Below, piece by piece: positions 1-64,000 of a stretch of DNA of 64,000 nt. The notes under the pieces were generated by a model. That model worked only from the letters and a program-made list of their open reading frames with translations. It was not told where the DNA came from and searched no databases. The position numbers and the translations under genes were made by a program. This DNA comes from Methylocystaceae bacterium. Its GTDB lineage: Bacteria; Pseudomonadota; Alphaproteobacteria; Rhodospirillales; Terasakiellaceae. The number at the start of each line of letters is the position of its first letter. Within the stretch, counting starts at the first letter, position 1. The DNA lies in the NCBI GenBank assembly GCA_013373205.1, contig JABXIG010000003.1, forward strand, positions 744,001-808,000, given 5' to 3'.

Positions 1-497
1 GCGAGCCCATGATGTGGAAGACTGGACATTCTTTGATCAAATCCAAGATGAAAGAACTGCAATCCCCATTTGCCGGGGAAATGAGCGGTCATATCTTCTT
101 TAAAGATGGTTATTACGGTTTTGATGATGCTCTCTATGCCGCCATCCGCCTTGTTTCTATCCTGACGCAGACGGATGAGAAACTGGACGATATGCTGGAC
201 GCGATGCCCAAAATGGTGAACACGCCGGAAATTCGTTTTGACTGCCCCGAAGATCGCAAATTCGCAGTCGCTGAAGAAGTCAAAGTCCGTTTGGCTGGTG
301 ACGATAGCGTTGAAGTTATCGCAGTAGACGGCGTTCGTGTGGTCACCGCTGATGGCTGGTGGCTCTTGCGTGCCTCCAACACCCAACCTGTCTTGGTGGC
401 ACGTTGTGAAGCCAAAGATGAAACTGGATTGGAGCGGTTGAAAGCGAACCTCTGTGAACAGCTGGCTTTAAGCAATATCGATGCGCCAGAGTTTTAA
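1..497 (+). CDS. Phosphomannomutase/phosphoglucomutase, C-terminal part (truncated by window start)
   Basis: This is the last third of an alpha-D-phosphohexomutase, which interconverts hexose-1-phosphate and hexose-6-phosphate for envelope polysaccharide precursors in the cytoplasm. The reading frame is open to the left edge (Glu-Pro before the first visible Met), so the true start lies outside the window. Visible family landmarks are the sugar-recognition loop GEMSGH and the C-terminal phosphate-binding loop RASNTQP. The catalytic Ser loop and the metal-binding loop are not in view. The stop is TAA at 495-497. Phosphomannomutase (ManB/AlgC type) and phosphoglucomutase share these motifs, so specificity is left open. 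Confidence 0.9.
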   Translation, partial: EPMMWKTGHSLIKSKMKELQSPFAGEMSGHIFFKDGYYGFDDALYAAIRLVSILTQTDEKLDDMLDAMPKMVNTPEIRFDCPEDRKFAVAEEVKVRLAGDDSVEVIAVDGVRVVTADGWWLLRASNTQPVLVARCEAKDETGLERLKANLCEQLALSNIDAPEF

Positions 498-504
498 GAA
501 TAAC

Positions 505-578
505 CTGTCATTCCCGCGTTTGCGCGAAACGAGAAACCTCGTGTGAATCTGGATCCTTGTTTTTACAGGGATGGCAGA
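505..578. repeat. Candidate small dispersed palindromic repeat
   Basis: The ends of this segment are imperfect inverted copies: TGTCATTCCCGCG on the left and AGGGATGGCA on the right. It lies in the gap after the phosphohexomutase gene. It resembles the short 'TCATTCCCGCG...' intergenic repeats found scattered in many proteobacterial genomes. I see only this one copy in the window, so its status as a family member is inferred. Confidence 0.35.
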
Positions 579-594
579 GGCTTTATGCCCTTTC

Positions 595-625
595 CATAAA
601 AAAAGGCCCCTGTTTACACAGGGGC
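595..625 (-). terminator. Rho-independent terminator of the SPOR carboxypeptidase gene
   Basis: A perfect 8-bp stem GCCCCTGT/ACAGGGGC (606-613 with 618-625) has a 4-nt loop. On the minus strand it is followed by CC and a run of seven T. It lies about 30 bp past the minus-strand stop at 656. The same stem recurs after recQ at 34621-34640. Confidence 0.85.
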
Positions 626-655
626 GCATCATAAAAATCGTTTAGAAAATAAGCC

Positions 656-1843
656 TTAACGTTTCATAGCCACTTGGGTTTTATCCCGAAAGACCATGCA
701 AGGCTGGCGCAGGCGCTTTAAGGCTTTACAGGCACGATAAGCTTCGCGTTTTTCAACACCAACAACGCGGGCGCGATAGACTTTTTTATTGCCAGTCTTA
801 AGCGGAACCACTTTTGTTTTTGCTCCGGTCAAATAGCTCGGGGCACGTTTGATCGCAGCGATTGCCTGAACGCGAGCTGTCTTGATAGAGGTATAAGCCC
901 CAACCTGAACACCCCAGGCCGTAGAGCGGCGCTGTGAGGCAATGGCATATGCTTTTTTAGCCTGTTCGGCTTTTTTGTTGCTTTTATAGGCCGCCATCAT
1001 TTGTGGATCGATCTTGGTGAAGGCATTGTCTAGAATGCGTGCCATGATGTTATTTCGGTGTTTGGATGTTTTACCACCAAAGACCACACCAATCAGACGA
1101 TGACCACCGCGGTTTACCGATGTTACAAGGTTAAAGCCGGAGGCGCGGATATAGCCCGTCTTAATACCATCCATACCGTCATAGGTCTTCATTAGCTTGT
1201 TGTGGTTGCCGTAGGTGCGACCTTTGTATTTCCATTTTTGTGTTTTGAAATAGCCGTAATATTTTGGAAAACGTTTCCAAAGTTCATTACCCAACAGGGC
1301 CATGTCACGTGCCGTGGACAGCTGGCGGCGGTTCGGCAGGCCGGAAGCATTTCGGAAATTGGTGCTTTTCATACCAATTTGATGGGCACGCTTTGTCATG
1401 GCTTTGGCAAATTCCCATTCGGTTCCACCGAGAGCTTCTGCCACAACCGTGGCGACATCGTTAGCAGATTTTGTAACAAGCGCGTAAATCGCATCTTCAA
1501 CGCTGATGGTGGCGCCAAGTTTCAGGCCAAGGCGTGATGGGGGTTGCCAAGTGGCGCGGCGCGATACACGCATCTTTGTATTTAAGCTGACTTTCTTTTG
1601 TTCAATCGCTTCAAATAGCATGAACAGGGTCATCATCTTGGTTAAGGACGCCGGATAGTTACGCGTATCGGCGTTAACTGAATGCAGCACACGGCCCGTA
1701 TCTGCGTCCATCACAAAAGACGCATATTTCGCAAATGCAGGCGTAGAGATCGCCAACGTCATCGACAATACGAATGCTATCCCGAAAAAGGACAGGTGCA
1801 TTCGCGTTTTGCGCAACGTATTTATGAGTAAATTTTTCATCAT
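656..1843 (-). CDS. D-alanyl-D-alanine carboxypeptidase (S11/PBP5 family) with C-terminal SPOR domain
   Basis: This periplasmic penicillin-binding protein trims the terminal D-Ala from peptidoglycan stem peptides. Residues 1-38 look like a signal peptide ending ...STPAFA. The three active-site motifs of the family are present: SLTK at 66-69, SAN at 126-128 and KTG at 228-230. The C-terminus from about residue 310 reads as a SPOR domain (starting WGVQVGAYTS), which binds denuded glycan at the division site. The SPOR domain replaces the usual PBP5 beta domain and amphipathic anchor, so the protein may be septum-targeted rather than membrane-anchored. It is a single-gene unit with its own terminator. 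The Met at residue 15 is an alternative start that still leaves a signal peptide. A second carboxypeptidase without SPOR lies at 25837. Confidence 0.92.
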   Translation of the reverse strand: MMKNLLINTLRKTRMHLSFFGIAFVLSMTLAISTPAFAKYASFVMDADTGRVLHSVNADTRNYPASLTKMMTLFMLFEAIEQKKVSLNTKMRVSRRATWQPPSRLGLKLGATISVEDAIYALVTKSANDVATVVAEALGGTEWEFAKAMTKRAHQIGMKSTNFRNASGLPNRRQLSTARDMALLGNELWKRFPKYYGYFKTQKWKYKGRTYGNHNKLMKTYDGMDGIKTGYIRASGFNLVTSVNRGGHRLIGVVFGGKTSKHRNNIMARILDNAFTKIDPQMMAAYKSNKKAEQAKKAYAIASQRRSTAWGVQVGAYTSIKTARVQAIAAIKRAPSYLTGAKTKVVPLKTGNKKVYRARVVGVEKREAYRACKALKRLRQPCMVFRDKTQVAMKR

Positions 1844-1952
1844 CTGCTTGCAGCCTATGTCATCTTGAGCTTAAGGTCGAGTTCAAATTATCAGATTCAG
1901 TGTGCCCTGAGTTTGATAAAAAAGTGTTAAACAAGACGGTGGAATTTTAAAA

Positions 1953-2618
1953 ATGTTTGTCCTGAGATCCCTTTTTGCCGGCCTGATGGTCATTTTTGCC
2001 GCCTCCTGTACGTATCAAGGTGGGGCGAACGATCCGGTGTCGCGTAAATTTAGCTGGTTTAGCTATATCAACGGAGATGATATACGCAAAGTTTGTGCCG
2101 ATCTAGGAACAGATCGTTACCGTTTTGTGTATAACGGCATTTATCAGGAACAAACCAGAAGTTATGATATTTTCTTTTATGCTCGTAAAATGACCATGCA
2201 GGTCAGAGGTCAGGCAAACGTAGCTCAATTTAATTTAAATGATCTGTTTGCGCCATGGCGGGGGGTGCGTGAAGATCTTGTCATGAATGAAAAAGAGCTT
2301 TCAATTTTAAGGAAATCGCTGAAAGAAAGCGCTGCGCTGCACAATGATCAGAAGGGATTACGTCTTTATGCAGATGATTTCTACTGGACAGTAGCAGCTT
2401 GTGTTGACGGTGTTTTTCACTTTGATGCCTACCTCTGGGGAACGGATCACTGGAATGAAATGGTGTTTGATGATCTGCTGTTTTCTTGGGATGTGACAGG
2501 TGTAGAACCTGTGAAACCAAGGGTTTTAAGCAAAGTTGACAAGTATGAATATGAAAAATACCAAAAACCATTTTTATTGGAAGTATCCGGTAATGGGTTG
2601 GTTGGATTTCAGAAATAA
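1953..2618 (+). CDS. Putative lipoprotein of unknown function
   Basis: The 221-residue product begins with a short hydrophobic signal ending in a lipobox-like AASC at about residues 16-19, so it is probably lipidated at Cys19 and exported. A ribosome site GGTGGA sits 9 nt before the ATG. The mature part is rich in aromatic and acidic residues with no repeat or motif I can assign. It is transcribed divergently from the SPOR carboxypeptidase gene. I do not recognise the family. Confidence 0.75.
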   Translation: MFVLRSLFAGLMVIFAASCTYQGGANDPVSRKFSWFSYINGDDIRKVCADLGTDRYRFVYNGIYQEQTRSYDIFFYARKMTMQVRGQANVAQFNLNDLFAPWRGVREDLVMNEKELSILRKSLKESAALHNDQKGLRLYADDFYWTVAACVDGVFHFDAYLWGTDHWNEMVFDDLLFSWDVTGVEPVKPRVLSKVDKYEYEKYQKPFLLEVSGNGLVGFQK

Positions 2619-2639
2619 GTCTGCTGTATGACGATTTTG

Positions 2640-2708
2640 CTGCAATGCAAAATATTTCTTGACCTTTATCTAATTTATGATACTTTAACGTTTAATGTTG
2701 CGATGCAA
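2640..2708 (+). promoter_or_regulatory. Phasin promoter with two TGC-N3-GCA elements (PhaR-like operators)
   Basis: Two inverted repeats of form TGC-N3-GCA occur: CTGCAATGCAA at 2640-2650 and TTGCGATGCAA at 2698-2708, centres 58 bp apart. Between them lies a plausible sigma-70 promoter, TTGACC at 2659-2664 and TACTTT at 2681-2686 (16-nt spacer). PhaR repressors of polyhydroxyalkanoate genes are known to bind TGC/GCA inverted repeats, so these are candidate operators. A 12-bp direct repeat, ACGTTTAATGTT, also occurs at 2688-2699 and 2720-2731. Assignment is by motif and context only. Confidence 0.45.
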
Positions 2709-2760
2709 TATGGGTTTGCACGTTTAATGTTTTTTGATTATTTCGCTGGTGAGGTTGAAG

Positions 2761-3525
2761 ATGACTACCCCTGCTAACAAGACTGCTGCTTCCACAACAA
2801 CAAAAGCAACGCCGGCTAAAAAGCCCGCTGCACCGAAAGCGGCGGCTGCAAAAGCCCCGGCTGCTGAGGCTGCACCTGCTCCGGTTGCTGAAAAAGCAGC
2901 GCCGGTAGCAAAGCCGTCAGCAAAACCAGCCGCTAAAAAGGCACCTGCCAAAAAAGCTCCGGCAAAGCCTGCGGCAGCTAAAACAGCTGCGCCGAAGGCA
3001 ACTCCGGCTAAAACGACTTCAAAACCTGCCCCGAAAGCTGAAGAGGCACCGACGGCAGAATTTGAAGCACAATTTGAACAATTCTCTACACAGTTACAAG
3101 AAGGTTACAACGAAATGATGCAATTCGGTAAAGAGCAAATGGAAAAATTCTTTAAAGTTGAAGGCGTTGATGCTTTTAAATCTTACGAAGATGCGATGGC
3201 TTTCTCTAAAGAGAACGTAGACGCTTTTGTTAAGTCTTCTTCTATTGCTGCTAAAGGTGTACAGGACGTAACAACTTTGGTTACTGAAATCACGAAAGCT
3301 GCATTTGAAGGCAATGTTGCTGCTTCTAAAAAAATCTTCGAATGCAAAACACCTCAGGAAGTTGCTGAATACCAAGCAGAACTGATGAAATCCGGTTACG
3401 ACAAGCTGTTGGCTGATGCTACCCGTATTCAGGAAGCTTCTACAAAGATCGCAGAAGAAGCATCAAAGCCGTTGAAAGCCCGCTTCGAAGCAGGTGTTGA
3501 AAAATTGAACGAAAAAGTTGCCTAA
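2761..3525 (+). CDS. Phasin family protein with Ala/Lys/Pro-rich histone-H1-like N-terminus
   Basis: Phasins coat polyhydroxyalkanoate granules. From about residue 95 to 254 the protein is an amphipathic helical phasin domain (EQFSTQLQEGYNEMMQFGKE and onward). Residues 1-90 are low-complexity Ala/Lys/Pro with repeated KKAPA/KPA units resembling the DNA-binding tails of histone H1 and of PhaF-type phasins. In Pseudomonas PhaF the H1-like tail is C-terminal, whereas here it is N-terminal. I chose ATG 2761, with GAGG 6 nt upstream; an in-frame TTG at 2734 has no support. The gene stands alone between its promoter and a strong terminator. DNA binding by the tail is inferred from composition. Confidence 0.85.
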   Translation: MTTPANKTAASTTTKATPAKKPAAPKAAAAKAPAAEAAPAPVAEKAAPVAKPSAKPAAKKAPAKKAPAKPAAAKTAAPKATPAKTTSKPAPKAEEAPTAEFEAQFEQFSTQLQEGYNEMMQFGKEQMEKFFKVEGVDAFKSYEDAMAFSKENVDAFVKSSSIAAKGVQDVTTLVTEITKAAFEGNVAASKKIFECKTPQEVAEYQAELMKSGYDKLLADATRIQEASTKIAEEASKPLKARFEAGVEKLNEKVA

Positions 3526-3551
3526 GTATAGCGGTCAACTATAGTTCTTCT

Positions 3552-3595
3552 AAAAAGCGTGCGAGGGTGTTCGACCTTTGCACGCTTTTTTTATT
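3552..3595 (+). terminator. Rho-independent terminator after the phasin gene
   Basis: An 11-bp stem (3552-3562 with 3580-3590, arms AAAAAGCGTGC and GCACGCTTTTT) leads straight into a T-rich run. It lies 26 bp past the phasin stop. Confidence 0.9.
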
Positions 3596-3664
3596 TTGCC
3601 CCTTTCATGATTGGCAAAACAGACTAATATTATAGAAACACAACAACCCAGTGACTTGAGTACA

Positions 3665-3991
3665 ATGAGCAACAAAGACAATAGACATGATGATGACGGC
3701 GAAATTGGCATTGCGACAAAAACGCGCAGCAAGACCAAGAAACCTTCAATGTATAAGGTATTATTGTTGAATGATGACTACACGCCCATGGAATTTGTGG
3801 TCCATGTGTTGGAACGTTTCTTCGGAAAAAATCAGGAAGAAGCGACTCAAATCATGCTACATGTCCACACCAAAGGGGTTGGTCTTTGTGGGGTCTTTAC
3901 CTATGAAGTTGCCGAAACCAAGGCTTCACAGGTGATGGATCTAGCACGTCAACACCAACACCCGTTACAGTGTTCGGTGGAGAAAGATTAA
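3665..3991 (+). CDS. clpS: ATP-dependent Clp protease adaptor ClpS
   Basis: ClpS delivers N-degron substrates to ClpAP by docking on the ClpA N-domain. The 108-residue product has a disordered charged N-terminus (1-27) followed by the conserved core [17 protein letters not shown], which carries the substrate-pocket residues, then [22 protein letters not shown] 3665 gives normal family length; a TTG at 3611 would add an unlikely 18 residues. clpA follows 23 bp downstream, the usual arrangement. The N-degron transferase gene aat, which makes substrates for this adaptor, is also in this window at 17915-18598. Confidence 0.95.
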
Positions 3992-4014
3992 AAACGACAA
4001 GGAAGGGACTTTAT

Positions 4015-6336
4015 ATGCTGTCAAGAAACCTCGAACAAACCCTTCACCGCGCCCTTGCCCTGGCAACGGAGCGCCGCCACGAAATGGCAACCCTTGAACA
4101 TTTATTGCTGTCTCTGATCGAAGACCCGGATGCTGTCGCAGTCATGCGCGCCTGCGACATTTCGATTAATCAATTGCGTGAAGATCTGATCGTCTTTTTG
4201 GAAGAAGACTTAAGTGAACTGCGTAGCGACACCCCGGTGGACCCATCCCCGACAACCAGTTTTCAACGCGTGATTCAGCGTGCAGCCATTCACGTGCAAT
4301 CATCTGGTCGCGAAGAAGTAACCGGGGCTAATGTCCTGGTTGCGATGTTTTCCGAACGGGAATCCAACGCTGTATATTTCCTTCAGGTGCAGGAAATGAC
4401 CCGTCTTGATGCGGTGAATTACATCTCTCATGGGATAGCCAAGGTACCGGGCCTGTCGGAAGATCGTGCCGTCCATGGTTTAGATGATGATGTGGAAGAA
4501 GATGAAGAAGGCCAGTCTGATGGGGCCAAGGCGCTTGATAACTATTGCGTTAACCTGAATGAAAAAGCCATGGACGGAAAGATTGATCCGTTAATTGGCC
4601 GTCAGGAAGAATTGGACCGTACCATTCAGGTCCTGTGTCGCCGCAGTAAGAACAATCCGTTATATGTGGGTGATCCGGGTGTTGGCAAAACAGCCATTGC
4701 GGAAGGTCTGGCGTTACGGATTGTTAAAAAACAGGTGCCGGAAGTTCTGGACGAAGCAGTGATCTATGCCCTTGATATGGGCAGCTTACTGGCAGGAACC
4801 CGTTATCGCGGAGATTTTGAAGAACGTTTAAAAGCTGTTGTCAAAGAACTTGAAGCGCGCCCGAATGCAATTCTGTTTATTGATGAAATTCACACGGTCA
4901 TTGGGGCTGGGGCGACAAGCGGCGGGGCAATGGATGCTTCGAACTTGTTGAAACCTTCCCTCGCGAATGGGGCGCTACGGTGCATTGGTTCGACGACTTA
5001 CAAAGAATACCGTGGTCATTTTGAAAAAGATCGGGCTTTGGTGCGTCGTTTCCAGAAAATTGATGTAAAGGAACCAAGTATTGATGATGCAGTTAAGATT
5101 TTGCGTGGTCTGAAACCTTATTACGAGGAACATCATAAGGTGCGCTACACGGCCGATTCTATTGTTTCTGCAGTTGAATTGTCTGCGCGCTATATTGGGG
5201 ATCGCAAGCTTCCGGATAAAGCCATCGATGTGATTGATGAAGTCGGGGCTTCGCGTATGTTGCTGCCTGAAAGCAAACGCCGTAAAACCGTGACGGTCAA
5301 AGATGTTGAAGAAACCGTTTCCAAAATTGCCCGCATCCCGCCGAAATCGGTTTCGACGGATGATAAGGAAGCATTGCGCAGTCTGGAAGATGACTTAAAA
5401 CGAATGGTCTTTGGTCAGGATGCGGCGATTGATAAGCTCTCGACCGCGATCAAGCTGTCACGTGCTGGTTTGCGTGAACCGGATAAGCCCATCGGGTCTT
5501 ATCTGTTCTCTGGTCCCACAGGTGTGGGGAAAACAGAAGTTGCTCGTCAGCTGTCTTTGACATTGGGTGTGGAACTGAAACGTTTTGATATGTCTGAATA
5601 TATGGAACGTCACAGTGTTTCACGCCTCATCGGCGCGCCACCCGGATATGTCGGGTTTGACCAAGGCGGTTTGCTGACCGATGGGGTGGATCAGAATCCA
5701 CACTGTATCGTCTTGCTGGATGAAATTGAAAAGGCACATCCTGACTTGTTTAACATCCTGTTGCAGGTAATGGATCATGGCAAACTGACGGATAACAATG
5801 GCAAGACCATTGATTTCAGAAATGTCATTCTGATCATGACGACTAATGCCGGGGCGGCCGATTTGGCAAAAAATGCCATTGGGTTTGGCCGGGAAAGTCG
5901 TGAAGGCGAAGATATGGAAGCCATTGAAAAGCTCTTTACGCCTGAATTTAGAAACCGTCTAGATGCGATCGTGCCCTTTGCCAATCTGCCAGAAGAGGTG
6001 GTGGGTAAAGTAGTTGATAAATTCATCATGGAACTGGAAGGCCAGCTCGCAGACCGCGGTGTTGAATTCCAGCTCACACCTGCGGCTCGTAAATGGTTGG
6101 CGAAGAAAGGCTATGATAAACTGTATGGTGCGCGTCCACTTGGTCGTGTCATTCAGGAACATATCAAAAAGCCGCTGGCAGATGAGTTATTGTTTGGCAA
6201 ATTGGTCAGCGGTGGGCTGGTCAAGGTCAAGGTGGAGGAAGGCGAGCTGAGCTTCGAGTTTCCGGAAACCGACGTTCATGACAAGCCAAAACGCCAAAAA
6301 TTAAAAAGTAAAATCCCTGCTACAGTGGATAAATAA
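4015..6336 (+). CDS. clpA: ATP-dependent Clp protease ATP-binding subunit ClpA
   Basis: This hexameric AAA+ unfoldase feeds substrates to ClpP. The 773-residue product has a Clp-N double repeat at 1-145, an acidic linker, and two AAA+ modules. The Walker A motifs are GDPGVGKT at 219-226 and GPTGVGKT at 500-507, with Walker B sequences FIDEIH and LLDEIE. No long ClpB-type coiled-coil insertion is seen, which separates it from ClpB. ATG 4015 is chosen because AAGGAAGGG precedes it at good spacing and it gives the family's usual MLSRNLEQ start. It is co-transcribed with clpS and ends at the hairpin at 6370. Confidence 0.97.
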
Positions 6337-6369
6337 TGTTTGCCAAGCGAACAGTCTTATGACTAGATT

Positions 6370-6400
6370 AGGCCTCACTTAAAAAAGATGGGGCCTTTTT
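6370..6400 (+). terminator. Terminator of clpS-clpA
   Basis: The stem AGGCCTCA (6370-6377) pairs with TGGGGCCT (6389-6396) through one G-U wobble, with an 11-nt A-rich loop, then TTTTT. It sits directly against the start of the next gene, and an ATG at 6388 lies inside its 3' arm. Confidence 0.75.
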
Positions 6401-6402
6401 CT

Positions 6403-7494
6403 ATGTTTAATGATTGCCTGAACGGACTGCGTGTTCTTGACTTATCCCAATATATCCCGGGTCCGTTTGCGACCATGACATTGGGGGATCTGGGGGCAGA
6501 AGTCATCAAGATTGAACCACCGTTTGGGGATCCCATGCGTACAGCATTTATGACGGCAGAAGATGGTTTATCTCCGCTTTACAAGCAATTAAATGCCGGC
6601 AAGACGGTTATTAAACTGGATTTAAAATCCGATGAAGGCAAAGCAGCTTTTACAAAATTGGTTGAAAAGTCGGATGTTGTCTTGGAATCTTTTCGCCCCG
6701 GTGTAATGGCGCGACTTGGTTTTGGGCCGGATGATCTGCAGAAAATAAATCCTAAACTAATCCATTGCGCTTTATCTGGTTTTGGTCAAACAGGACCTTA
6801 TGGTCAGGTCGCGGGCCATGATATGACCTACGTTGCCTTGACAGGGGCTTTGTCGCAAACAGGTCATGCTGAAACGGGGCCTGTACCTATCTTTCCGCCT
6901 ATGGCAGATCACAGCGGGGCGATGCAGGCGGTCAATAGTATTTTGGCGGCATTGTTTAGACGGGAACGTACGGGCAAAGGGGCATTTATTGATGTGTCAT
7001 TGTTTGAAGCGGCCCTGAGTTGGAATTATCTCAGTTTAACACCAGCCCATCATGGGACGGTGGATGCCTGTGGGCGAGGGGAGCTGAGCGGGGCGGCCGC
7101 CTGGTACAATATTTATGAGACAAAAGACGGGCGGTTCTTTGCCTTTGCCCCCATCGAGCCCAAGTTCTGGCAGAATTTCTGCAAAGCTTTAGGTCGTGAA
7201 GATTTGATTGAACGTCAAAATGAGCCGTTGCCACAGGATAATCTGATCGCAACACTGCGTGATTTGTTTAAGGCTGAAACCTTGGACCATTGGGCTGGTG
7301 TTTTATTGCCAGCTGATTGTTGTATGGAACCAATTCATACACCAGATGAGGTTCTTGATCATCCACATGTGAAAGAACGTCAGATCGCATCAGGGACTGA
7401 AATTCGTTACCCTGCATGGGTCGATGGTCAGCCCCCATCTGCGCGAAAAACAATGATTGAAATGGATGCGGCTGATCTGATCGCAGAGCTATAA
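6403..7494 (+). CDS. CaiB/BaiF (family III) CoA-transferase or acyl-CoA racemase
   Basis: Members of this family transfer CoA between carboxylic acids or racemise 2-methylacyl-CoA through a covalent aspartyl intermediate. The N-terminus (GLRVLDLSQYIPGPFATMTL, then LGAEVIKIEPP) is typical, followed by SFRPGVMARLG. MADHSGAMQA holds the expected catalytic Asp. The product is 363 residues, a normal length. ATG 6403 is preferred over ATG 6388 because 6388 lies in the terminator hairpin; neither has a clear ribosome site. Alpha-methylacyl-CoA racemase is the closest functional guess, but the substrate cannot be read from sequence. Confidence 0.85.
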   Translation: MFNDCLNGLRVLDLSQYIPGPFATMTLGDLGAEVIKIEPPFGDPMRTAFMTAEDGLSPLYKQLNAGKTVIKLDLKSDEGKAAFTKLVEKSDVVLESFRPGVMARLGFGPDDLQKINPKLIHCALSGFGQTGPYGQVAGHDMTYVALTGALSQTGHAETGPVPIFPPMADHSGAMQAVNSILAALFRRERTGKGAFIDVSLFEAALSWNYLSLTPAHHGTVDACGRGELSGAAAWYNIYETKDGRFFAFAPIEPKFWQNFCKALGREDLIERQNEPLPQDNLIATLRDLFKAETLDHWAGVLLPADCCMEPIHTPDEVLDHPHVKERQIASGTEIRYPAWVDGQPPSARKTMIEMDAADLIAEL

Positions 7495-7497
7495 AGA

Positions 7498-7893
7498 TTA
7501 TTGTTTCGGAAGAACTTTAGCACAATGCTGGCAATGTATATCATCACTGAAGATATGCAATTGTGCCCATTGGCGCGTTTCTAAAACAGCAACGCTAGGC
7601 GGCATGGAGTCACCAAAGCTGGACAGCGTATTTCGCAAATCGATCAGGCGCTGTAAAATATCGTGGGGATAAATATGGGGCTCGCAGTTATGCTTGGCCT
7701 GACATTCACTTTTGCACAGCAGATAGGGTTCAATATCTTCCATCAACTGATCAATTTTTGCGAGGATTTCGTTTAATGGTTTACGGCACGCCAATTCTTC
7801 GCAGATTTCATCGACATATTTAGCAATCAACGGGTGGCCCTGTTTAATAAAGGGCACGTTTGAGGAAAGTATCAGGTCTGCTGCAAAGGTCAT
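7498..7893 (-). CDS. Cys-rich hypothetical protein
   Basis: This is a 131-residue soluble protein with no family I recognise. It is largely helical in appearance, with Cys/His clusters: CKSECQAKHNCEPH in the middle, and CQHC near the C-terminus, which suggest a metal site. The start is well supported by GGAGAG six bases before the ATG on the minus strand. It converges on the CoA-transferase gene with only 3 bp between the stops. Confidence 0.65.
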   Translation of the reverse strand: MTFAADLILSSNVPFIKQGHPLIAKYVDEICEELACRKPLNEILAKIDQLMEDIEPYLLCKSECQAKHNCEPHIYPHDILQRLIDLRNTLSSFGDSMPPSVAVLETRQWAQLHIFSDDIHCQHCAKVLPKQ

Positions 7894-7993
7894 TTTTTCT
7901 CTCCGGCTTTTTATTATTATCTTATTATGACCCTATTATGACAAATCGATCAAGGGTTGCACCACCTATATGAGTGAGAGGCAGCAAGAGTTT

Positions 7994-9142
7994 TTACTTT
8001 TTATAAGGCGAAAGGCTTGAAAGTTCCGCCATTTCTAATTCATTAACCCGTTGGTCATGATCCAGGAAATCTTTGACAGCATTGGCAAAATTAGGATCAG
8101 CAATCCAATGGGCGCTATAGGTTCTGACAGGAAGATAGCCGCGTTGGATTTTATGCTGGCCTTGTGCACCAGCTTCAACCCGTTTCAGGTTATTTTTTAT
8201 GGCAAAATCAATGGCTTGATAATAACAGGCTTCAAAATGTAAGAATTTAAAATCTGTCAGGCATCCCCAATATCGGCCATATAAGGTTTGATTCCCTTTT
8301 AGATTCAAGGCCCCGGCGACAATCTTACCCCCATATTGGGCAAGAACTAAAATAATTTGATCCCCCAGTCGTTGTCCCAGTAAACTGAAAAACTCACGGT
8401 TGAGGTACGCATGTCCCCATTTGCGTCCGGAGGTATCAAGATAGAAATTGTAAAAAGCATCCCAATGGGTTTCGGTGATTTCCTGCCCGCTTAAGGTTAG
8501 GATTTCTATGCCGCTTTCCTGAACTTTGGCCCGTTCTTTCCGGATAGTCTTGCGTTTGCGCGAGGAGAGGGCCTCAAGAAAATCGTCAAAGCTGCCATAA
8601 TTATCATTGGTCCAATGGTATTGATGACCAATTCGTCCCATAAAACCAAGGTCTTGGGCAAGGTGCCATTCCTGTTCGGTAGCAAAGGTAATATGCAAAC
8701 TGGAGATCTGCAGGTCTTGTGCGCGTTTAATCAGGCCAATCAGCAAATCTTTTTGACAATCTGGATGGGCTTGTGGGGCTAACAATAAGCGGTGCCCTGT
8801 GACCGGGGTAAAGGGGATTGCACATTGTAGTTTGGGATAATAGCGCCCGCCGGCACGTTCATAGGCATCAGCCCAGGACCAGTCAAAAACATATTCGCCG
8901 TACGAATGGCCTTTTAGATAACAGGGGCTACAGGCAAGAACCTGTCCCAGATCATCACGCAGCACAAGATGTTGTGCCATCCATCCGCTTTTGGCAATGG
9001 TACATTGACTATCCTCAAGCGCGCTTAAGAATTCATGGCGTGCAAAAGGTTCATCCGCCCCGACGCAGTTATTCCAGTCGTCAGCATGGATATCACTGAT
9101 TTTTTCGATAACGTCAATTTTATGTAAATTCGAAGATGCCAT
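7994..9142 (-). CDS. FemAB-like GNAT family acyltransferase (COG3146/DUF482 type)
   Basis: The 382-residue protein resembles the DUF482/COG3146 group, often labelled 'peptidoglycan biosynthesis/recognition' and distantly related to FemAB amino-acyl transferases. Recognisable segments are ADEPFARHEFLSALEDS near the start, SSRKRKTIRKERAKV in the middle, and the GNAT-like core (GALNLKGNQTLYGRYWGC then FEACYYQAIDFAI). ATG 9142 is the usual family start; it lies inside the end of the ridA-like gene, giving a 23-bp overlap and suggesting translational coupling. No signal peptide is seen, so it is cytoplasmic. The substrate is unknown. Confidence 0.8.
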   Translation of the reverse strand: MASSNLHKIDVIEKISDIHADDWNNCVGADEPFARHEFLSALEDSQCTIAKSGWMAQHLVLRDDLGQVLACSPCYLKGHSYGEYVFDWSWADAYERAGGRYYPKLQCAIPFTPVTGHRLLLAPQAHPDCQKDLLIGLIKRAQDLQISSLHITFATEQEWHLAQDLGFMGRIGHQYHWTNDNYGSFDDFLEALSSRKRKTIRKERAKVQESGIEILTLSGQEITETHWDAFYNFYLDTSGRKWGHAYLNREFFSLLGQRLGDQIILVLAQYGGKIVAGALNLKGNQTLYGRYWGCLTDFKFLHFEACYYQAIDFAIKNNLKRVEAGAQGQHKIQRGYLPVRTYSAHWIADPNFANAVKDFLDHDQRVNELEMAELSSLSPYKK

Positions 9143-9587
9143 CAATTTCAACGCAAATGCCAAGGGGCAGGGCGGCAACGCCAACGGCAGAACGGGTATG
9201 TTTGCCCCTTTCTCCAAAGACTTCAACCATCAGATCAGATGCACCGTTTAACACTTTAGGTTGTTCGGTAAATTCAGGTGTAGAGTTCACGAACCCGCCA
9301 AGTTTAATCACCCGAGTGATACGATCAAGGTCACCGTCAAGGGCGGCACGAACCTGTGAAATCAGATTAAGCCCACACAAACGTGCGGCCGCCATTCCGT
9401 CTTCTACATTCAGGCTTTCACCAATGCGGCCAATGTATTTTAATTCCCCATCCAACATAGTGATCTGGCCGGAAACAAAGATTTGATTGCCCGTGATCAG
9501 GGTTGGGACATAGTTGCCCACGGCTGCATTGGCATTGGGAAGGGTGATGCCCAATTCGGCCAAACGTGTGTCAATTTTTCCTGCCAT
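9120..9587 (-). CDS. RidA family protein (YjgF/YER057c/UK114)
   Basis: RidA proteins hydrolyse reactive enamine/imine intermediates released by PLP enzymes. The 155-residue product shows the N-terminal block (ITGNQIFVSGQIT) and the C-terminal signature with the imine-site Arg (HTRSAVGVAALPLGICVEID). At 155 residues it is longer than E. coli RidA (about 128), as in other Rid subfamilies. It is the first gene of a two-gene unit with the FemAB-like gene. Confidence 0.9.
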   Translation of the reverse strand: MAGKIDTRLAELGITLPNANAAVGNYVPTLITGNQIFVSGQITMLDGELKYIGRIGESLNVEDGMAAARLCGLNLISQVRAALDGDLDRITRVIKLGGFVNSTPEFTEQPKVLNGASDLMVEVFGERGKHTRSAVGVAALPLGICVEIDGIFEFT

Positions 9588-9659
9588 ATCAGGCTCCTAG
9601 TTAAACAATATCTTTTAAATTTAAGGCAAGTCAGTAAAAGGACAAGGTCTGTTTTGAAA

Positions 9660-9698
9660 TAAAATAAAGGGGCGGTCATTAAAATGACCAACCCCCTT
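9660..9698 (-). terminator. Terminator of nrdJ
   Basis: On the minus strand a two-part stem (GGGG/CCCC outer, GGTCAT/ATGACC inner, 4-nt loop) is followed by TTTATTTTA. It lies about 30 bp past the nrdJ stop. Confidence 0.75.
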
Positions 9699-9729
9699 AT
9701 CGTCTTCGCTTAATTAAGTGTGTCGGATA

Positions 9730-12700
9730 TTAGGAACAACCCGATGTTGACCCGCAAGTCACACATTTCAGGCAGGTCCCGTTTCTGACCAGTGTGAAGT
9801 TACCACATTCCGGGCAGGCATCACCTTCATAGCCTTTCATGCGGGCTTCGCGGATCTGTTCCAGCTTTTGATCGGTTTCGGTAAAGATATCCGGTTCCCC
9901 ATCAATGCTGGCCGCAGCAGCCAGATCAGCTGTTCCGCTGGCAGCCGAACCTGAAACAGCACCACCTGAACCACCTTCAGAACTGCTTTCGCCATTTTCC
10001 CCTTTAAAAACAAGGAAGCGGCCACGCATATAGCCTTGGGAAGCGACACGTTCAATCATTTGATTGGCTTTGTCTTTATCTTCCTGAGGCAGTTCGGATT
10101 GTGATTCACCACCGCCAACGGTGTCATGGTGCAGGTCTTCCGGCTTGATATGGGCCAGATCATTGCGATCCATATAAGACACAGCCAGTTCACGGAAGAT
10201 ATAATCCAGAACGGAAGAGGCCATCTTGATGGTGTCATTGCCTTCAACCATGCCGGATGGTTCAAAGCGGGTGAAGGTAAAGGCTTCAACGAATTCATCC
10301 AGTGGCACGCCATATTGCAGGCCAAGTGAAATCGCAATGGCAAAGTTGTTCATCAAGGAACGGAAAGCCGCGCCTTCTTTATGCATATCGATGAACAGTT
10401 CACCCAATTGCCCGTCTTCATATTCACCTGTACGAAGATAAACCTTGTGACCCCCGACAGAAGCTTTTTGCGTATAGCCTTTGCGACGGTTTGGCAGTTT
10501 GCGACGTTTGGCAACGATGCGTTCTACGATACGTTCAGCAACGATTTCAGCTTGCTTGGCGGTTGCTTTATCAGCAACGGCTTCAGCGAGACTTTCATCA
10601 GATTCTTCTTCATCCAGAACTTGTGCCTGCAACGGTTGAGACAGTTTGGAACCATCGCGATAGAGGGCGTTGGCTTTGAGACCCAGATTCCAAGAAAGTT
10701 GATAAGCTTCCTTACAATCTTTCACCGTTGCGTTGTTGGCCATGTTAATGGTTTTGGAAATGGCACCGGAAATAAAGGATTGTGCGGATGCCATCATGCG
10801 GATGTGGCTTTCAACGGACAAGAAACGCTTGCCTTTGCGACCACAAGGGTTGGCACAATCAAAGACGGACAGATGTTCATCTTTCAAGTGCGGTGCCCCT
10901 TCAAGGGTCATGGAACCACAGACATAAGTGTTCGCATGTTCGATCTGGTCTTTGCTAAAGCCCAGTTCAGCCAGCATGTCATAGCTGGGGTTATCCATTT
11001 TTGAGAGATCAAGGCCGAGTTTCTTTTCACAGAAATCCTCACCGAGATTGTATTTGTTAAAGGCGAACTTAATATCAAACGCATCAGCCAGTGATTTTTC
11101 CAGCTTTTCAATGGCCTGGTCATCAAAGCCTTTGGCGCGCAACTGATCATGGGTAATCTGTGTTGAGCCTTTCAGCGTCCCGTGACCAACCGCATAACGG
11201 ATCATGTCGTTGGCTTGTTGTTCTGTATAGCCTAGTTTGATCAGGGCTTGCGGGACAATGCGGTTGATGATCTTGAAATAGCCACCACCGGCCAATTTCT
11301 TGAATTTCACCAAGGCAAAGTCAGGTTCAATCCCGGTGGTATCACAATCCATCACCAGACCGATGGTGCCTGTTGGGGCGATGACCGAAACTTGTGCGTT
11401 TCTGAAACCGTTTTCTTGGCCCAGTTCAAGGGCACGATCCCATGATTTACGTGCAGCTTCGATCAGTTCACCTTCTGGGCAGTTTGCTGCATCAAGGGGA
11501 ACAGGTAAAACAGACAGGCCTTCATAATCATCTTTCAGACCTTGGGCCGCACGGCGGTGGTTACGGATGACACGCAGCATATGGTCTGCGTTATTGGCAT
11601 AACCTGGGAAAGCGCCCAGTTCTTTTGCCATTTCAGCAGAAGTTGCGTAGGCTTCGCCTGTCATGAGCGCGCTGATGGACCCACACAGGGCACGGCCTTC
11701 AACACTGTCATAAGACAAACCAGAGGCCATCAACAGGCCACCAATGTTGGCATACCCCAAGCCGAGCGTGCGATAGTCATAGGATCGCTGCGCAATCTCT
11801 TTAGATGGGAACTGTGCCATCAAAACAGCGATTTCGAGTGTGACTGTCCAGATACGAACTGCATGTGAGAATGCTGCGACATCAAAATCACCATTTTCTT
11901 TGGTGAACTGCAACAGGTTCAGGGATGCAAGGTTACAGGCCGTATCGTCCAGGAACATATATTCTGAACACGGGTTTGAGGCATTGATACGACCGTCTGC
12001 CCGGCACGTGTGCCATTCGTTAATGGTGGTATCAAACTGGATCCCCGGATCCGCACAGGCCCATGCGGCATAGCCGATTTCTTCCCAAAGGTCTTTAGCT
12101 TTAATGCGCTTGGCAACTGATCCATCTTTACGGTTAATCAATTCCCACTCACCATCGGCCAGCACTTTATTCAGGAAGTCGTTGGAGACACGCACGGTGT
12201 TGTTGGAGTTTTGACCCGCAACCGTCATGTAAGCTTCTGAATCCCAGTCTGTGTTGTAAGCCGGGAATTCAATATTCGTATAACCTTGCTTGGCAAATTC
12301 AATGACACGCTGAATATAGTTTTCAGGGATCATGACTTTGCGTGCCGCCAAAATCGCTTTTTTCAGCGGCTTGTTTTTCTTGGCATCAAATGCATGTTCG
12401 CTGTCACCGGCTTCAACGCAGGCTTCCATGACTGCCCCAAGGTGCGATTGGGCAAGCTTGGAACCCGCAACAAGGGCTGCGACTTTTTGTTCTTCTTTGA
12501 CCTTCCATGTGATGAAATCTTCAACATCAGGGTGATCCACATCAACCACAACCATCTTGGCTGCACGACGTGTTGTCCCGCCGGATTTGATCGCGCCTGC
12601 TGCGCGGTCACCGATTTTCAAAAAGCTCATCAGGCCGGAAGATTTACCACCACCTGATAGAGATTCACCTTCAGCACGCAGGTTGGAGAAGTTGGAGCCG

Positions 12701-13392
12701 GTACCAGAGCCATATTTAAACAAACGGGCTTCACGAACCCACAAATCCATGATGCCGCCTTCATTGACCAGATCATCCTGAATGGATTGGATGAAACAAG
12801 CATGTGGCTGTGGGTGTTCGTATGAAGATTTGGAACGGGTCAGTTTACCCGTTTTAAAATCAACATAGTGATGGCCTTGTGCCGGACCATCAATACCATA
12901 GGCCCAGTGCAAGCCTGTGTTGAACCACTGTGGAGAGTTTGGAGCCCCCATTTGCGCACATAGTTGATAGCGCATTTCATCAAAGTAAGCGCGGGCGTCT
13001 TCTTCTGAGTCGAAGTAGCCGCCTTTCCAGCCCCAATAGGTCCATGTGCCTGCCAGACGGTCAAATACCTGTTTGGCAGACGTTTCGCCTGTGAAACGGT
13101 CTTCTTCGCTTAGGTCATTCATGGCAGCATCATCGGGGACGCTTCGCCATAACCATTCAGGCACGTTTTTTTCTTTAACGGCCTTTAAATGTGCCGGTAC
13201 ACCGGCTTTACGGAAATATTTTTGTGCCAACACGTCGCAGGCAACTTGTGACCAACTTTCCGGAACATCCAGATCATTGGCCTGAAAAACTACAGAGCCG
13301 TCGGGATTACGGATTTCACTGGTAGCTTTTCTGAAAACGATGCCGTCGTACGGCGATTTATCTTTGTGCGTGAAATGACGATTAATACGCAT
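9730..13392 (-). CDS. nrdJ: Vitamin B12-dependent (class II) ribonucleoside-diphosphate reductase
   Basis: NrdJ makes deoxyribonucleotides using adenosylcobalamin as radical source, with or without oxygen. The 1220-residue protein carries the reductase core ([16 protein letters not shown] start, then [12 protein letters not shown], a family active-site block with a redox Cys, and [21 protein letters not shown]). It ends in a C-terminal zinc-ribbon-like tail [15 protein letters not shown]-x2-C-x2-C. ATG 13392 is chosen because AGGGGC precedes it and it matches the family start; an upstream in-frame ATG at 13482 lacks a ribosome site. No partner subunit gene adjoins, as expected for class II. 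The leader carries candidate NrdR boxes. Confidence 0.97.
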
Positions 13393-13566
13393 TGTGCCCC
13401 TGATGCCTCTTTCATAAAAATTAGCGGCGGAAATAACGAAAAATTTTTTATAATTTGCCCTCACCCCTCCTGGACCATGCATCTATATACGGCGTGCTCT
13501 CCTTCAGTTGGGGCACAAGATGTAGAACACTTTTGAAAAGCTATGACAAGGTACTACGAAAGTATA

Positions 13567-13594
13567 GTTATACACCGTTACGAATACGGAACAA
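13567..13594 (-). promoter_or_regulatory. Possible proximal nrdJ promoter
   Basis: On the minus strand TTGTTC (13589-13594) and TATAAC (13567-13572) are separated by 16 nt. Transcription from here would bypass the hairpin at 13642-13682 and leave a leader of about 165 nt. Support is by motif only. Confidence 0.3.
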
Positions 13595-13641
13595 TTGCTA
13601 TCGTAAGTACTCTGCCGATTCCCGTTCACGTTAGCTTGTGG

Positions 13642-13682
13642 AAAAAAAATTATAAAAAAAAAAGACTTGAAACGGTCTTTTT
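13642..13682 (-). terminator. Terminator-like hairpin inside the nrdJ leader
   Basis: On the minus strand an 8-bp stem AAAAAGAC/GTCTTTTT (13675-13682 with 13659-13666) has an 8-nt loop and runs into ten consecutive T in all, then another T-rich block to 13642. It lies between the candidate NrdR-box promoter and nrdJ, so it may attenuate readthrough. Only three stem pairs are GC-containing, so strength is uncertain. Confidence 0.4.
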
Positions 13683-13694
13683 AGCTGAAAATCT

Positions 13695-13742
13695 CCCCAA
13701 CCCATTGTGTTACCTTGATCTTATCTACACAAGGTCTAGTGG
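13695..13742 (-). promoter_or_regulatory. Two candidate NrdR boxes over a promoter for nrdJ
   Basis: Two 16-mers resemble the NrdR consensus acaCwAtATaTwGtgt: CCCCAACCCATTGTGT at 13695-13710 (11 of 16) and, on the minus strand, CCACTAGACCTTGTGT at 13727-13742 (12 of 16). Their starts are 32 bp apart, about three helical turns, the spacing typical of NrdR box pairs. On the minus strand the boxes overlap a promoter-like TTGTGT-N17-CACAAT. TTATCTACA at 13721-13729 also differs from a DnaA box by one base. The distance to the nrdJ start is about 300 bp. Confidence 0.5.
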
Positions 13743-14032
13743 GTGAGGGGGCTATCGGTGTAAAGTTAGGAAAAACCTAATGAGAATCCAATTTTTCCCC
13801 TCATTGTGACCAAATTTTAGGCACAGTTATGAGGCTTTTTGATCGCAGAATCGATGGACTGTCTTTGAGAAGTCAATTTCATCATTACAATAGTTATAAA
13901 TTGGCTTTGGGGGGATTGAGAACTCGTGTTATAGAATACATAAGTCTAAAAAATAAATTATATCCAGCCGGGAGCCATATGTGTTGCAGCCAACCTTTTT
14001 TAAGGGCATTTGCATGTGGTTGAATAGAGTCA
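13743..14032. other. Intergenic region between nrdJ control region and the EAL gene
   Basis: I see no convincing gene in this 290-bp stretch. A short inverted repeat TTAGG-AAAAA-CCTAA starts at 13766. An open frame at 13829-14023 has no ribosome site and no recognisable product. The promoter of the downstream PAS-EAL gene presumably lies here, but I cannot place it. Confidence 0.5.
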
Positions 14033-16099
14033 GTGATTAAAGAAACGCCTAATCAAAAAAAGGTGTTCGACGCATTTATCAATGACCTGAATGAAGCTGC
14101 TATTCTAACGGATAGGGCTCATATGGTTGTTGCGCTCAGTAAGGAAGCCTTAAACCTTCTGTCTATGGAGGGTGAGTCTTTCCTATTGGGGCGCCATGTC
14201 GGTTGTGTGTTTGATCAACATGCAAAAAATTGGCCTGTGGCAGTCGGAACACGTCAGGAAATTACCCTGAAAACACGTTATCAGCGTCAATTGGATGTCG
14301 AGCTAAGCCTGAGCCAAATAAGCTTGGCGGGCGAAGAATATGAGCTTGGCCTCTTGCGAGATCTCACCGAGATAAGAAAACTACAAACAGATTTAAATCA
14401 GGCGGAAAACCGTTTGGATGATATGATGGGTAATCTGCCTGTGACGTTATTCCAAATGAAGCTGTTGGAAAATGGCAGCTTGTCATTTCCTTATATCAGC
14501 AACGGGGTGGCAAAACTGATCGGGCTTGATTGTGAACAGTTTCAGGATAATCCCGAGGCTTTCTTTGCCATGTTGGCTGCGCGCGATCAGGTTAAGCTGT
14601 TACGTCGGGTCAAAAAAGCTGCCTTGCAGGAAGATGTGCTGGATGAAGAAATTTGTTTGAACGTAACAGCGCAACACAAAATATGGTTACGGATGTTTGC
14701 CAACCCGCGCCCCTGTGATGAAACCCATGTGCTTTGGGATGGGGCGGTAATTGATGTTACCGGGCAGCATCTGCTTGATGAACGGCTGCATTATCTAGCC
14801 TATCATGATGAAAATACAAAAATGCCAAACCGTCTGGCATTGGAAGAATATCTTCAAAGTCTGTTTAAAAACGATCCACCACAGACCTTTGCTGTGATGG
14901 CCCTTGCGATTGATCGCTTAGATTTGGTGAATGAGACTTTGGGCGGGGAAACGGCGAGCTATCTGGTGCAGACCATTGCCAATCATCTAACACAGGCAAT
15001 GGCCCAGAAAGATGTCTATATCGCGCATTTGCGGGCGGAGAATTTCTGCATCGTTGTCCCCAATGTCAATGATGAACATGATGTTGCAGGTTTGGCGCAA
15101 CGCCTTCTGGCAACAATGAAAATTCCATTTTCCGTCGGTACCCGTCGCTTAGATGTCAGTGTATCAATTGGGATTAGTATGTCTAATCGCGACGGTGATT
15201 GTGCAGAAAATCTAATTATGAATGCAGATACGGCGTTGCGCCGGGCACTGACGACTTCGCCTGGTGGATATCGCTTTTATGTAGAAGAAATGAATACGCG
15301 GGCTTTGCGGGTTCTGGCGTATGAAAATAGATTACGAAAAGCTTTGATCGCGCGAGAATTTGTGCCTTTCTTCCAGCCATTGATTGATGTGAAAAGTGGT
15401 GAAATTGCCGGGATGGAAGCTTTGGTGCGTTGGCAACATCCACGACTGGGGCTTGTCAGTCCGGCTGAATTTATCCCCGTTGCAGAAGAAGCGGGTCTGA
15501 TTGGGGAATTATGTCATCAAGTCCTGTTCGAAGCATGCAATACGGTCAAAGGTTGGATTGACAAGGGCTATAATCCAGTACCGCTGGCAGTCAATATATC
15601 CTGGCGCCAGTTTGTCCAGCCGGAACGTCTGATGGTCTTGATGAATGAGGTTTTACAGGAAACCGGATTACCACCAGAACTTCTGGAATTGGAGTTGACG
15701 GAAAGTTCTGTGATGGAAGAACCCGATTCTGCCATCCGGACGTTAAATGATCTGCGTAATTTCGGGGTTATGGCCTCTATCGATGATTTTGGGACGGGGT
15801 ATTCTTCCTTATCTTATTTGAAAAAATTACCGATTTCCAAATTGAAGATTGATCGTGCCTTTATTCATGATGTGAATGAAAATGAACGTGATGCGGCCAT
15901 TGTCGATGCCATCATCATGTTAGCGCGTGCCTTGGGTTTGAAGACGGTTGCCGAAGGGATTGAAACGCCAGAGCAATACGAATACCTGAAAGAAAAAGGC
16001 TGTGATCTGGCACAGGGGTTCTATTTCAGTCGCCCTGTCCCTGCTGCGGAAATGGAAAAAATGATAGCTCAGGGCGTATTTTATCAGAAACAGCCGTGA
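14033..16099 (+). CDS. PAS-GGDEF(degenerate)-EAL cyclic-di-GMP phosphodiesterase
   Basis: The 688-residue cytoplasmic protein has two PAS-like regions (about 15-115 and 125-245), a GGDEF-fold domain (about 250-420) and an EAL domain (about 430-680). The GGDEF signature is replaced by RAENF at 334-338, so cyclase activity is unlikely. The EAL domain keeps E462-A463-L464, the DDFGTG loop at 584-589 and KIDR, so it should hydrolyse c-di-GMP, perhaps with the dead GGDEF sensing GTP. No membrane segment is seen. The start is GTG 14033 with only a weak ribosome site; the next in-frame Met is residue 31. It is a single gene. Confidence 0.88.
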   Translation: MIKETPNQKKVFDAFINDLNEAAILTDRAHMVVALSKEALNLLSMEGESFLLGRHVGCVFDQHAKNWPVAVGTRQEITLKTRYQRQLDVELSLSQISLAGEEYELGLLRDLTEIRKLQTDLNQAENRLDDMMGNLPVTLFQMKLLENGSLSFPYISNGVAKLIGLDCEQFQDNPEAFFAMLAARDQVKLLRRVKKAALQEDVLDEEICLNVTAQHKIWLRMFANPRPCDETHVLWDGAVIDVTGQHLLDERLHYLAYHDENTKMPNRLALEEYLQSLFKNDPPQTFAVMALAIDRLDLVNETLGGETASYLVQTIANHLTQAMAQKDVYIAHLRAENFCIVVPNVNDEHDVAGLAQRLLATMKIPFSVGTRRLDVSVSIGISMSNRDGDCAENLIMNADTALRRALTTSPGGYRFYVEEMNTRALRVLAYENRLRKALIAREFVPFFQPLIDVKSGEIAGMEALVRWQHPRLGLVSPAEFIPVAEEAGLIGELCHQVLFEACNTVKGWIDKGYNPVPLAVNISWRQFVQPERLMVLMNEVLQETGLPPELLELELTESSVMEEPDSAIRTLNDLRNFGVMASIDDFGTGYSSLSYLKKLPISKLKIDRAFIHDVNENERDAAIVDAIIMLARALGLKTVAEGIETPEQYEYLKEKGCDLAQGFYFSRPVPAAEMEKMIAQGVFYQKQP

Positions 16100-16200
16100 A
16101 GAAATCTTTGTATTTTTTCTGAGACTTCCTTATAAATAGCCCAAGCACATGATTGTGCATAGGGTTTATAGTTTTTTGCCATATGGCATGGAGTTTCGTT

Positions 16201-16554
16201 ATGACGATTGGGACACGCATTCATACTTGGTTGAACGGTAAATTGGTCGGGACCGATGAATTTGGGAACAAATATTACCGCAACAAAAAGAAACTGCAGG
16301 GTCGTGAGCGTCGCTGGGTGCTGTATAAAGGCATTAGCGAAGCCTCTAAAGTGCCGGCTGAATGGCATGCTTGGCTGCATCACACGGTTGATGAACCGTT
16401 GACAGAAGAAGCCACCAAGGCAAAAGATTGGCAACAAGGCCACTTGCCGAATTTGACAGGCACTGCCCATGCTTATTACCCTAAAGGTGATGCCCGTCAT
16501 GGGACGGAACGTCCTGCTGCAACAGGTGACTATCAAGCGTGGCAACCTGAATAA
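16201..16554 (+). CDS. NADH:ubiquinone oxidoreductase subunit NDUFA12 family protein
   Basis: This is a supernumerary complex I subunit (B17.2/NDUFA12) that alphaproteobacteria share with mitochondria. The 117-residue product has the family hallmarks: LVGTDEFGNKYYRNK, RERRWVLYKG, VPAEWHAWLHHT, and a Pro/His-rich C-terminus. ATG 16201 has GGAG 8 nt upstream; in-frame non-ATG starts upstream are unsupported. It precedes the mlaD genes, an order I recall from related genomes, but a strong terminator separates them here. Confidence 0.93.
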   Translation: MTIGTRIHTWLNGKLVGTDEFGNKYYRNKKKLQGRERRWVLYKGISEASKVPAEWHAWLHHTVDEPLTEEATKAKDWQQGHLPNLTGTAHAYYPKGDARHGTERPAATGDYQAWQPE

Positions 16555-16591
16555 GCAATTGAATTTTATGAGGTTCGCCTCTAATATCATT

Positions 16592-16616
16592 CGGGCGCCA
16601 ATAGGCGCCCGTTTTT
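16592..16616 (+). terminator. Terminator after the NDUFA12 gene
   Basis: A perfect 8-bp stem CGGGCGCC/GGCGCCCG with loop AATA is followed by TTTTT. The downstream mlaD gene starts only about 20 bp later, so it must rely on readthrough or on a promoter that overlaps this hairpin. Confidence 0.92.
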
Positions 16617-16635
16617 GCGAAAGGTAAGATGTATC

Positions 16636-17103
16636 GTGGTTTATTCGGCACGCAGAGAAAAAATCGTTGGAGGGCTGACATTTTGCATCCTGCTGATTGC
16701 GATTTTTTTGTCGTATGGTCAGCCTGAAGCCGAGCTGGATGACGGGTCTTACAAGATCAAGGCCACTTTTAGCCGCGTTGATGGTTTGGCAGATGACGCT
16801 GAAGTTCGCATGGGCGGGGTTCAGATCGGGCAAGTGATTGCGGCCGAATTGAATGATAATTACCGCGCTGTGTTGACCATGCGCATTCAACAAGGAATTA
16901 AACTTCCCTTGGATACATCCGCGGCCATTCATACCGATGGTTTGTTCGGGGCGAAGTTTATCGAACTGGAACCGGGCGGTGAAGAAGAGATGATGGCAAA
17001 TGACAGTTCGATTGATATGACGCAAAGTTCTGTTGTTGTGGAAGAGTTGCTGGAATTGATTATTTCAGAAGGTAAATCCAAACGCGCCCAAGATGCGCAA
17101 TAG
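16636..17103 (+). CDS. MlaD-family (MCE domain) lipid-transport protein, copy 1
   Basis: MlaD proteins form hexameric rings on the periplasmic side of the Mla phospholipid ABC transporter. The 155-residue product has one N-terminal membrane segment (FCILLIAIFLSY) and a single MCE domain with RVDGLADDAEVRMGGVQIG and GLFGAKFIELEPG. The start is uncertain: GTG 16636 fits best, with AAGG 11 nt upstream, while the ATG at 16629 is out of frame. A second MlaD follows 15 bp after the stop. The cognate MlaE/MlaF genes are not in the window. Confidence 0.85.
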   Translation: MVYSARREKIVGGLTFCILLIAIFLSYGQPEAELDDGSYKIKATFSRVDGLADDAEVRMGGVQIGQVIAAELNDNYRAVLTMRIQQGIKLPLDTSAAIHTDGLFGAKFIELEPGGEEEMMANDSSIDMTQSSVVVEELLELIISEGKSKRAQDAQ

Positions 17104-17118
17104 GCTGAGGAAAAGCAG

Positions 17119-17580
17119 ATGATGGGTAAAAACTTAGTCGAAACAGTCATGGGTATGGTGGTTTTGCTGGTGGCAGCAGGCTTTTTGTTTACGGCTGTTA
17201 AAACGGCACAGATCAGTTCTGTTGAAGGTTATGAAGTCGAAGCTGCATTCCTGAAAATTGGTGGCCTGCAAAAAGGCAGTGATGTGCGTATGAATGGGAT
17301 CAAAATCGGTTCTGTCAGTGAAAGCCGTCTAGATACCGACACCTATGATGCTGTGATTTCTATGACTATTCGCCCAGATTTGAAACTGCCTTCTGATACG
17401 GTGGCCTCCATTGTCAGTGGTGGGCTCATTGGGGGTAAATATGTCCGTCTGGAACCGGGGGCTGATCGCGACAATTACATACAGGACGGTGGTCGTATCG
17501 AAACCACAAAAGATTTCAAATCTCTGGAAGATCAGGTCGGTGAAATCATCTTCCTGGCAACGGGCGGGGATGGTAACTGA
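17119..17580 (+). CDS. mlaD: MlaD-family (MCE domain) lipid-transport protein, copy 2
   Basis: The 153-residue paralogue of the preceding gene has one N-terminal membrane segment (GMVVLLVAAGFLFTA) and an MCE domain with KIGGLQKGSDVRMNGIKIG and GGLIGGKYVRLEPG. This copy is the closer match to canonical MlaD, so it probably forms the usual ring; copy 1 may form a mixed or separate ring. GAGG lies 8 nt before ATG 17119. It overlaps the DUF2155 gene by one base. Confidence 0.9.
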   Translation: MMGKNLVETVMGMVVLLVAAGFLFTAVKTAQISSVEGYEVEAAFLKIGGLQKGSDVRMNGIKIGSVSESRLDTDTYDAVISMTIRPDLKLPSDTVASIVSGGLIGGKYVRLEPGADRDNYIQDGGRIETTKDFKSLEDQVGEIIFLATGGDGN

Positions 17581-17993
17581 TGATGCGCAAAGCAGTCTTT
17601 CTTGCTGCGATGGCTCTGGGGTTCTGTGTTATGAAACCCGTTGCGGCAGACCCTTATGACACGGTTGTGCTGCAAGGGTTAGATAAAGTCACCGCGCGTG
17701 TGTCCAGACTGGAAGCCCCTGTCGGCCATTTTATCCGTTTCGGTACCTTGGAGATTGTGGCGAGAACGTGCGACAAACGACCACCGACGGAAACACCGGA
17801 AAGTGCGGCATTTTTAGATATTTCAGAATCAAAACCGGGGGAGGCTGCAAGCGAGGTTTTCCGTGGATGGATGTTTGCCTCCAGCCCGGCATTAAATTCC
17901 ATGGAACATCCGGTTTATGATGTCTGGGTTCTGGATTGCAAGAACATGGATTCTAATTCCGAAGAAAGCTCTTCTTCTGTGGGATCGGAATAA
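17580..17993 (+). CDS. DUF2155 domain-containing periplasmic protein
   Basis: The 137-residue product has a signal peptide (about 1-23, ending PVAA) and the DUF2155 pattern: [31 protein letters not shown], then a second Cys in WVLDC, which may pair with the first in a disulphide. The function of the family is unknown. The gene starts on the A of the mlaD stop codon. Its last 79 bp overlap the aat gene on the other strand. Confidence 0.88.
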
Positions 17994-18598
17994 AAAGAGA
18001 CATTCAGAACCTGTAAGGCTTCATCCAGCATGAGATGATAGGTGCGTCTGGGGATCTCAATCGCGCCCAGACTGGCTAAATGATCGGTGATGAACTGGGT
18101 ATCAAGGAGCAGAAAACCAGATAGACGAAGGCGTGCTGCCAGATGGGCCAGTGCGACTTTGGAGGCGTTTGATCGTCTGGAAAACATGCTTTCCCCGAAA
18201 AAGGCCCCACCAAGCGAGACACCATAAAGTCCACCGACCAGTTCACCTTCTTGCCAACATTCCACTGAATGGGCACATCCCATTTCAAATAGTTCATTAT
18301 AAAGACGAAAGACGTCTTCGTTCATCCAGGTGTCAGGGCGATCTTCTGTACTTTCTGCGCATTTTTCCATGACGGCATTAAAGTCATGATCGACTGTGAC
18401 ATCGAACTTTTTCTGGCGAATGGTTTTATAAAGTGAACGCGAGATCTTAAGCCCACCTAAGGGAAAAATACCGCGTTCTTCTGGGTCAACCCAAAACAGG
18501 TCTTTGGACTCGCGCGTTTCTGCCATGGGAAAGACCCCGGCGGCATAGGCTCGAAGCAAGGTTTCTGCGGTGATGACGTATTTTTGATTCCTGTCCAT
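17915..18598 (-). CDS. aat: Leucyl/phenylalanyl-tRNA--protein transferase
   Basis: Aat adds Leu or Phe to proteins with N-terminal Arg or Lys, making N-degrons read by ClpS and degraded by ClpAP. The 227-residue product contains [10 protein letters not shown], the [14 protein letters not shown] block, [17 protein letters not shown] and [14 protein letters not shown], and ends in the family-typical QTS. It lies downstream of accC but behind a terminator. Its 3' end runs 79 bp into the convergent DUF2155 gene. clpS and clpA, the downstream machinery, are 11 kb away in this window. Confidence 0.95.
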
Positions 18599-18630
18599 AT
18601 TTTCAATATATGGATGAGGTGCGGGAAAGC

Positions 18631-18661
18631 AAGAAAAAGGCCCCCATTTTCATGAGAGCCT
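18631..18661 (-). terminator. Terminator of aroQ-accB-accC
   Basis: On the minus strand a 10-bp stem (18638-18647 with 18652-18661, two G-U pairs) closes a GAAA tetraloop and is followed by TTTTTCTT. It lies between accC and aat, so aat needs its own promoter or partial readthrough. Confidence 0.85.
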
Positions 18662-18671
18662 CTTTCTTTTT

Positions 18672-20015
18672 TCAGTCTTCTAGCCCGACAAATTTCTCAA
18701 GCCATTTGATGTCGTAATCCCCATTGATAAAGTCGGGATTATCCAACAGTTTTTGGTGAAGCGGGATGGAGCTTTTGATGCCGCCGATGACATATTCGCC
18801 AAGTGCACGGCGCAAGCGCATGAGGCATTCATTGCGGTTGTTGCCATGAACGATCAGCTTGGCAATCATGCTGTCATAATGCGGTGGAACTTTATAACCA
18901 GCATAAAGGGCTGAATCAACACGAACGCTCAGGCCCCCGGGGGCGTGATAGTCTGTGATTTGCCCTGGACACGGCATAAAGTTTTCCGGATCTTCGGCAT
19001 TGATACGACATTCAATGGAATGACCGCTGAGTTTAATATCGTCTTGAGTCATGCCCAAAGGCGCACCAGACGCCACACGGATTTGTTCGCGCGCGAGATC
19101 AAGGCCAGAGATCATTTCAGAAATCGGGTGTTCCACCTGCAAGCGGGTGTTCATCTCGATAAAGAAGAACTCGCCATTTTCATAGAGGAATTCAACTGTC
19201 CCCACGCCACGATATTTCATCTTGCGCATGGCTGCTGCCACGGTTTCACCGATTTCGTTGCGTTGTTCTTCGTTCAGGGCAGGTGAGGGGGCTTCTTCCA
19301 AAACTTTCTGGTTACGACGTTGCAAAGAACAGTCGCGTTCACCCACATGGACGGCATTGCCATGGGTATCACACAGAACCTGAATTTCGATATGGCGCGG
19401 TTTGGTGAGGAATTTTTCGATGTAAACGTCCGCATTCCCAAAAGCAGCCAAGGCTTCGGTCCGGGCCGTTTTCCAGTTAACTTCCATCTCACCAGCGTGG
19501 CGCACCAGTTGCATGCCACGACCACCACCACCTGCTGTGGCTTTCACGATAACAGGATAGCCAAATTCTTCGCCAATTTTCAGGGCTTCTTCAACCGTGT
19601 CAACAGAACCAGCAGAACCGGGAACGATTGGCATACCGGTTTCTTCGGCGATGCGTTTTGCGGTGATTTTATCACCCATCATGCGGATATGTTCGGGTGT
19701 CGGGCCAATAAAGGTAAAGCCGTGTTCTTCCACCATTTCAGCAAACTGGGCATTTTCTGACAAGAAACCATAGCCTGGGTGGATGGCATCAGCCCCTGTA
19801 ATAGTTGCTGCCGACAGGATCGACTGAATATTCAGGTAACTGTCTTTACTGGAGGCAGGGCCAATGCAAACGGCTTCATCCGCTAGACGCACATGCATGG
19901 CATCGGCATCGGCTGTTGAATGGACAGCCACCGTCGAAATGCCCATTTCCTTACAGGCACGGTGAATGCGAAGGGCAATTTCACCACGGTTAGCAATGAG
20001 GACTTTTTCAAACAT
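18672..20015 (-). CDS. accC: Acetyl-CoA carboxylase, biotin carboxylase subunit
   Basis: AccC carboxylates the biotin on AccB using ATP and bicarbonate, the first half of the reaction committing acetyl-CoA to fatty-acid synthesis. The 447-residue protein begins MFEKVLIANRGEIALRIHRA. It has the ATP-grasp Gly-rich loop KATAGGGGRGMQ, the ERDCSLQRRNQK block, EMNTRLQVEHPISEM, and the C-terminal biotin carboxylase domain. The start is 11 bp after the accB stop. The carboxyltransferase subunits accA and accD are elsewhere. Confidence 0.97.
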   Translation of the reverse strand: MFEKVLIANRGEIALRIHRACKEMGISTVAVHSTADADAMHVRLADEAVCIGPASSKDSYLNIQSILSAATITGADAIHPGYGFLSENAQFAEMVEEHGFTFIGPTPEHIRMMGDKITAKRIAEETGMPIVPGSAGSVDTVEEALKIGEEFGYPVIVKATAGGGGRGMQLVRHAGEMEVNWKTARTEALAAFGNADVYIEKFLTKPRHIEIQVLCDTHGNAVHVGERDCSLQRRNQKVLEEAPSPALNEEQRNEIGETVAAAMRKMKYRGVGTVEFLYENGEFFFIEMNTRLQVEHPISEMISGLDLAREQIRVASGAPLGMTQDDIKLSGHSIECRINAEDPENFMPCPGQITDYHAPGGLSVRVDSALYAGYKVPPHYDSMIAKLIVHGNNRNECLMRLRRALGEYVIGGIKSSIPLHQKLLDNPDFINGDYDIKWLEKFVGLED

Positions 20016-20026
20016 GGATGTTCCGA

Positions 20027-20473
20027 TTATTCAATGATGAACAGAGGGTCGCCAAATTCCACCGGAGAGCCGGAGTTGACGAGAACGCGGGTCACTTTAC
20101 CAGACTTGGGCGCGTGGATCGGGTTGAAGACTTTCATCGCTTCGATCAGACACAAGGTCGCGCCTTCAGCAACGCTGTCCCCCACATTAACAAATTGCGG
20201 GGAATCCGGATCCGGGGAAAGGTAAGCAACACCAACCATAGGTGATGTGACTGCACCGGGGTGATTGGCATCATCAACAACCGCTTCAGCTGCAGGGGCA
20301 GCAGCAACAGGCGCAGCGGCCACAGGGGCTGCAGCGGTGGCATTGACAGTGATGTTTTTCGCCACACGCACATGCCAGTCGTCCTGACCGTATTCGATTT
20401 CGCTCAGTCCTGTGTCGTTCAGTAATTCAGCCAGTTCGCGAACCAGCTCGCTATTGAATTTGTCTTTAGCCAT
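20027..20473 (-). CDS. accB: Acetyl-CoA carboxylase, biotin carboxyl carrier protein
   Basis: The 148-residue carrier has an N-terminal dimerisation/interaction part (MAKDKFNSELVRELAELLND), an Ala/Pro-rich flexible linker (about 60-80) and the biotinyl domain. The domain carries the acceptor Lys in EAMKVFNPI and ends GDPLFIIE. The ATG at 20473 gives the normal family start. It sits in the aroQ-accB-accC operon, 19 bp after aroQ. Confidence 0.96.
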   Translation of the reverse strand: MAKDKFNSELVRELAELLNDTGLSEIEYGQDDWHVRVAKNITVNATAAAPVAAAPVAAAPAAEAVVDDANHPGAVTSPMVGVAYLSPDPDSPQFVNVGDSVAEGATLCLIEAMKVFNPIHAPKSGKVTRVLVNSGSPVEFGDPLFIIE

Positions 20474-20492
20474 TATAAAGGATTCTCTTATA

Positions 20493-20936
20493 TCAGCGAC
20501 TTGATAGGATGCGTGAAATTGCCTGCATTGCCAGATCGTATCCATCAACGCCCAGACCGCAAATCACGCCTGTCGCTGTTTTGGACACAAAAGAGCTGTG
20601 CCGGAATTCTTCACGCTTGTGAATGTTTGATAGGTGTACTTCGATCACGGGTTTGTTCGCGGCCTGCAACGCATCCAGTATCGCAACGGATGTGTGGCTA
20701 TAAGCCGCCGGATTAATAATAATGCCGTCAAACGATTCACGGGCTTCCTGTATCCAGTCAACCAGTGTGCCTTCCGAGTTGGATTGGCGAAAGTCGATTG
20801 TCAGATTCAATCCTTTAGCGTTTTTTACGCACAGGTCTTCAACATCCTGAAGCGTTTGAAAACCATAGATTTCAGGCTCGCGCTTGCCAAGGAGATTGAG
20901 ATTGGGACCGTTCAGTATCAGAACCTTGTGGGACAT
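20493..20936 (-). CDS. aroQ: Type II 3-dehydroquinate dehydratase
   Basis: AroQ converts 3-dehydroquinate to 3-dehydroshikimate in the aromatic amino-acid pathway. The 147-residue product has the class II signature [19 protein letters not shown] with the active-site Tyr, [13 protein letters not shown], and [17 protein letters not shown] with the catalytic His. It is the first gene of the aroQ-accB-accC operon, an order common in proteobacteria. Confidence 0.97.
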
Positions 20937-21090
20937 TTATTATCTTATCCGCATTCGTGTTAATTTTGCGAAGTATTAGCATGCTTTATAACATGCCTTT
21001 CACAGCATGCAATCTTTCTTTAATCACCCTCTTGCACATACAGAATGGCTCGTCCATACTCCGCTGCAAATTCCAGCCAGAGAGTCTCAA

Positions 21091-22077
21091 ATGAATGTCA
21101 TTGTAAATGGGGAAGAACGCCCACTTGATCAAAATAAATCCGTTGCCGTCTTTTTGACGGAGATCGGAATTGACCCTAAAAAAGTTGCAGTTGAACGCAA
21201 CCTTGAAATTGTCCCAAAATCACAGTTCGACACTATTTTAGTGGAAGATGGTGACAAGCTGGAAATTGTTCATTTTATTGGCGGAGGATCACAAGACGTG
21301 AGCGACACATTCGAAATTGCCGGACAAACTTTTAACTCTCGTCTGTTGGTCGGGACCGGAAAGTATAAAGACTTCGAAGAAACTAAAATCGCAATTGAAG
21401 CCAGTGGAGCCGAAATTGTCACAGTGGCTGTTCGCCGCGTAAATGTGTCTGACCCTAGCCAACCCATGTTGGTTGATTATGTCGATCCGAAAAAATACAC
21501 CTATTTGCCCAACACGGCGGGCTGTTTTACCTGTGATGATGCAGTTCGTACTCTTCGGCTGGCCCGCGAAGCCGGTGGTTGGGATCTGGTGAAGCTGGAA
21601 GTTTTAGGCGATCAGGCGACGCTTTATCCTAATATGCCTGAAACTTTGAAAGCAGCAGAAATGCTGATCAAAGAAGGTTTTAAGGTAATGGTTTATTGTT
21701 CAGATGATCCCATTGCAGCAAAAACGCTGGAAGATATGGGCTGTGTGGCGATCATGCCGCTTGGCTCTCTGATTGGGTCTGGTCTTGGCATTTTAAACCC
21801 GGTTAATATCCAGATTATCAAACAAAATGCGAAAGTTCCGGTTCTTGTTGATGCAGGGGTGGGCACAGCGTCTGATGCAGCGTACGCTATGGAGTTAGGT
21901 TGTGACGGTGTGTTGATGAATACTGCTATTGCAGCAGCGAAAGACCCGATTGCTATGGCCAGAGCTATGAAGCTGGCTGTTGAGTCTGGTCGTTTGGCTT
22001 TCCACGCTGGGCGCATGCCGAAAAAGCAATATGCCGATCCCAGTTCCCCGACATCTGGTTTGATTGAGGCAAAATAA
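21091..22077 (+). CDS. thiG: ThiS-ThiG fusion (sulfur carrier / thiazole synthase)
   Basis: Residues 1-66 are a ThiS-like ubiquitin fold ([12 protein letters not shown] ... HFIGGG); from about 75 to 328 it is ThiG, the thiazole synthase that makes the thiamin thiazole from deoxyxylulose phosphate. ThiG landmarks include [10 protein letters not shown], the Schiff-base Lys in [11 protein letters not shown], and [14 protein letters not shown]. In stand-alone ThiS the C-terminal Gly-Gly is thiocarboxylated; here GGG at 64-66 is internal. Such bifunctional fusions are annotated in other alphaproteobacteria. ATG 21091 has GAGAG nearby. No TPP riboswitch is visible upstream. Confidence 0.93.
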
Positions 22078-22781
22078 TGCCGACACTTGGTATTCTGGTC
22101 TGTGACAGTTTCGATGCGGATCAAAGAAATAAGTATCAATGTGAATATGAAGACCTGTTCATTGATCGCTTGTTGGAAGTCGATCCCGATCTGTCTTTCA
22201 TTACTTATAATGTACAGAAAGACATTTTTCCGACGGCCCATGACCAATGTGATGGCTGGCTGATTACGGGCTCACGATGCGGGGCTTATGATGGACATGA
22301 TTGGATTGCCAAGCTGGAAGATTTTTTAAGGCAGGCCTATGCCCAAGAAATTCCCTTGATCGGGGTTTGTTTTGGGCATCAAATTTTGGCGCAAAGTTTG
22401 GGTGGGCGTGTTGAAAAATCCCATAAAGGGTGGGGGATTGGACTGCAACATTACCAATTGCTAGAGCCATTTGCCGGACTAACAGATACTTTGGACCTTT
22501 ATGCCATCCATCAAGATCAGGTGGTAGACGTCCCCCCAACGGCCCGTGTCTTTGCCAAGACGGATCATTGCCCTCATGCCGGATTGCTTTATGAAGGTCG
22601 TGCCGTTTCGCTGCAACCTCATCCAGAATTTAGCGCTGAATTTGAAAAAAGTCTGATTGTGCGAAATCGGGGCAATAAGATCGATACGGAACTGGCAGAT
22701 AAAGCCATCGCGAGTTTGGAAAATTCACAAGTTCACGGCAAAGAGATTATGACGTTCTTTGCGGATTTTATTAAGGGCTAG
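22077..22781 (+). CDS. Type 1 (class I) glutamine amidotransferase
   Basis: The 234-residue single-domain protein of the GMP-synthase-like GATase1 family hydrolyses glutamine to supply ammonia. The nucleophile elbow GVCFGHQILAQSLGG holds the catalytic Cys, and QPHPEFSAEF holds the catalytic His and Glu. There is no synthetase domain, so the acceptor is unknown. It overlaps the thiSG stop by one base (TAATG), so the genes are translationally coupled, but a role in thiamin synthesis is only a contextual guess. Confidence 0.88.
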   Translation: MPTLGILVCDSFDADQRNKYQCEYEDLFIDRLLEVDPDLSFITYNVQKDIFPTAHDQCDGWLITGSRCGAYDGHDWIAKLEDFLRQAYAQEIPLIGVCFGHQILAQSLGGRVEKSHKGWGIGLQHYQLLEPFAGLTDTLDLYAIHQDQVVDVPPTARVFAKTDHCPHAGLLYEGRAVSLQPHPEFSAEFEKSLIVRNRGNKIDTELADKAIASLENSQVHGKEIMTFFADFIKG

Positions 22782-22783
22782 AG

Positions 22784-23575
22784 GTGTTTTTCTATCTGTC
22801 AAAAATCTTTTGGTGGCTATTTGAACCGGGCAATATTCTGTTTTTATTATTGCTGATCGGGGTTGTCTTTTTATTTTTAAACAAGTTCAAATGGGCCAAG
22901 CTTTTTTGTGGGGCTGCACTGGCATTCTACCTTGTGTTGGGCATTGTTCCGTTGGGTAACTATTTAAAAGCAGAACTCGAAAACCGTTTTCCGGTCCCTC
23001 AAGAATTACCGAAAGAGATTGCCGGTATTATTGTTTTAGGCGGTGTTCTGGATGTTTACACCAGTGATCAGCGCGGTGCTTTGCAGTTAAACGGTAATAT
23101 TGAACGTCTGACTTCGCTTTATGACCTTGGGGAGCTTTACCCTGATGTTCCGATTGTTTTTACAGCGGGTGCAGGGCTTATGGGACGACCTGACTTAAAA
23201 GAATCTCTAATGATGAAACCCGTGTTGGAACAGATTGTACCAAACGCCAAGCGGTTGATTTTAGAAACAGAATCGCGCAACACCTATGAAAATGCCCTTT
23301 TTACTAAAGAAATGATCCAGGATCAGGGGGACGGTCTTTGGTTGCTGGTGACTTCGGCACGTCATATGCCCAGATCGGTTGCGTGCTTCAGAGCGCAAGG
23401 GGTCAATATTCTGCCTTATCCGGTTGATTATCATACCAGCCCCAATATGCATTATTCGGTTTTATTAAACCCGAGAGAAGGGTTAGGTGTTTTAAGAGGG
23501 GCTCTTCACGAATGGTTAGGGCTTTTGGCTTATTATTTGACGGATAAAACACATGAGTTTTTCCCGTCCCCCTAA
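22784..23575 (+). CDS. YdcF family (DUF218) inner-membrane protein
   Basis: The 263-residue protein has two N-terminal membrane helices (about 12-30 and 37-55) followed by a DUF218 domain: AGIIVLGGVLD, FTAGAGLMG, ESRNTYENALFTKEMI and VTSARHMPRSVACF. Relatives such as ElyC and SanA affect envelope integrity. The GTG start at 22784 follows AAGGG, 2 bp after the amidotransferase stop. It precedes two peptidoglycan genes, fitting an envelope role. Confidence 0.85.
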   Translation: MFFYLSKIFWWLFEPGNILFLLLLIGVVFLFLNKFKWAKLFCGAALAFYLVLGIVPLGNYLKAELENRFPVPQELPKEIAGIIVLGGVLDVYTSDQRGALQLNGNIERLTSLYDLGELYPDVPIVFTAGAGLMGRPDLKESLMMKPVLEQIVPNAKRLILETESRNTYENALFTKEMIQDQGDGLWLLVTSARHMPRSVACFRAQGVNILPYPVDYHTSPNMHYSVLLNPREGLGVLRGALHEWLGLLAYYLTDKTHEFFPSP

Positions 23576-23589
23576 AGGTAGAGGCCCAA

Positions 23590-24783
23590 ATGATTGATAA
23601 AAAAAGATTTTTCAAAGCTGCGATGGTTGCAGGAAGTGTGTTGTTGTCCACACAAGCCATGGCAGAAACACAAGAAACTTATCAATCCTGGTTAAATAAT
23701 TTTAAAGTGGCGGCAGCAAAGTCGGGTATTTCAGCAAAAACACTGGAGGCAACTCTAACCGGGTTGGAGCCAAACCAGCGAGTTTTGGAGCTGGATCGTC
23801 GTCAGCCGGAATTTTCTCTGACGTTTTGGAAATATATTAACAACAGCATTTCTGAAAAACGTATCAAACGTGGTCGTGATTTGTTGAAAAAGCATGCCAA
23901 ATTGTTCGAACAGGTTCATAAAAAATATGGTGTACAGCCACGTTTTCTCGTGGCTTTTTGGGGGCTTGAAACAAATTTTGGGGATTACACAGGTGTTTTT
24001 CCGCTCATTCAATCTTTGACAACATTGGCCCATGATGAACGTCGCCGTGAATTTTTCACAAAACAATTGATGACGGCTTTGGAAATTATGGATGATGGTC
24101 ATATCCCCTATGATGTCAAAGCATCCTGGGCGGGGGCGATGGGCTATTGCCAGTTTATGCCGACGACGTATAAAGCCTATGCTGTTGATGGGGATGGGGA
24201 TGGTAAACGTGACATGTGGCAAAGTTTGCCGGATGTATTCCATTCAGCTGCCAATTTCCTTTCACAATCAGGTTGGCAACCCGGGGAAACCTGGGGGCGT
24301 GAAGTGAAAATCCCGAAAGGCTTCAATCTCGATTTAGCCGGGCTGGGGATTAAAAAGAATTTGGCCGATTGGGCAAAGCTGGGTGTTGTTAAAGTTGACG
24401 GTAAGGCCTTGCCAGTTGCTGATATGAAAGCCTCTGTCATTCTGCCCGCTGGATATAAAGGGCCAGCTTTTCTCGTTTATGAAAACTTCCGCACGATTTT
24501 GGATTGGAATCGCTCAAACTTTTATGCCATCGCGGTTGGGCATTTAGCTGACCGTCTAGTCTGGAAAGGGCCGCTGCAAACCCCGCAGATCAAGGAAACA
24601 CCGTTAAGCCGGGGACAGGCTTTATTAATTCAACAACGGCTGAATGAAAAAGGCTATGATGTTGGTAAACCTGACGGAATTGCGGGTTCGCGCACACGAA
24701 AAGGCATCAAAGCTTTCCAAAAATCTATGGGAATTCCTGCCGATGGTTATCCCAGTGTCGAACTTTTAGAATTATTGAAGTAA
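23590..24783 (+). CDS. Lytic murein transglycosylase, MltB family
   Basis: The enzyme cleaves glycan strands to form 1,6-anhydromuramyl ends. The 397-residue protein has a signal peptide (1-25, ending QAMA) rather than a lipobox. The SLT_2 domain (about 30-320) carries the catalytic Glu in FWGLETNFGDYTG and AGAMGYCQFMPTTY. A C-terminal peptidoglycan-binding domain lies at about 335-397 (LIQQRLNEKGYDVGKPDGIA). It starts 14 bp after the YdcF gene and 80 bp before rlpA. Confidence 0.93.
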   Translation: MIDKKRFFKAAMVAGSVLLSTQAMAETQETYQSWLNNFKVAAAKSGISAKTLEATLTGLEPNQRVLELDRRQPEFSLTFWKYINNSISEKRIKRGRDLLKKHAKLFEQVHKKYGVQPRFLVAFWGLETNFGDYTGVFPLIQSLTTLAHDERRREFFTKQLMTALEIMDDGHIPYDVKASWAGAMGYCQFMPTTYKAYAVDGDGDGKRDMWQSLPDVFHSAANFLSQSGWQPGETWGREVKIPKGFNLDLAGLGIKKNLADWAKLGVVKVDGKALPVADMKASVILPAGYKGPAFLVYENFRTILDWNRSNFYAIAVGHLADRLVWKGPLQTPQIKETPLSRGQALLIQQRLNEKGYDVGKPDGIAGSRTRKGIKAFQKSMGIPADGYPSVELLELLK

Positions 24784-24863
24784 GGCGGGGTTGAAGCAAT
24801 GGCATTCCAACAGTATGCTGAGCACGGTTTTGTGCCATTTAAAGGAACAAAGGGTTAAGGGCG

Positions 24864-25835
24864 ATGAAACGATTTATGAAACCTGCACATTTTGCCATTG
24901 GGTTGATGGCAGCTGTCTTTTTAAGTGGATGTGCAGAAACTACCTTTTTATCCAGTTCCATCAAACATGCTGGCAGTGATCAGCCGGTTGCAGGAAAGTA
25001 TAAAATCGGCAACCCCTATCAAATCCAGGGTGTATGGTATTATCCGGCAGAAGATTTTGCATATGTGGAAACCGGGATCGCATCTTGGTACGGCCCTAAA
25101 TTTCATGGCAAACCGACTGCCAATGGCGAAGTCTTTGATATGAACCAGGTGAGTGCGGCACACCGTACATTGCCGTTGCCTTCTTTGGTTCGCGTGACAA
25201 ACCTTGAAAATGGTCGTTCACTGGTGGTGCGTGTCAATGATCGTGGCCCCTTTGCCCATGGCCGCATTTTGGATATGTCGCGTCGTGGCGCACAGTTGTT
25301 GGGTTTTGAAAAACAAGGCACAGCGCGTGTGAAGGTCGAGATTTTGAAAGATCAAAGCTTTGCGTTGAAAAACACGTTGGTCAATCAGATTGCAGCGAAG
25401 GATTCTCCGATTAAATCTGCAGGTATGGCAAAACCACAAGTCAGTGCCCAAAGTTTGTCCGTGCCAGAAGGTGGCAAGGCTGCTCAATCACAAATGACCA
25501 TGGCACAGGCACCGCAACCTGTTGCGCGTCCTGAACCTGTTCAGACGGCAATGCAAGAACCAAGCAATACGGTTCGCACATATGCGGTTTCGCCCACACG
25601 GATGTATATTCAGGCTGGTGCTTTTTCAAAATATGAAAATGCCAATCGGGTAAAAGCCTCCCTTGCATCTGTCGGTGATGTGGAGGTGTCGCAGGTTCTG
25701 GTCAATGGGCGTGATTTTTTCCGTGTGCGGGTGGGGCCGCTTCAGGATGTGTCACAAGCTGATCAGGTTTTAGAGAATGTTATTCAGGCCGGTTATCCCT
25801 CGGCGAAAATTATTGTAGAAAAAGGAAAAGGCTAA
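24864..25835 (+). CDS. rlpA: Septal ring lytic transglycosylase RlpA family lipoprotein
   Basis: The 323-residue lipoprotein has lipobox LSGC (Cys at about residue 22), an RlpA double-psi beta-barrel (about 70-165; GIASWYGPKFHGKPTANGE and VRVNDRGPFAHGRILDMS) and a C-terminal SPOR domain from about 245 (MYIQAGAFSKYENANRV). RlpA cleaves glycan strands lacking stem peptides at the septum, which pairs logically with the carboxypeptidase encoded next. The start has AAGGG upstream. It opens the rlpA-dacC-tmk-holB run. Confidence 0.95.
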   Translation: MKRFMKPAHFAIGLMAAVFLSGCAETTFLSSSIKHAGSDQPVAGKYKIGNPYQIQGVWYYPAEDFAYVETGIASWYGPKFHGKPTANGEVFDMNQVSAAHRTLPLPSLVRVTNLENGRSLVVRVNDRGPFAHGRILDMSRRGAQLLGFEKQGTARVKVEILKDQSFALKNTLVNQIAAKDSPIKSAGMAKPQVSAQSLSVPEGGKAAQSQMTMAQAPQPVARPEPVQTAMQEPSNTVRTYAVSPTRMYIQAGAFSKYENANRVKASLASVGDVEVSQVLVNGRDFFRVRVGPLQDVSQADQVLENVIQAGYPSAKIIVEKGKG

Positions 25836-25836
25836 C

Positions 25837-26985
25837 ATGGGTTTGCGCACTACATTTCTGGCAACCGTTTTTGCAACAACAATGGTTGCGACCTCGTCAT
25901 TTGCCATCGATACAACGGCGCGCGAAGCCTATATGGTGGATGCCAAGACAGGTCATGTCTTGTTAGAAAAAGACGCTGATGTTTCCATGCCGCCTGCGTC
26001 GATGAGCAAGCTCATGACCTTGTATCTTGTGTTTGAACGTTTAAAAGATGGCCGTTTAAAGCTGGATGATAAATTCAGTGTGTCTGAAAAAGCCTGGCGT
26101 AAAGGCGGGGCTGCTTCGGGCAGTTCCACCATGTTTCTGGAACCACGCCAAAAGGTCCGTGTTGAAGACCTGATCAAAGGGATCATTATTCAATCTGGCA
26201 ATGACGCATGCATTGTCGTCGCCGAAGCGATTGCCGGTTCGGAAAAGAATTTTGCCATTGAAATGACAGAAAAAGCCCGCGAACTGGGTATGGAAAATTC
26301 TCATTTTGCCAATGCGACGGGCTGGCCGGATCCGGGTCAACGCATGACAGCACATGATCTCTCCATTTTAGCGCAGGCGTTGATTGATGAATTTCCGGAA
26401 TATTATAAATATTTTGCTGAAAAGAATTTCAAATATAACGGTATTCGTCAAAGCAACCGCAACCCTCTTTTATATAAGACAATGGGGGCGGATGGCTTGA
26501 AAACAGGACACACGTCTGAAGCTGGCTATGGCTTGACCTCTTCTGCGATACGCGATGGGCGTCGTTTGGTCTTGGTGGTGAATGGCTTAAACAGCGTGCG
26601 TGCACGTTCAAGCGAGTCTGAACGTCTGATGGAATGGGGCTTTCGCGAGTTCAATAACTATGCCTTGTTCCAAAAGGGACAGGAAGTCTCCAGTGCCGAA
26701 CTTTGGCTGTCGAATAAACAAAGCGTAGGTCTTGTTATCGATCAAGATGTCGAAATCACCTTGCCGCGCAAAAGCCGCCGCCAGATGAAAGTCACGGTGC
26801 AATATGAAGGCCCCATCCCGGCCCCTGTTAAAAAAGGTCAGCAATTGGCAAAAGTCGTCATTAGCGCCCCGGATGTGAAAGATATCGAAATCCCGCTTTA
26901 TGCCGCTGAAGATGCAGAACGTCTGGGATTTGTCGGGCGCTTGGGTGCGGCTGTTAAATCCATTATCTGGGGTGTAACTGGGTAA
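25837..26985 (+). CDS. dacC: D-alanyl-D-alanine carboxypeptidase (PBP5/6 family)
   Basis: The 382-residue periplasmic enzyme removes terminal D-Ala from stem peptides. It has a signal peptide (1-23, ending SSFA). Its active-site motifs are SMSK at 55-58, SGN at 120-122 and KTG at 222-224. A C-terminal PBP5-type beta domain starts at about residue 280, and an amphipathic tail is likely the membrane anchor. It starts 1 bp after the rlpA stop and overlaps tmk by one base. The gene is the canonical copy; the SPOR-tailed paralogue is at 656-1843. Confidence 0.95.
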   Translation: MGLRTTFLATVFATTMVATSSFAIDTTAREAYMVDAKTGHVLLEKDADVSMPPASMSKLMTLYLVFERLKDGRLKLDDKFSVSEKAWRKGGAASGSSTMFLEPRQKVRVEDLIKGIIIQSGNDACIVVAEAIAGSEKNFAIEMTEKARELGMENSHFANATGWPDPGQRMTAHDLSILAQALIDEFPEYYKYFAEKNFKYNGIRQSNRNPLLYKTMGADGLKTGHTSEAGYGLTSSAIRDGRRLVLVVNGLNSVRARSSESERLMEWGFREFNNYALFQKGQEVSSAELWLSNKQSVGLVIDQDVEITLPRKSRRQMKVTVQYEGPIPAPVKKGQQLAKVVISAPDVKDIEIPLYAAEDAERLGFVGRLGAAVKSIIWGVTG

Positions 26986-27623
26986 TGGCTAAGGGGCGAT
27001 TTATTACCCTTGAAGGCGGTGAAGGTGCCGGAAAAAGTACCCAAACCCGTTTATTGAAAGAAGCCTTGGAAGCAAAAGGTCTTGATGTTGTCTTGACGCG
27101 AGAACCTGGCGGGAGTGTCGGGGCTGAAGAAATTCGCAATCTTCTGGTGAATGGTGATGTTGCCCGTTGGGATGGGATGACGGAAGCTTTACTTAATTTT
27201 GCCGCCCGGCGCGATCACTTGGTCAAAACTGTCTGGCCCGCCTTGGTACAAGGGGCATGGGTAATCTCTGATCGGTTTGCTGATTCAACCATTGCCTATC
27301 AGGGATATGGTCATGGTCTGGAGGTTTCTAAACTTTATGATCTCTGGCAGACCTCAATTGATGGCTTTAAACCGGATTTGACCTATGTTCTGGATCTTCC
27401 TGTGGAAACAGGGATTAAACGTGCCTTGGGCCGTGGGGCTGGGGAAGACCGTTATGAAAAAATGGGTGTGGATTTTCATCATCGCTTAAAATCAGGCTTT
27501 CTGGAAATTGCTGAAAAAGATACGTCACGTTGTTGTGTGATTGATGCCTCGCGTACCATCGGAGAAATTCAGAAAGATATGCAACAAGCCCTGTCCCAGA
27601 GGTTGGGGATTGAGCTGTCATGA
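26985..27623 (+). CDS. tmk: Thymidylate kinase
   Basis: Tmk phosphorylates dTMP to dTDP. The 212-residue product has the P-loop GGEGAGKS at 11-18, REPGGS, and the DRFADSTIAYQGYG block. Start and stop overlap both neighbours (TAATG with dacC, ATGA with holB), so it is tightly coupled in the operon. Confidence 0.96.
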   Translation: MAKGRFITLEGGEGAGKSTQTRLLKEALEAKGLDVVLTREPGGSVGAEEIRNLLVNGDVARWDGMTEALLNFAARRDHLVKTVWPALVQGAWVISDRFADSTIAYQGYGHGLEVSKLYDLWQTSIDGFKPDLTYVLDLPVETGIKRALGRGAGEDRYEKMGVDFHHRLKSGFLEIAEKDTSRCCVIDASRTIGEIQKDMQQALSQRLGIELS

Positions 27624-28729
27624 GTGATGACCATAAACTGGAACCTAAAACAACCCCGGACCTGATCGGCCATAGCGAAGCTGAGCAGACTCTGCTGGAA
27701 AGTTATAATTCTGGCCGCATGCACCATGCGTGGTTGATTACCGGGCCACGCGGGATTGGGAAAGCGACACTGGCTTATCGTTTTGCGCGATTTTTGTTAA
27801 AACATGGTAAGCCCGGTGAAGATGATGGCGATAGTCTATTTGGCGAAGCCTTGCCTGCCAGTGACCCAGAAACTCTGTATGTAAATCCTGATGATCCGGT
27901 CTTTCGTCGGATTGCTGCGGGGGGACATGCGGATTTAATGACGATTGAGCGAGAATTTGATGAAAAGAAAAACCGCTTTAAAGGTCAGATCGGTGTGGAT
28001 CGGGTCCGTGGTGTCGGCGCCTTTTTGGGGAAAACCTCTGCTGAAGGCGGCTGGCGTGTTGTGGTGATTGATGCTGCAGACGAAATGAACCGAAATTCCG
28101 CCAATGCTGTCTTAAAAGTGTTGGAAGAACCACCTGCACAGGCTGTCTTGTTGTTATTGGCCCATAATCCGGGACGTTTGCTGCCAACTATTCGTTCACG
28201 GTGTCGCACCCTTAATTTAAATAGTCTGTCAGATGAAATCATCACCGACTTGATGGCAAAACATGCCCCCGATTCGTCCGCAGAAGAAGCTTTAGGGCTT
28301 GCAAAACTGGCAGAAGGCAGCTTTGGTCGTGCCCTTTCGCTTTATGAAGAAGGTGGACTTGAACTGCATCAGGAGCTGTTAAAACTGCTTTCCACCTTGC
28401 CGCAATTGGACGTGGAAGCCTTGCATAAGCTAGGGGATAAGATGGCACGTGCGGGTGCAGATGAAGCCTTTCGCACCCTTGGTGATTTGCTAAGATGGTG
28501 GTTAGGACGCTTGATCTCCCAAGGCGCACGCGCTAAGACCTCAGGGCTTGGCTTAAGTGAGACAGAAGACGCCTTGATGGTGCGCATTGCCCAAAATAGC
28601 GATGTGACCCAACTCATGGACGTTTGGCGCAAGATCGGTGATTTGTTCGATCAGGCCCAAAGCGGAAATCTGGATCGCAAACAAGCCTTGCTGAATTCTT
28701 TTCTCGCCCTTGAAGGGGCAGTAAAATAG
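27620..28729 (+). CDS. holB: DNA polymerase III subunit delta'
   Basis: Delta' is part of the clamp loader. The 369-residue AAA+ protein has Walker A GPRGIGK at 42-48, the sensor-like VVIDAADEMNRNSANAVLK and EPPAQAVLLLLAHNPGRLLPTIRSRCR. It overlaps the tmk stop by 4 bp. The tmk-holB-metG-tatD order is widely conserved. Confidence 0.95.
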   Translation: MSDDHKLEPKTTPDLIGHSEAEQTLLESYNSGRMHHAWLITGPRGIGKATLAYRFARFLLKHGKPGEDDGDSLFGEALPASDPETLYVNPDDPVFRRIAAGGHADLMTIEREFDEKKNRFKGQIGVDRVRGVGAFLGKTSAEGGWRVVVIDAADEMNRNSANAVLKVLEEPPAQAVLLLLAHNPGRLLPTIRSRCRTLNLNSLSDEIITDLMAKHAPDSSAEEALGLAKLAEGSFGRALSLYEEGGLELHQELLKLLSTLPQLDVEALHKLGDKMARAGADEAFRTLGDLLRWWLGRLISQGARAKTSGLGLSETEDALMVRIAQNSDVTQLMDVWRKIGDLFDQAQSGNLDRKQALLNSFLALEGAVK

Positions 28730-28764
28730 TAACCATAATCAATTATTATTGTCTGGAGTGACCC

Positions 28765-30492
28765 ATGACGGGATCGACACCTTTTTACATCACAACGCCC
28801 ATTTATTATGTGAACGATAAACCGCATATCGGTCATGCTTATACCTCTTTGGCCTGTGATGTGATGGCCCGCTTCAAGCGTTTGGATGGTTATGATGTAA
28901 AATTTCTGACCGGGACCGACGAACATGGTCAGAAGGTTGAAAATTCAGCTAATGCCAAAGGTGTTGATCCGCAAAGCTTCACGGATGGTGTTTCGCAAAA
29001 CTTTCGTGATCTGGCGGCCTTTATGGGCTACACCAACGACGATTTTATCCGCACAACGGAAGAACGTCATAAAAAATCATGTCAGGCACTGTGGAACAAG
29101 CTTCTGGAAAATGGAGATATTTATCTTGGGGCTTATGAAGGCTGGTATGCGGTGCGTGATGAAGCCTTTTACACGGAAGATGAAACCGAGAAAAAGCCAG
29201 ACGGCACGCGTGTAGCCAAAGCCAGTGGTGCCGAAGTCGAATGGATGGAAGAACCGAGCTATTTCTTTAAACTGTCAGCCTGGGAAGATCGCTTGCTGGC
29301 ATTTTATGAAGCCAACCCGGATTTCATCCTGCCGAAATCTCGCCGTAATGAAGTGTTGAGCTTTGTTAAAGGTGGCTTACAAGACCTTTCCGTTTCCAGA
29401 ACAACCTTTAAATGGGGCATTCCAGTGCCCAATGATGATGCCCATATCATGTATGTATGGCTGGATGCGTTGACCAACTATATTACCGCTTGTGGTTATC
29501 CAGACACAGATGCGGCCGATTATCAGAAATATTGGCCTGCGGATGTACATATGGTGGGCAAGGATATTCTGCGCTTCCACGCGGTTTATTGGCCAGCATT
29601 CTTGATGGCGGCGGACTTACCTGCACCGAAACGGGTCTTTGCTCATGGTTGGTGGACCAATGAAGGTCAGAAAATTTCAAAATCACTTGGCAACGTAATT
29701 GACCCGATTGATCTGGTGAATAAATACGGTTTAGATCAAGTGCGTTACTTCCTTCTGCGCGAAGTACCGTTTGGCAATGATGGGGATTTTGCCCATTCTG
29801 CTATGGTCTCGCGCATGAACGGCGAACTGGCAAATGACCTTGGTAACCTGTCGCAACGGGTTCTGTCCATGGTGGTTAAAAACTGTGATGGTGTTGTGCC
29901 GACACCGGGTGAATTTACTGTAGAAGATAACGCAATGCTGGCACAGGCCTATGGCTTGCTGGAAGCTGTGCGTACCAAGATCGATGTACAGTCTTTCCAT
30001 GAAGCGATTGAAGCGATCTGGCTTGTGATCCGTGCCGCCAATGGTTATGTCGATCATCAGGCCCCGTGGAAGTTGAAAAAAGAAGATCCGGCGCGCATGG
30101 CGACGGTGCTTTATGTGCTGTCCGAAACGATCCGCAATGTGGCTTTGTTACTTCAGCCTTTAATGCCAACTAGTATGGACAAGATGCTGGGGCTTCTTGA
30201 AATTGGCGAAGAAAATCGCACATTTGCTTTTTGCGGTGAGGCAGGGGCCTTGAAACCGGGAACTGCTTTGGAAAAACCGGAAGGGGTCTTCCCGCGCTTT
30301 ATCGATCATGAAGAACTGGAAAAGTCTTACGAAGGTAAAGACGGCAAGTTCCTGATCAAGCGAGCCTTGCGACAAAATCCAAAAAATAAAGAAACTGTTT
30401 TCGAGATCGTGCGTGAAAATGGTGATGTGGAAGAACTGCTGTCCACCGATCTTGAAAAAGCAAAAGAGAAGGGGGCTTTGACGCAAGTCTGA
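28765..30492 (+). CDS. metG: Methionyl-tRNA synthetase
   Basis: This class I synthetase charges tRNA-Met. The 575-residue protein has the HIGH motif (HIGH at 21-24), the KMSKS equivalent KISKS at 303-307, and the family blocks TGTDEHGQK and WLDALTNYI. There is no C-terminal EMAP-like tRNA-binding domain and it is shorter than the E. coli enzyme, as is usual for alphaproteobacteria. It sits between holB and tatD in the same operon. Confidence 0.97.
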   Translation: MTGSTPFYITTPIYYVNDKPHIGHAYTSLACDVMARFKRLDGYDVKFLTGTDEHGQKVENSANAKGVDPQSFTDGVSQNFRDLAAFMGYTNDDFIRTTEERHKKSCQALWNKLLENGDIYLGAYEGWYAVRDEAFYTEDETEKKPDGTRVAKASGAEVEWMEEPSYFFKLSAWEDRLLAFYEANPDFILPKSRRNEVLSFVKGGLQDLSVSRTTFKWGIPVPNDDAHIMYVWLDALTNYITACGYPDTDAADYQKYWPADVHMVGKDILRFHAVYWPAFLMAADLPAPKRVFAHGWWTNEGQKISKSLGNVIDPIDLVNKYGLDQVRYFLLREVPFGNDGDFAHSAMVSRMNGELANDLGNLSQRVLSMVVKNCDGVVPTPGEFTVEDNAMLAQAYGLLEAVRTKIDVQSFHEAIEAIWLVIRAANGYVDHQAPWKLKKEDPARMATVLYVLSETIRNVALLLQPLMPTSMDKMLGLLEIGEENRTFAFCGEAGALKPGTALEKPEGVFPRFIDHEELEKSYEGKDGKFLIKRALRQNPKNKETVFEIVRENGDVEELLSTDLEKAKEKGALTQV

Positions 30493-30505
30493 GCCCAAAT
30501 CATAG

Positions 30506-31291
30506 ATGTTAGTCGATAGCCATTGTCATTTGGACTTCCCTGATTTTAAGGAAGATTTCGATGCCGTTTTAACCCGGGCCGAAGACGCCGGGGTTAAAAC
30601 CATGATGACCATTTGCACCTATGTGACCAAATTTGATCAGGTCCATGACATCGCAAAGGCCCATGACAATATCTATTGCACCATTGGGATTCATCCTCAT
30701 AACGCAGAAAATGAACCGGAAATTTCTGTGGAAGATTTGACTGGGCCTGCGGCAAGCAGCGACAAAGTTATTGGTTTTGGGGAAACCGGGCTGGATTATT
30801 TTTATGATCATAGTCCGCGAGATATTCAACAAAAACAGTTTCACACCCATATCGAAGCTGCACGGGTGCTGGATTTGCCTGTTATTATCCATACACGCGA
30901 GGCTGAAGAAGATACACTGGCGATCATTGAAGAAGAAATGGCCAAAGCTCCGTTTAAGGGCCTGATCCATTGCTTTTCAGCGTCCAAAGCCTTTGCCGAT
31001 CGTGTGGTCGAGCTGGGGCTTTATATCTCCATTTCCGGCATTGTGACCTTTAAAAAGGCCGATGACTTGCGTGCAGCTATCGCTGATGTGCCTCTAGATC
31101 GTTTTTTAGTCGAGACAGACGCGCCTTACCTTGCCCCCATACCCAAACGTGGTAAACGTAACGAGCCAGCCTACACGGCCCATACAGCGGCTAAATTAGC
31201 TGAAATTAAAGGTGTGAGCCAAGAAGAGCTTGCCGAGCAGACGACCGATAATTTCTTCACGCTCTTTTCCAAAGCGAAACGAACCTGCTGA
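30506..31291 (+). CDS. TatD family hydrolase
   Basis: This is a metal-dependent deoxyribonuclease-like TIM-barrel enzyme. The 261-residue product has the DSHCHLDF metal motif (His6, His8), IGIHPHNAE, GETGLDYFYD, PVIIHTREAEED and VETDAPYLAP. It lies 13 bp after metG and overlaps the MBL gene by one base. Its exact homologue is probably YcfH rather than TatD itself. Confidence 0.95.
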   Translation: MLVDSHCHLDFPDFKEDFDAVLTRAEDAGVKTMMTICTYVTKFDQVHDIAKAHDNIYCTIGIHPHNAENEPEISVEDLTGPAASSDKVIGFGETGLDYFYDHSPRDIQQKQFHTHIEAARVLDLPVIIHTREAEEDTLAIIEEEMAKAPFKGLIHCFSASKAFADRVVELGLYISISGIVTFKKADDLRAAIADVPLDRFLVETDAPYLAPIPKRGKRNEPAYTAHTAAKLAEIKGVSQEELAEQTTDNFFTLFSKAKRTC

Positions 31292-32064
31292 TGAAGGTCA
31301 CGATCTTAGGCTGCGGCCCTTCAGGCGGTGTCCCCGGGATCGGGAACTATTGGGGCAAGTGTGACCCGGACAATCCCAAGAACAGACGCTTAAGGCCGTC
31401 TATCTTAATCGAAGATAGTGACCTATCCCTACTAGTAGATACATCACCAGATGTCCGTCAGCAGCTGTTAAACGCCGAAATGACGCGACTGGATGCGGTG
31501 CTTTATACCCATGGCCATGCGGATCATTTGCATGGGATCGATGACCTGCGCAGTATTAACCGTCTGCAAAATGCTGCTTTGCCGATTTATCTTAATCAAG
31601 AAACATTGGACCACATCTCACAGCGTTTTGGCTATGTGCTGGAACCGTTGGCAGAAGGCGTTGATGTTTTCTATAAACCCGTTTTGATCCCAAACCTGGT
31701 GGAAACAGGAAAGCCGTTTGAGGTCGCCGGACAGAGCGTCATGCCGATCCTGCAGGATCATGGCTATTGTGAAACGATCGGCTATCGCTTAGGCGATTTT
31801 GCATATTCCACCGATGTTGTCTCTATGACTCAAGAAAGCCTTGATCTGTTAAAAGGCATCAAGGTTTGGGTCATCGGCACGCTGGTCGATTTCCCACACC
31901 AGACCCATGCGGACGTGGATAAGGCATTAAACTGGATAAAAGAGGTCGCACCAGAGAGGGCGTTTTTGACGCATTTGGGTACTGGATTGGACTATCAGGC
32001 GCTGACAGAGAAATTACCAGATCATGTGCGGCCTTGCTTCGATGGGCTTGAGATCGTGGTTTGA
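31291..32064 (+). CDS. MBL fold metallo-hydrolase (PhnP-like)
   Basis: The 257-residue protein has the metal-binding HGHADH at 74-79, and its start MKVTILGCGPSGGVPGIG is typical of the PhnP/phosphoribosyl cyclic phosphate phosphodiesterase group. Further ligands lie in DHGYCETIGYR and near the C-terminus (TLVDFPHQTHADVDKAL). It is the last gene of the rlpA-to-MBL run and is coupled to tatD by TGATG. The substrate is not certain; no phn genes are nearby. Confidence 0.9.
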   Translation: MKVTILGCGPSGGVPGIGNYWGKCDPDNPKNRRLRPSILIEDSDLSLLVDTSPDVRQQLLNAEMTRLDAVLYTHGHADHLHGIDDLRSINRLQNAALPIYLNQETLDHISQRFGYVLEPLAEGVDVFYKPVLIPNLVETGKPFEVAGQSVMPILQDHGYCETIGYRLGDFAYSTDVVSMTQESLDLLKGIKVWVIGTLVDFPHQTHADVDKALNWIKEVAPERAFLTHLGTGLDYQALTEKLPDHVRPCFDGLEIVV

Positions 32065-32115
32065 CTCAATCGAAATCTTTCAAATTTGCTAGAATCAAAT
32101 AAATGATTCTATGAG

Positions 32116-32145
32116 GCTCCCTTGGATAAAAAGGGAGCTTTTTTT
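32116..32145 (+). terminator. Terminator of the metG-tatD-MBL operon
   Basis: A perfect 8-bp stem GCTCCCTT/AAGGGAGC (32116-32123 with 32131-32138) and 7-nt loop are followed by seven T. Confidence 0.93.
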
Positions 32146-32694
32146 GTGCGTTTTTCGCTTCAGCGAAGACTCATTTTATTGAGTCAATTTACCTAAATAT
32201 TTTCTAATCTGTTTAGCTTTTTTAGGCTGCTGAACTGGGGTTAGAACGAGACCGTGACCGGACGGCGGGGCAATTGCCAGCCGCCCCAAAGTAGAAAACT
32301 TAAAGCACGTCTGTGCATCAAACAGCAAAGAATTTACGAAAGTAGATATTACATTAACTCCACAAGTTCACATTCAATATACGCGTAAGTAATTAATGTA
32401 TATTATATATTTAAAAGATACATAATATACATTATGCGACATTATTGATGAGTATAAAATGAGGCGCCTCAGTTGGTTTAAGTTTCTCCCCTCATGTGAA
32501 TTTACTTTAACTTTGTGCATCACTTCTCGGTTGTGGTGCCTAAAGCTGCATATAAAATCAAGTTTCTGAGCTTAGTAAAAATGGATATCATTTTTCTGGC
32601 CACACTTATGCGGGCTTTCTTTTTCCAATTCGGTCTTTCTTGTCGATTTATTCTCAGGCATTGTGGCGGGCAAAATTTCTAGCCTGTTTGATCT
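32146..32694. other. Gene-free structured intergenic stretch upstream of mazG
   Basis: No coding frame with a credible start or product is present in about 550 bp. It contains a GACTCA/TGAGTC hairpin near 32168 and a GC-rich hairpin at 32264-32285 (GGCGG and GGC arms closing an AATT loop). It also holds a 13-bp AT inverted repeat (32394-32434) and a 12-bp perfect palindrome TGAGGCGCCTCA at 32460-32471. The middle is clearly more AT-rich than the neighbouring genes. It could host a small RNA or regulator sites; I find no tRNA. Confidence 0.5.
32394..32434. repeat. 13-bp perfect inverted repeat
   Basis: The arms TAATGTATATTAT (32394-32406) and ATAATATACATTA (32422-32434) are exact inverses with a 15-nt spacer. 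The symmetry fits a dimeric regulator site or an AU-rich hairpin. No neighbouring gene encodes an obvious cognate regulator. Confidence 0.7.
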
Positions 32695-33546
32695 ATGGAG
32701 AGCCGAACCGTGAAGAATTATGAAAAGTCATCTTTTGACAGCGAGATCACCCGCCTGTTGGCAATTATGGAAAAATTACGTGATCCGGACACGGGCTGCC
32801 CTTGGGATATTGAACAGACTTTCGCAACGATTGCGCCTCACACGATTGAAGAGGCATATGAGGTTGCGGACGCGATTGAACATGAAGACTGGCCTCACCT
32901 GCGCGAAGAATTGGGTGATCTATTGTTGCAGGTGGTCTTTCATGCGCAGATGGCAAAAGATCAAAATATGTTTGATTTCAATGATGTGGCAAATGGGATC
33001 GTTGAAAAGATGCTAAAACGTCATCCGCATGTTTTTGGCAATGATGTTATTGAAACAGCAGATGCCCAGACCATTGCCTGGGAGGCGCAAAAAGAAGCAG
33101 AACGCAAAGAAAAAGCAGCTGAAAAAGGTGAGGAACCCCCTTCTGCACTGGATGGTGTTGCAGGTGGTTTGCCTTCACTGACCCGGGCATTGAAATTACA
33201 AAAACGTGCTGTGCGCGTTGGATTTGACTGGCCCGATGTAAATGGCGTTTTGGATAAAGTTCGCGAGGAACTGGAAGAAGTCGAAGAAGAGGTTCGTGAG
33301 GCCAATATCTCTCAAGAACGTATCAAGGATGAGATCGGGGATTTGCTCTTTACTGTGGTCAATCTGGCACGATGGGCAGATGTGGATCCGGACAGTGCGT
33401 TACGCTCCTGCAATGTTAAATTTGAACGTCGCTTTAAAGCGATGGAAAATGGTGTTCGTGCCAGTGGAAAAGAGATGCAAGAAGCTACTTTGGAAGAGAT
33501 GCAGGGTCATTGGCAGACGGTAAAAGAAAGCGAGAAAAAGAATTAA
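32695..33546 (+). CDS. mazG: Nucleoside triphosphate pyrophosphohydrolase MazG
   Basis: MazG hydrolyses NTPs to NMPs and pyrophosphate, moderating (p)ppGpp and removing damaged nucleotides. The 283-residue protein has two MazG domains. The first contains EEAYEVADAI...EELGDLL and the second EELEEVEEEV...DEIGDLL (ExxE...ExxD metal ligands), linked by a Lys/Glu-rich insert. ATG 32695 is listed, but GTG 32710 is equally likely because GGAG at 32697-32700 would serve it. It lies apart from hfq-hflX, next to which it often sits in relatives. Confidence 0.95.
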   Translation: MESRTVKNYEKSSFDSEITRLLAIMEKLRDPDTGCPWDIEQTFATIAPHTIEEAYEVADAIEHEDWPHLREELGDLLLQVVFHAQMAKDQNMFDFNDVANGIVEKMLKRHPHVFGNDVIETADAQTIAWEAQKEAERKEKAAEKGEEPPSALDGVAGGLPSLTRALKLQKRAVRVGFDWPDVNGVLDKVREELEEVEEEVREANISQERIKDEIGDLLFTVVNLARWADVDPDSALRSCNVKFERRFKAMENGVRASGKEMQEATLEEMQGHWQTVKESEKKN

Positions 33547-33600
33547 CTTTAGCCTTTAAGTAATTGGTAGTATTGTATTTTTCTCGCTTCTTAAAGTGAT

Positions 33601-34467
33601 TTATTTATCGCGAACAAGCTTAATCAAACTGGAGGTATCCCAGTTGCCGCCGCCGCGCTTTTGGATTTCGCCATAGTACTGATCGATGAGCGCTGTCGAG
33701 GGTAATCTGGCCCCATTTCGACGCGCTTCATCCAGACAAATCCCGAGGTCTTTTCGGACCAGATCGACGGCAAAACCGAAGTCGAATTTATCGTCAATCA
33801 TGGTGTAACCACGGTTCTCCAGTTGCCATGAACCGGCAGCGCCTTTTGAGATAACATCCACGACTTTTTTGGCATCAAGGCCTGCGGTTTCAGCAAAAGC
33901 CAAGCCTTCGGCAATCCCCTGCACAGCCGACACAAAAGTGATCTGGTTGACCATCTTGGTCAATTGCCCTGCCCCCACAGGTCCCATCAGGGTGACGGCG
34001 CGCCCATAGGCTTGCATGACAGGTTCTGCTTTTGCAAAATCTTCTTCTGTGCCGCCAACCATAACGGTCAAGACACCGTTTTCTGCGCCTGCCTGACCAC
34101 CGGACACCGGAGCATCCATGAAAGAAAGGCCCATGTCTTTCGCAACAGCCGCCATTTCACGCGCAACATCAGCAGAGGCTGTCGTGTGATCTACAAAGAG
34201 AGAGCCTTTGTCCATAGCGCCAAAAGCGCCATTTTCGCCTGTACAGATGCTTCTAAGGTCATCATCGTTACCTACACAAGCAAAAACGATTTCCGCGCCT
34301 GTGGCAGCTTCTGACGGCGTTTTACTCAAACTGCCACCATATTCACTCACCCATTTTTCAGCTTTTGCCGTTGTGCGATTATAGACTGTGACTTCATGAC
34401 CTGCTTTGATGAGATGCCCTGCCATCGGATATCCCATGACGCCCAGCCCTAAAAATGCGACTTTCAT
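33601..34467 (-). CDS. NAD(P)-dependent beta-hydroxyacid dehydrogenase (3-hydroxyisobutyrate dehydrogenase / GarR family)
   Basis: The 288-residue oxidoreductase has the Rossmann motif GLGVMGYPMAGHL, the substrate-binding DAPVSGGQAGAENG and the catalytic Lys in GAGQLTKMVNQ. Candidate substrates are 3-hydroxyisobutyrate, tartronate semialdehyde or succinic semialdehyde; these cannot be separated by motif. AAAGG precedes the ATG. It is convergent with mazG and has no operon partner. Confidence 0.9.
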   Translation of the reverse strand: MKVAFLGLGVMGYPMAGHLIKAGHEVTVYNRTTAKAEKWVSEYGGSLSKTPSEAATGAEIVFACVGNDDDLRSICTGENGAFGAMDKGSLFVDHTTASADVAREMAAVAKDMGLSFMDAPVSGGQAGAENGVLTVMVGGTEEDFAKAEPVMQAYGRAVTLMGPVGAGQLTKMVNQITFVSAVQGIAEGLAFAETAGLDAKKVVDVISKGAAGSWQLENRGYTMIDDKFDFGFAVDLVRKDLGICLDEARRNGARLPSTALIDQYYGEIQKRGGGNWDTSSLIKLVRDK

Positions 34468-34614
34468 TTATGTTGCCTTTCGTTTCTTAGAATTGTTTCA
34501 GGCAGTATAGAAGGCGGATGAAAGGGTGGCAAAGGTTAGTTTGATATGGTGACAATCTAGCTGTTTTTCTGCGAAAGCAGGGGGGGCTTTAAACAGTGGG
34601 TAGTGTAAATGTTT

Positions 34615-34640
34615 TAAAAGGCCCCTGTTTTCACAGGGGC
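34615..34640 (-). terminator. Terminator of recQ
   Basis: The stem GCCCCTGT/ACAGGGGC (34621-34628 with 34633-34640), with loop TTTC, is followed on the minus strand by CTTTTAAAA. It starts 6 bp past the recQ stop. The stem arms are identical to those of the terminator at 606-625. Confidence 0.8.
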
Positions 34641-34646
34641 ACGGTG

Positions 34647-36455
34647 TCACTCGAATTCCGCTACAACATCCATGAAAACGGCGCCGTAGCGTTCCAGCTT
34701 GGTTTGCCCTACCCCGGAAATCTCCAAGAAGTCATCGCTTTTAAGCGGGCGGTGCTTGGCGATTTCAACCAAGGTGGCATCGGCGAAAATGACGTAAGGG
34801 GGCACGCCTTGATCTTCAGCCAAGGTGCGGCGTTTGGCGCGCAGGGCTTCAAACAGCGCCTTGTCGTCTTCGCGTTCAAGTATAATGGTGGATTTGGCAG
34901 CGCGTCTTTCTCTGGCCGCACTTTTGGCATCCGGGTCTTTGCGCATAAGCACCGTTTGTTCGCCGCGCAAGACACCGCGCACATCCGGACCGAGCTTTAA
35001 GCCGCCAAATCCTTCTATATCCATACGCACCAGACCAAGTGCGACCAGTTGACGGATGATGGAGCGCCATGTGTCGCGCTTTAATTCCTTACCAATGCCA
35101 TAGGTGCTGATCTGATTGTGACGAAAGCGCATGATCTTGTCATTTTTTTCGCCCAAAAGCACGTCAATGATATGGCCTGCGCCAAATGTTTCGCCTGTGC
35201 GATATATGCAGGACAGCACTTTTTGTGCCGGAACTGTGCCGTCAAAGGTATCAACCGGGTTCAGGCAGGTATCGCAGTTGCCGCAGGGTTCATCCAGATG
35301 ATCTCCAAAATATTCCAACAGGACCTGACGACGGCAGCGATGGGTTTCACAATAGGCCAACAGCGCATCAAGTTTTTGACGTTCCACATGCTTTTGACGC
35401 TCAGGGAGGTCCGAGCTTTCTGTAAACTGGCGTAATTTGGTGACATCTTGCAACCCATACGCCATCCAGACGTGGGACGGCAGACCATCACGCCCTGCCC
35501 GGCCTGTTTCTTGATAATAGGCTTCCAGACTTTTGGGTGGGTCCATATGGGCAACGAACCGCACATCCGGTTTGTCGATCCCCATGCCGAAAGCAACCGT
35601 GGCGACCATGACCATCCCTTCTTCGCGCACGAACTTATCCTGGTTGGCGCTACGGATGTTTTTATCCATTCCGGCATGATAAGATAGCGCATCATAGCCC
35701 TGATCACGTAGCCAGCTGGCGATGTCTTCAACTTTTTTGCGGCTCATACAATAGATGATACCGCTGTCATGTTCATTAAAATCACCAAGGAATTTAAGCA
35801 GTTGGGTTTTGGCGTTCTTTTTAGGTACGATGCTGTAACGAATATTGGGGCGATCAAACCCGGTGATAAAGACTTCACCCTCGCCCAAATTCAATCGTTC
35901 AATAATATCATTGCGCGTTGGGCCATCGGCTGTGGCGGTCAGGGCAATGCGTGGCACATGGGGGAAATTGTCATGCAGGCTAACGAGTTGGCGATATTCC
36001 GGGCGGAAATCATGTCCCCATTGGGAGACGCAATGGGCCTCATCAATGGCGAACAGTGAGATATTGCAGTGGTTTAACAGGGTGAAAAAGCGATCTGTCA
36101 ATAATCGTTCCGGCGCGACATAGACAAGATCAAGCTCGCCTGCGCGCATGGCCCGTTCAATTTCTTGTGTGGTTTGCGGGTCTATCGTGGAATTTAGGGT
36201 CGCCGCCTTGATGCCGACCTGACATAAGGCGGTTACTTGATCCTGCATCAAGGCGATCAGGGGCGAAATCACAATGGCGCAGCCGTCGCGACAGACAGCT
36301 GGGATTTGATAGCACAGTGACTTACCACCCCCAGTGGGCATGAGGACCAGTGAATCCCCGCCCTTGATGGTCCGATCGATCACTTCGGCCTGAACACCGC
36401 GAAATTCATGATAACCAAAGGTCTTTTGCAGGATATCCAGCGGGTCTTTAGACAT
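34647..36455 (-). CDS. recQ: ATP-dependent DNA helicase RecQ
   Basis: RecQ is a 3'-5' superfamily 2 helicase in recombination and fork repair. The 602-residue protein has Walker A TGGGKS (41-46), DEAH at 138-141 followed by [13 protein letters not shown], the motif VI block [10 protein letters not shown], a zinc-binding Cys set ([19 protein letters not shown]) and a C-terminal HRDC domain (from about 520). The start overlaps the IMPase gene by 8 bp, so the two are coupled. Confidence 0.96.
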
Positions 36456-37272
36456 GGAAACTGTCCGTCCCGGGATTCAAAAAGGCGCGTGCATCTTCCC
36501 AAACTTCTTCATTTGGGGTCAGCAACAGACAGTCTTCTGCATAGGTTTGCGGCCGATAAGGCCCTTGTGTGGCGATCATTTTATCAAAACCGCCTGCCTC
36601 GCGGTGAAGCAAAACACCCGGGGCATGATCCCAAGGGTTGAGGCGGCGATATTGGGCACAATGAAATTCCCCGCAAGCAAGCGAGATATAATCATGGGCA
36701 ACCGATCCATAACGCGGGGCAAGGTGTGGGACAGGCCCCAAACCATTAACGGCGCGTTTTTCAATGAATGCGCGGTGCTTCTCACCTAACGTAACGGTCA
36801 TACGTTCAAAAGCGGTGATATCACGCACTTTTATGGGTTTTCCGGATAAAGTTGCCCCTGCCCCTTTTTCCGCAACAGCAGTGCGCGAACGTGCCGGATC
36901 ATGAATCCAGCTTGCGATCAATTCTCCATTGTGGGCGAGTGCGACCATGGAGCCAAAAACACTATTCCCATTGGCAAAATTGCGTGTGCCATCCACCGGA
37001 TCAATGATCCACAGCGGGTGGTCGCTTTCTAGGGCTTTTAGGCTGGATTCATCTTTAGCCACCCCTTCTTCGCCCACAACGAGAGAGCCGGGGAGATAAT
37101 CAGAAAGACGAGTTGATAATTTCGTTTCGGCCGCGAGATCAGCCGTCGTCACCAGATCACCCGGCGATTTTTCCATAATATCGCCGTCCGTCAGTTTTTG
37201 AAAACGCGGCATGATCTCTTCATCCGCGACCTCGGCAATAATCCGGGTAATATGGTCCACATCAATCTTCAT
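36448..37272 (-). CDS. Inositol monophosphatase family protein
   Basis: The 274-residue Mg-dependent phosphatase has the metal motif [19 protein letters not shown] upstream, and the second motif [17 protein letters not shown]. The family includes inositol-1-phosphatase, histidinol-phosphatase (HisN) and CysQ-like enzymes; sequence alone does not decide. AGGGGC precedes the ATG. It is the first gene of a two-gene unit with recQ. Confidence 0.9.
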
Positions 37273-37315
37273 CTGCCCCTTTTAGCAAGGCTAGATGTGG
37301 GAGTCATGATAAAAA

Positions 37316-37942
37316 TCAGAAGAAAAAAAACAGACTGACGGCAATTGATACCAGAAAAATGCCAGAGACCGTCTCAATGATATGTATCTTCTCTTCAAGG
37401 CGCTTTTGCAACATTCGATTAGCTAGTGTTGCAGAGATCAGGAGATCCCAGAAGAACACGACAGAAACCATCCAGATAGCTGAAACGGTAAGATGTAGAC
37501 CAGTGCTATCCGGCCCAAGGATCGTGGATAGAATGGAGATGTAAAATAGTGCGTTTTTAGGATTTAGTAGGGAAGATTGCACGCCGAGGACAAATGGTTT
37601 GCGCATGCTGGACGGAGCTTGGTTGGGTTGCTCTGAGAATGTGAGTTTCCGCTTATGGGTTCTGATTAAATTATAGCCAATCCAGAGGAGGTAGAATGCA
37701 CCTGCAATTTTGATGGCCATGTAGAGAATTGAATGGGAATTGATCCCCTGCCAGCCCAGAATGGCGAGGATAATATAAACTCCATTTCCAAAGGCTATAC
37801 CCAAACAGATGAGCAAGCTGCTCTTCAGACCGTGTCGAATTGAATGCCCAACGATAATGAAAAAGTCTTGTCCAGGGCTGAGTAATGCAAGGAAATGGGC
37901 AAGTGCCAAAGCGGGAAAGGCAGGATGCAAAAAGTGGTCCAT
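37316..37942 (-). CDS. LysE/RhtB family amino-acid exporter
   Basis: The 208-residue inner-membrane protein has about six hydrophobic segments and the family start: ALAHFLALLSPGQDFFIIVG, then GIAFGNGVYI and NPKNALFYISI. It exports small amino acids or related metabolites. It lies 55 bp downstream of the AraC-type gene on the same strand, a frequent pairing, so it may be that regulator's target. Confidence 0.88.
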   Translation of the reverse strand: MDHFLHPAFPALALAHFLALLSPGQDFFIIVGHSIRHGLKSSLLICLGIAFGNGVYIILAILGWQGINSHSILYMAIKIAGAFYLLWIGYNLIRTHKRKLTFSEQPNQAPSSMRKPFVLGVQSSLLNPKNALFYISILSTILGPDSTGLHLTVSAIWMVSVVFFWDLLISATLANRMLQKRLEEKIHIIETVSGIFLVSIAVSLFFFF

Positions 37943-37997
37943 GAGTGTCTTTCTTAGCTGTTTGTAATTCTCAGCTTAAAAAACTAAAGACTTGTTC

Positions 37998-38813
37998 TCA
38001 GGAATTATTGTCAAAAATTGATTTTTGATATTGTCGGGGCGTGGAGGCCGTATATTTTACAAAGGTGTGATGGAACTGGCTTTGATCGGCAAATCCAAGA
38101 TCAAGGGCAACATCAACGATGGAATTTCCTTTTTTGAGCAATTTTTTTCCTTTCTCAACTCTTGCACTGTTGAGGTAGGCCCGTGGCGATAAGCCAAAGT
38201 CCTTTTTAAAAAGGCGTATTATATTTTCAATGGAACAGCCATGCTGTTGCGCCAGTTCTTCAAGGCTTGGAATGTTTTCAAAATCTGCAAGCAAATGATT
38301 TCTTATAGAAACGGCTCGCGTGTTTTTGTCGTTGAGTTTACTAGGAAGATTTGTATAGAGCAAAAGAGTAGCTTCAATTAGTTGCTCCAGTTCACTTAAT
38401 ACATCGCTGTTGTTTTGCATCAGGCGTACGAAAGTGTCAAAAAGAGAAGGGTTTTGGATAACATAAGGGGAGCAGTCCAGAGAAACAGACGTGTTTTTAA
38501 GCCCGGACATTTTTTGTAAACACCAATCTGTATTGATATAAATCATATAATAACTGCGAGGTTTTTGTTCGATTGGAGCACAGGCATGGGGTTTTAGAGG
38601 ATCAATGAGTACCATGTCCCCTTGCTTGAGAAGAATATCCCCTTCTTTGAGTTTCAGGCATGTGCTGCCGGAGGTGATTAGACCAAGTGAGAGTTGATTG
38701 TGATAATGTTGTTTGTAGCTTTTAGTACTGTTAAAAGTTGAACGAATTTCCAAGTGGGGGGCCCTGTGGTCCCGTAGAAATTGTTGTGTAATATGCTTGG
38801 TCTGTTGCGTCAT
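37998..38813 (-). CDS. AraC family transcriptional regulator
   Basis: The 271-residue protein has an N-terminal cupin-like ligand domain (about 15-150; GDMVLIDPLKPHACAP) and a C-terminal double helix-turn-helix (about 165-265; SLEELAQQHGCSIENIIRLF and IVDVALDLGFADQSQFHHTF). It resembles the group with an AraC_binding domain that often controls a neighbouring exporter, here the LysE gene. The ribosome site is weak. Base composition looks more AT-rich than the adjacent core genes by eye. Confidence 0.9.
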   Translation of the reverse strand: MTQQTKHITQQFLRDHRAPHLEIRSTFNSTKSYKQHYHNQLSLGLITSGSTCLKLKEGDILLKQGDMVLIDPLKPHACAPIEQKPRSYYMIYINTDWCLQKMSGLKNTSVSLDCSPYVIQNPSLFDTFVRLMQNNSDVLSELEQLIEATLLLYTNLPSKLNDKNTRAVSIRNHLLADFENIPSLEELAQQHGCSIENIIRLFKKDFGLSPRAYLNSARVEKGKKLLKKGNSIVDVALDLGFADQSQFHHTFVKYTASTPRQYQKSIFDNNS

Positions 38814-38848
38814 GTTTTCTTTATAGCATCACGATTAGATTAAGGCTA

Positions 38849-39118
38849 TCAAGGTCTATAAATATCCCGATCCCGTTTATACGCCGTTTCTAAAAGTTCC
38901 ATAATGCGTTTGGCTTCGGGGTTATAGTCGGCTTGTTGTTGCATGGCTTTGGTGATGAAGGTGGCGAAGGTGACGGCTTCGGCCTTGCCTTTCAGATCGA
39001 ACGATTTGGCGATTTCTTCCAGGTCTTCGTGGATCAGGCGTTTGGCCATGACGTTGAGCTGTTTTTTGACCAAGGCATGTTTACTGCGCCAGCGGGCTTG
39101 GGCTTCTTTGGTTGCCAT
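38849..39118 (-). CDS. Small basic protein, possibly ribbon-helix-helix
   Basis: The 89-residue product is basic at the N-terminus (MATKEAQARWRSKHALVKKQ). The stretch KKQLNVMAKRLIHEDLEEIA then KGKAEAVTFATFITKAM suggests one beta strand and two helices, as in ribbon-helix-helix DNA-binding proteins. I do not recognise a named family. GAGAGAA precedes the ATG. It stands between the AraC-type and TPMT genes with no sign of a toxin partner. Confidence 0.65.
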   Translation of the reverse strand: MATKEAQARWRSKHALVKKQLNVMAKRLIHEDLEEIAKSFDLKGKAEAVTFATFITKAMQQQADYNPEAKRIMELLETAYKRDRDIYRP

Positions 39119-39207
39119 CTGTTCGTTCTCTCATGCGAAATGAAATCTACTTGTAGAGAATATGACGGCAACTGGTTAAAAAAGGAAGAAGCCGACAGAA
39201 ATTTATT

Positions 39208-39846
39208 TTAATTCCCCTCCAGTACCCACACGGTTTCTGTTGCTGGGCAGTTTTTACGTAAGCCCTTTATCAAACAGATGATTGTTTTCTTCGTCACATG
39301 ATAGCTTGCGGCGTATCGGTCTTGGATTTCCTGATCGCTGATGGAAAATGGTGGGCCGTCTGTTTGGCTTTGATCATATTCATAGGTAATAAGGAAGATC
39401 GGGGCTTGTTTGCTGATGGTGATCAGATGTTCGCTATAACTTTTTCGCATTTCAGGGGGCAGCGCGACATAAGCAGCACGATCATAGACCGCATCGATTG
39501 CTCCCAACAGATCAGCTGTCAGGTCAAAGAAGTTGCCGACAAAGATTTCAATATTAGCAGCGCGATAAATTTTCAGATCGCTTGCTTTGGAAATGTCCGG
39601 GGTGAGCTGAAGTTCATCGAACAATTCTTGGATGGCAAGTTCACTTAATTCACAGCCTTTGATGCGATAGCCTTGATCGAGCAATCTTGCAATGTCATGG
39701 GTTTTTCCGCATAGGGGAAGAAAGACACAGGCGCCTGTCTTTAAATTCAGGTCTTTAAAATAGTTTTTGAACAAGCTGTTCCCATCGGGTTCATGGAAAC
39801 CGATTTTTTTATTTTCCCATTTGTCATGCCAGAATTCACTATCCAT
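39208..39846 (-). CDS. tpm: Thiopurine S-methyltransferase (TPMT) family protein
   Basis: The 212-residue SAM-dependent methyltransferase has the bacterial TPMT start (FWHDKWENKKIGFHE), motif I VFLPLCGKTHDIARLLDQGY, and DAVYDRAAYVALPPEMR. Bacterial relatives methylate thiols, selenite or tellurite in some species; the substrate here is unknown. AAAGGTGA lies upstream of the ATG. Confidence 0.92.
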   Translation of the reverse strand: MDSEFWHDKWENKKIGFHEPDGNSLFKNYFKDLNLKTGACVFLPLCGKTHDIARLLDQGYRIKGCELSELAIQELFDELQLTPDISKASDLKIYRAANIEIFVGNFFDLTADLLGAIDAVYDRAAYVALPPEMRKSYSEHLITISKQAPIFLITYEYDQSQTDGPPFSISDQEIQDRYAASYHVTKKTIICLIKGLRKNCPATETVWVLEGN

Positions 39847-39971
39847 TTATTCACCTTTCATGCGTGTTCAGTTAAATATGTAAGATACATGATCTGATGC
39901 AATGCATGACGGGTTGGTTTTACCGCAATTTAAGTAAAACGAAAGTCAAAGAGAAACGCGTTAAGATCAGG

Positions 39972-41405
39972 TCAGGTTGGTGACCAGCCGGTTGAGTTGT
40001 CCTCATCCATTTGCGTATCGTTTTTTTCTTCAATCACAAAAAACTGTGGGTATTTTTGTTTGAAACGCGATGCGTTGGCGTCGTTCATCAAGACTGTGAC
40101 CTCAATGCCGTGTTCGGTATCACTGCGGCTTTTGACTTCGCCATGATTATAAAGCCAGCTTAACAATTGTCCGTCACTATAAGGAACGGTTAAGTCAAAA
40201 CGTTCAAATCGCGCACTTAACAGGGCGTTGACGTCATTGAGTAAGGCGTCGCACCCTGCCCCGGTGATGGCAGAAACCATAGCGACACGGCCATTGGACC
40301 GATTTGCCCGGTTAGTGATGATCTCGATATCATCTTCTTTAAGAAGATCTGATTTATTATAGACTTCAATCAGGCAGTCTTCGAGCTTGTCTTCCACACC
40401 CAATGTCTTCAGCACATCCAGTACATCGGCGCGTTGGGCTTCTGTGTCGGGGTGGCTGGCATCGCGAACATGTAAGATCACATCGGCTTCATGGACTTCT
40501 TCAAGTGTGGCATGAAACGCAGCGACCAGTTCGTGTGGCAATTCTGAAATAAAGCCAACGGTGTCCGATAAAATCACATCCCGGCCCGAAGGCAACTGGA
40601 TGGAGCGCATGGTCGGGTCCAGTGTGGCAAAGAGCAAATCTTCGGCAAAGACCTTGGCTTTGGTCAAACGGTTAAAGAGCGTGGATTTCCCCGCGTTGGT
40701 ATAGCCCACAAGCGCGACAATGGGATAAGGCGTGCTGCGGCGTGATTTACGATGCAGTTCTCGGGTGCGTTTCACACTTTCCAGATCTTTTTTTAAACGG
40801 ACGATTTTGTCGTCAATAATCCGGCGATCCAATTCGATCTGTGATTCACCAGGACCGCCAAGAAAACCTGCCCCGCCGCGTTGGCGTTCAAGGTGGGTCC
40901 AAGACCGGACAAGACGGGATCTTTGATAGGTCAGCGCAGCCAGTTCGACTTGCAAGGAACCTTCTGAGGTGCGCGCCCGCTCGCCAAAAATTTCAAGGAT
41001 CAGGCCGGTGCGGTCAATGACCTTGCAGTTCCAGGCCTTTTCAAGGTTGCGTTGCTGAACAGGTGTCAAGCTGGCATCGACAATCGCAAGGTCAATGCTG
41101 TCATCTGCCCATTCCCATTTTTCAAGGTTAGCACGTCCAATTGTGGTTGCAAGGGCTTCAACAACCCCCTGGCCGAACAAGGTTGCGGCTTTTGGTCTTG
41201 CGACATTCACGACTTCGCTATGAACCACATCCACATGAATGGCCAAAGCTAGACCGACACATTCTTCAAGCCGGGCTTCGGGCGAACGAAGACTGCCGCG
41301 TTCATTTTTCAGATGCGGGTGAACGACCAAACAAGGTGTCCGGTCGTTATCTTTGTTCCAGCCTTCGTTTGATGGGCCTTTGGCTGGGAAGGAACTGTCT
41401 GTCAC
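39972..41405 (-). CDS. hflX: GTPase HflX
   Basis: HflX is a ribosome-associated GTPase that splits stalled 70S ribosomes. The 477-residue protein has the N-terminal HflX domain (to about 200, with the Gly-rich linker [16 protein letters not shown]) and a G domain: G1 [14 protein letters not shown], and NKSD. The C-terminal extension is acidic. The start is GTG, 2 bp after the hfq stop, so the pair is co-translated, as in many proteobacteria. Confidence 0.96.
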
Positions 41406-41407
41406 GC

Positions 41408-41656
41408 TTATTCTTCATCTTCCGAAGTCGGGTCAAACAGTTGAACCGGTGAGGATGGCATGATTGTAGAAATTGCATGCTTGTACACCAGTTGAGTGTG
41501 GCCGTCTCTGCGCAAAAGCACGGAGAAGTTATCGAACCACGTAACGATCCCTTGTAATTTGACGCCGTTCACCAAAAAGATGGTGACGGAGTTCTTTTGT
41601 TTACGAATGTGGTTCAGGAATACGTCTTGCACATTCTGGGATTTTTCAGCAGCCAT
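41408..41656 (-). CDS. hfq: RNA chaperone Hfq
   Basis: The 82-residue Sm-like hexamer-forming protein mediates small RNA-mRNA pairing. Sm1 is [20 protein letters not shown] and Sm2 is [11 protein letters not shown], containing the YKH motif; the N-terminus [12 protein letters not shown] is typical. AGGGGAT precedes the ATG. In many alphaproteobacteria Hfq also affects nitrogen control, fitting its place downstream of the ntr genes. Confidence 0.98.
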
Positions 41657-41708
41657 GGGTCTTATCCCCTATTTATCTTTATCGTTGGCATTTATGGTTA
41701 AGGTTTAT

Positions 41709-42401
41709 TTACAGAGCGTCCGCTACTTGATCTGTCTCCCCGACTTCACAATTTTCCAAGGTAGCTTGTAACTCTATGCAGTTATTGAAATACCAAGAAG
41801 GAGCGATGCCGTCAAACTCTCCCTGCATCGGGGGCTCATTTCTGACCAGTACACCCGTACATCCGGCGTTATGTGCGCACTGTAAATCCACGTCCGTATC
41901 ACCTACGAACCAAACCGCTGAACCCCTAGTGATTCCGCTACCTTCAAGGGCTAAATCTACAGGTGCGGGGTCGGGTTTATCCCGTGTTGCATCGCCTGCC
42001 CCAAGTATCTTGTTGAAATATTTGGACCATCCAAGATGGTCAGCTTCTTGTCGGAGGTACTTTCCTGTCTTGTTGGAGACAACAGATAGGTAATACCCCT
42101 TACAATGCAAGGCTTTCAGCATATTTTCAGCTCCTTCATGGGGGGAAAGCTGTTCAATATGCGATTCTTCGAATCGGGCATAGAAAATTTCACCCGCTTT
42201 TTCCCAATCTGCGCCATAGAGTGCCGGGAAGCTGTCGCGTAGTGATTTCCTGACGCGTTCTTTGGTTTCTTCAAAACTCCACGGTGTATGACCCATTTTT
42301 TTCAGCGTAAAGTTATGGGCATCATGGATGGCAGGCCAGGTATCTACCAATGTGTTGTCCCAATCGAATACAACAGCCTTGGGGCGGATAAGCTTGGACA
42401 T
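41709..42401 (-). CDS. HAD family hydrolase (phosphoglycolate phosphatase-like)
   Basis: The 230-residue haloacid-dehalogenase hydrolase has motif I FDWDNTLVDTW (nucleophile Asp), motif II VVSNKTG, motif III Lys in DKPDPAP, and motif IV VGDTDVDLQCA. A helical cap at about 20-95 marks subfamily IA. The substrate is unknown; phosphoglycolate is the usual annotation. It is inserted between trkA and hfq on the same strand, 52 bp upstream of hfq. Confidence 0.88.
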   Translation of the reverse strand: MSKLIRPKAVVFDWDNTLVDTWPAIHDAHNFTLKKMGHTPWSFEETKERVRKSLRDSFPALYGADWEKAGEIFYARFEESHIEQLSPHEGAENMLKALHCKGYYLSVVSNKTGKYLRQEADHLGWSKYFNKILGAGDATRDKPDPAPVDLALEGSGITRGSAVWFVGDTDVDLQCAHNAGCTGVLVRNEPPMQGEFDGIAPSWYFNNCIELQATLENCEVGETDQVADAL

Positions 42402-42427
42402 AAAAAATAAACCTTCTTTGTCGGGTT

Positions 42428-43804
42428 CTAGAAAAATTCGAGCCGCACGGAGAACATCTTTTCAACCTTGCGCACTTTGTCAGACGCTGCAAAAAGCACC
42501 ACCCGGTCTTTGGGTTGAACAACAGTCCCCCCGCGCGGGCTGATGACTTCGCCATTGCGTACAATAGCGCCCAGTAAGACGCCAGAGGGCATTTTAACCT
42601 CACGTAACGGGGCCCCGACCAGTGGTGATGTTTCAAGGGCTTCTGCCTCAATAAGTTCCCCAAAACCTTCGCGCAGGGAATGAACACTATGGATCCGGCC
42701 CCGGCGCACCTGCTGTAAAATTTGTGAAACCGTGATGGTTCTGGGGTTCACCACCACATCGATATCAAGATTGTTTAACAGGGGCTCATAAAGCGATTTG
42801 TTAATCAGGGTCACGGCGCGTTGTGAGCCCATGCGTTTGGCAAGCAAGGACCCTAAAATATTGGTTTCATCATCATCGGTTACCGCCACAATGGCTTCAG
42901 CGGCGTTGACATTGGCTTCCATCAACAGTTCCTGATCGCGTACATCCCCACATAAAACAGTGGTTTTGGTCAGTTGCGAGGCAATCTGGCGGGCGCGGTC
43001 TTCGCTTTTTTCAATGATTTTGGCATTTACCCAAGGGAATTCACGTTCCAACTGTTGAGCGAGGAACAGGCCGATATTACCACCACCAAAGATTAACAGG
43101 CGACGGGCTTCTGTTTCGTCATGACCAAAGGCGGTCAAAGCACGCGACATATGCTGTTCATCGACCACGAAATAGGCTTCATCCCCGGCCAAAAACTGGT
43201 CATCCCCTTTGGGGATCAGGGCCTTGCCATCACGTACCATACCGACCACGACGATATTCAGGTCGGGGAACAATTGGGTGAGTTGTCGCAAAGGGGTGTT
43301 GATCAATGGGCAATCGTCTTCACAGCGCACCCCGACCATACGCACCTTCCCCCCACAGAGTGGGATCATGTCGGTCGCCCCGGGAACGGTCAGACGGCGC
43401 ATAACGGCACGTGCAACTTCGATTTCCGGTGAAATGATGACATCAATAGGCAGATTGTCGCGGGTATAAAGGTTAGCCCATTCCGGTGCGAGATAGCTTT
43501 GTGAACGGATTCGTGCGATTTTCGTTGGGACATTAAATAACGAATGCGCAACCTGTGCGGCAACCATGTTGATTTCGTCCGTATAAGTAACGGCAATCAA
43601 CATGTCTGCTTCTCCTGCCCCGGCTTCTTTTAGAACGTCCGGGTGGCAAGCGTGTCCCGTAACCCCTCGGCAATCCAGCGTATCCGTTAGTTTACCGATC
43701 AAGGCCGGGGATTGGTCAACCACGGTAACATCGTTGTCTTCCAGAGCAAGATAGTGGGCAATGTTTGATCCAACTTGCCCTGCCCCACAAATAATGACTT
43801 TCAT
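42428..43804 (-). CDS. trkA: Trk system potassium uptake protein TrkA
   Basis: TrkA is the cytoplasmic gating subunit of the TrkH/TrkG potassium channel. The 458-residue protein has two TrkA-N Rossmann domains (CGAGQVGSNIAHYL at the start; FGGGNIGLFLAQQL at about 233), each followed by a TrkA-C (RCK-C) domain. Its ATG overlaps the ntrX stop as ATGA. trkA after ntrYX is a conserved alphaproteobacterial order. Confidence 0.96.
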   Translation of the reverse strand: MKVIICGAGQVGSNIAHYLALEDNDVTVVDQSPALIGKLTDTLDCRGVTGHACHPDVLKEAGAGEADMLIAVTYTDEINMVAAQVAHSLFNVPTKIARIRSQSYLAPEWANLYTRDNLPIDVIISPEIEVARAVMRRLTVPGATDMIPLCGGKVRMVGVRCEDDCPLINTPLRQLTQLFPDLNIVVVGMVRDGKALIPKGDDQFLAGDEAYFVVDEQHMSRALTAFGHDETEARRLLIFGGGNIGLFLAQQLEREFPWVNAKIIEKSEDRARQIASQLTKTTVLCGDVRDQELLMEANVNAAEAIVAVTDDDETNILGSLLAKRMGSQRAVTLINKSLYEPLLNNLDIDVVVNPRTITVSQILQQVRRGRIHSVHSLREGFGELIEAEALETSPLVGAPLREVKMPSGVLLGAIVRNGEVISPRGGTVVQPKDRVVLFAASDKVRKVEKMFSVRLEFF

Positions 43805-45195
43805 GACGTGCCCGCCTTTGTTTTTTCATCCGGTGTCAAACTTAGCGATTTTAGCTTGCGATGCAAGGCCGAGCGTTCCATGCCCACAAAAGAAGCTGTT
43901 TTGGAGATATTGCCGCCAAAGCGATTGATCTGAACATTCAAATATTCACGTTCAAAGATTTCACGGGCGTCACGTAAGGGTAAACCCATGATTTCACTGG
44001 TTTGATCCCATTTTAGGTTTTCACCACCGTTGGACGTGATTTCTCGGGGCAGCATATCGGCTTTGATGGGCTGGTCAGCTGTGCCCGGTGCCATAATCAG
44101 GACCCGTTCCACCACATTTCGCAGTTCGCGCACATTTCCCGGCCATTCATAGGCTTGCATAGCTGCAATGGCATCGTCGGAAAAAGTCCTCGGCGCGTGA
44201 CCAAGGCTATGGGCTGTTTTCTGCATAAAATAATTTGCTAGTTCGGGAATGTCTTCACGGTGGCTGTTTAGCCCCGGCAAATCCAAGGGAACAACGCTGA
44301 GACGGTAAAATAAATCTTCACGAAAACGCCCTTCTGACATTTCCTGATTTAAATCTTTGCTGGAGGTTGCCATGACGCGCACATCGACTTCAACGGCAGT
44401 TGACCCGCCTGTTCTTAAAAAACGTTGTTCCTGCAGCACACGTACGATCTTGCCTTGTGTTTCCTGCGGCATATCGGCAACTTCATCAAGCAAAAGGGTT
44501 CCGTTATGGGCCTGTTCAAAAAAACCGACCTTGCCAGGGCCCCCATTGGCTTCTACGCCAAACAGTTCACTTTCCACCTTGCTTGCTTCCATAGTGGCGC
44601 AATTTAAGACGATAAAGGGGCCTCGGGCGCGTCTTGATTGACTATGAAGGTGGCGGGCGCAGACTTCCTTGCCAGAGCCTGCAGGGCCGTTGATTAAGAC
44701 CCGTGAATTTGAAGAGGCGACTTTGTCAATGGCCTGACGCAGCTGATTTATGCGTTGGGAGCTGCCGATTAATTGATTTTCTACGGCACCACGGGTGCGC
44801 AGTTCAGCATTTTCACGACGTAGGTCGGCTGTTTCAAGGGCGCGGTTGACAGCCATGAGCAAGCGGTCCGTCTTGAACGGCTTTTCAATAAAATCATAGG
44901 CGCCATCATGCAAGGCTTTAACGGCTGTTTCAATGGTGCCATGACCACTCATCATCACAACTGGTAAATCCGGATGATCTTTTTTAAGGGCCTTCAAAAT
45001 GCCAAGTCCATCCAGTTTACTACCCTGTAGCCAGATATCCAGCAACACAAGACTGGGACGGCGGGTCCGTACGGTTTCTATGGCCTGAATGTCACCTGCG
45101 GCCTCGCGGGTTTCGTAGCCTTCATCTTCAAGGATACCTGCTGTTAACATGCGGATATCGGCTTCATCATCGACGATCAAAATATCATGCGCCAT
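43801..45195 (-). CDS. ntrX: Nitrogen/redox response regulator NtrX
   Basis: The 464-residue regulator has a receiver domain (1-120, phospho-acceptor Asp53), an AAA+ domain (Walker A GPAGSGK at 170-176, Walker B LLLDEVAD) and a C-terminal Fis-type helix-turn-helix (ISKTASFVGMERSALHRKL). The sigma-54-contacting GAFTGA loop is absent: the corresponding region at about 212-228 reads VEANGGPGKVGFFEQA. This suggests it does not activate sigma-54 in the classic way. It overlaps ntrY by 11 bp. Confidence 0.95.
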   Translation of the reverse strand: MAHDILIVDDEADIRMLTAGILEDEGYETREAAGDIQAIETVRTRRPSLVLLDIWLQGSKLDGLGILKALKKDHPDLPVVMMSGHGTIETAVKALHDGAYDFIEKPFKTDRLLMAVNRALETADLRRENAELRTRGAVENQLIGSSQRINQLRQAIDKVASSNSRVLINGPAGSGKEVCARHLHSQSRRARGPFIVLNCATMEASKVESELFGVEANGGPGKVGFFEQAHNGTLLLDEVADMPQETQGKIVRVLQEQRFLRTGGSTAVEVDVRVMATSSKDLNQEMSEGRFREDLFYRLSVVPLDLPGLNSHREDIPELANYFMQKTAHSLGHAPRTFSDDAIAAMQAYEWPGNVRELRNVVERVLIMAPGTADQPIKADMLPREITSNGGENLKWDQTSEIMGLPLRDAREIFEREYLNVQINRFGGNISKTASFVGMERSALHRKLKSLSLTPDEKTKAGTS

Positions 45196-47494
45196 CTGTA
45201 ACCAACCTTAATGCTGTGTCCATTGGATCTTGTTGTTTGTTTTCACTTTCTACAGACGTTGCCTGTCCGTGTTGTTCAAATTCCGGGAAGTGCAGTTCAA
45301 CCACGGCCCCTCCTTGTTTACGGTCTTTCAGGGCAAGTTGTCCCTGATGTTCTTCCATAATCTTTTTTGAAATGGCCAAGCCTAATCCAGTCCCTTTGGT
45401 GCGAGTGGTCACGTAAGGGTCTGTCAAACGATCACGTTCTTCGTGTGGGAAGCCTTTACCATCGTCTTCGATTGTTAGGTGAAGTTCATCTTCTTGTTCT
45501 TTCGCAGTTATCGTGACAGATCCTAAGGGGCTTGGAAGACCATCGGGCAGATCATCTTCCGGATCGAGATCATATTTACCGTAAATGGCTTCTGTTGCAT
45601 TTTTGACCAGATTGGTCAAAAGGCGGGAAACTTGTTGACGGTCACATAATAAGGTGAGCTGTTTTTCGGGAAGATTCAGCGTGTAATTCACATTTGGACT
45701 GCGGTTCTTTTCCAGAAAGATGATTTCACCGCACAGTTCTGAAAGGTTTTCTGTTTTCAAGACCGGGCGTGGCATTCGGGCAAAGGACGAAAATTCATCG
45801 ACCATTTGTCGCATATCATCCACCTGACGAATGATTGTATCGGTGCACATAGAGAATGTGTCCGGGTCATTTTCAATATCTTTTAGATACTTACGCTTTA
45901 AACGTTCAGCTGATAATTGAATGGGCGTCAGCGGGTTTTTGATCTCGTGTGCGATCCGTCTTGCCACATTGGCCCAGGCGGCGCTGCGTTGGGCGCTTTG
46001 TAGTTCGGTAATATCATCAAATGTTAGTACAAACCCGATAATTTCATCATCTACCCACTCAGCAGCAATGCTGGCATTGATGATACGAACCTGACCATCA
46101 CGCAGGAGTTTGACTTCTGCCTGCGTAGGACGTTTGGGGTTTGACTTGGCCTGTTCAAATAAATCTTCCACTTCAGGCACGATATCTTTGATGTGCTGGC
46201 CTATCAGGTTCTGAATTTCTGTTTTAAAAAATAGACCGGAAAAACGGTTGGGCAGATGAATAATACCGATCCGGTCCAAACCAATGACGCCGGCTGTAAC
46301 CCCATCAAGGACCGTTTCTGTAAAGCGGTGTCGTTCAGCCAGTTCCCGGTTCGCTTCTATCAAGTCATGACGCTGGCTTTGCAGTTGTTCTGCCATGCGG
46401 TTAAAGGCACGTCCCATCATACCAATTTCATCCCCGCCATGGTCTTTGTTTACACGGGCGGCAAGGTCACCCTGTCTAATCCTTTCTGATGCTGAAATTA
46501 GGTCTGTCAGCGGGCGCACCATCTGGTTGGCAAATGTCATCCCCAACCAGGCGGCTGCGAGCAGCAGCATCAAAGCAATGATCAGGAAGATCATGATAAA
46601 GCTGATATGAATGCCTTCACGACGTTTTTCGAGCTCAGAATATTGTTGATAAGCTTTTTCTACTCGATCAATTGATCCAGTAATTTCTGGGGGAATGAAG
46701 CGACCTATAAAGAGGTATGTATCTATATAGTTTTCCAGCTTAACGACCGCACGTGCTCGATCATTTTGTGGTTCAAAGGTTACAACAACTTCGTTATTTC
46801 CTGCCCTTTCAAAGACTTCGTTGGATATTTTATCAAAGGAAAGGCTTAACGTTAGGGCGGTTCGGGCCAGAACGCGCCCCTGTCCATCCATTAAGGCGGC
46901 TTCGGCCAGATTATTGTCCTGGGCAAGTTTGTTCAGCTCGCGTTCCAAAAGGTAGCGTGAGCGCGATAGGTAAGCAGCATTACGGTTTAAACTATTGGCC
47001 AGTCCCAAAGCATCGATCTGAATGGTGCGCACATGTTCGTCACGATAGGCTTTGGCTACGGTTTGCGATGAGCTTAACGCCGTTGATACCCGTTCACTGA
47101 ACCAGGATTGCATACCCAAATTCAGATAAATCCCGGCAAAAATTGCAACCAAAATTGCGGGTGTAACAGCGAGCAGGCTAAAGAAAATGACCAGCTTGGT
47201 ATGCAGTTTTGAACCTGCGACCCCTTTTGTATGCTGGTTGCGTAATTTGACAATGCGCCGAATAATCAGCGTGCCCAGCAACAACAGCAGGACGGCATCC
47301 AGATAGATCAGGTTTAAGACCAGTGTCGGATTTGCCCCTTGTGGGCCTGAACTGGTCATTGCCACAAAGGTTGCTATGCCTGATAAAATCGTTGCAATCA
47401 CCAATACCAAAGCCAACCGTCGGCTGAGACGGTTACGTCTAACCCAGGTGATCAATTTGGACAGGCGGTCTGCATTGGATTTGGCAGTGGACAA
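45185..47494 (-). CDS. ntrY: Sensor histidine kinase NtrY
   Basis: The 769-residue membrane kinase has about four N-terminal transmembrane helices with a periplasmic domain between the third and fourth, HAMP (about 330-380), PAS (about 395-500), HisKA with [19 protein letters not shown], and a HATPase domain with GTGLGLAI. It partners NtrX. The start is TTG, supported by a strong AGGGGGA about 9 nt upstream; no nearby ATG fits. A 101-bp gap separates it from ntrC, containing a GTTGC/GCAAC hairpin. Confidence 0.95.
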   Translation of the reverse strand: MSTAKSNADRLSKLITWVRRNRLSRRLALVLVIATILSGIATFVAMTSSGPQGANPTLVLNLIYLDAVLLLLLGTLIIRRIVKLRNQHTKGVAGSKLHTKLVIFFSLLAVTPAILVAIFAGIYLNLGMQSWFSERVSTALSSSQTVAKAYRDEHVRTIQIDALGLANSLNRNAAYLSRSRYLLERELNKLAQDNNLAEAALMDGQGRVLARTALTLSLSFDKISNEVFERAGNNEVVVTFEPQNDRARAVVKLENYIDTYLFIGRFIPPEITGSIDRVEKAYQQYSELEKRREGIHISFIMIFLIIALMLLLAAAWLGMTFANQMVRPLTDLISASERIRQGDLAARVNKDHGGDEIGMMGRAFNRMAEQLQSQRHDLIEANRELAERHRFTETVLDGVTAGVIGLDRIGIIHLPNRFSGLFFKTEIQNLIGQHIKDIVPEVEDLFEQAKSNPKRPTQAEVKLLRDGQVRIINASIAAEWVDDEIIGFVLTFDDITELQSAQRSAAWANVARRIAHEIKNPLTPIQLSAERLKRKYLKDIENDPDTFSMCTDTIIRQVDDMRQMVDEFSSFARMPRPVLKTENLSELCGEIIFLEKNRSPNVNYTLNLPEKQLTLLCDRQQVSRLLTNLVKNATEAIYGKYDLDPEDDLPDGLPSPLGSVTITAKEQEDELHLTIEDDGKGFPHEERDRLTDPYVTTRTKGTGLGLAISKKIMEEHQGQLALKDRKQGGAVVELHFPEFEQHGQATSVESENKQQDPMDTALRLVTDGA

Positions 47495-47595
47495 AAAGAA
47501 ATCCCCCTACTTTGAGGCCATTTTCCAAGTATTGTCCAAGGAGTTTAGTCGATTGTGTTGCAAAGAAGCAACAGTTGTTCCATGCCAATTATAAT

Positions 47596-49044
47596 TTATT
47601 TTCCTGCATTTTTTGTGATGGGGATATTTAGTTCGCGTATTTTTTTACGAAGGGTATTTCTATTCAACCCTAATACCTGCGCAGATTTAATTTGATTACC
47701 ATTGGTCGCTTCCAAAGTCATTGAAATCAAAGGTCTTTCTAGTTCTTTCAAAACGCGGTCATAAAGTCCGGCAGGCGGGAGGCTGTCCCCATGGGCGTCA
47801 AAATAGGACCGCAAGTGTCTTTCAACGGTGGCCGATAGGTTATCCGGGTCGGTTTCCCCGCCCCCGTTTGCACTTTGAGCATTCAGTTCAGCCAATTCCT
47901 GCTGGATGACTTCCAGTGTGATGGTTTCTTGTGAATAAAGGGCTGCCAAACGGCGCACAACATTTTCTAGTTCGCGTACGTTTCCAGGCCAGTTGTGTTG
48001 TTTTAAACGTTCAAGTGCAGGGCCTTCGATCGTTTTCCAAGGCAGGCCCTCTTCTGCAACGAGACTAAGGAAATGGTTTGCCAGTTCCGGGATGTCTTCA
48101 GTGCGTTCACGAAGCGGGGGCAAGCGAATGGGCACAACGTTCAGGCGATAATATAAATCCTCGCGGAACAGCCCCTGACGGATCAAACTACGTAAATCCC
48201 TGTGTGTGGCTGCGACAATACGGACATTGGCCTTGATCGGAGTGGAGCCACCGACTGTGGTATATTCGCCTTCCTGCAAAACGCGTAACAAACGGGTCTG
48301 GGCTTCTGCGGGCATGTCCCCGATTTCATCGAGAAAGAGTGTCCCGCCTTCGGCTTGTTCAAAGCGCCCTGATTTACGATTGGTGGCCCCAGTGAACGAT
48401 CCTTTTTCATGACCAAAAAGTTCACTTTCAATCAGTTCTTTCGGGATGGCAGCCATATTAAGGGCGACAAAGCTACCGTTGCGGCGTTTGCCGTAATCAT
48501 GAAGGGCGCGCGCAACCAGTTCTTTACCGGTGCCTGACTCCCCTGTGATCATTACAGACAGATCGGTGCCCATCAGGCGGGCGAGTGTGCGATAAATATC
48601 CTGCATGGCCGCAGAACGTCCGATCAGCGGCAGTTCTTCTTCCATATCATCATCTTGAACGGCTGCGGGTTTGCACGGTTGTGGGGTTTCCAGTGCTCGT
48701 TTCACAACGGACAAAAGTTCGTTTAAATCAAATGGCTTAGGAAGATATTCGAAAGCGCCACGTTCAGTAGCCCGAACGGCCGTCATCAAGGTGTTTTGTG
48801 CACTCATGACAATGCAGCGCAGCTCGGGTCGAATTTTTTTGATACGTGGGATCAAATCCAGTCCGTTTTCATCGGGCATAACCACATCGGTGATGACCAG
48901 ATCACCCTGTCCTTCGCTGACCCATCTCCAGAGGGTCGAGGCATTGCCTGTGAGCTGGACTTCATACCCTGCCCGCCCTAGCGCCTGATTAAGTACGGTG
49001 CGAATGGCTGCGTCGTCGTCAGCAACGAGGATGGTAGCGCTCAT
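47596..49044 (-). CDS. ntrC: Nitrogen regulation response regulator NtrC
   Basis: The 482-residue sigma-54 activator has a receiver (Asp53), an AAA+ domain with Walker A GESGTGKE at 168-175 and the loop GSFTGA at 215-220, and a C-terminal Fis helix-turn-helix ([20 protein letters not shown]). The loop is GSFTGA rather than the textbook GAFTGA, a conservative change in a residue contacting sigma-54. Its start overlaps the ntrB stop (ATGA). Confidence 0.96.
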
Positions 49045-50162
49045 GATGCATTTTCCTTACCGGACCGCAAGGGACCGTGTTGTTTTTCTGAATACATGGG
49101 TAACATAATGCGAAAGATGGTTTTACGGGATTCGCTTTCGCATTCAATTAAACCGCCATGGTCGCCAATCATTTTAGCAACCAGAGCAAGGCCAAGGCCG
49201 CTGCCTTTGGCTTTGGTGGTGACAAAAGGTTCAAAAAGCTGATTTCTCAGGTCATCCGGTATGCCGGGACCATTATCCTGAATAGAAATCATCAAAGGCA
49301 GGTGTACCCGGGTGTTGGAACCGGGAACTGCCAGGCGAACGCCATGTTGATAGGCGCTGGTCAGAATGATTTCTGCATTGTCCTGAACGGCTGCTTCGCA
49401 TGCGTTTTTAACTAAATTCAGAACAATTTGGATGAGGTTGTCCTTGTTGCCAAAGACAGGTGGCAGCGAGGGGTCGTAATTTTCTATAAAGCGGACGTGT
49501 TTGCCAAAGCCATTTTGGGCCAATTGTCGCACATGTTCCAATACCTGGTGAATATTGACCGCTTCACGTTTGATCGGTCGACCATCTGAGAAAGATTCCA
49601 TGCGATCCACCAAAGCGCAAATCCGGTCTGTTTCATCGGTGATTAAACGGGTCAGCCCTTTATCATCTTCACTGGCCGTACTTTCCAATAGCTGGGCAGC
49701 GCCGCGAATACCGGATAAGGGGTTTTTAATTTCATGAGCCAGCATCGCAGACATGGCGGTAATCGTACGCGCGGCTGAGCGATGTTTAAGTTGACGTGCA
49801 ATTTGGTCTGCTAGTGATCGTTTTGCCAGACTCAGGATGATCAGGGATGGGTCTTCTACCAAGGGGGCGGCAAAGGCGTTGACCAGATGTTTGCCAAGAC
49901 GCGGGGTTTCAATCGTGATGCCGTTTTCTGAAACATTGGCCTGGTCGTTTTGTGCTTGGTGTATCAATGCGATGACCGGGCTGTCATGGGGGATGAATTC
50001 GTTAATTCTGCGTCCTTTCAGGTAAGGCGCGCTGGCTTGAAGGAGTTGTTCTCCACTGGTGTTGACAAAGCGAATGATATCATCTGGATCAATGACAAAA
50101 ACACAGGCTGCAACGGAATTTAAGATTACTTCCCCATCAAAGGAGACCGGCTTCTTTGGCAT
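49041..50162 (-). CDS. ntrB: Nitrogen regulation sensor kinase NtrB
   Basis: The 373-residue soluble kinase controls NtrC in response to PII. It has an N-terminal PAS (about 10-120), HisKA with the phospho-acceptor in [20 protein letters not shown], and a HATPase domain ([20 protein letters not shown]). There is no membrane segment. It starts 3 bp after dusB and overlaps ntrC. Confidence 0.96.
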
Positions 50163-50165
50163 TTT

Positions 50166-51161
50166 TTAGGCCGCCTTTCGTTCTATATTGTCATCATAAA
50201 AGTCACGGATACGTTTTTTTACATCATCGGGGTTGGCCAGTTTCATAATGTCATTTCGAAAATGAACAGCCCCTGTTAAGCCCTTACAATACCAGCTTAA
50301 ATGTTTTCGGGCATGGCGCACGCCGACATGTTCGCCATAATGGGCCAGCATGTCGTCATAATGGTCGAGAACACAATCGCGCTGTGTGGCCAAATCCGGC
50401 TGTTCCATGCGTTCACCTGTTGCCAGATAATGCATGATTTCTTTTAGAAACCACGGTCTTCCATAGGCACCGCGCCCTACCATGACCCCATCAACACCGC
50501 TTTGTTCAAAAAGTTGGTCCACATCTTCAAGGCTTAAGATATCCCCATTACCAATGACTGGGATATTCAACGCTTGCTTGATAGGGGCAATGGCAGCCCA
50601 GTCGGCTTGTCCGCCATACATTTGATCACGTGTGCGGCCATGGATAGTGACACAGGAAAGGCCAGCATCTTCTGCCATTTTGGCTAAAGTCAGTGCATTG
50701 CGGCTGTCATTATCCCACCCTAAGCGCATTTTGACTGTGACAGGGACATTAACCGCGTCTTTGACGGCGCGCATAATATCGCCTGCCAGCTTTTCATTAC
50801 GCATCAGGGCTGAGCCTGCATAGGATTTAACGACTTTTTTAACAGGGCATCCCATATTGATGTCTATGATATCGGCCCCACGCGCTTCGTTCATACGTGC
50901 GGCTTCGGCCATGACATCGGGTTCGGTTCCGGCGAGTTGAACGGCAATGGGGTTTTCATCCTGGCAAGGGGTGGCCATTTTTCTGGTTTTTTCAGACGCA
51001 CGAAGCATTTCCTTACTGGCAATCATCTCTGAAACCACAAGGCCGGCGCCAAACTTTTTTACTAGCTTGCGAAAGGGCATGTCGGTGACGCCGGACATGG
51101 GGGCAAGGATAACAGGGCTTTCTAAATCGATGGAACCGATACGCATTGACTGTTTTTTCAT
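50166..51161 (-). CDS. dusB: tRNA-dihydrouridine synthase DusB
   Basis: This flavin enzyme reduces uridine to dihydrouridine in tRNA. The 331-residue protein has the TIM-barrel start [19 protein letters not shown], the catalytic Cys in [20 protein letters not shown], and [12 protein letters not shown]. In alphaproteobacteria it is the nifR3 gene heading the ntrBC operon, as here. ATG 51161 is used; a TTG one codon earlier is unlikely. Confidence 0.96.
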
Positions 51162-51296
51162 CAAGATAAATATATGCCTAAGTTATAGGCATGGTTTAAA
51201 AGTCATGCAAAGTAAAAAAGTGTTCTCTTGGCAAAAAGTGCTAAAATTTAGGCAAAATTTCAAAATGCTGAAAAAGATAGCAATTTATGTACAGAG

Positions 51297-52103
51297 TTAC
51301 GCCATCATCACGTCGGTGACAAACCGTACACCAAGGAATCCAAGACTTAAAAGCAGATAAGCGACAAGGACAACGCGCGTGGCTTTACGCCCCCTCACAC
51401 CGCTTTGATAATGGGCAAAAAGCAGGCCTGCGATTGCAACGAAGGCAGAAATGGAAAAGAGGGTTTTATGATCTAATGTTAGAAGTTGGCCTGTTTCCAT
51501 GAAGGTCAGCCCGATACCTGAAAGAAGGTCAAGACCTAGAATGACTTCGCAGGCAATTAAAAGGCTCACAAGCAGGTTTTCACTATCAATGACCGAGGGC
51601 AGCATGCGGGTCAGTTTAGTGGGACGTTTTTTCTTTAAAGCACGTTCCACCAAAAAGGCGCTGAGGGCTGCAATAGCGGCGATTGTGGCAAGCGCATAGG
51701 TAAAGATCGAGATGGCAATATGAACCATGATCCAGTTGTTGATGGGACCTTCCTCATCAAGAGGATGTCCGGGGAAGGCCTGCCATAACATCGCCCACAG
51801 CCCCATCAAAGCGAGGTATGGCATCAATAACGGTGTTAGGCGCCAAGCCAGACGGCTTAAGCCACAAGTGATTGTAAAGGCGATAACGCTGGCAGATACC
51901 GTCACCCAGATGGCAAGAGAAAAAGATGTACGCCATTCCCCTGAATAATGACTAAGAGTCCAGCTACATGATCCTGCAATGGCAACGGCCATCAAAGACC
52001 AGAAGGTGCCCCCCTGCCCTTTGGGTTCTTTAATGAAATAAACGGCGGGTAAAGCCAAAGCCAAAACCGCACTGAAACTGAAAACCATGGACTCTATCAT
52101 CAT
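51297..52103 (-). CDS. Cytochrome c biogenesis CcsA/YpjD-like membrane protein
   Basis: The polytopic inner-membrane protein (about eight hydrophobic segments) contains the CcsA-family region WIMVHIAISIFTYALATIA and the C-terminal HYQSGVRGRKA, related to the heme-handling segment of CcsA/CcmC. Its length (268 residues) matches the YpjD/CorE subgroup, whose role is less clear. The start is uncertain: ATG 52103, 52100 or 52088. A longer frame from 52181 would overlap the divergent ispDF start and is rejected. Confidence 0.85.
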   Translation of the reverse strand: MMIESMVFSFSAVLALALPAVYFIKEPKGQGGTFWSLMAVAIAGSCSWTLSHYSGEWRTSFSLAIWVTVSASVIAFTITCGLSRLAWRLTPLLMPYLALMGLWAMLWQAFPGHPLDEEGPINNWIMVHIAISIFTYALATIAAIAALSAFLVERALKKKRPTKLTRMLPSVIDSENLLVSLLIACEVILGLDLLSGIGLTFMETGQLLTLDHKTLFSISAFVAIAGLLFAHYQSGVRGRKATRVVLVAYLLLSLGFLGVRFVTDVMMA

Positions 52104-52179
52104 GCCAGTATCTAGCCTTATGTGGTCAAAGGATGCAATAGCTATTGTCTCTTGCTTTGCACCTCGGTATGAAGAAGTC

Positions 52180-53325
52180 ATGAAATCAATTTATGCCATT
52201 ATTGTTGCTGCAGGCCGTGGAAGACGGTTTGGTGGGGATTTACCCAAGCAATATTGTATGTTGGGTCAAGATCCAGTCTTGCGTCATACGGTTCGTGTTT
52301 TTTTAGAACATCCAAAAATTGCCGGCGTACGGGTTCTGATCCATCCTGATGATCAGGATTTATACGAATCGGCTTGTGGGGACCTTGATATTCTGCCTTG
52401 TGCTTTTGGCGGGGCGACACGACAGGACTCGGTGCGTAAAGGTTTGGAAAGTTTTGTTGATTTAAAACCTGATATGGTTCTTGTCCATGACGCGGCCCGC
52501 CCTTTTGTCAGTCACGATGTGATTGACCGGGTGATTGGGGTAACATCAACAGGCGTCGGTGTCATTGCGGCTGTTAAAGTTGCTGATACGATCAAGCGCG
52601 AAGTAGACGGTTTATGCGGTGAAACAGTAGATCGCACTGATTTATGGCGGGCCCAAACGCCGCAAGGTTTCATGTTTGACGATATTTTTTCTGCACATGA
52701 AAAGTTAAAGGGGCAGGAACTGACCGATGACGCTGCCTTGATGGAAGCGGTTGGAAAATCGGTTAAATTTGTCGATGGTCATGAAGATAACTTTAAAATC
52801 ACGACCCAAAGTGATTTGGTACAGGCCCATAGGATGATTGAGAAAATGACAGAGTTTCGAACAGGCAGTGGTTTTGATGTGCATCGTTTTTGCACAGGCG
52901 ATCACGTAACTTTATGTGGGATCAAAGTCCCGCATGACTATGGCCTTGCGGGACATTCTGATGCGGATGTGGCCCTACATGCCTTAACAGACGCAATTTT
53001 GGGTGCAATTGCTGAAGGGGATATCGGAAGCCATTTCCCCCCCAGTGATAATCAATGGAAGGGCGCATCATCTGATCGGTTTTTGATTAAAGCTTGCGAA
53101 TTGGTGGCTGAAAAAGGCGGATCATTGGTGAATGTGGATCTAACCCTTATATGTGAACGCCCTAAGATCGGCCCCTATCGTGATGCAATGCGTCAGAAAA
53201 TCGCGGAAATTATAGGGCTTTCGCTGGACCGGGTGAGTGTTAAAGGCACCACGACCGAGAAATTGGGGTTTACCGGACGTTCCGAAGGAATTGCGGCACA
53301 GGCAGTCGTATCTGTGAAGATGTAG
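52180..53325 (+). CDS. ispDF: Bifunctional IspD-IspF (MEP cytidylyltransferase / MEcPP synthase)
   Basis: Two non-consecutive MEP-pathway steps of isoprenoid synthesis are joined in one 381-residue protein. Residues 1-220 are IspD (IIVAAGRGRRFGGDLPKQY, VLVHDAARPFVS). Residues 225-381 are IspF (FDVHRF metal site, LAGHSDADVALHALTDAILG, KGTTTEKLGFTGRSEGIAA). ATG 52180 is chosen for GAAGAAG upstream and the correct IspD start. The fusion is common in alphaproteobacteria. Downstream no clear terminator is visible before convergent cutA. Confidence 0.97.
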   Translation: MKSIYAIIVAAGRGRRFGGDLPKQYCMLGQDPVLRHTVRVFLEHPKIAGVRVLIHPDDQDLYESACGDLDILPCAFGGATRQDSVRKGLESFVDLKPDMVLVHDAARPFVSHDVIDRVIGVTSTGVGVIAAVKVADTIKREVDGLCGETVDRTDLWRAQTPQGFMFDDIFSAHEKLKGQELTDDAALMEAVGKSVKFVDGHEDNFKITTQSDLVQAHRMIEKMTEFRTGSGFDVHRFCTGDHVTLCGIKVPHDYGLAGHSDADVALHALTDAILGAIAEGDIGSHFPPSDNQWKGASSDRFLIKACELVAEKGGSLVNVDLTLICERPKIGPYRDAMRQKIAEIIGLSLDRVSVKGTTTEKLGFTGRSEGIAAQAVVSVKM

Positions 53326-53393
53326 GTTATTGTCTTCATGCGCTTACAGGAATATGATTTTTTATCACGGACCCGAAATGTATTGGCTGCTAA

Positions 53394-53717
53394 TTAGCCC
53401 AATTTTTGGCATTCATTCCCTACCCATTTGAGAAAATCTTCATTGCCATTTTCGATGGGTGTGGTGAGGATTGCGGGGCAGTCGTAGCTGTGCATTTCTT
53501 TTACCCGCTTAACGACTCCGTCAATATTTTCTGCTGTTGTTTTGGCGAAAAATGCAGTTTCACGATCTTCCTGAACAGCATCGTTCCACCAATATAAGGA
53601 TTGGATTTCGCCCAGGATATTAACACAGGCGACCAGGCGGTTGCGGACCAAATCCTGTGCAATTGTGCGTGCTTCATCCGTGTTGGCGCAAGTGACGTAA
53701 ACCAAATGTATTTGCAT
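53394..53717 (-). CDS. cutA: Divalent-cation tolerance protein CutA
   Basis: The 107-residue trimeric ferredoxin-like-fold protein has the family pattern VYVTCANTDEARTIA, LVACVNILGEIQSLYWW, and EMHSYDCPAILTTPIENGN. It is linked to copper tolerance in E. coli, though the molecular role is debated. It is convergent with ispDF. Confidence 0.96.
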   Translation of the reverse strand: MQIHLVYVTCANTDEARTIAQDLVRNRLVACVNILGEIQSLYWWNDAVQEDRETAFFAKTTAENIDGVVKRVKEMHSYDCPAILTTPIENGNEDFLKWVGNECQKLG

Positions 53718-53835
53718 GATAGTCTTCTGTGATTGTAGGTTTTATGCGTGCCGTTTCATGGTCGTTATGTATAAGGCTTGGCGTTTTTGAAATTTCACAT
53801 TACCCTTTTCACATCCCTGACGAAATCAAAATGAG

Positions 53836-54117
53836 ATGATTATGACCCAGGACAGTGATGATAAAGAATTCGATCATGATGGCATAAAACCATCCCCCTC
53901 ACAACGCAAGTGGCTGGAACGGGGGCTGGCTCAACCCGGTGGCAAGTTGCCTCTGTTTGATGAGTATGGCCAGCAGGTTAATATCCAAACGGTGAAAAGC
54001 TGCATCCGAAATGGTTGGGCTGAACCATGGTTTTCAAATCCATTAAAACCGGACTGGCTGGTGTGTAAACTGACGGAGTTAGGACAAGAGGTTTTAGAGG
54101 ATGAAGTTAATGAATGA
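53836..54117 (+). CDS. Small hypothetical protein, winged-helix-like
   Basis: The 93-residue product (ATG 53836, or 53842) has an acidic N-terminus, then SPSQRKWLERGLAQPGGKLP, an alternation that looks like a winged helix, and PWFSNPLKPDWLVCKLTELG. I recall similar small proteins in related Rhodospirillales but no assigned function. It is divergent from cutA. Confidence 0.7.
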   Translation: MIMTQDSDDKEFDHDGIKPSPSQRKWLERGLAQPGGKLPLFDEYGQQVNIQTVKSCIRNGWAEPWFSNPLKPDWLVCKLTELGQEVLEDEVNE

Positions 54118-54255
54118 TGTAGTAATATACAATTATACAAAATAATAATGTTTATACGATCTTGAAAACCATTAATTCGTAATCGATTCAATTTTATCTA
54201 ATTTTTGCGCAATCTAACTGCATCCGAAGTTTTTTTGCGACTGTGTGAGAAATTT

Positions 54256-54549
54256 ATGCCTGAAAAATCATCTGAAAAGACTGTTTATGTCTGTACCAAT
54301 CGCCGTTTCAGCCTCGACAGCCCCTCTTGCGCCATACGGGGTAGCGAAAAGACATTAGAGCTCTTAAAGCAGGAGATGGTAAAACGTGAATTGTCCTACC
54401 CTATTGAAAAGACAATATGTTTAGGACAATGTACCTTTGGTCCAGCCATTCGCGTTGCACCCGGTGGGGAGTTTTTTCTAGGGGCAAAGCCTGCTAAAAT
54501 CGATGAAATTATGGATTGGCTGGTCAACGAAATGGGCAAAGAAGATTAG
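54256..54549 (+). CDS. Thioredoxin-like (2Fe-2S) ferredoxin domain protein
   Basis: The 97-residue protein has four Cys in the order expected for a thioredoxin-fold 2Fe-2S ferredoxin: YVCTN, SPSC, then CLGQC, with the fold landmark FGPAIRVAPGGEFF. It is a cytoplasmic electron carrier of unknown partner. ATG 54256 is used because an upstream in-frame non-ATG start at 54205 lies in AT-rich intergenic sequence and lacks a ribosome site. Confidence 0.87.
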   Translation: MPEKSSEKTVYVCTNRRFSLDSPSCAIRGSEKTLELLKQEMVKRELSYPIEKTICLGQCTFGPAIRVAPGGEFFLGAKPAKIDEIMDWLVNEMGKED

Positions 54550-54586
54550 GCCAGATCAACCTTGTGAAATCAATTTCTCGCTTGGA

Positions 54587-57097
54587 TTATTCGTCAGGTT
54601 TAAGTGTCTTCGGTTTGAAATGACGCTCAAAAAGGTCGGCAGGTTCGGGTTTTGCGAGCAGATAACCCTGTAACAAGTTGCACCCTTCCTGATTGAGATA
54701 ATCGGCTTGGGGTTTTGTTTCTACCCCTTCTGCGATGGATTGCATGCCGAGGCTCTGGCTCATATTAATAATGGTTGAAACCAGCATACGATTGCCTTGT
54801 TCGCTGAACAACTCATGAATAAAGCTTTGATCAATCTTAAGGTGGTCAATAGGCAGTTTGCGCAAATATCCTAGGTTTGAATAGCCCGTTCCAAAATCAT
54901 CAATAGCAATACGAACGCCCAGGTTTTTCAGGGCAAAAAGGTTATTGCGGACCTGATCTGGTTCATGGATGAATGAGCCTTCGGTGATTTCAATTTCAAG
55001 ATAATGGCCGTTGATTTCGTGTTTTTCCAAAATGTCTTGAACAAGTATGGGGAAATTGTGATCGGTTACTTGTTCCGGTGAGATGTTGACAGCAATGGTG
55101 ATTGGATCATACCCTTTGTTTTGCCATGCTTTGAGCTGTTTGCAGGCTTGATTGAGGACCCATTCCCCGATGCGCGAAATCATGCCGATTTCTTCTGCGA
55201 TGGGGATAAATTCAGCAGGACCGATTTTACCTACCTCTTTATTATGCCATCTTAGCAAAGCTTCAGCCGCAATCAATTCACCATTCAGTGCAGTGGCCTG
55301 AGGCTGAAAATAAAGTTCCAGTTCCCCTTTATCAATGGCGCCGCGCAAAGCTCCTTCGATCATGAGCTGACGCATGCCAAGTTCGTTAAAGGACGGATTA
55401 AACAGGTTAAAGGTACTGCGACCGGTATCTTTAGATCGATACATGGCCGCATCAGCATTTTTGATCAGGCTTTCTGAATCTGTACCATCATCGGGGAATA
55501 GGCTTATCCCCAGACTGGAGGTTACAAACAGGTTTTTTCCATCCACAACAAAGGGATTGGAAAATGCTTCAACAATGCGATCTGCGACTTTAGTTACTTC
55601 TTCAACCGAGATAACATCCGGGAACATCAAGATAAATTCATCGCCACCCAGCCGTGCAACGGTATCTTCATCACGCGTACAGTTGATTAGCCGGGTTGCA
55701 GCTTCGACCAAAATGGCATCACCTGTATTATGGCCAAGGGTATCATTTATTTTTTTAAAATGGTCCAAATCGACAAACATTACGGCCAGACGTTCCCCAT
55801 GGCGTTTGGCACGCGCAACACCCATATTGAGGCGGTCCCCAAACAGGCGGCGATTAGGAAGCTTGGTCAGCTCATCAAAATAAGCCAAGCGGCGAATCTC
55901 ATTTTCCTGACTTTTGCGTTCAGAGATATCGCAGAAAATACCGGCATATTGGTAAATCTCGCCATGGTCATTTTTAATCGCGGTAATGGTCAGCCATTCG
56001 GGATAGAGTTCACCATTTTTCCGACGGTTCCATATTTCACCCTGCCAATAGCCATCTTTGAAGAGCTGGTTCCACATATCAACATAATACTGTTCATCAT
56101 GGCGCCCGGACTTTAACAGGGCCGGTGTTTGACCGATGGCTTCTTTGGTGCTGTAGCCGGTCACTTCCGTAAAGGTGGGATTGACATATTCAATTACCCC
56201 TGCTGCATTGACGATGATGATGCCATCCAGACTGGCTTCAATGATTTTATGGGCAAGATGCAGGCTGTTTTGTGATTGTTTTAATGCTTGGGAGCGTTCT
56301 TCCAAAATTGTATTGATGCGCCGGACATATTCAAACTGCAGGCTGGACAGAATGCTGGAAAAACTGATCAGTCCAACAATTTTTCCTTCTTTGTCATGGA
56401 CACCTAAGTGACGAAAACCCGTTTTGATCAGTTTTTTGCGTGCTTCTAACAGGTTGGCGCTATCAATGATCGTTTCAAGCGGACGCGAAGCCGACTGCCC
56501 GACGGTATCGGGGAATTTCTTTTGCGAGACAAAGCGCATAATATCTTTTTCGGTGACAATGCCATAGCTGTCATCGTTAAAATGGACGCACACGGCACCT
56601 TGAGGTGCATTCTGGATATTATGCAATGCCTCGCTTAAAGGCATCTGTTCCTCTACCAGAGGCGCAGAAACTGTGCTGGTTTGGCCTACGGTTTTAAGGG
56701 TGAGATAATATTCTTCCCCATGTTTTAAAATCACATCCGTCTGTGTGATAATACCGATAGGGCTGTTTTCTTCGTCAATCACCAGCAGATGGCGGACTTT
56801 CTCTTCCTTAAAACGAACGGCGGCTGCACCGATGGAAATATCGTTTCGTATGCTTTTAACCGGAGAGGTCATGAAATCACGAACCGGACGGTCAAAAACA
56901 GCCAGGTTCGATACATCCAGATTCAGGCTATCGCGTTCTGTCCAGATCCCGATTGGAACGCCCTTTTCCATCACAAGGATTGAACTGCATCCCTTGGCTT
57001 GCATGGCTTGTGCACAAAAAGCAACCGTGTCGGTTGGGACACAGGTCAAAAGGTTGCGGTTAACAATGGTATCAATTGGGTCGTTTACAGGGCTCAT
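54587..57097 (-). CDS. CBS-PAS-GGDEF-EAL cyclic-di-GMP signalling protein
   Basis: The 836-residue soluble protein starts with four CBS motifs (about 8-130 and 132-255, two Bateman modules), then PAS (about 275-395), GGDEF (about 400-565) and EAL (about 575-825). The GGDEF at 484-488 is intact and preceded by an inhibitory-site RxxD (RDED, 475-478) at the right 5-residue distance. EAL at 612-614 and DDFGTG are intact. Both synthesis and hydrolysis of c-di-GMP are therefore possible, with adenine-nucleotide sensing by CBS inferred. It is a single gene. Confidence 0.92.
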   Translation of the reverse strand: MSPVNDPIDTIVNRNLLTCVPTDTVAFCAQAMQAKGCSSILVMEKGVPIGIWTERDSLNLDVSNLAVFDRPVRDFMTSPVKSIRNDISIGAAAVRFKEEKVRHLLVIDEENSPIGIITQTDVILKHGEEYYLTLKTVGQTSTVSAPLVEEQMPLSEALHNIQNAPQGAVCVHFNDDSYGIVTEKDIMRFVSQKKFPDTVGQSASRPLETIIDSANLLEARKKLIKTGFRHLGVHDKEGKIVGLISFSSILSSLQFEYVRRINTILEERSQALKQSQNSLHLAHKIIEASLDGIIIVNAAGVIEYVNPTFTEVTGYSTKEAIGQTPALLKSGRHDEQYYVDMWNQLFKDGYWQGEIWNRRKNGELYPEWLTITAIKNDHGEIYQYAGIFCDISERKSQENEIRRLAYFDELTKLPNRRLFGDRLNMGVARAKRHGERLAVMFVDLDHFKKINDTLGHNTGDAILVEAATRLINCTRDEDTVARLGGDEFILMFPDVISVEEVTKVADRIVEAFSNPFVVDGKNLFVTSSLGISLFPDDGTDSESLIKNADAAMYRSKDTGRSTFNLFNPSFNELGMRQLMIEGALRGAIDKGELELYFQPQATALNGELIAAEALLRWHNKEVGKIGPAEFIPIAEEIGMISRIGEWVLNQACKQLKAWQNKGYDPITIAVNISPEQVTDHNFPILVQDILEKHEINGHYLEIEITEGSFIHEPDQVRNNLFALKNLGVRIAIDDFGTGYSNLGYLRKLPIDHLKIDQSFIHELFSEQGNRMLVSTIINMSQSLGMQSIAEGVETKPQADYLNQEGCNLLQGYLLAKPEPADLFERHFKPKTLKPDE

Positions 57098-57187
57098 GTG
57101 TGCGCTTATCCAAGTTCAAGCGGCACTCTAACATGTAATTTCTCTTAAGGGGAAGCAACCATCAAGTATTTATAAAAAAAGGATTAA

Positions 57188-57781
57188 TCATTTGATCGTA
57201 CATACTTCGTCAAAAGCAGGACGGCGATTACGGTCATAAAGGTCAGCAACATCACCATAACCAATGTTGCACAAGAAATTAGCCGTGAAACTAGAGTTTT
57301 TATAAAATGTTTCATCCAGTTTTTCTGCATCAAAACCGGACATCGGGCCGCAATCCAACCCTAAAGAACGACAGGCGATAATAAAATAAGCCCCCTGCAG
57401 CGTGCTATTTCGAAAAGCAGTTTCTTTGCACAGATCATCAGTTTGTTCAAACATATCTGCTGCGCCGGGAAAGCTGGGGAAAAGTTGCGGCATATTGACA
57501 TAAAATTTTCGATCTATGGCAATGATGGCCGTCACCGGGGCTTTCATGGTTTTTTTCTGATTGCCCTCCGACAGGCAAGGGATAAGCGCTTCTTTGGCTT
57601 TCGCGCTTTTGATAAAGGTAATGCGCGCCGGATTACAGTTCATGCTGGTCGGTGCCCAACGTGCCATATCCCACGCTTGAACAAGAAGATCGTCAGATAC
57701 TTCTTTGTCCAGCCAACCATTATGACTGCGGGCGTTAAAGAACAATTGGTCTTGTGCGTCTTCGGGTATGGGGGCTGACAT
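57188..57781 (-). CDS. rutE: Nitroreductase family, malonic semialdehyde reductase RutE-like
   Basis: The 197-residue flavin reductase has the RutE/HadB pattern: DQLFFNARSHNGWLDKEVSD, RWAPTSMNCNPARITF, CLSEGNQKKTMKAPVTAI, and SLGLDCGPMSGFD. In uracil catabolism RutE reduces malonic semialdehyde to 3-hydroxypropionate. No other rut gene is near, so it may serve general semialdehyde detoxification. AGGA precedes the start. Confidence 0.85.
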   Translation of the reverse strand: MSAPIPEDAQDQLFFNARSHNGWLDKEVSDDLLVQAWDMARWAPTSMNCNPARITFIKSAKAKEALIPCLSEGNQKKTMKAPVTAIIAIDRKFYVNMPQLFPSFPGAADMFEQTDDLCKETAFRNSTLQGAYFIIACRSLGLDCGPMSGFDAEKLDETFYKNSSFTANFLCNIGYGDVADLYDRNRRPAFDEVCTIK

Positions 57782-57834
57782 ATGATTTATCCTGATTTCG
57801 TTTTGTTTAAAAAAGCATAATCGGCTTATTTTTA

Positions 57835-58539
57835 TTATTCAACCCACAGGGTTTCGATATTTTCCCCTAGCCCGTTCAAGTCCTTTAATTTTTCAATTAA
57901 CCGTTCAGTAAGCTTAATCCCGCTATCCAGCACGGTTGTCCCACCAGAGAGGCAAACCGGGCGTGCAAGTACAGCACCAACAGGCACTTGGGTGAGAAGA
58001 ACTTCCCGGCCTTTGTTTTCCCCCTCTGTTGTGGTTGAATCAGCCTGATCAGTTTCTTCTTTTTCGGCTGTGGGCGGAGCGATCTTGATATCGACATTAA
58101 TCTTTTGATAGTCTTTCGGGGCTTTAAGGGGTCGTGGGGTGCTGAGAACTTTATTGATCCGCCCTTGTAAGCCTTTTAAAGAAACTGGTTTGGCGACAAA
58201 GGCATCCACATCTAGTGCCATGGCTGCTGCGACCAGATGTTTGTCCGTATTACCTGTCAGCATGATGATGGGAATATCACGCGCAATGTGTTTCTGACCA
58301 ACGCGAATGGCCTTTAACATTTCCAGCCCCGTCACTTGTGGCATGTTAAAGTCTGCGATGATTAATTGAGCTTTATTGCCGCAGAAATCACTGAGCATTG
58401 TAAGGGCCTGACCGCCATCTTTGGCTTCTTGCACATTACTAAAACCGATTTGGTTCAAGATGCGCGAAACGATCTTGAGTGAGAATTTTTCATCATCGAC
58501 GACAAGCGCATCCATCATTGAATAGTCTATTGTACCCAT
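57835..58539 (-). CDS. Response regulator with a C-terminal HD-GYP-associated-type domain
   Basis: The 234-residue protein has a CheY-like receiver (about 8-132: VVDDEKFS, phospho-Asp in LIIADFNMPQVTG, Lys in VAKPVS), a Glu/Thr-rich linker, and a C-terminal module VPVGAVLARPVCLSGGTTVL then KLTERLIEKLKDL. That C-terminal pattern is seen in regulators related to HD-GYP systems and has no known enzymatic activity. AGGAAG lies upstream of the ATG. It follows the hybrid kinase by 5 bp, so it is the likely output of that relay. Confidence 0.88.
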   Translation of the reverse strand: MGTIDYSMMDALVVDDEKFSLKIVSRILNQIGFSNVQEAKDGGQALTMLSDFCGNKAQLIIADFNMPQVTGLEMLKAIRVGQKHIARDIPIIMLTGNTDKHLVAAAMALDVDAFVAKPVSLKGLQGRINKVLSTPRPLKAPKDYQKINVDIKIAPPTAEKEETDQADSTTTEGENKGREVLLTQVPVGAVLARPVCLSGGTTVLDSGIKLTERLIEKLKDLNGLGENIETLWVE

Positions 58540-58544
58540 TCTTC

Positions 58545-61500
58545 CTAATTCCTTAATTCAGAAACATATTTTTTAACGTTATCAACATTTTGCAGAATGT
58601 TTTGTTGTGTTTTTCGAATGTCATTTTCCGTCATGGTGAAGGCATTTTTTTCTAGAAACTCAAGCGTGTTAGCCAGGTCTACAGCAGCCGCATTGCGAGA
58701 GGCTCCTTTTGCGGCATGGGCCTTGTCACTGATATTTTGCGCATCGCCGGACTGAATAGCACTTTCCAGATCGCCCATAAGTTCTTCCATGGTTTCGACA
58801 AAGAAATTTAAAATCTCGTCAAACATCTCAGGGTCGTCCATACCAAGGATTTCCCCAAGTTGGCTTAGATCTACAGCCGGTGCATCCATTGTTGTGCTTG
58901 GTGGTTGGTCTGATGTGGGGTGTGGGGTGTCTTTTTTCTGGTCGCCTTCTTCGTGCTCAAGGGGCAGCCATTTATGCATGGCCTCGCCCAGTTTTTCAAA
59001 CTTCAGCGGTTTGACGAGATAGTCATTCATCCCGGCAGAATAACAGGCATCCGCATCTTCAGCGGTTGCGTTAGCGGTGAGTGCGATGATGGGTAAAGCT
59101 GTATCCACTTTGTTTTGGAGTTCTTGTTTACGAATGGTCAGTGAAAGTTCCAGCCCGTTCATTTCCGGCATGCGGCAATCACTCAGCAAGAGTGCGTAGT
59201 TGGTTTCAGCCAATTTTTCTAAAGCCACGACACCATTTTCTGCAATGTCATAGGCATAGCCCAAGCGCGCCAATTGTTTGCCGATGACCAATTGGTTGGT
59301 GGGATTGTCTTCGGCAAAGAGGACAAGCTTATTTTCGGACAGGGCTTGACTGCGTTTCATTTGCGCACGCGGTTCAATTTTTCGTCTGGCCTGAATACCG
59401 CTTTCCACACCACAGGCCTGACAGGCTTGGCGAATAAGGGACATTTGCCTGACGGGTTTGAAAATTCGTCCACCTAGTCCGAGATCACGGGCTTCCTGCA
59501 TGACTTGATCTGCAAAAGTTGAGGAGGTCAAAATAATTGAAGAACTGGGCAAATTAATTTCTTTTTGTAGTTGCTTGATGGTCTCAAACCCGTCAAAGCC
59601 TTGGAGAGCATGATCAATGATTGCCAAATCCAGATGCTCTGTCTGACCGTTTTTCTTGACTTCTTCCAGACAGGTGCCAGCCCAGACGACGGCCCCTTCC
59701 TGTTCTAGTGTCTGCGTATAGGATTTCAGCGTTTCCGGGTGATTTTGTAGAACAAGAATTGATTTATCTTGCAGCATGTTCCTTGTTTTTTCTTGTTTTT
59801 CAACCTCAGCTGTTTCCAGCCCCAGTTCAAACCAGAAGGTCGAGCCCTTGTCTTCTTCACTGATGACACTGATCTGACCTTTCATCAGTTCTGTTAAGGC
59901 CTTACAGATGGACAGTCCAAGTCCTGTGCCACCAAAGTGACGACTGGTTGAAGAGTCGGTCTGTGAGAAAGGCTTGAATAGAAGACGTAATTTTTCTTGT
60001 GAAATCCCAATGCCTTCATCCTGAACCTCGAAGCGCAGGAAAGCCGTGTTTTTGCTGTTTAACAAACTGAGAACCCGCACACTGATCGCACCTGTGGCGG
60101 TGAATTTAATCGCATTTCCGATGAGGTTTAATAAAATCTGGCGCAAACGTGTCGGATCGCCAATAACATTTTCAGGTACATCCGGGGCAATGGTACAGAT
60201 CAGTTCCAACTCTTTTGCGCGTGCCCGTGCGCCCATCAGTTCAACCGCACTTTCAATGACTTCGCGGATATCAAAAACAATATGTTCCAGCTTTAAACGA
60301 CCTGCTTCAATCTTTGAAAAGTCAAGGATATCGTCAATGATGGTTAAAAGGGCTGTCGCGGAATCTTTAACAACAGCAACAGAAGAGGATTGTTCTTCAT
60401 CCAGATTGCTCAGATGCAGCAATTCCAACATCCCTAAAACCCCGGTCATAGGGGTTCTTATTTCGTGGCTCATGGTAGACAGGAAGCTGGATTTTTGTCG
60501 GGTCGCCTCCAGTGCTTCTTCGCGTGATTTTTTCAAGGCGACTTCAACGTGTTTACGTTCTGTAATATCGTTAATCCCGGTCATGATACAGTCTTCGCCT
60601 TCGATATTGATGAGCTGACCAGACAACAGCCCCCAGATTTTTTCGCCATAAGGGGTTTCGATAATAACTTCAAAATCATCAACAAAACCGCCGTTTTTGA
60701 CTTTGCTGAAGAAGTTTTCTGTTTCGTTTTGCCCAAAGAAATCCTTTAGGGTCAGGGTCGCGCGCTCCACATCGACGGGTGTCGCAAATAGTTCAGAAGC
60801 GCGTCGGTTGATCCGTTTGACTTTTCCTGTTTCAAGGCTGGATAAAATCATGGGTAAAGGTGCCGCGTTAAAGAACCGTTCCAACGTTAAGGCACTTTCT
60901 TTCCGCTCCGTAATATCGTTGATGCTGACCAGGAAAAGTTCATCTGCATTGGCATGAATGGTATGGCCGCTTAACAGACAGGAAATGGTTTCACCATAGG
61001 CGGTTTCCAGATCCACTTCAAAATCATCAACAAAGCCAGATGTTTCAAGGTTTTTTCGAAAGTTTGAATAGGTGCGAAGGCCGAGAATGTTTTTAAGCCG
61101 TAAAGTTTCAATATCTGAATTGCCATCTGCGATAAATAATTCATGCGCGCGACGATTTAGACGTTTAACGCGCGCTTTATCTGATTTATCAATTAACAAC
61201 ATCGGGATGGGGGCCTGATCGAAAAACTCTTCATATCCGGCGGTTTTTGGGGCCTGAGTCTTGCTGAGGCCAAAAACGGCATAGTCATGCCCATCCAGGT
61301 GGGCGCGCTTGCCAGATATAAAACCATCAAAAGCTTCACGTCTGTTTGGGGTAATTTGAACGGGATGTTCTTTGACTTCGCCTTGGAGTTTAATCTGGTC
61401 TAAAAGAGACAAGGCTTGTTTTTTGCCGACAAACTGTTCCAGTGTTGTGGGCGTATTAATGATGTCACGTCGGCTGACACGCAACAGACGGCTTGCGGGA

Positions 61501-62300
61501 AGATTGAGCTGTGTCAGACGACCGTTTTCAAGGGTTATGGCCATGAGGGCAAAAGGCGTCGCATTGATAATTGGTTCTGCCATTTCAAAGGCGACAGTTT
61601 CATTGTGGGTTTCGACCGTCTGGTGGGCAAGTTTACCAAGCCCAGTTGTCAGCCCGATCAAAATGCACTGCCCTGCTCCAATATCTAAAAATCGTGCGGA
61701 CAAAGAAACCGGAATTTTGGATTTATGGCTGTTATAAACCATGATCCGTATTCCATCGACTTGGCGTTCTTTATTGACCTGATAAAAAATGGCCTTACGT
61801 GTCGAGGGTTTAATAATATCATCCAGAATGCCCCAATTATTGCGCATTTCCAAATCCAGGCCAAAGAAATCAGCAGCGGATTTGTTAATGCGCATGATTT
61901 TGGCGGTTCGCGGGTGGCAGACGAGCAAGGCTTGTGGTGCATTATCAAAGATAACTTTTAAAGATTGGTTGGCTTTTTGTAAGGAGCGCGCTTCGTTCAC
62001 CCATAAGATACGTGCGTCTTCTTCATCCGGGGATGGGGTGATCGCGATTTCTGCCATAAAGGTTGAGCCGTTTCCCTTTCTTAAAAGCAGGTAGGTTTCA
62101 TCTTCCCTTTTAAGAAAGGCAACCTGTTTCAACCACTCATAGTCGTGGGGGATGGCAAGGATATGTTCCAGAAGGCACCCTTCAAGGGAAATGCCCATTA
62201 AATCGCAAAAACACTGATTTGGATTTAGAATATGGTTTTTATTATTTAGTTGTGCAGCGGCGAATGGAATATGTCTGTAAAAACTTTCTGGTACGAGCAA
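58545..62300 (-). CDS. Soluble multi-PAS hybrid sensor histidine kinase with two receivers and Hpt
   Basis: The 1251-residue protein has no transmembrane helix. In order: about five PAS-type domains (about 5-105, 112-225, 240-345, 355-465, 473-585), HisKA with His612 (MSHEIRTPMTG), HATPase (NAIKF; GGTGLGLSI at 790-798), receiver 1 (848-960), receiver 2 (990-1112; Asp1041, Lys1097) and Hpt (1150-1250; His1195 in AHAAKGAS). Receiver 1 keeps Asp896 and Lys948 but its acidic pair is Gln-Asn, so it is probably a pseudo-receiver. The start is TTG with AGAGGG upstream. It forms a relay with the adjacent regulator. Confidence 0.92.
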   Translation of the reverse strand: MLVPESFYRHIPFAAAQLNNKNHILNPNQCFCDLMGISLEGCLLEHILAIPHDYEWLKQVAFLKREDETYLLLRKGNGSTFMAEIAITPSPDEEDARILWVNEARSLQKANQSLKVIFDNAPQALLVCHPRTAKIMRINKSAADFFGLDLEMRNNWGILDDIIKPSTRKAIFYQVNKERQVDGIRIMVYNSHKSKIPVSLSARFLDIGAGQCILIGLTTGLGKLAHQTVETHNETVAFEMAEPIINATPFALMAITLENGRLTQLNLPASRLLRVSRRDIINTPTTLEQFVGKKQALSLLDQIKLQGEVKEHPVQITPNRREAFDGFISGKRAHLDGHDYAVFGLSKTQAPKTAGYEEFFDQAPIPMLLIDKSDKARVKRLNRRAHELFIADGNSDIETLRLKNILGLRTYSNFRKNLETSGFVDDFEVDLETAYGETISCLLSGHTIHANADELFLVSINDITERKESALTLERFFNAAPLPMILSSLETGKVKRINRRASELFATPVDVERATLTLKDFFGQNETENFFSKVKNGGFVDDFEVIIETPYGEKIWGLLSGQLINIEGEDCIMTGINDITERKHVEVALKKSREEALEATRQKSSFLSTMSHEIRTPMTGVLGMLELLHLSNLDEEQSSSVAVVKDSATALLTIIDDILDFSKIEAGRLKLEHIVFDIREVIESAVELMGARARAKELELICTIAPDVPENVIGDPTRLRQILLNLIGNAIKFTATGAISVRVLSLLNSKNTAFLRFEVQDEGIGISQEKLRLLFKPFSQTDSSTSRHFGGTGLGLSICKALTELMKGQISVISEEDKGSTFWFELGLETAEVEKQEKTRNMLQDKSILVLQNHPETLKSYTQTLEQEGAVVWAGTCLEEVKKNGQTEHLDLAIIDHALQGFDGFETIKQLQKEINLPSSSIILTSSTFADQVMQEARDLGLGGRIFKPVRQMSLIRQACQACGVESGIQARRKIEPRAQMKRSQALSENKLVLFAEDNPTNQLVIGKQLARLGYAYDIAENGVVALEKLAETNYALLLSDCRMPEMNGLELSLTIRKQELQNKVDTALPIIALTANATAEDADACYSAGMNDYLVKPLKFEKLGEAMHKWLPLEHEEGDQKKDTPHPTSDQPPSTTMDAPAVDLSQLGEILGMDDPEMFDEILNFFVETMEELMGDLESAIQSGDAQNISDKAHAAKGASRNAAAVDLANTLEFLEKNAFTMTENDIRKTQQNILQNVDNVKKYVSELRN

Positions 62301-62504
62301 CGATCTTAGCCCTCTATTTCAAGAGAATTTTTTTTATGTGAGTTTTCTCCTTCTATTCTTGAGCGAATACTACAATATCCCGCTGAATTAATAAATACGA
62401 CAGTTCATATTTACTGTTTAAAACCAATGTTCTATCTTAGGTTATGTGATTGGTATTACCGAAGCCATTGTAATATATTTTATATTAGGTTTTATGAATT
62501 TTCG

Positions 62505-62530
62505 AAAAAGGGGGTCGGTCGATACCCCTT
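62505..62530 (-). terminator. Terminator of the livF-hydrolase operon
   Basis: On the minus strand the stem AAGGGGT/ACCCCCTT (one bulged base) is followed by five T. It lies just past the hydrolase stop at 62534. The 200 bp between here and the hybrid kinase start is AT-rich and holds the kinase promoter, which I cannot place exactly. Confidence 0.6.
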
Positions 62531-62533
62531 GTA

Positions 62534-63424
62534 TTAACGGTTTTGCACCTGGGAAAGTGCGTGTTTTATGGCCCACAGGAAGATGGGGCTATCTTCATCA
62601 GCCAAGGCATCGGCAGCGTCAAAATGTGTTGCGTTTTCAAGTTTCAGTAATTGGCATGGCAAGCCTTGATTCTGAAAATATTCAACGGCTTTTTCAGATT
62701 GCATTGCGAACCCTTCCCCTTCAAGTCCCCCATAGGCGCACAGCAAAGGGCAGTTTACAAAAGCTTTTTTACCATATGGGCTTAGGATTTGTGCATCTTC
62801 ATAATTCAGCCCCACATTGGCGTTGATGGTTGTATGGACCAAGGGGGTGAGATTGAACAAACCGCTTAAACTAATTGCACTCTTAATGGCACTGCCATGG
62901 ACGTGATGATTCCCGTCTTCTTTCCAGTCAGTTGTCAAAAGACTACCAACAAGGTGTCCACCTGCAGAATGGCCACTGATGTGGATATTGTGCGGATCGA
63001 TGCCGATACTTTCACCATGTTCCCAGATCCAGCCAATCATGTCGCGCATTTGATCCACGATATGAAATAGGTCTACATCCGGACACAGGTCATAATTAAC
63101 GATAGCACAGGCGACACCGGATTTGACGAAGGGGGCTGCGATGAAGCTGAAATCCGATTTATCCATCGCCTGCCAATATCCCCCATGGATAAAGATATGA
63201 ACCGGGGATAGCTTATTACCTTTTGCTTCAGGTAAAAACAGGTCCAAGGTACTTTTCGGATGGTCCCCATAGCGTAAATCCAATTGGGTATGGGGATGAT
63301 TTTGGCGAAAGGCAGTGGAACGATCGTGCCAAACCTGAAAGACTTCCAGCCAGTTGGGGACACGCTCGCGCACGTTATAATGTTTTTCTTGAACAGGATC
63401 GATCTGTGGGTGTCGTTCTGTCAC
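62534..63424 (-). CDS. Alpha/beta hydrolase (arylformamidase/esterase-like)
   Basis: The 296-residue protein has the oxyanion motif HIFIHGGYWQAMDKSD, the nucleophile elbow GHSAGGHLVGS, an acidic/His pair near the C-terminus (ENATHFDAADALAD) and Asp in the YDLCPDVDL region. The HGGYW pattern recalls kynurenine formamidase and related carboxylesterases. The start is GTG with GGAG about 8 nt upstream, one base after the livF-type stop, so it is coupled to that transporter gene. Confidence 0.88.
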   Translation of the reverse strand: MTERHPQIDPVQEKHYNVRERVPNWLEVFQVWHDRSTAFRQNHPHTQLDLRYGDHPKSTLDLFLPEAKGNKLSPVHIFIHGGYWQAMDKSDFSFIAAPFVKSGVACAIVNYDLCPDVDLFHIVDQMRDMIGWIWEHGESIGIDPHNIHISGHSAGGHLVGSLLTTDWKEDGNHHVHGSAIKSAISLSGLFNLTPLVHTTINANVGLNYEDAQILSPYGKKAFVNCPLLCAYGGLEGEGFAMQSEKAVEYFQNQGLPCQLLKLENATHFDAADALADEDSPIFLWAIKHALSQVQNR

Positions 63425-63425
63425 G

Positions 63426-64000
63426 TCAAACTCCCAAGTAACGATGTTGCATGTCTTTGTTATCTAACAACTCTTTTGATGTGCCCGTCCAGACAATTTT
63501 GCCTTTTTCCATGACATAATGGCGGTCTGCAATGCGTGCCATGGCTTCGGGGTGTTTATCAATGACTAAAATCGCCTGACCGGATTGCTTGAGATTATGT
63601 TCCAGCACATGCCAGATTTCATCCCTGATAATCGGGGCAAGACCTTCGGTAGCTTCATCCAAAATCATAAAAGACGGGTTGGTCATCAAGGCGCGTGCAA
63701 TCGCTAGCATCTGTTGTTCGCCCCCAGATAGCGTGCGGGCATATTGTTTGGCCCTCTCGCCCAGTCTGGGAAACAGGTCGATGATACGTTCAACCGTCCA
63801 GGGGCTATCTGTGCCCGTATGGTTAGCAGCTGTTGCCACGAGGTTTTCATAGACTGTCAGGTTGGGAAAGGTTTGTCGACCTTCGGGGACATACCCGATC
63901 CCGGCTTTTGCGATCTTATAGGGGGCAAGGCTGGTAATGTCCTTGCCATCAAAGATGATTTTACCATGACGCGCCGGCGTTAAGCCCATCATGGCCCGGG
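63426..64000 (-). CDS. livF: ABC transporter ATP-binding protein, LivF type (5' end beyond window)
   Basis: The visible 190 or so residues show the ABC signature LSGGEQQMLAIARAL, Walker B FMILDEATEGLAP and the LivF-type VPEGRQTFPNLTVYENL. The Walker A segment lies beyond the right edge; the frame is open through Arg-Ala-Met-Met at the edge (RAMMGL), so the true start is outside. LivF proteins power branched-chain amino-acid or amide/urea uptake; the substrate cannot be decided without the binding-protein gene. The hydrolase gene follows. Confidence 0.92.
   Translation of the reverse strand, partial: RAMMGLTPARHGKIIFDGKDITSLAPYKIAKAGIGYVPEGRQTFPNLTVYENLVATAANHTGTDSPWTVERIIDLFPRLGERAKQYARTLSGGEQQMLAIARALMTNPSFMILDEATEGLAPIIRDEIWHVLEHNLKQSGQAILVIDKHPEAMARIADRHYVMEKGKIVWTGTSKELLDNKDMQHRYLGV

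Follow-up and report, generated by a model that had tools for sequence, protein, structure and literature searches.

Two NrdR-like 16-mers lie upstream of nrdJ, a class II ribonucleotide reductase gene, their starts 32 bp apart. NrdR is the usual repressor by which bacteria control the making of DNA precursors. The question raised by this locus is whether they form an operator of nrdJ and, if so, how an operator about 300 bp from the gene might act. The stretch analyzed, referred to as the window, comprises 64,000 nucleotides, and the features discussed below are collected in Table 1.

Table 1. Features of the nrdJ control region and of its stand-alone copy (window positions unless stated)
Feature	Position	Strand	Remarks
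nrdJ, class II (B12-dependent) ribonucleotide reductase, 1220 aa	9730..13392	-	NCBIfam PRK07562, 2194 bits (cut-off 1737)
Weak partner of proximal box	13480..13495	-	4.6 bits; spacing 33 bp in 5/6 genomes, 31 in one
Proximal NrdR box (putative), GTTCTACATCTTGTGC	13513..13528	-	11.6 bits; overlaps -10; 14/16 columns invariant in 6/6
Predicted nrdJ promoter	13521..13549	-	-35 TTGTCA 13544-13549; 17-bp spacer; TG-N 13527-13529; -10 TCTACA 13521-13526
TACT-N5-AGTA dyad, possible activator site	13552..13564	.	Just upstream of -35, in block CTATACTTTSGTAGTA
GANTC site 3, block GGAATCGGC	13617..13621	.	6/6 genomes and paralogous copy
T-rich tract, TTTTTTTTTTATAATTTTTTTTCC on - strand	13642..13663	.	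T-rich in 6/6 genomes and paralogous copy
Distal NrdR box (putative), downstream member	13695..13710	-	9.0 bits; partner 32 bp away
Distal NrdR box (putative), upstream member	13727..13742	-	14.4 bits; key C, A, T, G invariant in 6/6
TTAGG-N5-CCTAA dyad beside GANTC site 2	13767..13781	.	CCTA in 6/6, AGG in 5/6 genomes
GANTC site 2, block GATTCTC	13784..13788	.	6/6 genomes and paralogous copy
GANTC (CcrM-type) site 1	13848..13852	.	Matching places in 6/6 genomes and paralogous copy
Stand-alone copy, 24-codon ORF and terminator-like hairpin	G000:C59:447200-447850 (L003 ~7200-7850)	-	Outside window

The distal box pair

Scored against the NrdR consensus acaCwAtATaTwGtgt, the downstream box (CCCCAACCCATTGTGT) matches at 11/16 positions and the upstream box (ACACAAGGTCTAGTGG) at 12/16. 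The letters thereby bear out the preliminary description in its central observation. The only such 11+12 combination at 31–33 bp within the 64-kb window is this one, 13695/13727; none was found in the window at any other spacing from 20 to 60, and at 31–33 bp the window, shuffled 20 times, had on average 0.0 pairs.

The start codon of nrdJ was placed at ATG 13392, where MRINRHF aligned with five congeners. The pair lies 303–350 bp upstream of it, and the earlier figure of about 300 bp was correct. This distance had been called unusual, but it is ordinary. The pairs of other nrdJ loci (76 of 80) have a median position of -230 from the ATG and range from -106 to -471, and the nrdA pair of the same genus is 266–371 bp upstream of the likely start in all six genomes.

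So that scoring would not depend on the consensus alone, a palindromic matrix was trained on 76 of the 80 upstream regions in the comparison set (the 80 best nrdJ loci of other genera, kept out of 594 relatives found), with spacings of 31 (n = 49), 32 (n = 22) and 33 bp (n = 5). The distal pair ranked first in the window with 23.3 bits, followed by a pair at 13480/13513, at the predicted nrdJ promoter, with 16.2 bits. The own-genome scan covered 479 kb, made up of the window, twenty 20-kb stretches and L003. Here too the distal pair came first, a paralogous copy of the region second (22.0 bits) and a pair of 17.2 bits third. The consensus itself, applied to 500-bp upstream regions, found a pair of at least 22/32 at 30–34 bp in 38 of the 80, compared with about 5 in 1600 shuffles as estimated from the shuffle means. 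Counts made in the window, in the own genome and with the consensus are out of sample. Pair counts among the 80 loci are in sample, as the same loci trained the matrix; on this footing a pair of at least 14 bits was present in 72 of 80, against 0.2 in shuffles.

Chance resemblance to NrdR boxes is hardly credible as an explanation. Single near-consensus boxes are indeed common (127 places at two mismatches or fewer), and 23 control spacings over the 479 kb yielded three pairs of at least 20 bits, the best with 21.0. The reversed control pattern, however, matched at 181 places, and the pair is unique in the window, conserved in 6/6 genomes and the best of the 479 kb. The genome-wide single-box scan was uninformative. 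The refuting conditions named in the preliminary description had a mixed outcome: single boxes do turn up elsewhere, and just one other pair of at least 22 bits was found in the 479 kb, beside non-nrd genes but in the paralogous control region. Among single NrdR-like boxes in the window, the strongest (GCACAAGATGTTGTGC, 8962–8977, 16.4 bits) is inside the ORF at 7994–9226 and outside any top pair; it is probably a chance match.

Conservation was assessed by aligning the nrdJ upstream regions of the own genome and five congeners. The key palindrome positions C, A, T and G are invariant in both distal boxes, the spacing is 32 bp in 6/6 genomes and the pair scores range from 18.6 to 23.3 bits. 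Invariant columns number 7/16 in the upstream box, 12/16 in the downstream box and 3/16 between them. The whole stretch 13799–13393 is conserved (141 of 407 columns invariant, compared with 18 of 233 in the adjoining 14032–13800), and the 7/16 of the upstream box is not much above its surroundings. NrdR is encoded in the own genome (TIGR00244, 178 bits, G000:C59:839373-839813). As a positive control, the class I nrdA genes of the genus showed pairs 33 bp apart in 6/6 genomes, with 24.9–28.9 bits, lying over TTGACA-N17-CAATAT in the nrdA sequences read.

The region thus combines two 16-bp palindromic boxes (23.3 bits by the matrix built on other genera) at about three helical turns (31–33 bp; 32 bp in the six genomes and in the paralogous copy), a position upstream of a ribonucleotide reductase gene and an nrdR gene in the same genome. 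Because of the top matrix rank, the conservation in the genus, the fixed spacing and the encoded NrdR, the pair very probably serves nrdJ as an NrdR operator. Neither distal box matches the pattern C.[AT].A[AT].[AT].G in either orientation; the proximal box at 13513 alone of the four boxes does. This pattern, given in the methods of PMC12051234, is a survey filter and not a proven requirement for NrdR boxes, and according to passages of PMC12176259 box 2 of E. coli nrdAB likewise has a non-canonical center.

Two further elements had been described at the pair. A promoter-like TTGTGT-N17-CACAAT is present in the window, but is not conserved in the five congeners: its first hexamer reads TAGTGC, TAGTGG, TAGTAG, TGGTAG and TAGTAG, and its second is retained solely as part of the NrdR half-site ACACAA. 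The near-DnaA box TTATCTACA at 13721, between the boxes, is one of 22 near-DnaA 9-mers in the window (at most one mismatch, both orientations), and a TTATCCACA-like site is not conserved in the congeners. Both readings were dropped as neither element is conserved. An NrdR pair serving class II nrdJ is accordingly what stands of the preliminary description, without the overlapping promoter, the DnaA box or the odd distance.

The inverted letters might instead fold into a hairpin of the nrdJ leader RNA, acting as a riboswitch or attenuator, and an imperfect inverted repeat, CCCCAACCCA...TGGGTGAGGGG, does flank the boxes. This is highly improbable. The outer arms of the repeat are not conserved, folding was barely better than that of shuffles (z = -1.18 and -0.40), and Rfam gave no match at the gathering threshold, the sole sub-threshold match being ssnA at 13956–13999. 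Rfam (including L002, L005 and L008) and folding gave nothing for nrdJ, and the RNA-structure reading was rejected.

Some observations were made on nrdA as well. Its long leader, from the NrdR pair to the gene (L113, L106, L107, L108, L110, L111), contains, by eye, a hairpin-like stretch GACCGCC...GGCGGTC and a GAATC site; the leaders of L113 and L110, searched against Rfam, gave no match. This genome also carries another class I nrdA (L109 1060–3036, G000:C65), which lies behind a cobalamin riboswitch (801–1000, 122.7 bits). An NrdR-like pair with a spacing of 33 bp (23.2 bits) accompanies it as well, and it encodes a B12-independent reductase that is probably shut off by B12.

Predicted promoter, proximal pair and a possible loop

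The best-conserved promoter-like element of the region, TTGNNA-N17-TCTACA with TGN before the -10 (an extended -10), is located downstream of the distal pair, and its 17-bp spacer is constant in the alignment of 6/6 genomes. Its hexamers are weak and a generic consensus scan did not report it. Transcription of nrdJ would be expected to start near 13514, which would place the distal pair some 180–230 bp upstream of the likely start. The preliminary description had held that a start only downstream of 13690 would speak against the boxes. The best promoter-like element does lie there; the pair is read here as a distal operator.

The proximal box, absent from the preliminary description, overlaps the -10 of this predicted promoter, and its key palindrome positions are invariant in 6/6 genomes. 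The proximal pair was found in 6/6 genomes with 15.8–19.5 bits; its outer box is weak and varies, with two of its four key positions differing among the six genomes. Passages of PMC4409342 describe an overlap of NrdR box 1 with the -10 in P. aeruginosa, and TTGAC stands 17–18 bp upstream of the NrdR pair in 22 of 74 other nrdJ loci. The layout here resembles these promoters, although the -35 begins 21 bp before the box, compared with 17–18 bp elsewhere.

The TACT-N5-AGTA dyad is exact in three of the five congeners and in both own-genome copies, with one and two mismatches in the other two congeners. The TTAGG-N5-CCTAA dyad is lost in the paralogous copy. No binder could be named for either dyad. 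The T-tract is perhaps bent or flexible DNA.

From the observed letters, conservation, fixed spacing and NrdR gene we infer NrdR binding at the two pairs, the start site and repression, possibly with a loop. Of two NrdR operators serving nrdJ, the stretch 13695–13742 would then be the distal one, a reading to which we give a probability of roughly 80%. NrdR with dATP and ATP binds DNA as a tetramer, with two boxes per tetramer, and represses ribonucleotide reductase genes (PMC9110341, in passages). One tetramer would occupy the proximal pair and cover the -10 and the start of the predicted promoter; a second would sit on the distal pair, about 214 bp further upstream. The distal tetramer would most likely make repression stronger or tune it, perhaps through a loop aided by the intervening T-tract. 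It may additionally block an activator at the adjoining GANTC and dyad sites.

The pair-to-pair distance is 212–214 bp in five genomes and 224 bp in the sixth, longer by about one helical turn; the sixth genome has a 10–11-bp insertion within the T-tract. This is compatible with helical phasing, though it is a single event. Of the 80 other nrdJ upstream regions, 8 carry two pairs of at least 14 bits that are separated by 100 bp or more, compared with 0.2 expected. Their distances, 171–280 bp, showed no common helical phase when judged by hand across these eight loci. A distal and a proximal NrdR pair are also described for L. monocytogenes nrdAB in section 2.1 of PMC12051234. Distal and proximal pairs together would offer a clean natural test case for NrdR action at a distance.

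Alternatively, the distal pair might itself be the core promoter-operator of nrdJ. Transcription would then start at about 13690–13720 and give a leader of roughly 300 nt, and the block at 13480–13549 would be another promoter or an element of the leader. We regard this as possible but distinctly the less probable arrangement. The class-wide median position of the pairs is consistent with it. So are the TTGAC letters near pairs elsewhere, both those 17–18 bp upstream and those 41–44 bp downstream of the pair's start (13 of 74 loci); TTGGGG/TTGCGG-like letters stand at about +42 of the distal pair. GANTC sites that precede the distal pair by 46 and 110 bp, a setting shared with other nrdJ pairs, point the same way. 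Nevertheless, no -35/-10 couple of constant spacing is conserved around the distal pair, TTGTGT having become TAGTGN or TNGTAG in the congeners, whereas the downstream promoter keeps its 17-bp spacer and TGN-TCTACA in 6/6 genomes.

GANTC sites and a stand-alone copy

Of the GANTC sites, site 2 precedes the distal pair by 46 bp and site 1 by 110 bp. Among 80 other nrdJ loci, GANTC is depleted in the coding sequence (334 observed, 823 expected) and not depleted upstream (169 observed, 143 expected). The interval 20–115 bp upstream of the NrdR pair, with bounds chosen after the histogram was seen, holds 68 GANTC sites in 48 of 74 other nrdJ loci; these loci are related and do not represent independent events. 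Permuting the pair positions among loci gave a mean of 38.6 sites and a maximum of 57 in 2000 permutations, and nine other short motifs gave 3–30 sites in the same interval.

A GcrA Pfam match was obtained in 6/6 genomes, with a model that also rang in the Sulfolobus control. The own genome encodes a nearly full-length CcrM-like protein of 647 bits, which does not reach the Caulobacter equivalog cut-off of 830. Caulobacter nrdA carries a GANTC motif and is modestly lower in a ccrM deletion (PMC3973325, in passages). It speaks against the GANTC reading that the main texts of three other GcrA/CcrM papers (PMC7987155, PMC3667746, PMC11514494) contain no words beginning with 'nrd'. The open-access literature searched, with its partial coverage, yielded no description of a GANTC–NrdR association at nrdJ. 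Were the association functional, it would link replication-coupled methylation directly to dNTP feedback on a B12-dependent reductase.

The paralogous copy of the region is found in the own genome at C59:447484-447653. The copied stretch, 73% identical, is bounded by the downstream distal box and the dyad ahead of the -35; by alignment the likeness reaches the upstream distal box and GATTCTC. The copy retains both distal boxes at 32 bp (22.0 bits) together with the T-tract, three GANTC sites and CTATACTTTCGTAGTA. Its proximal NrdR box is disrupted. The copy is 51–57% identical to the nrdJ regions, which are 55–67% identical among themselves. Since it is as far from the nrdJ regions as these are from one another, or further, the copy is not recent.

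The copy is flanked on one side by the end of an AcrB-type pump gene and on the other by that of phaC, as identified by Pfam. It is followed by two predicted hairpins, a GGAG resembling a ribosome-binding site, an ORF of 24 codons (MSSQMMLHIIYIVIKFYIEWLFSV) and a further hairpin of terminator-like form, and the RNA of this stretch is more stably folded than every one of 100 shuffles (z = -4.5). A DNA search found no second copy in the five congeners, and in the 1500 bp downstream of their phaC there was no pair of at least 12 bits. Within 15 kb around the copy no convincing nrdJ remnant was found (best E = 0.43). A homolog of the ORF was sought among 60 relatives; one weak match was returned (E = 0.58, G002), at a locus without an NrdR pair of at least 12 bits, and was rejected.

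The stand-alone copy also bears on the notion that the boxes act not on nrdJ but on the c-di-GMP (GGDEF-EAL) gene that diverges from it at 14033. The pair does sit in the intergenic region common to both genes, and TTGTGT is conserved when read on the plus strand. The copy, however, retains the pair without a convincing divergent gene, the one frame there being a 105-aa, TTG-started one at a distance of about 480 bp, which overlaps phaC in antisense orientation, and such pairs also occur at nrdJ loci of other genera. An operator of the divergent gene is very unlikely.

The second pair at 13480/13513 over the predicted promoter, the clustering of GANTC sites and the stand-alone copy are newly found here. 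The control region is composite and more elaborate than first described, and its functions are inferred throughout. A speculative extension, doubtful as a whole, would make it a composite switch of alphaproteobacterial nrdJ that couples the cell cycle to the dNTP pool, in which CcrM-methylated GANTC sites read by GcrA lie just upstream of NrdR operators. A two-operator loop of about 20 helical turns would form in some lineages, including this one, and in this species the distal half would have been copied as the driver of a short structured transcript with a 24-codon ORF, or as an NrdR decoy.

Comparison with known systems

The boxes are an ordinary kind of repressor site, and their setting is of more interest than the boxes themselves. 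As described in passages of PMC12176259 and PMC9110341, the NrdR operators of E. coli nrdHIEF and nrdDG and of S. coelicolor nrdRJ likewise consist of two palindromic boxes, spaced by some three helical turns, before a ribonucleotide reductase gene, with nrdR in the genome. The present pair differs in its non-canonical box centers and in its position about 180–230 bp upstream of the predicted start.

In L. monocytogenes nrdAB (PMC12051234, section 2.1) the four boxes form two pairs, of which one covers the promoter and the other lies upstream. That is a class I operon of a member of the Bacillota, whereas the gene here is a class II nrdJ of an alphaproteobacterium, with pairs about 214 bp apart and a weak proximal partner. 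Caulobacter nrdA, as covered in passages of PMC3973325, is similar in being a ribonucleotide reductase gene with conserved CcrM-type sites in its promoter region. It is a class I gene, the change is modest and NrdR boxes are not part of the account; here, three conserved GANTC sites stand beside the NrdR pairs of a class II nrdJ.
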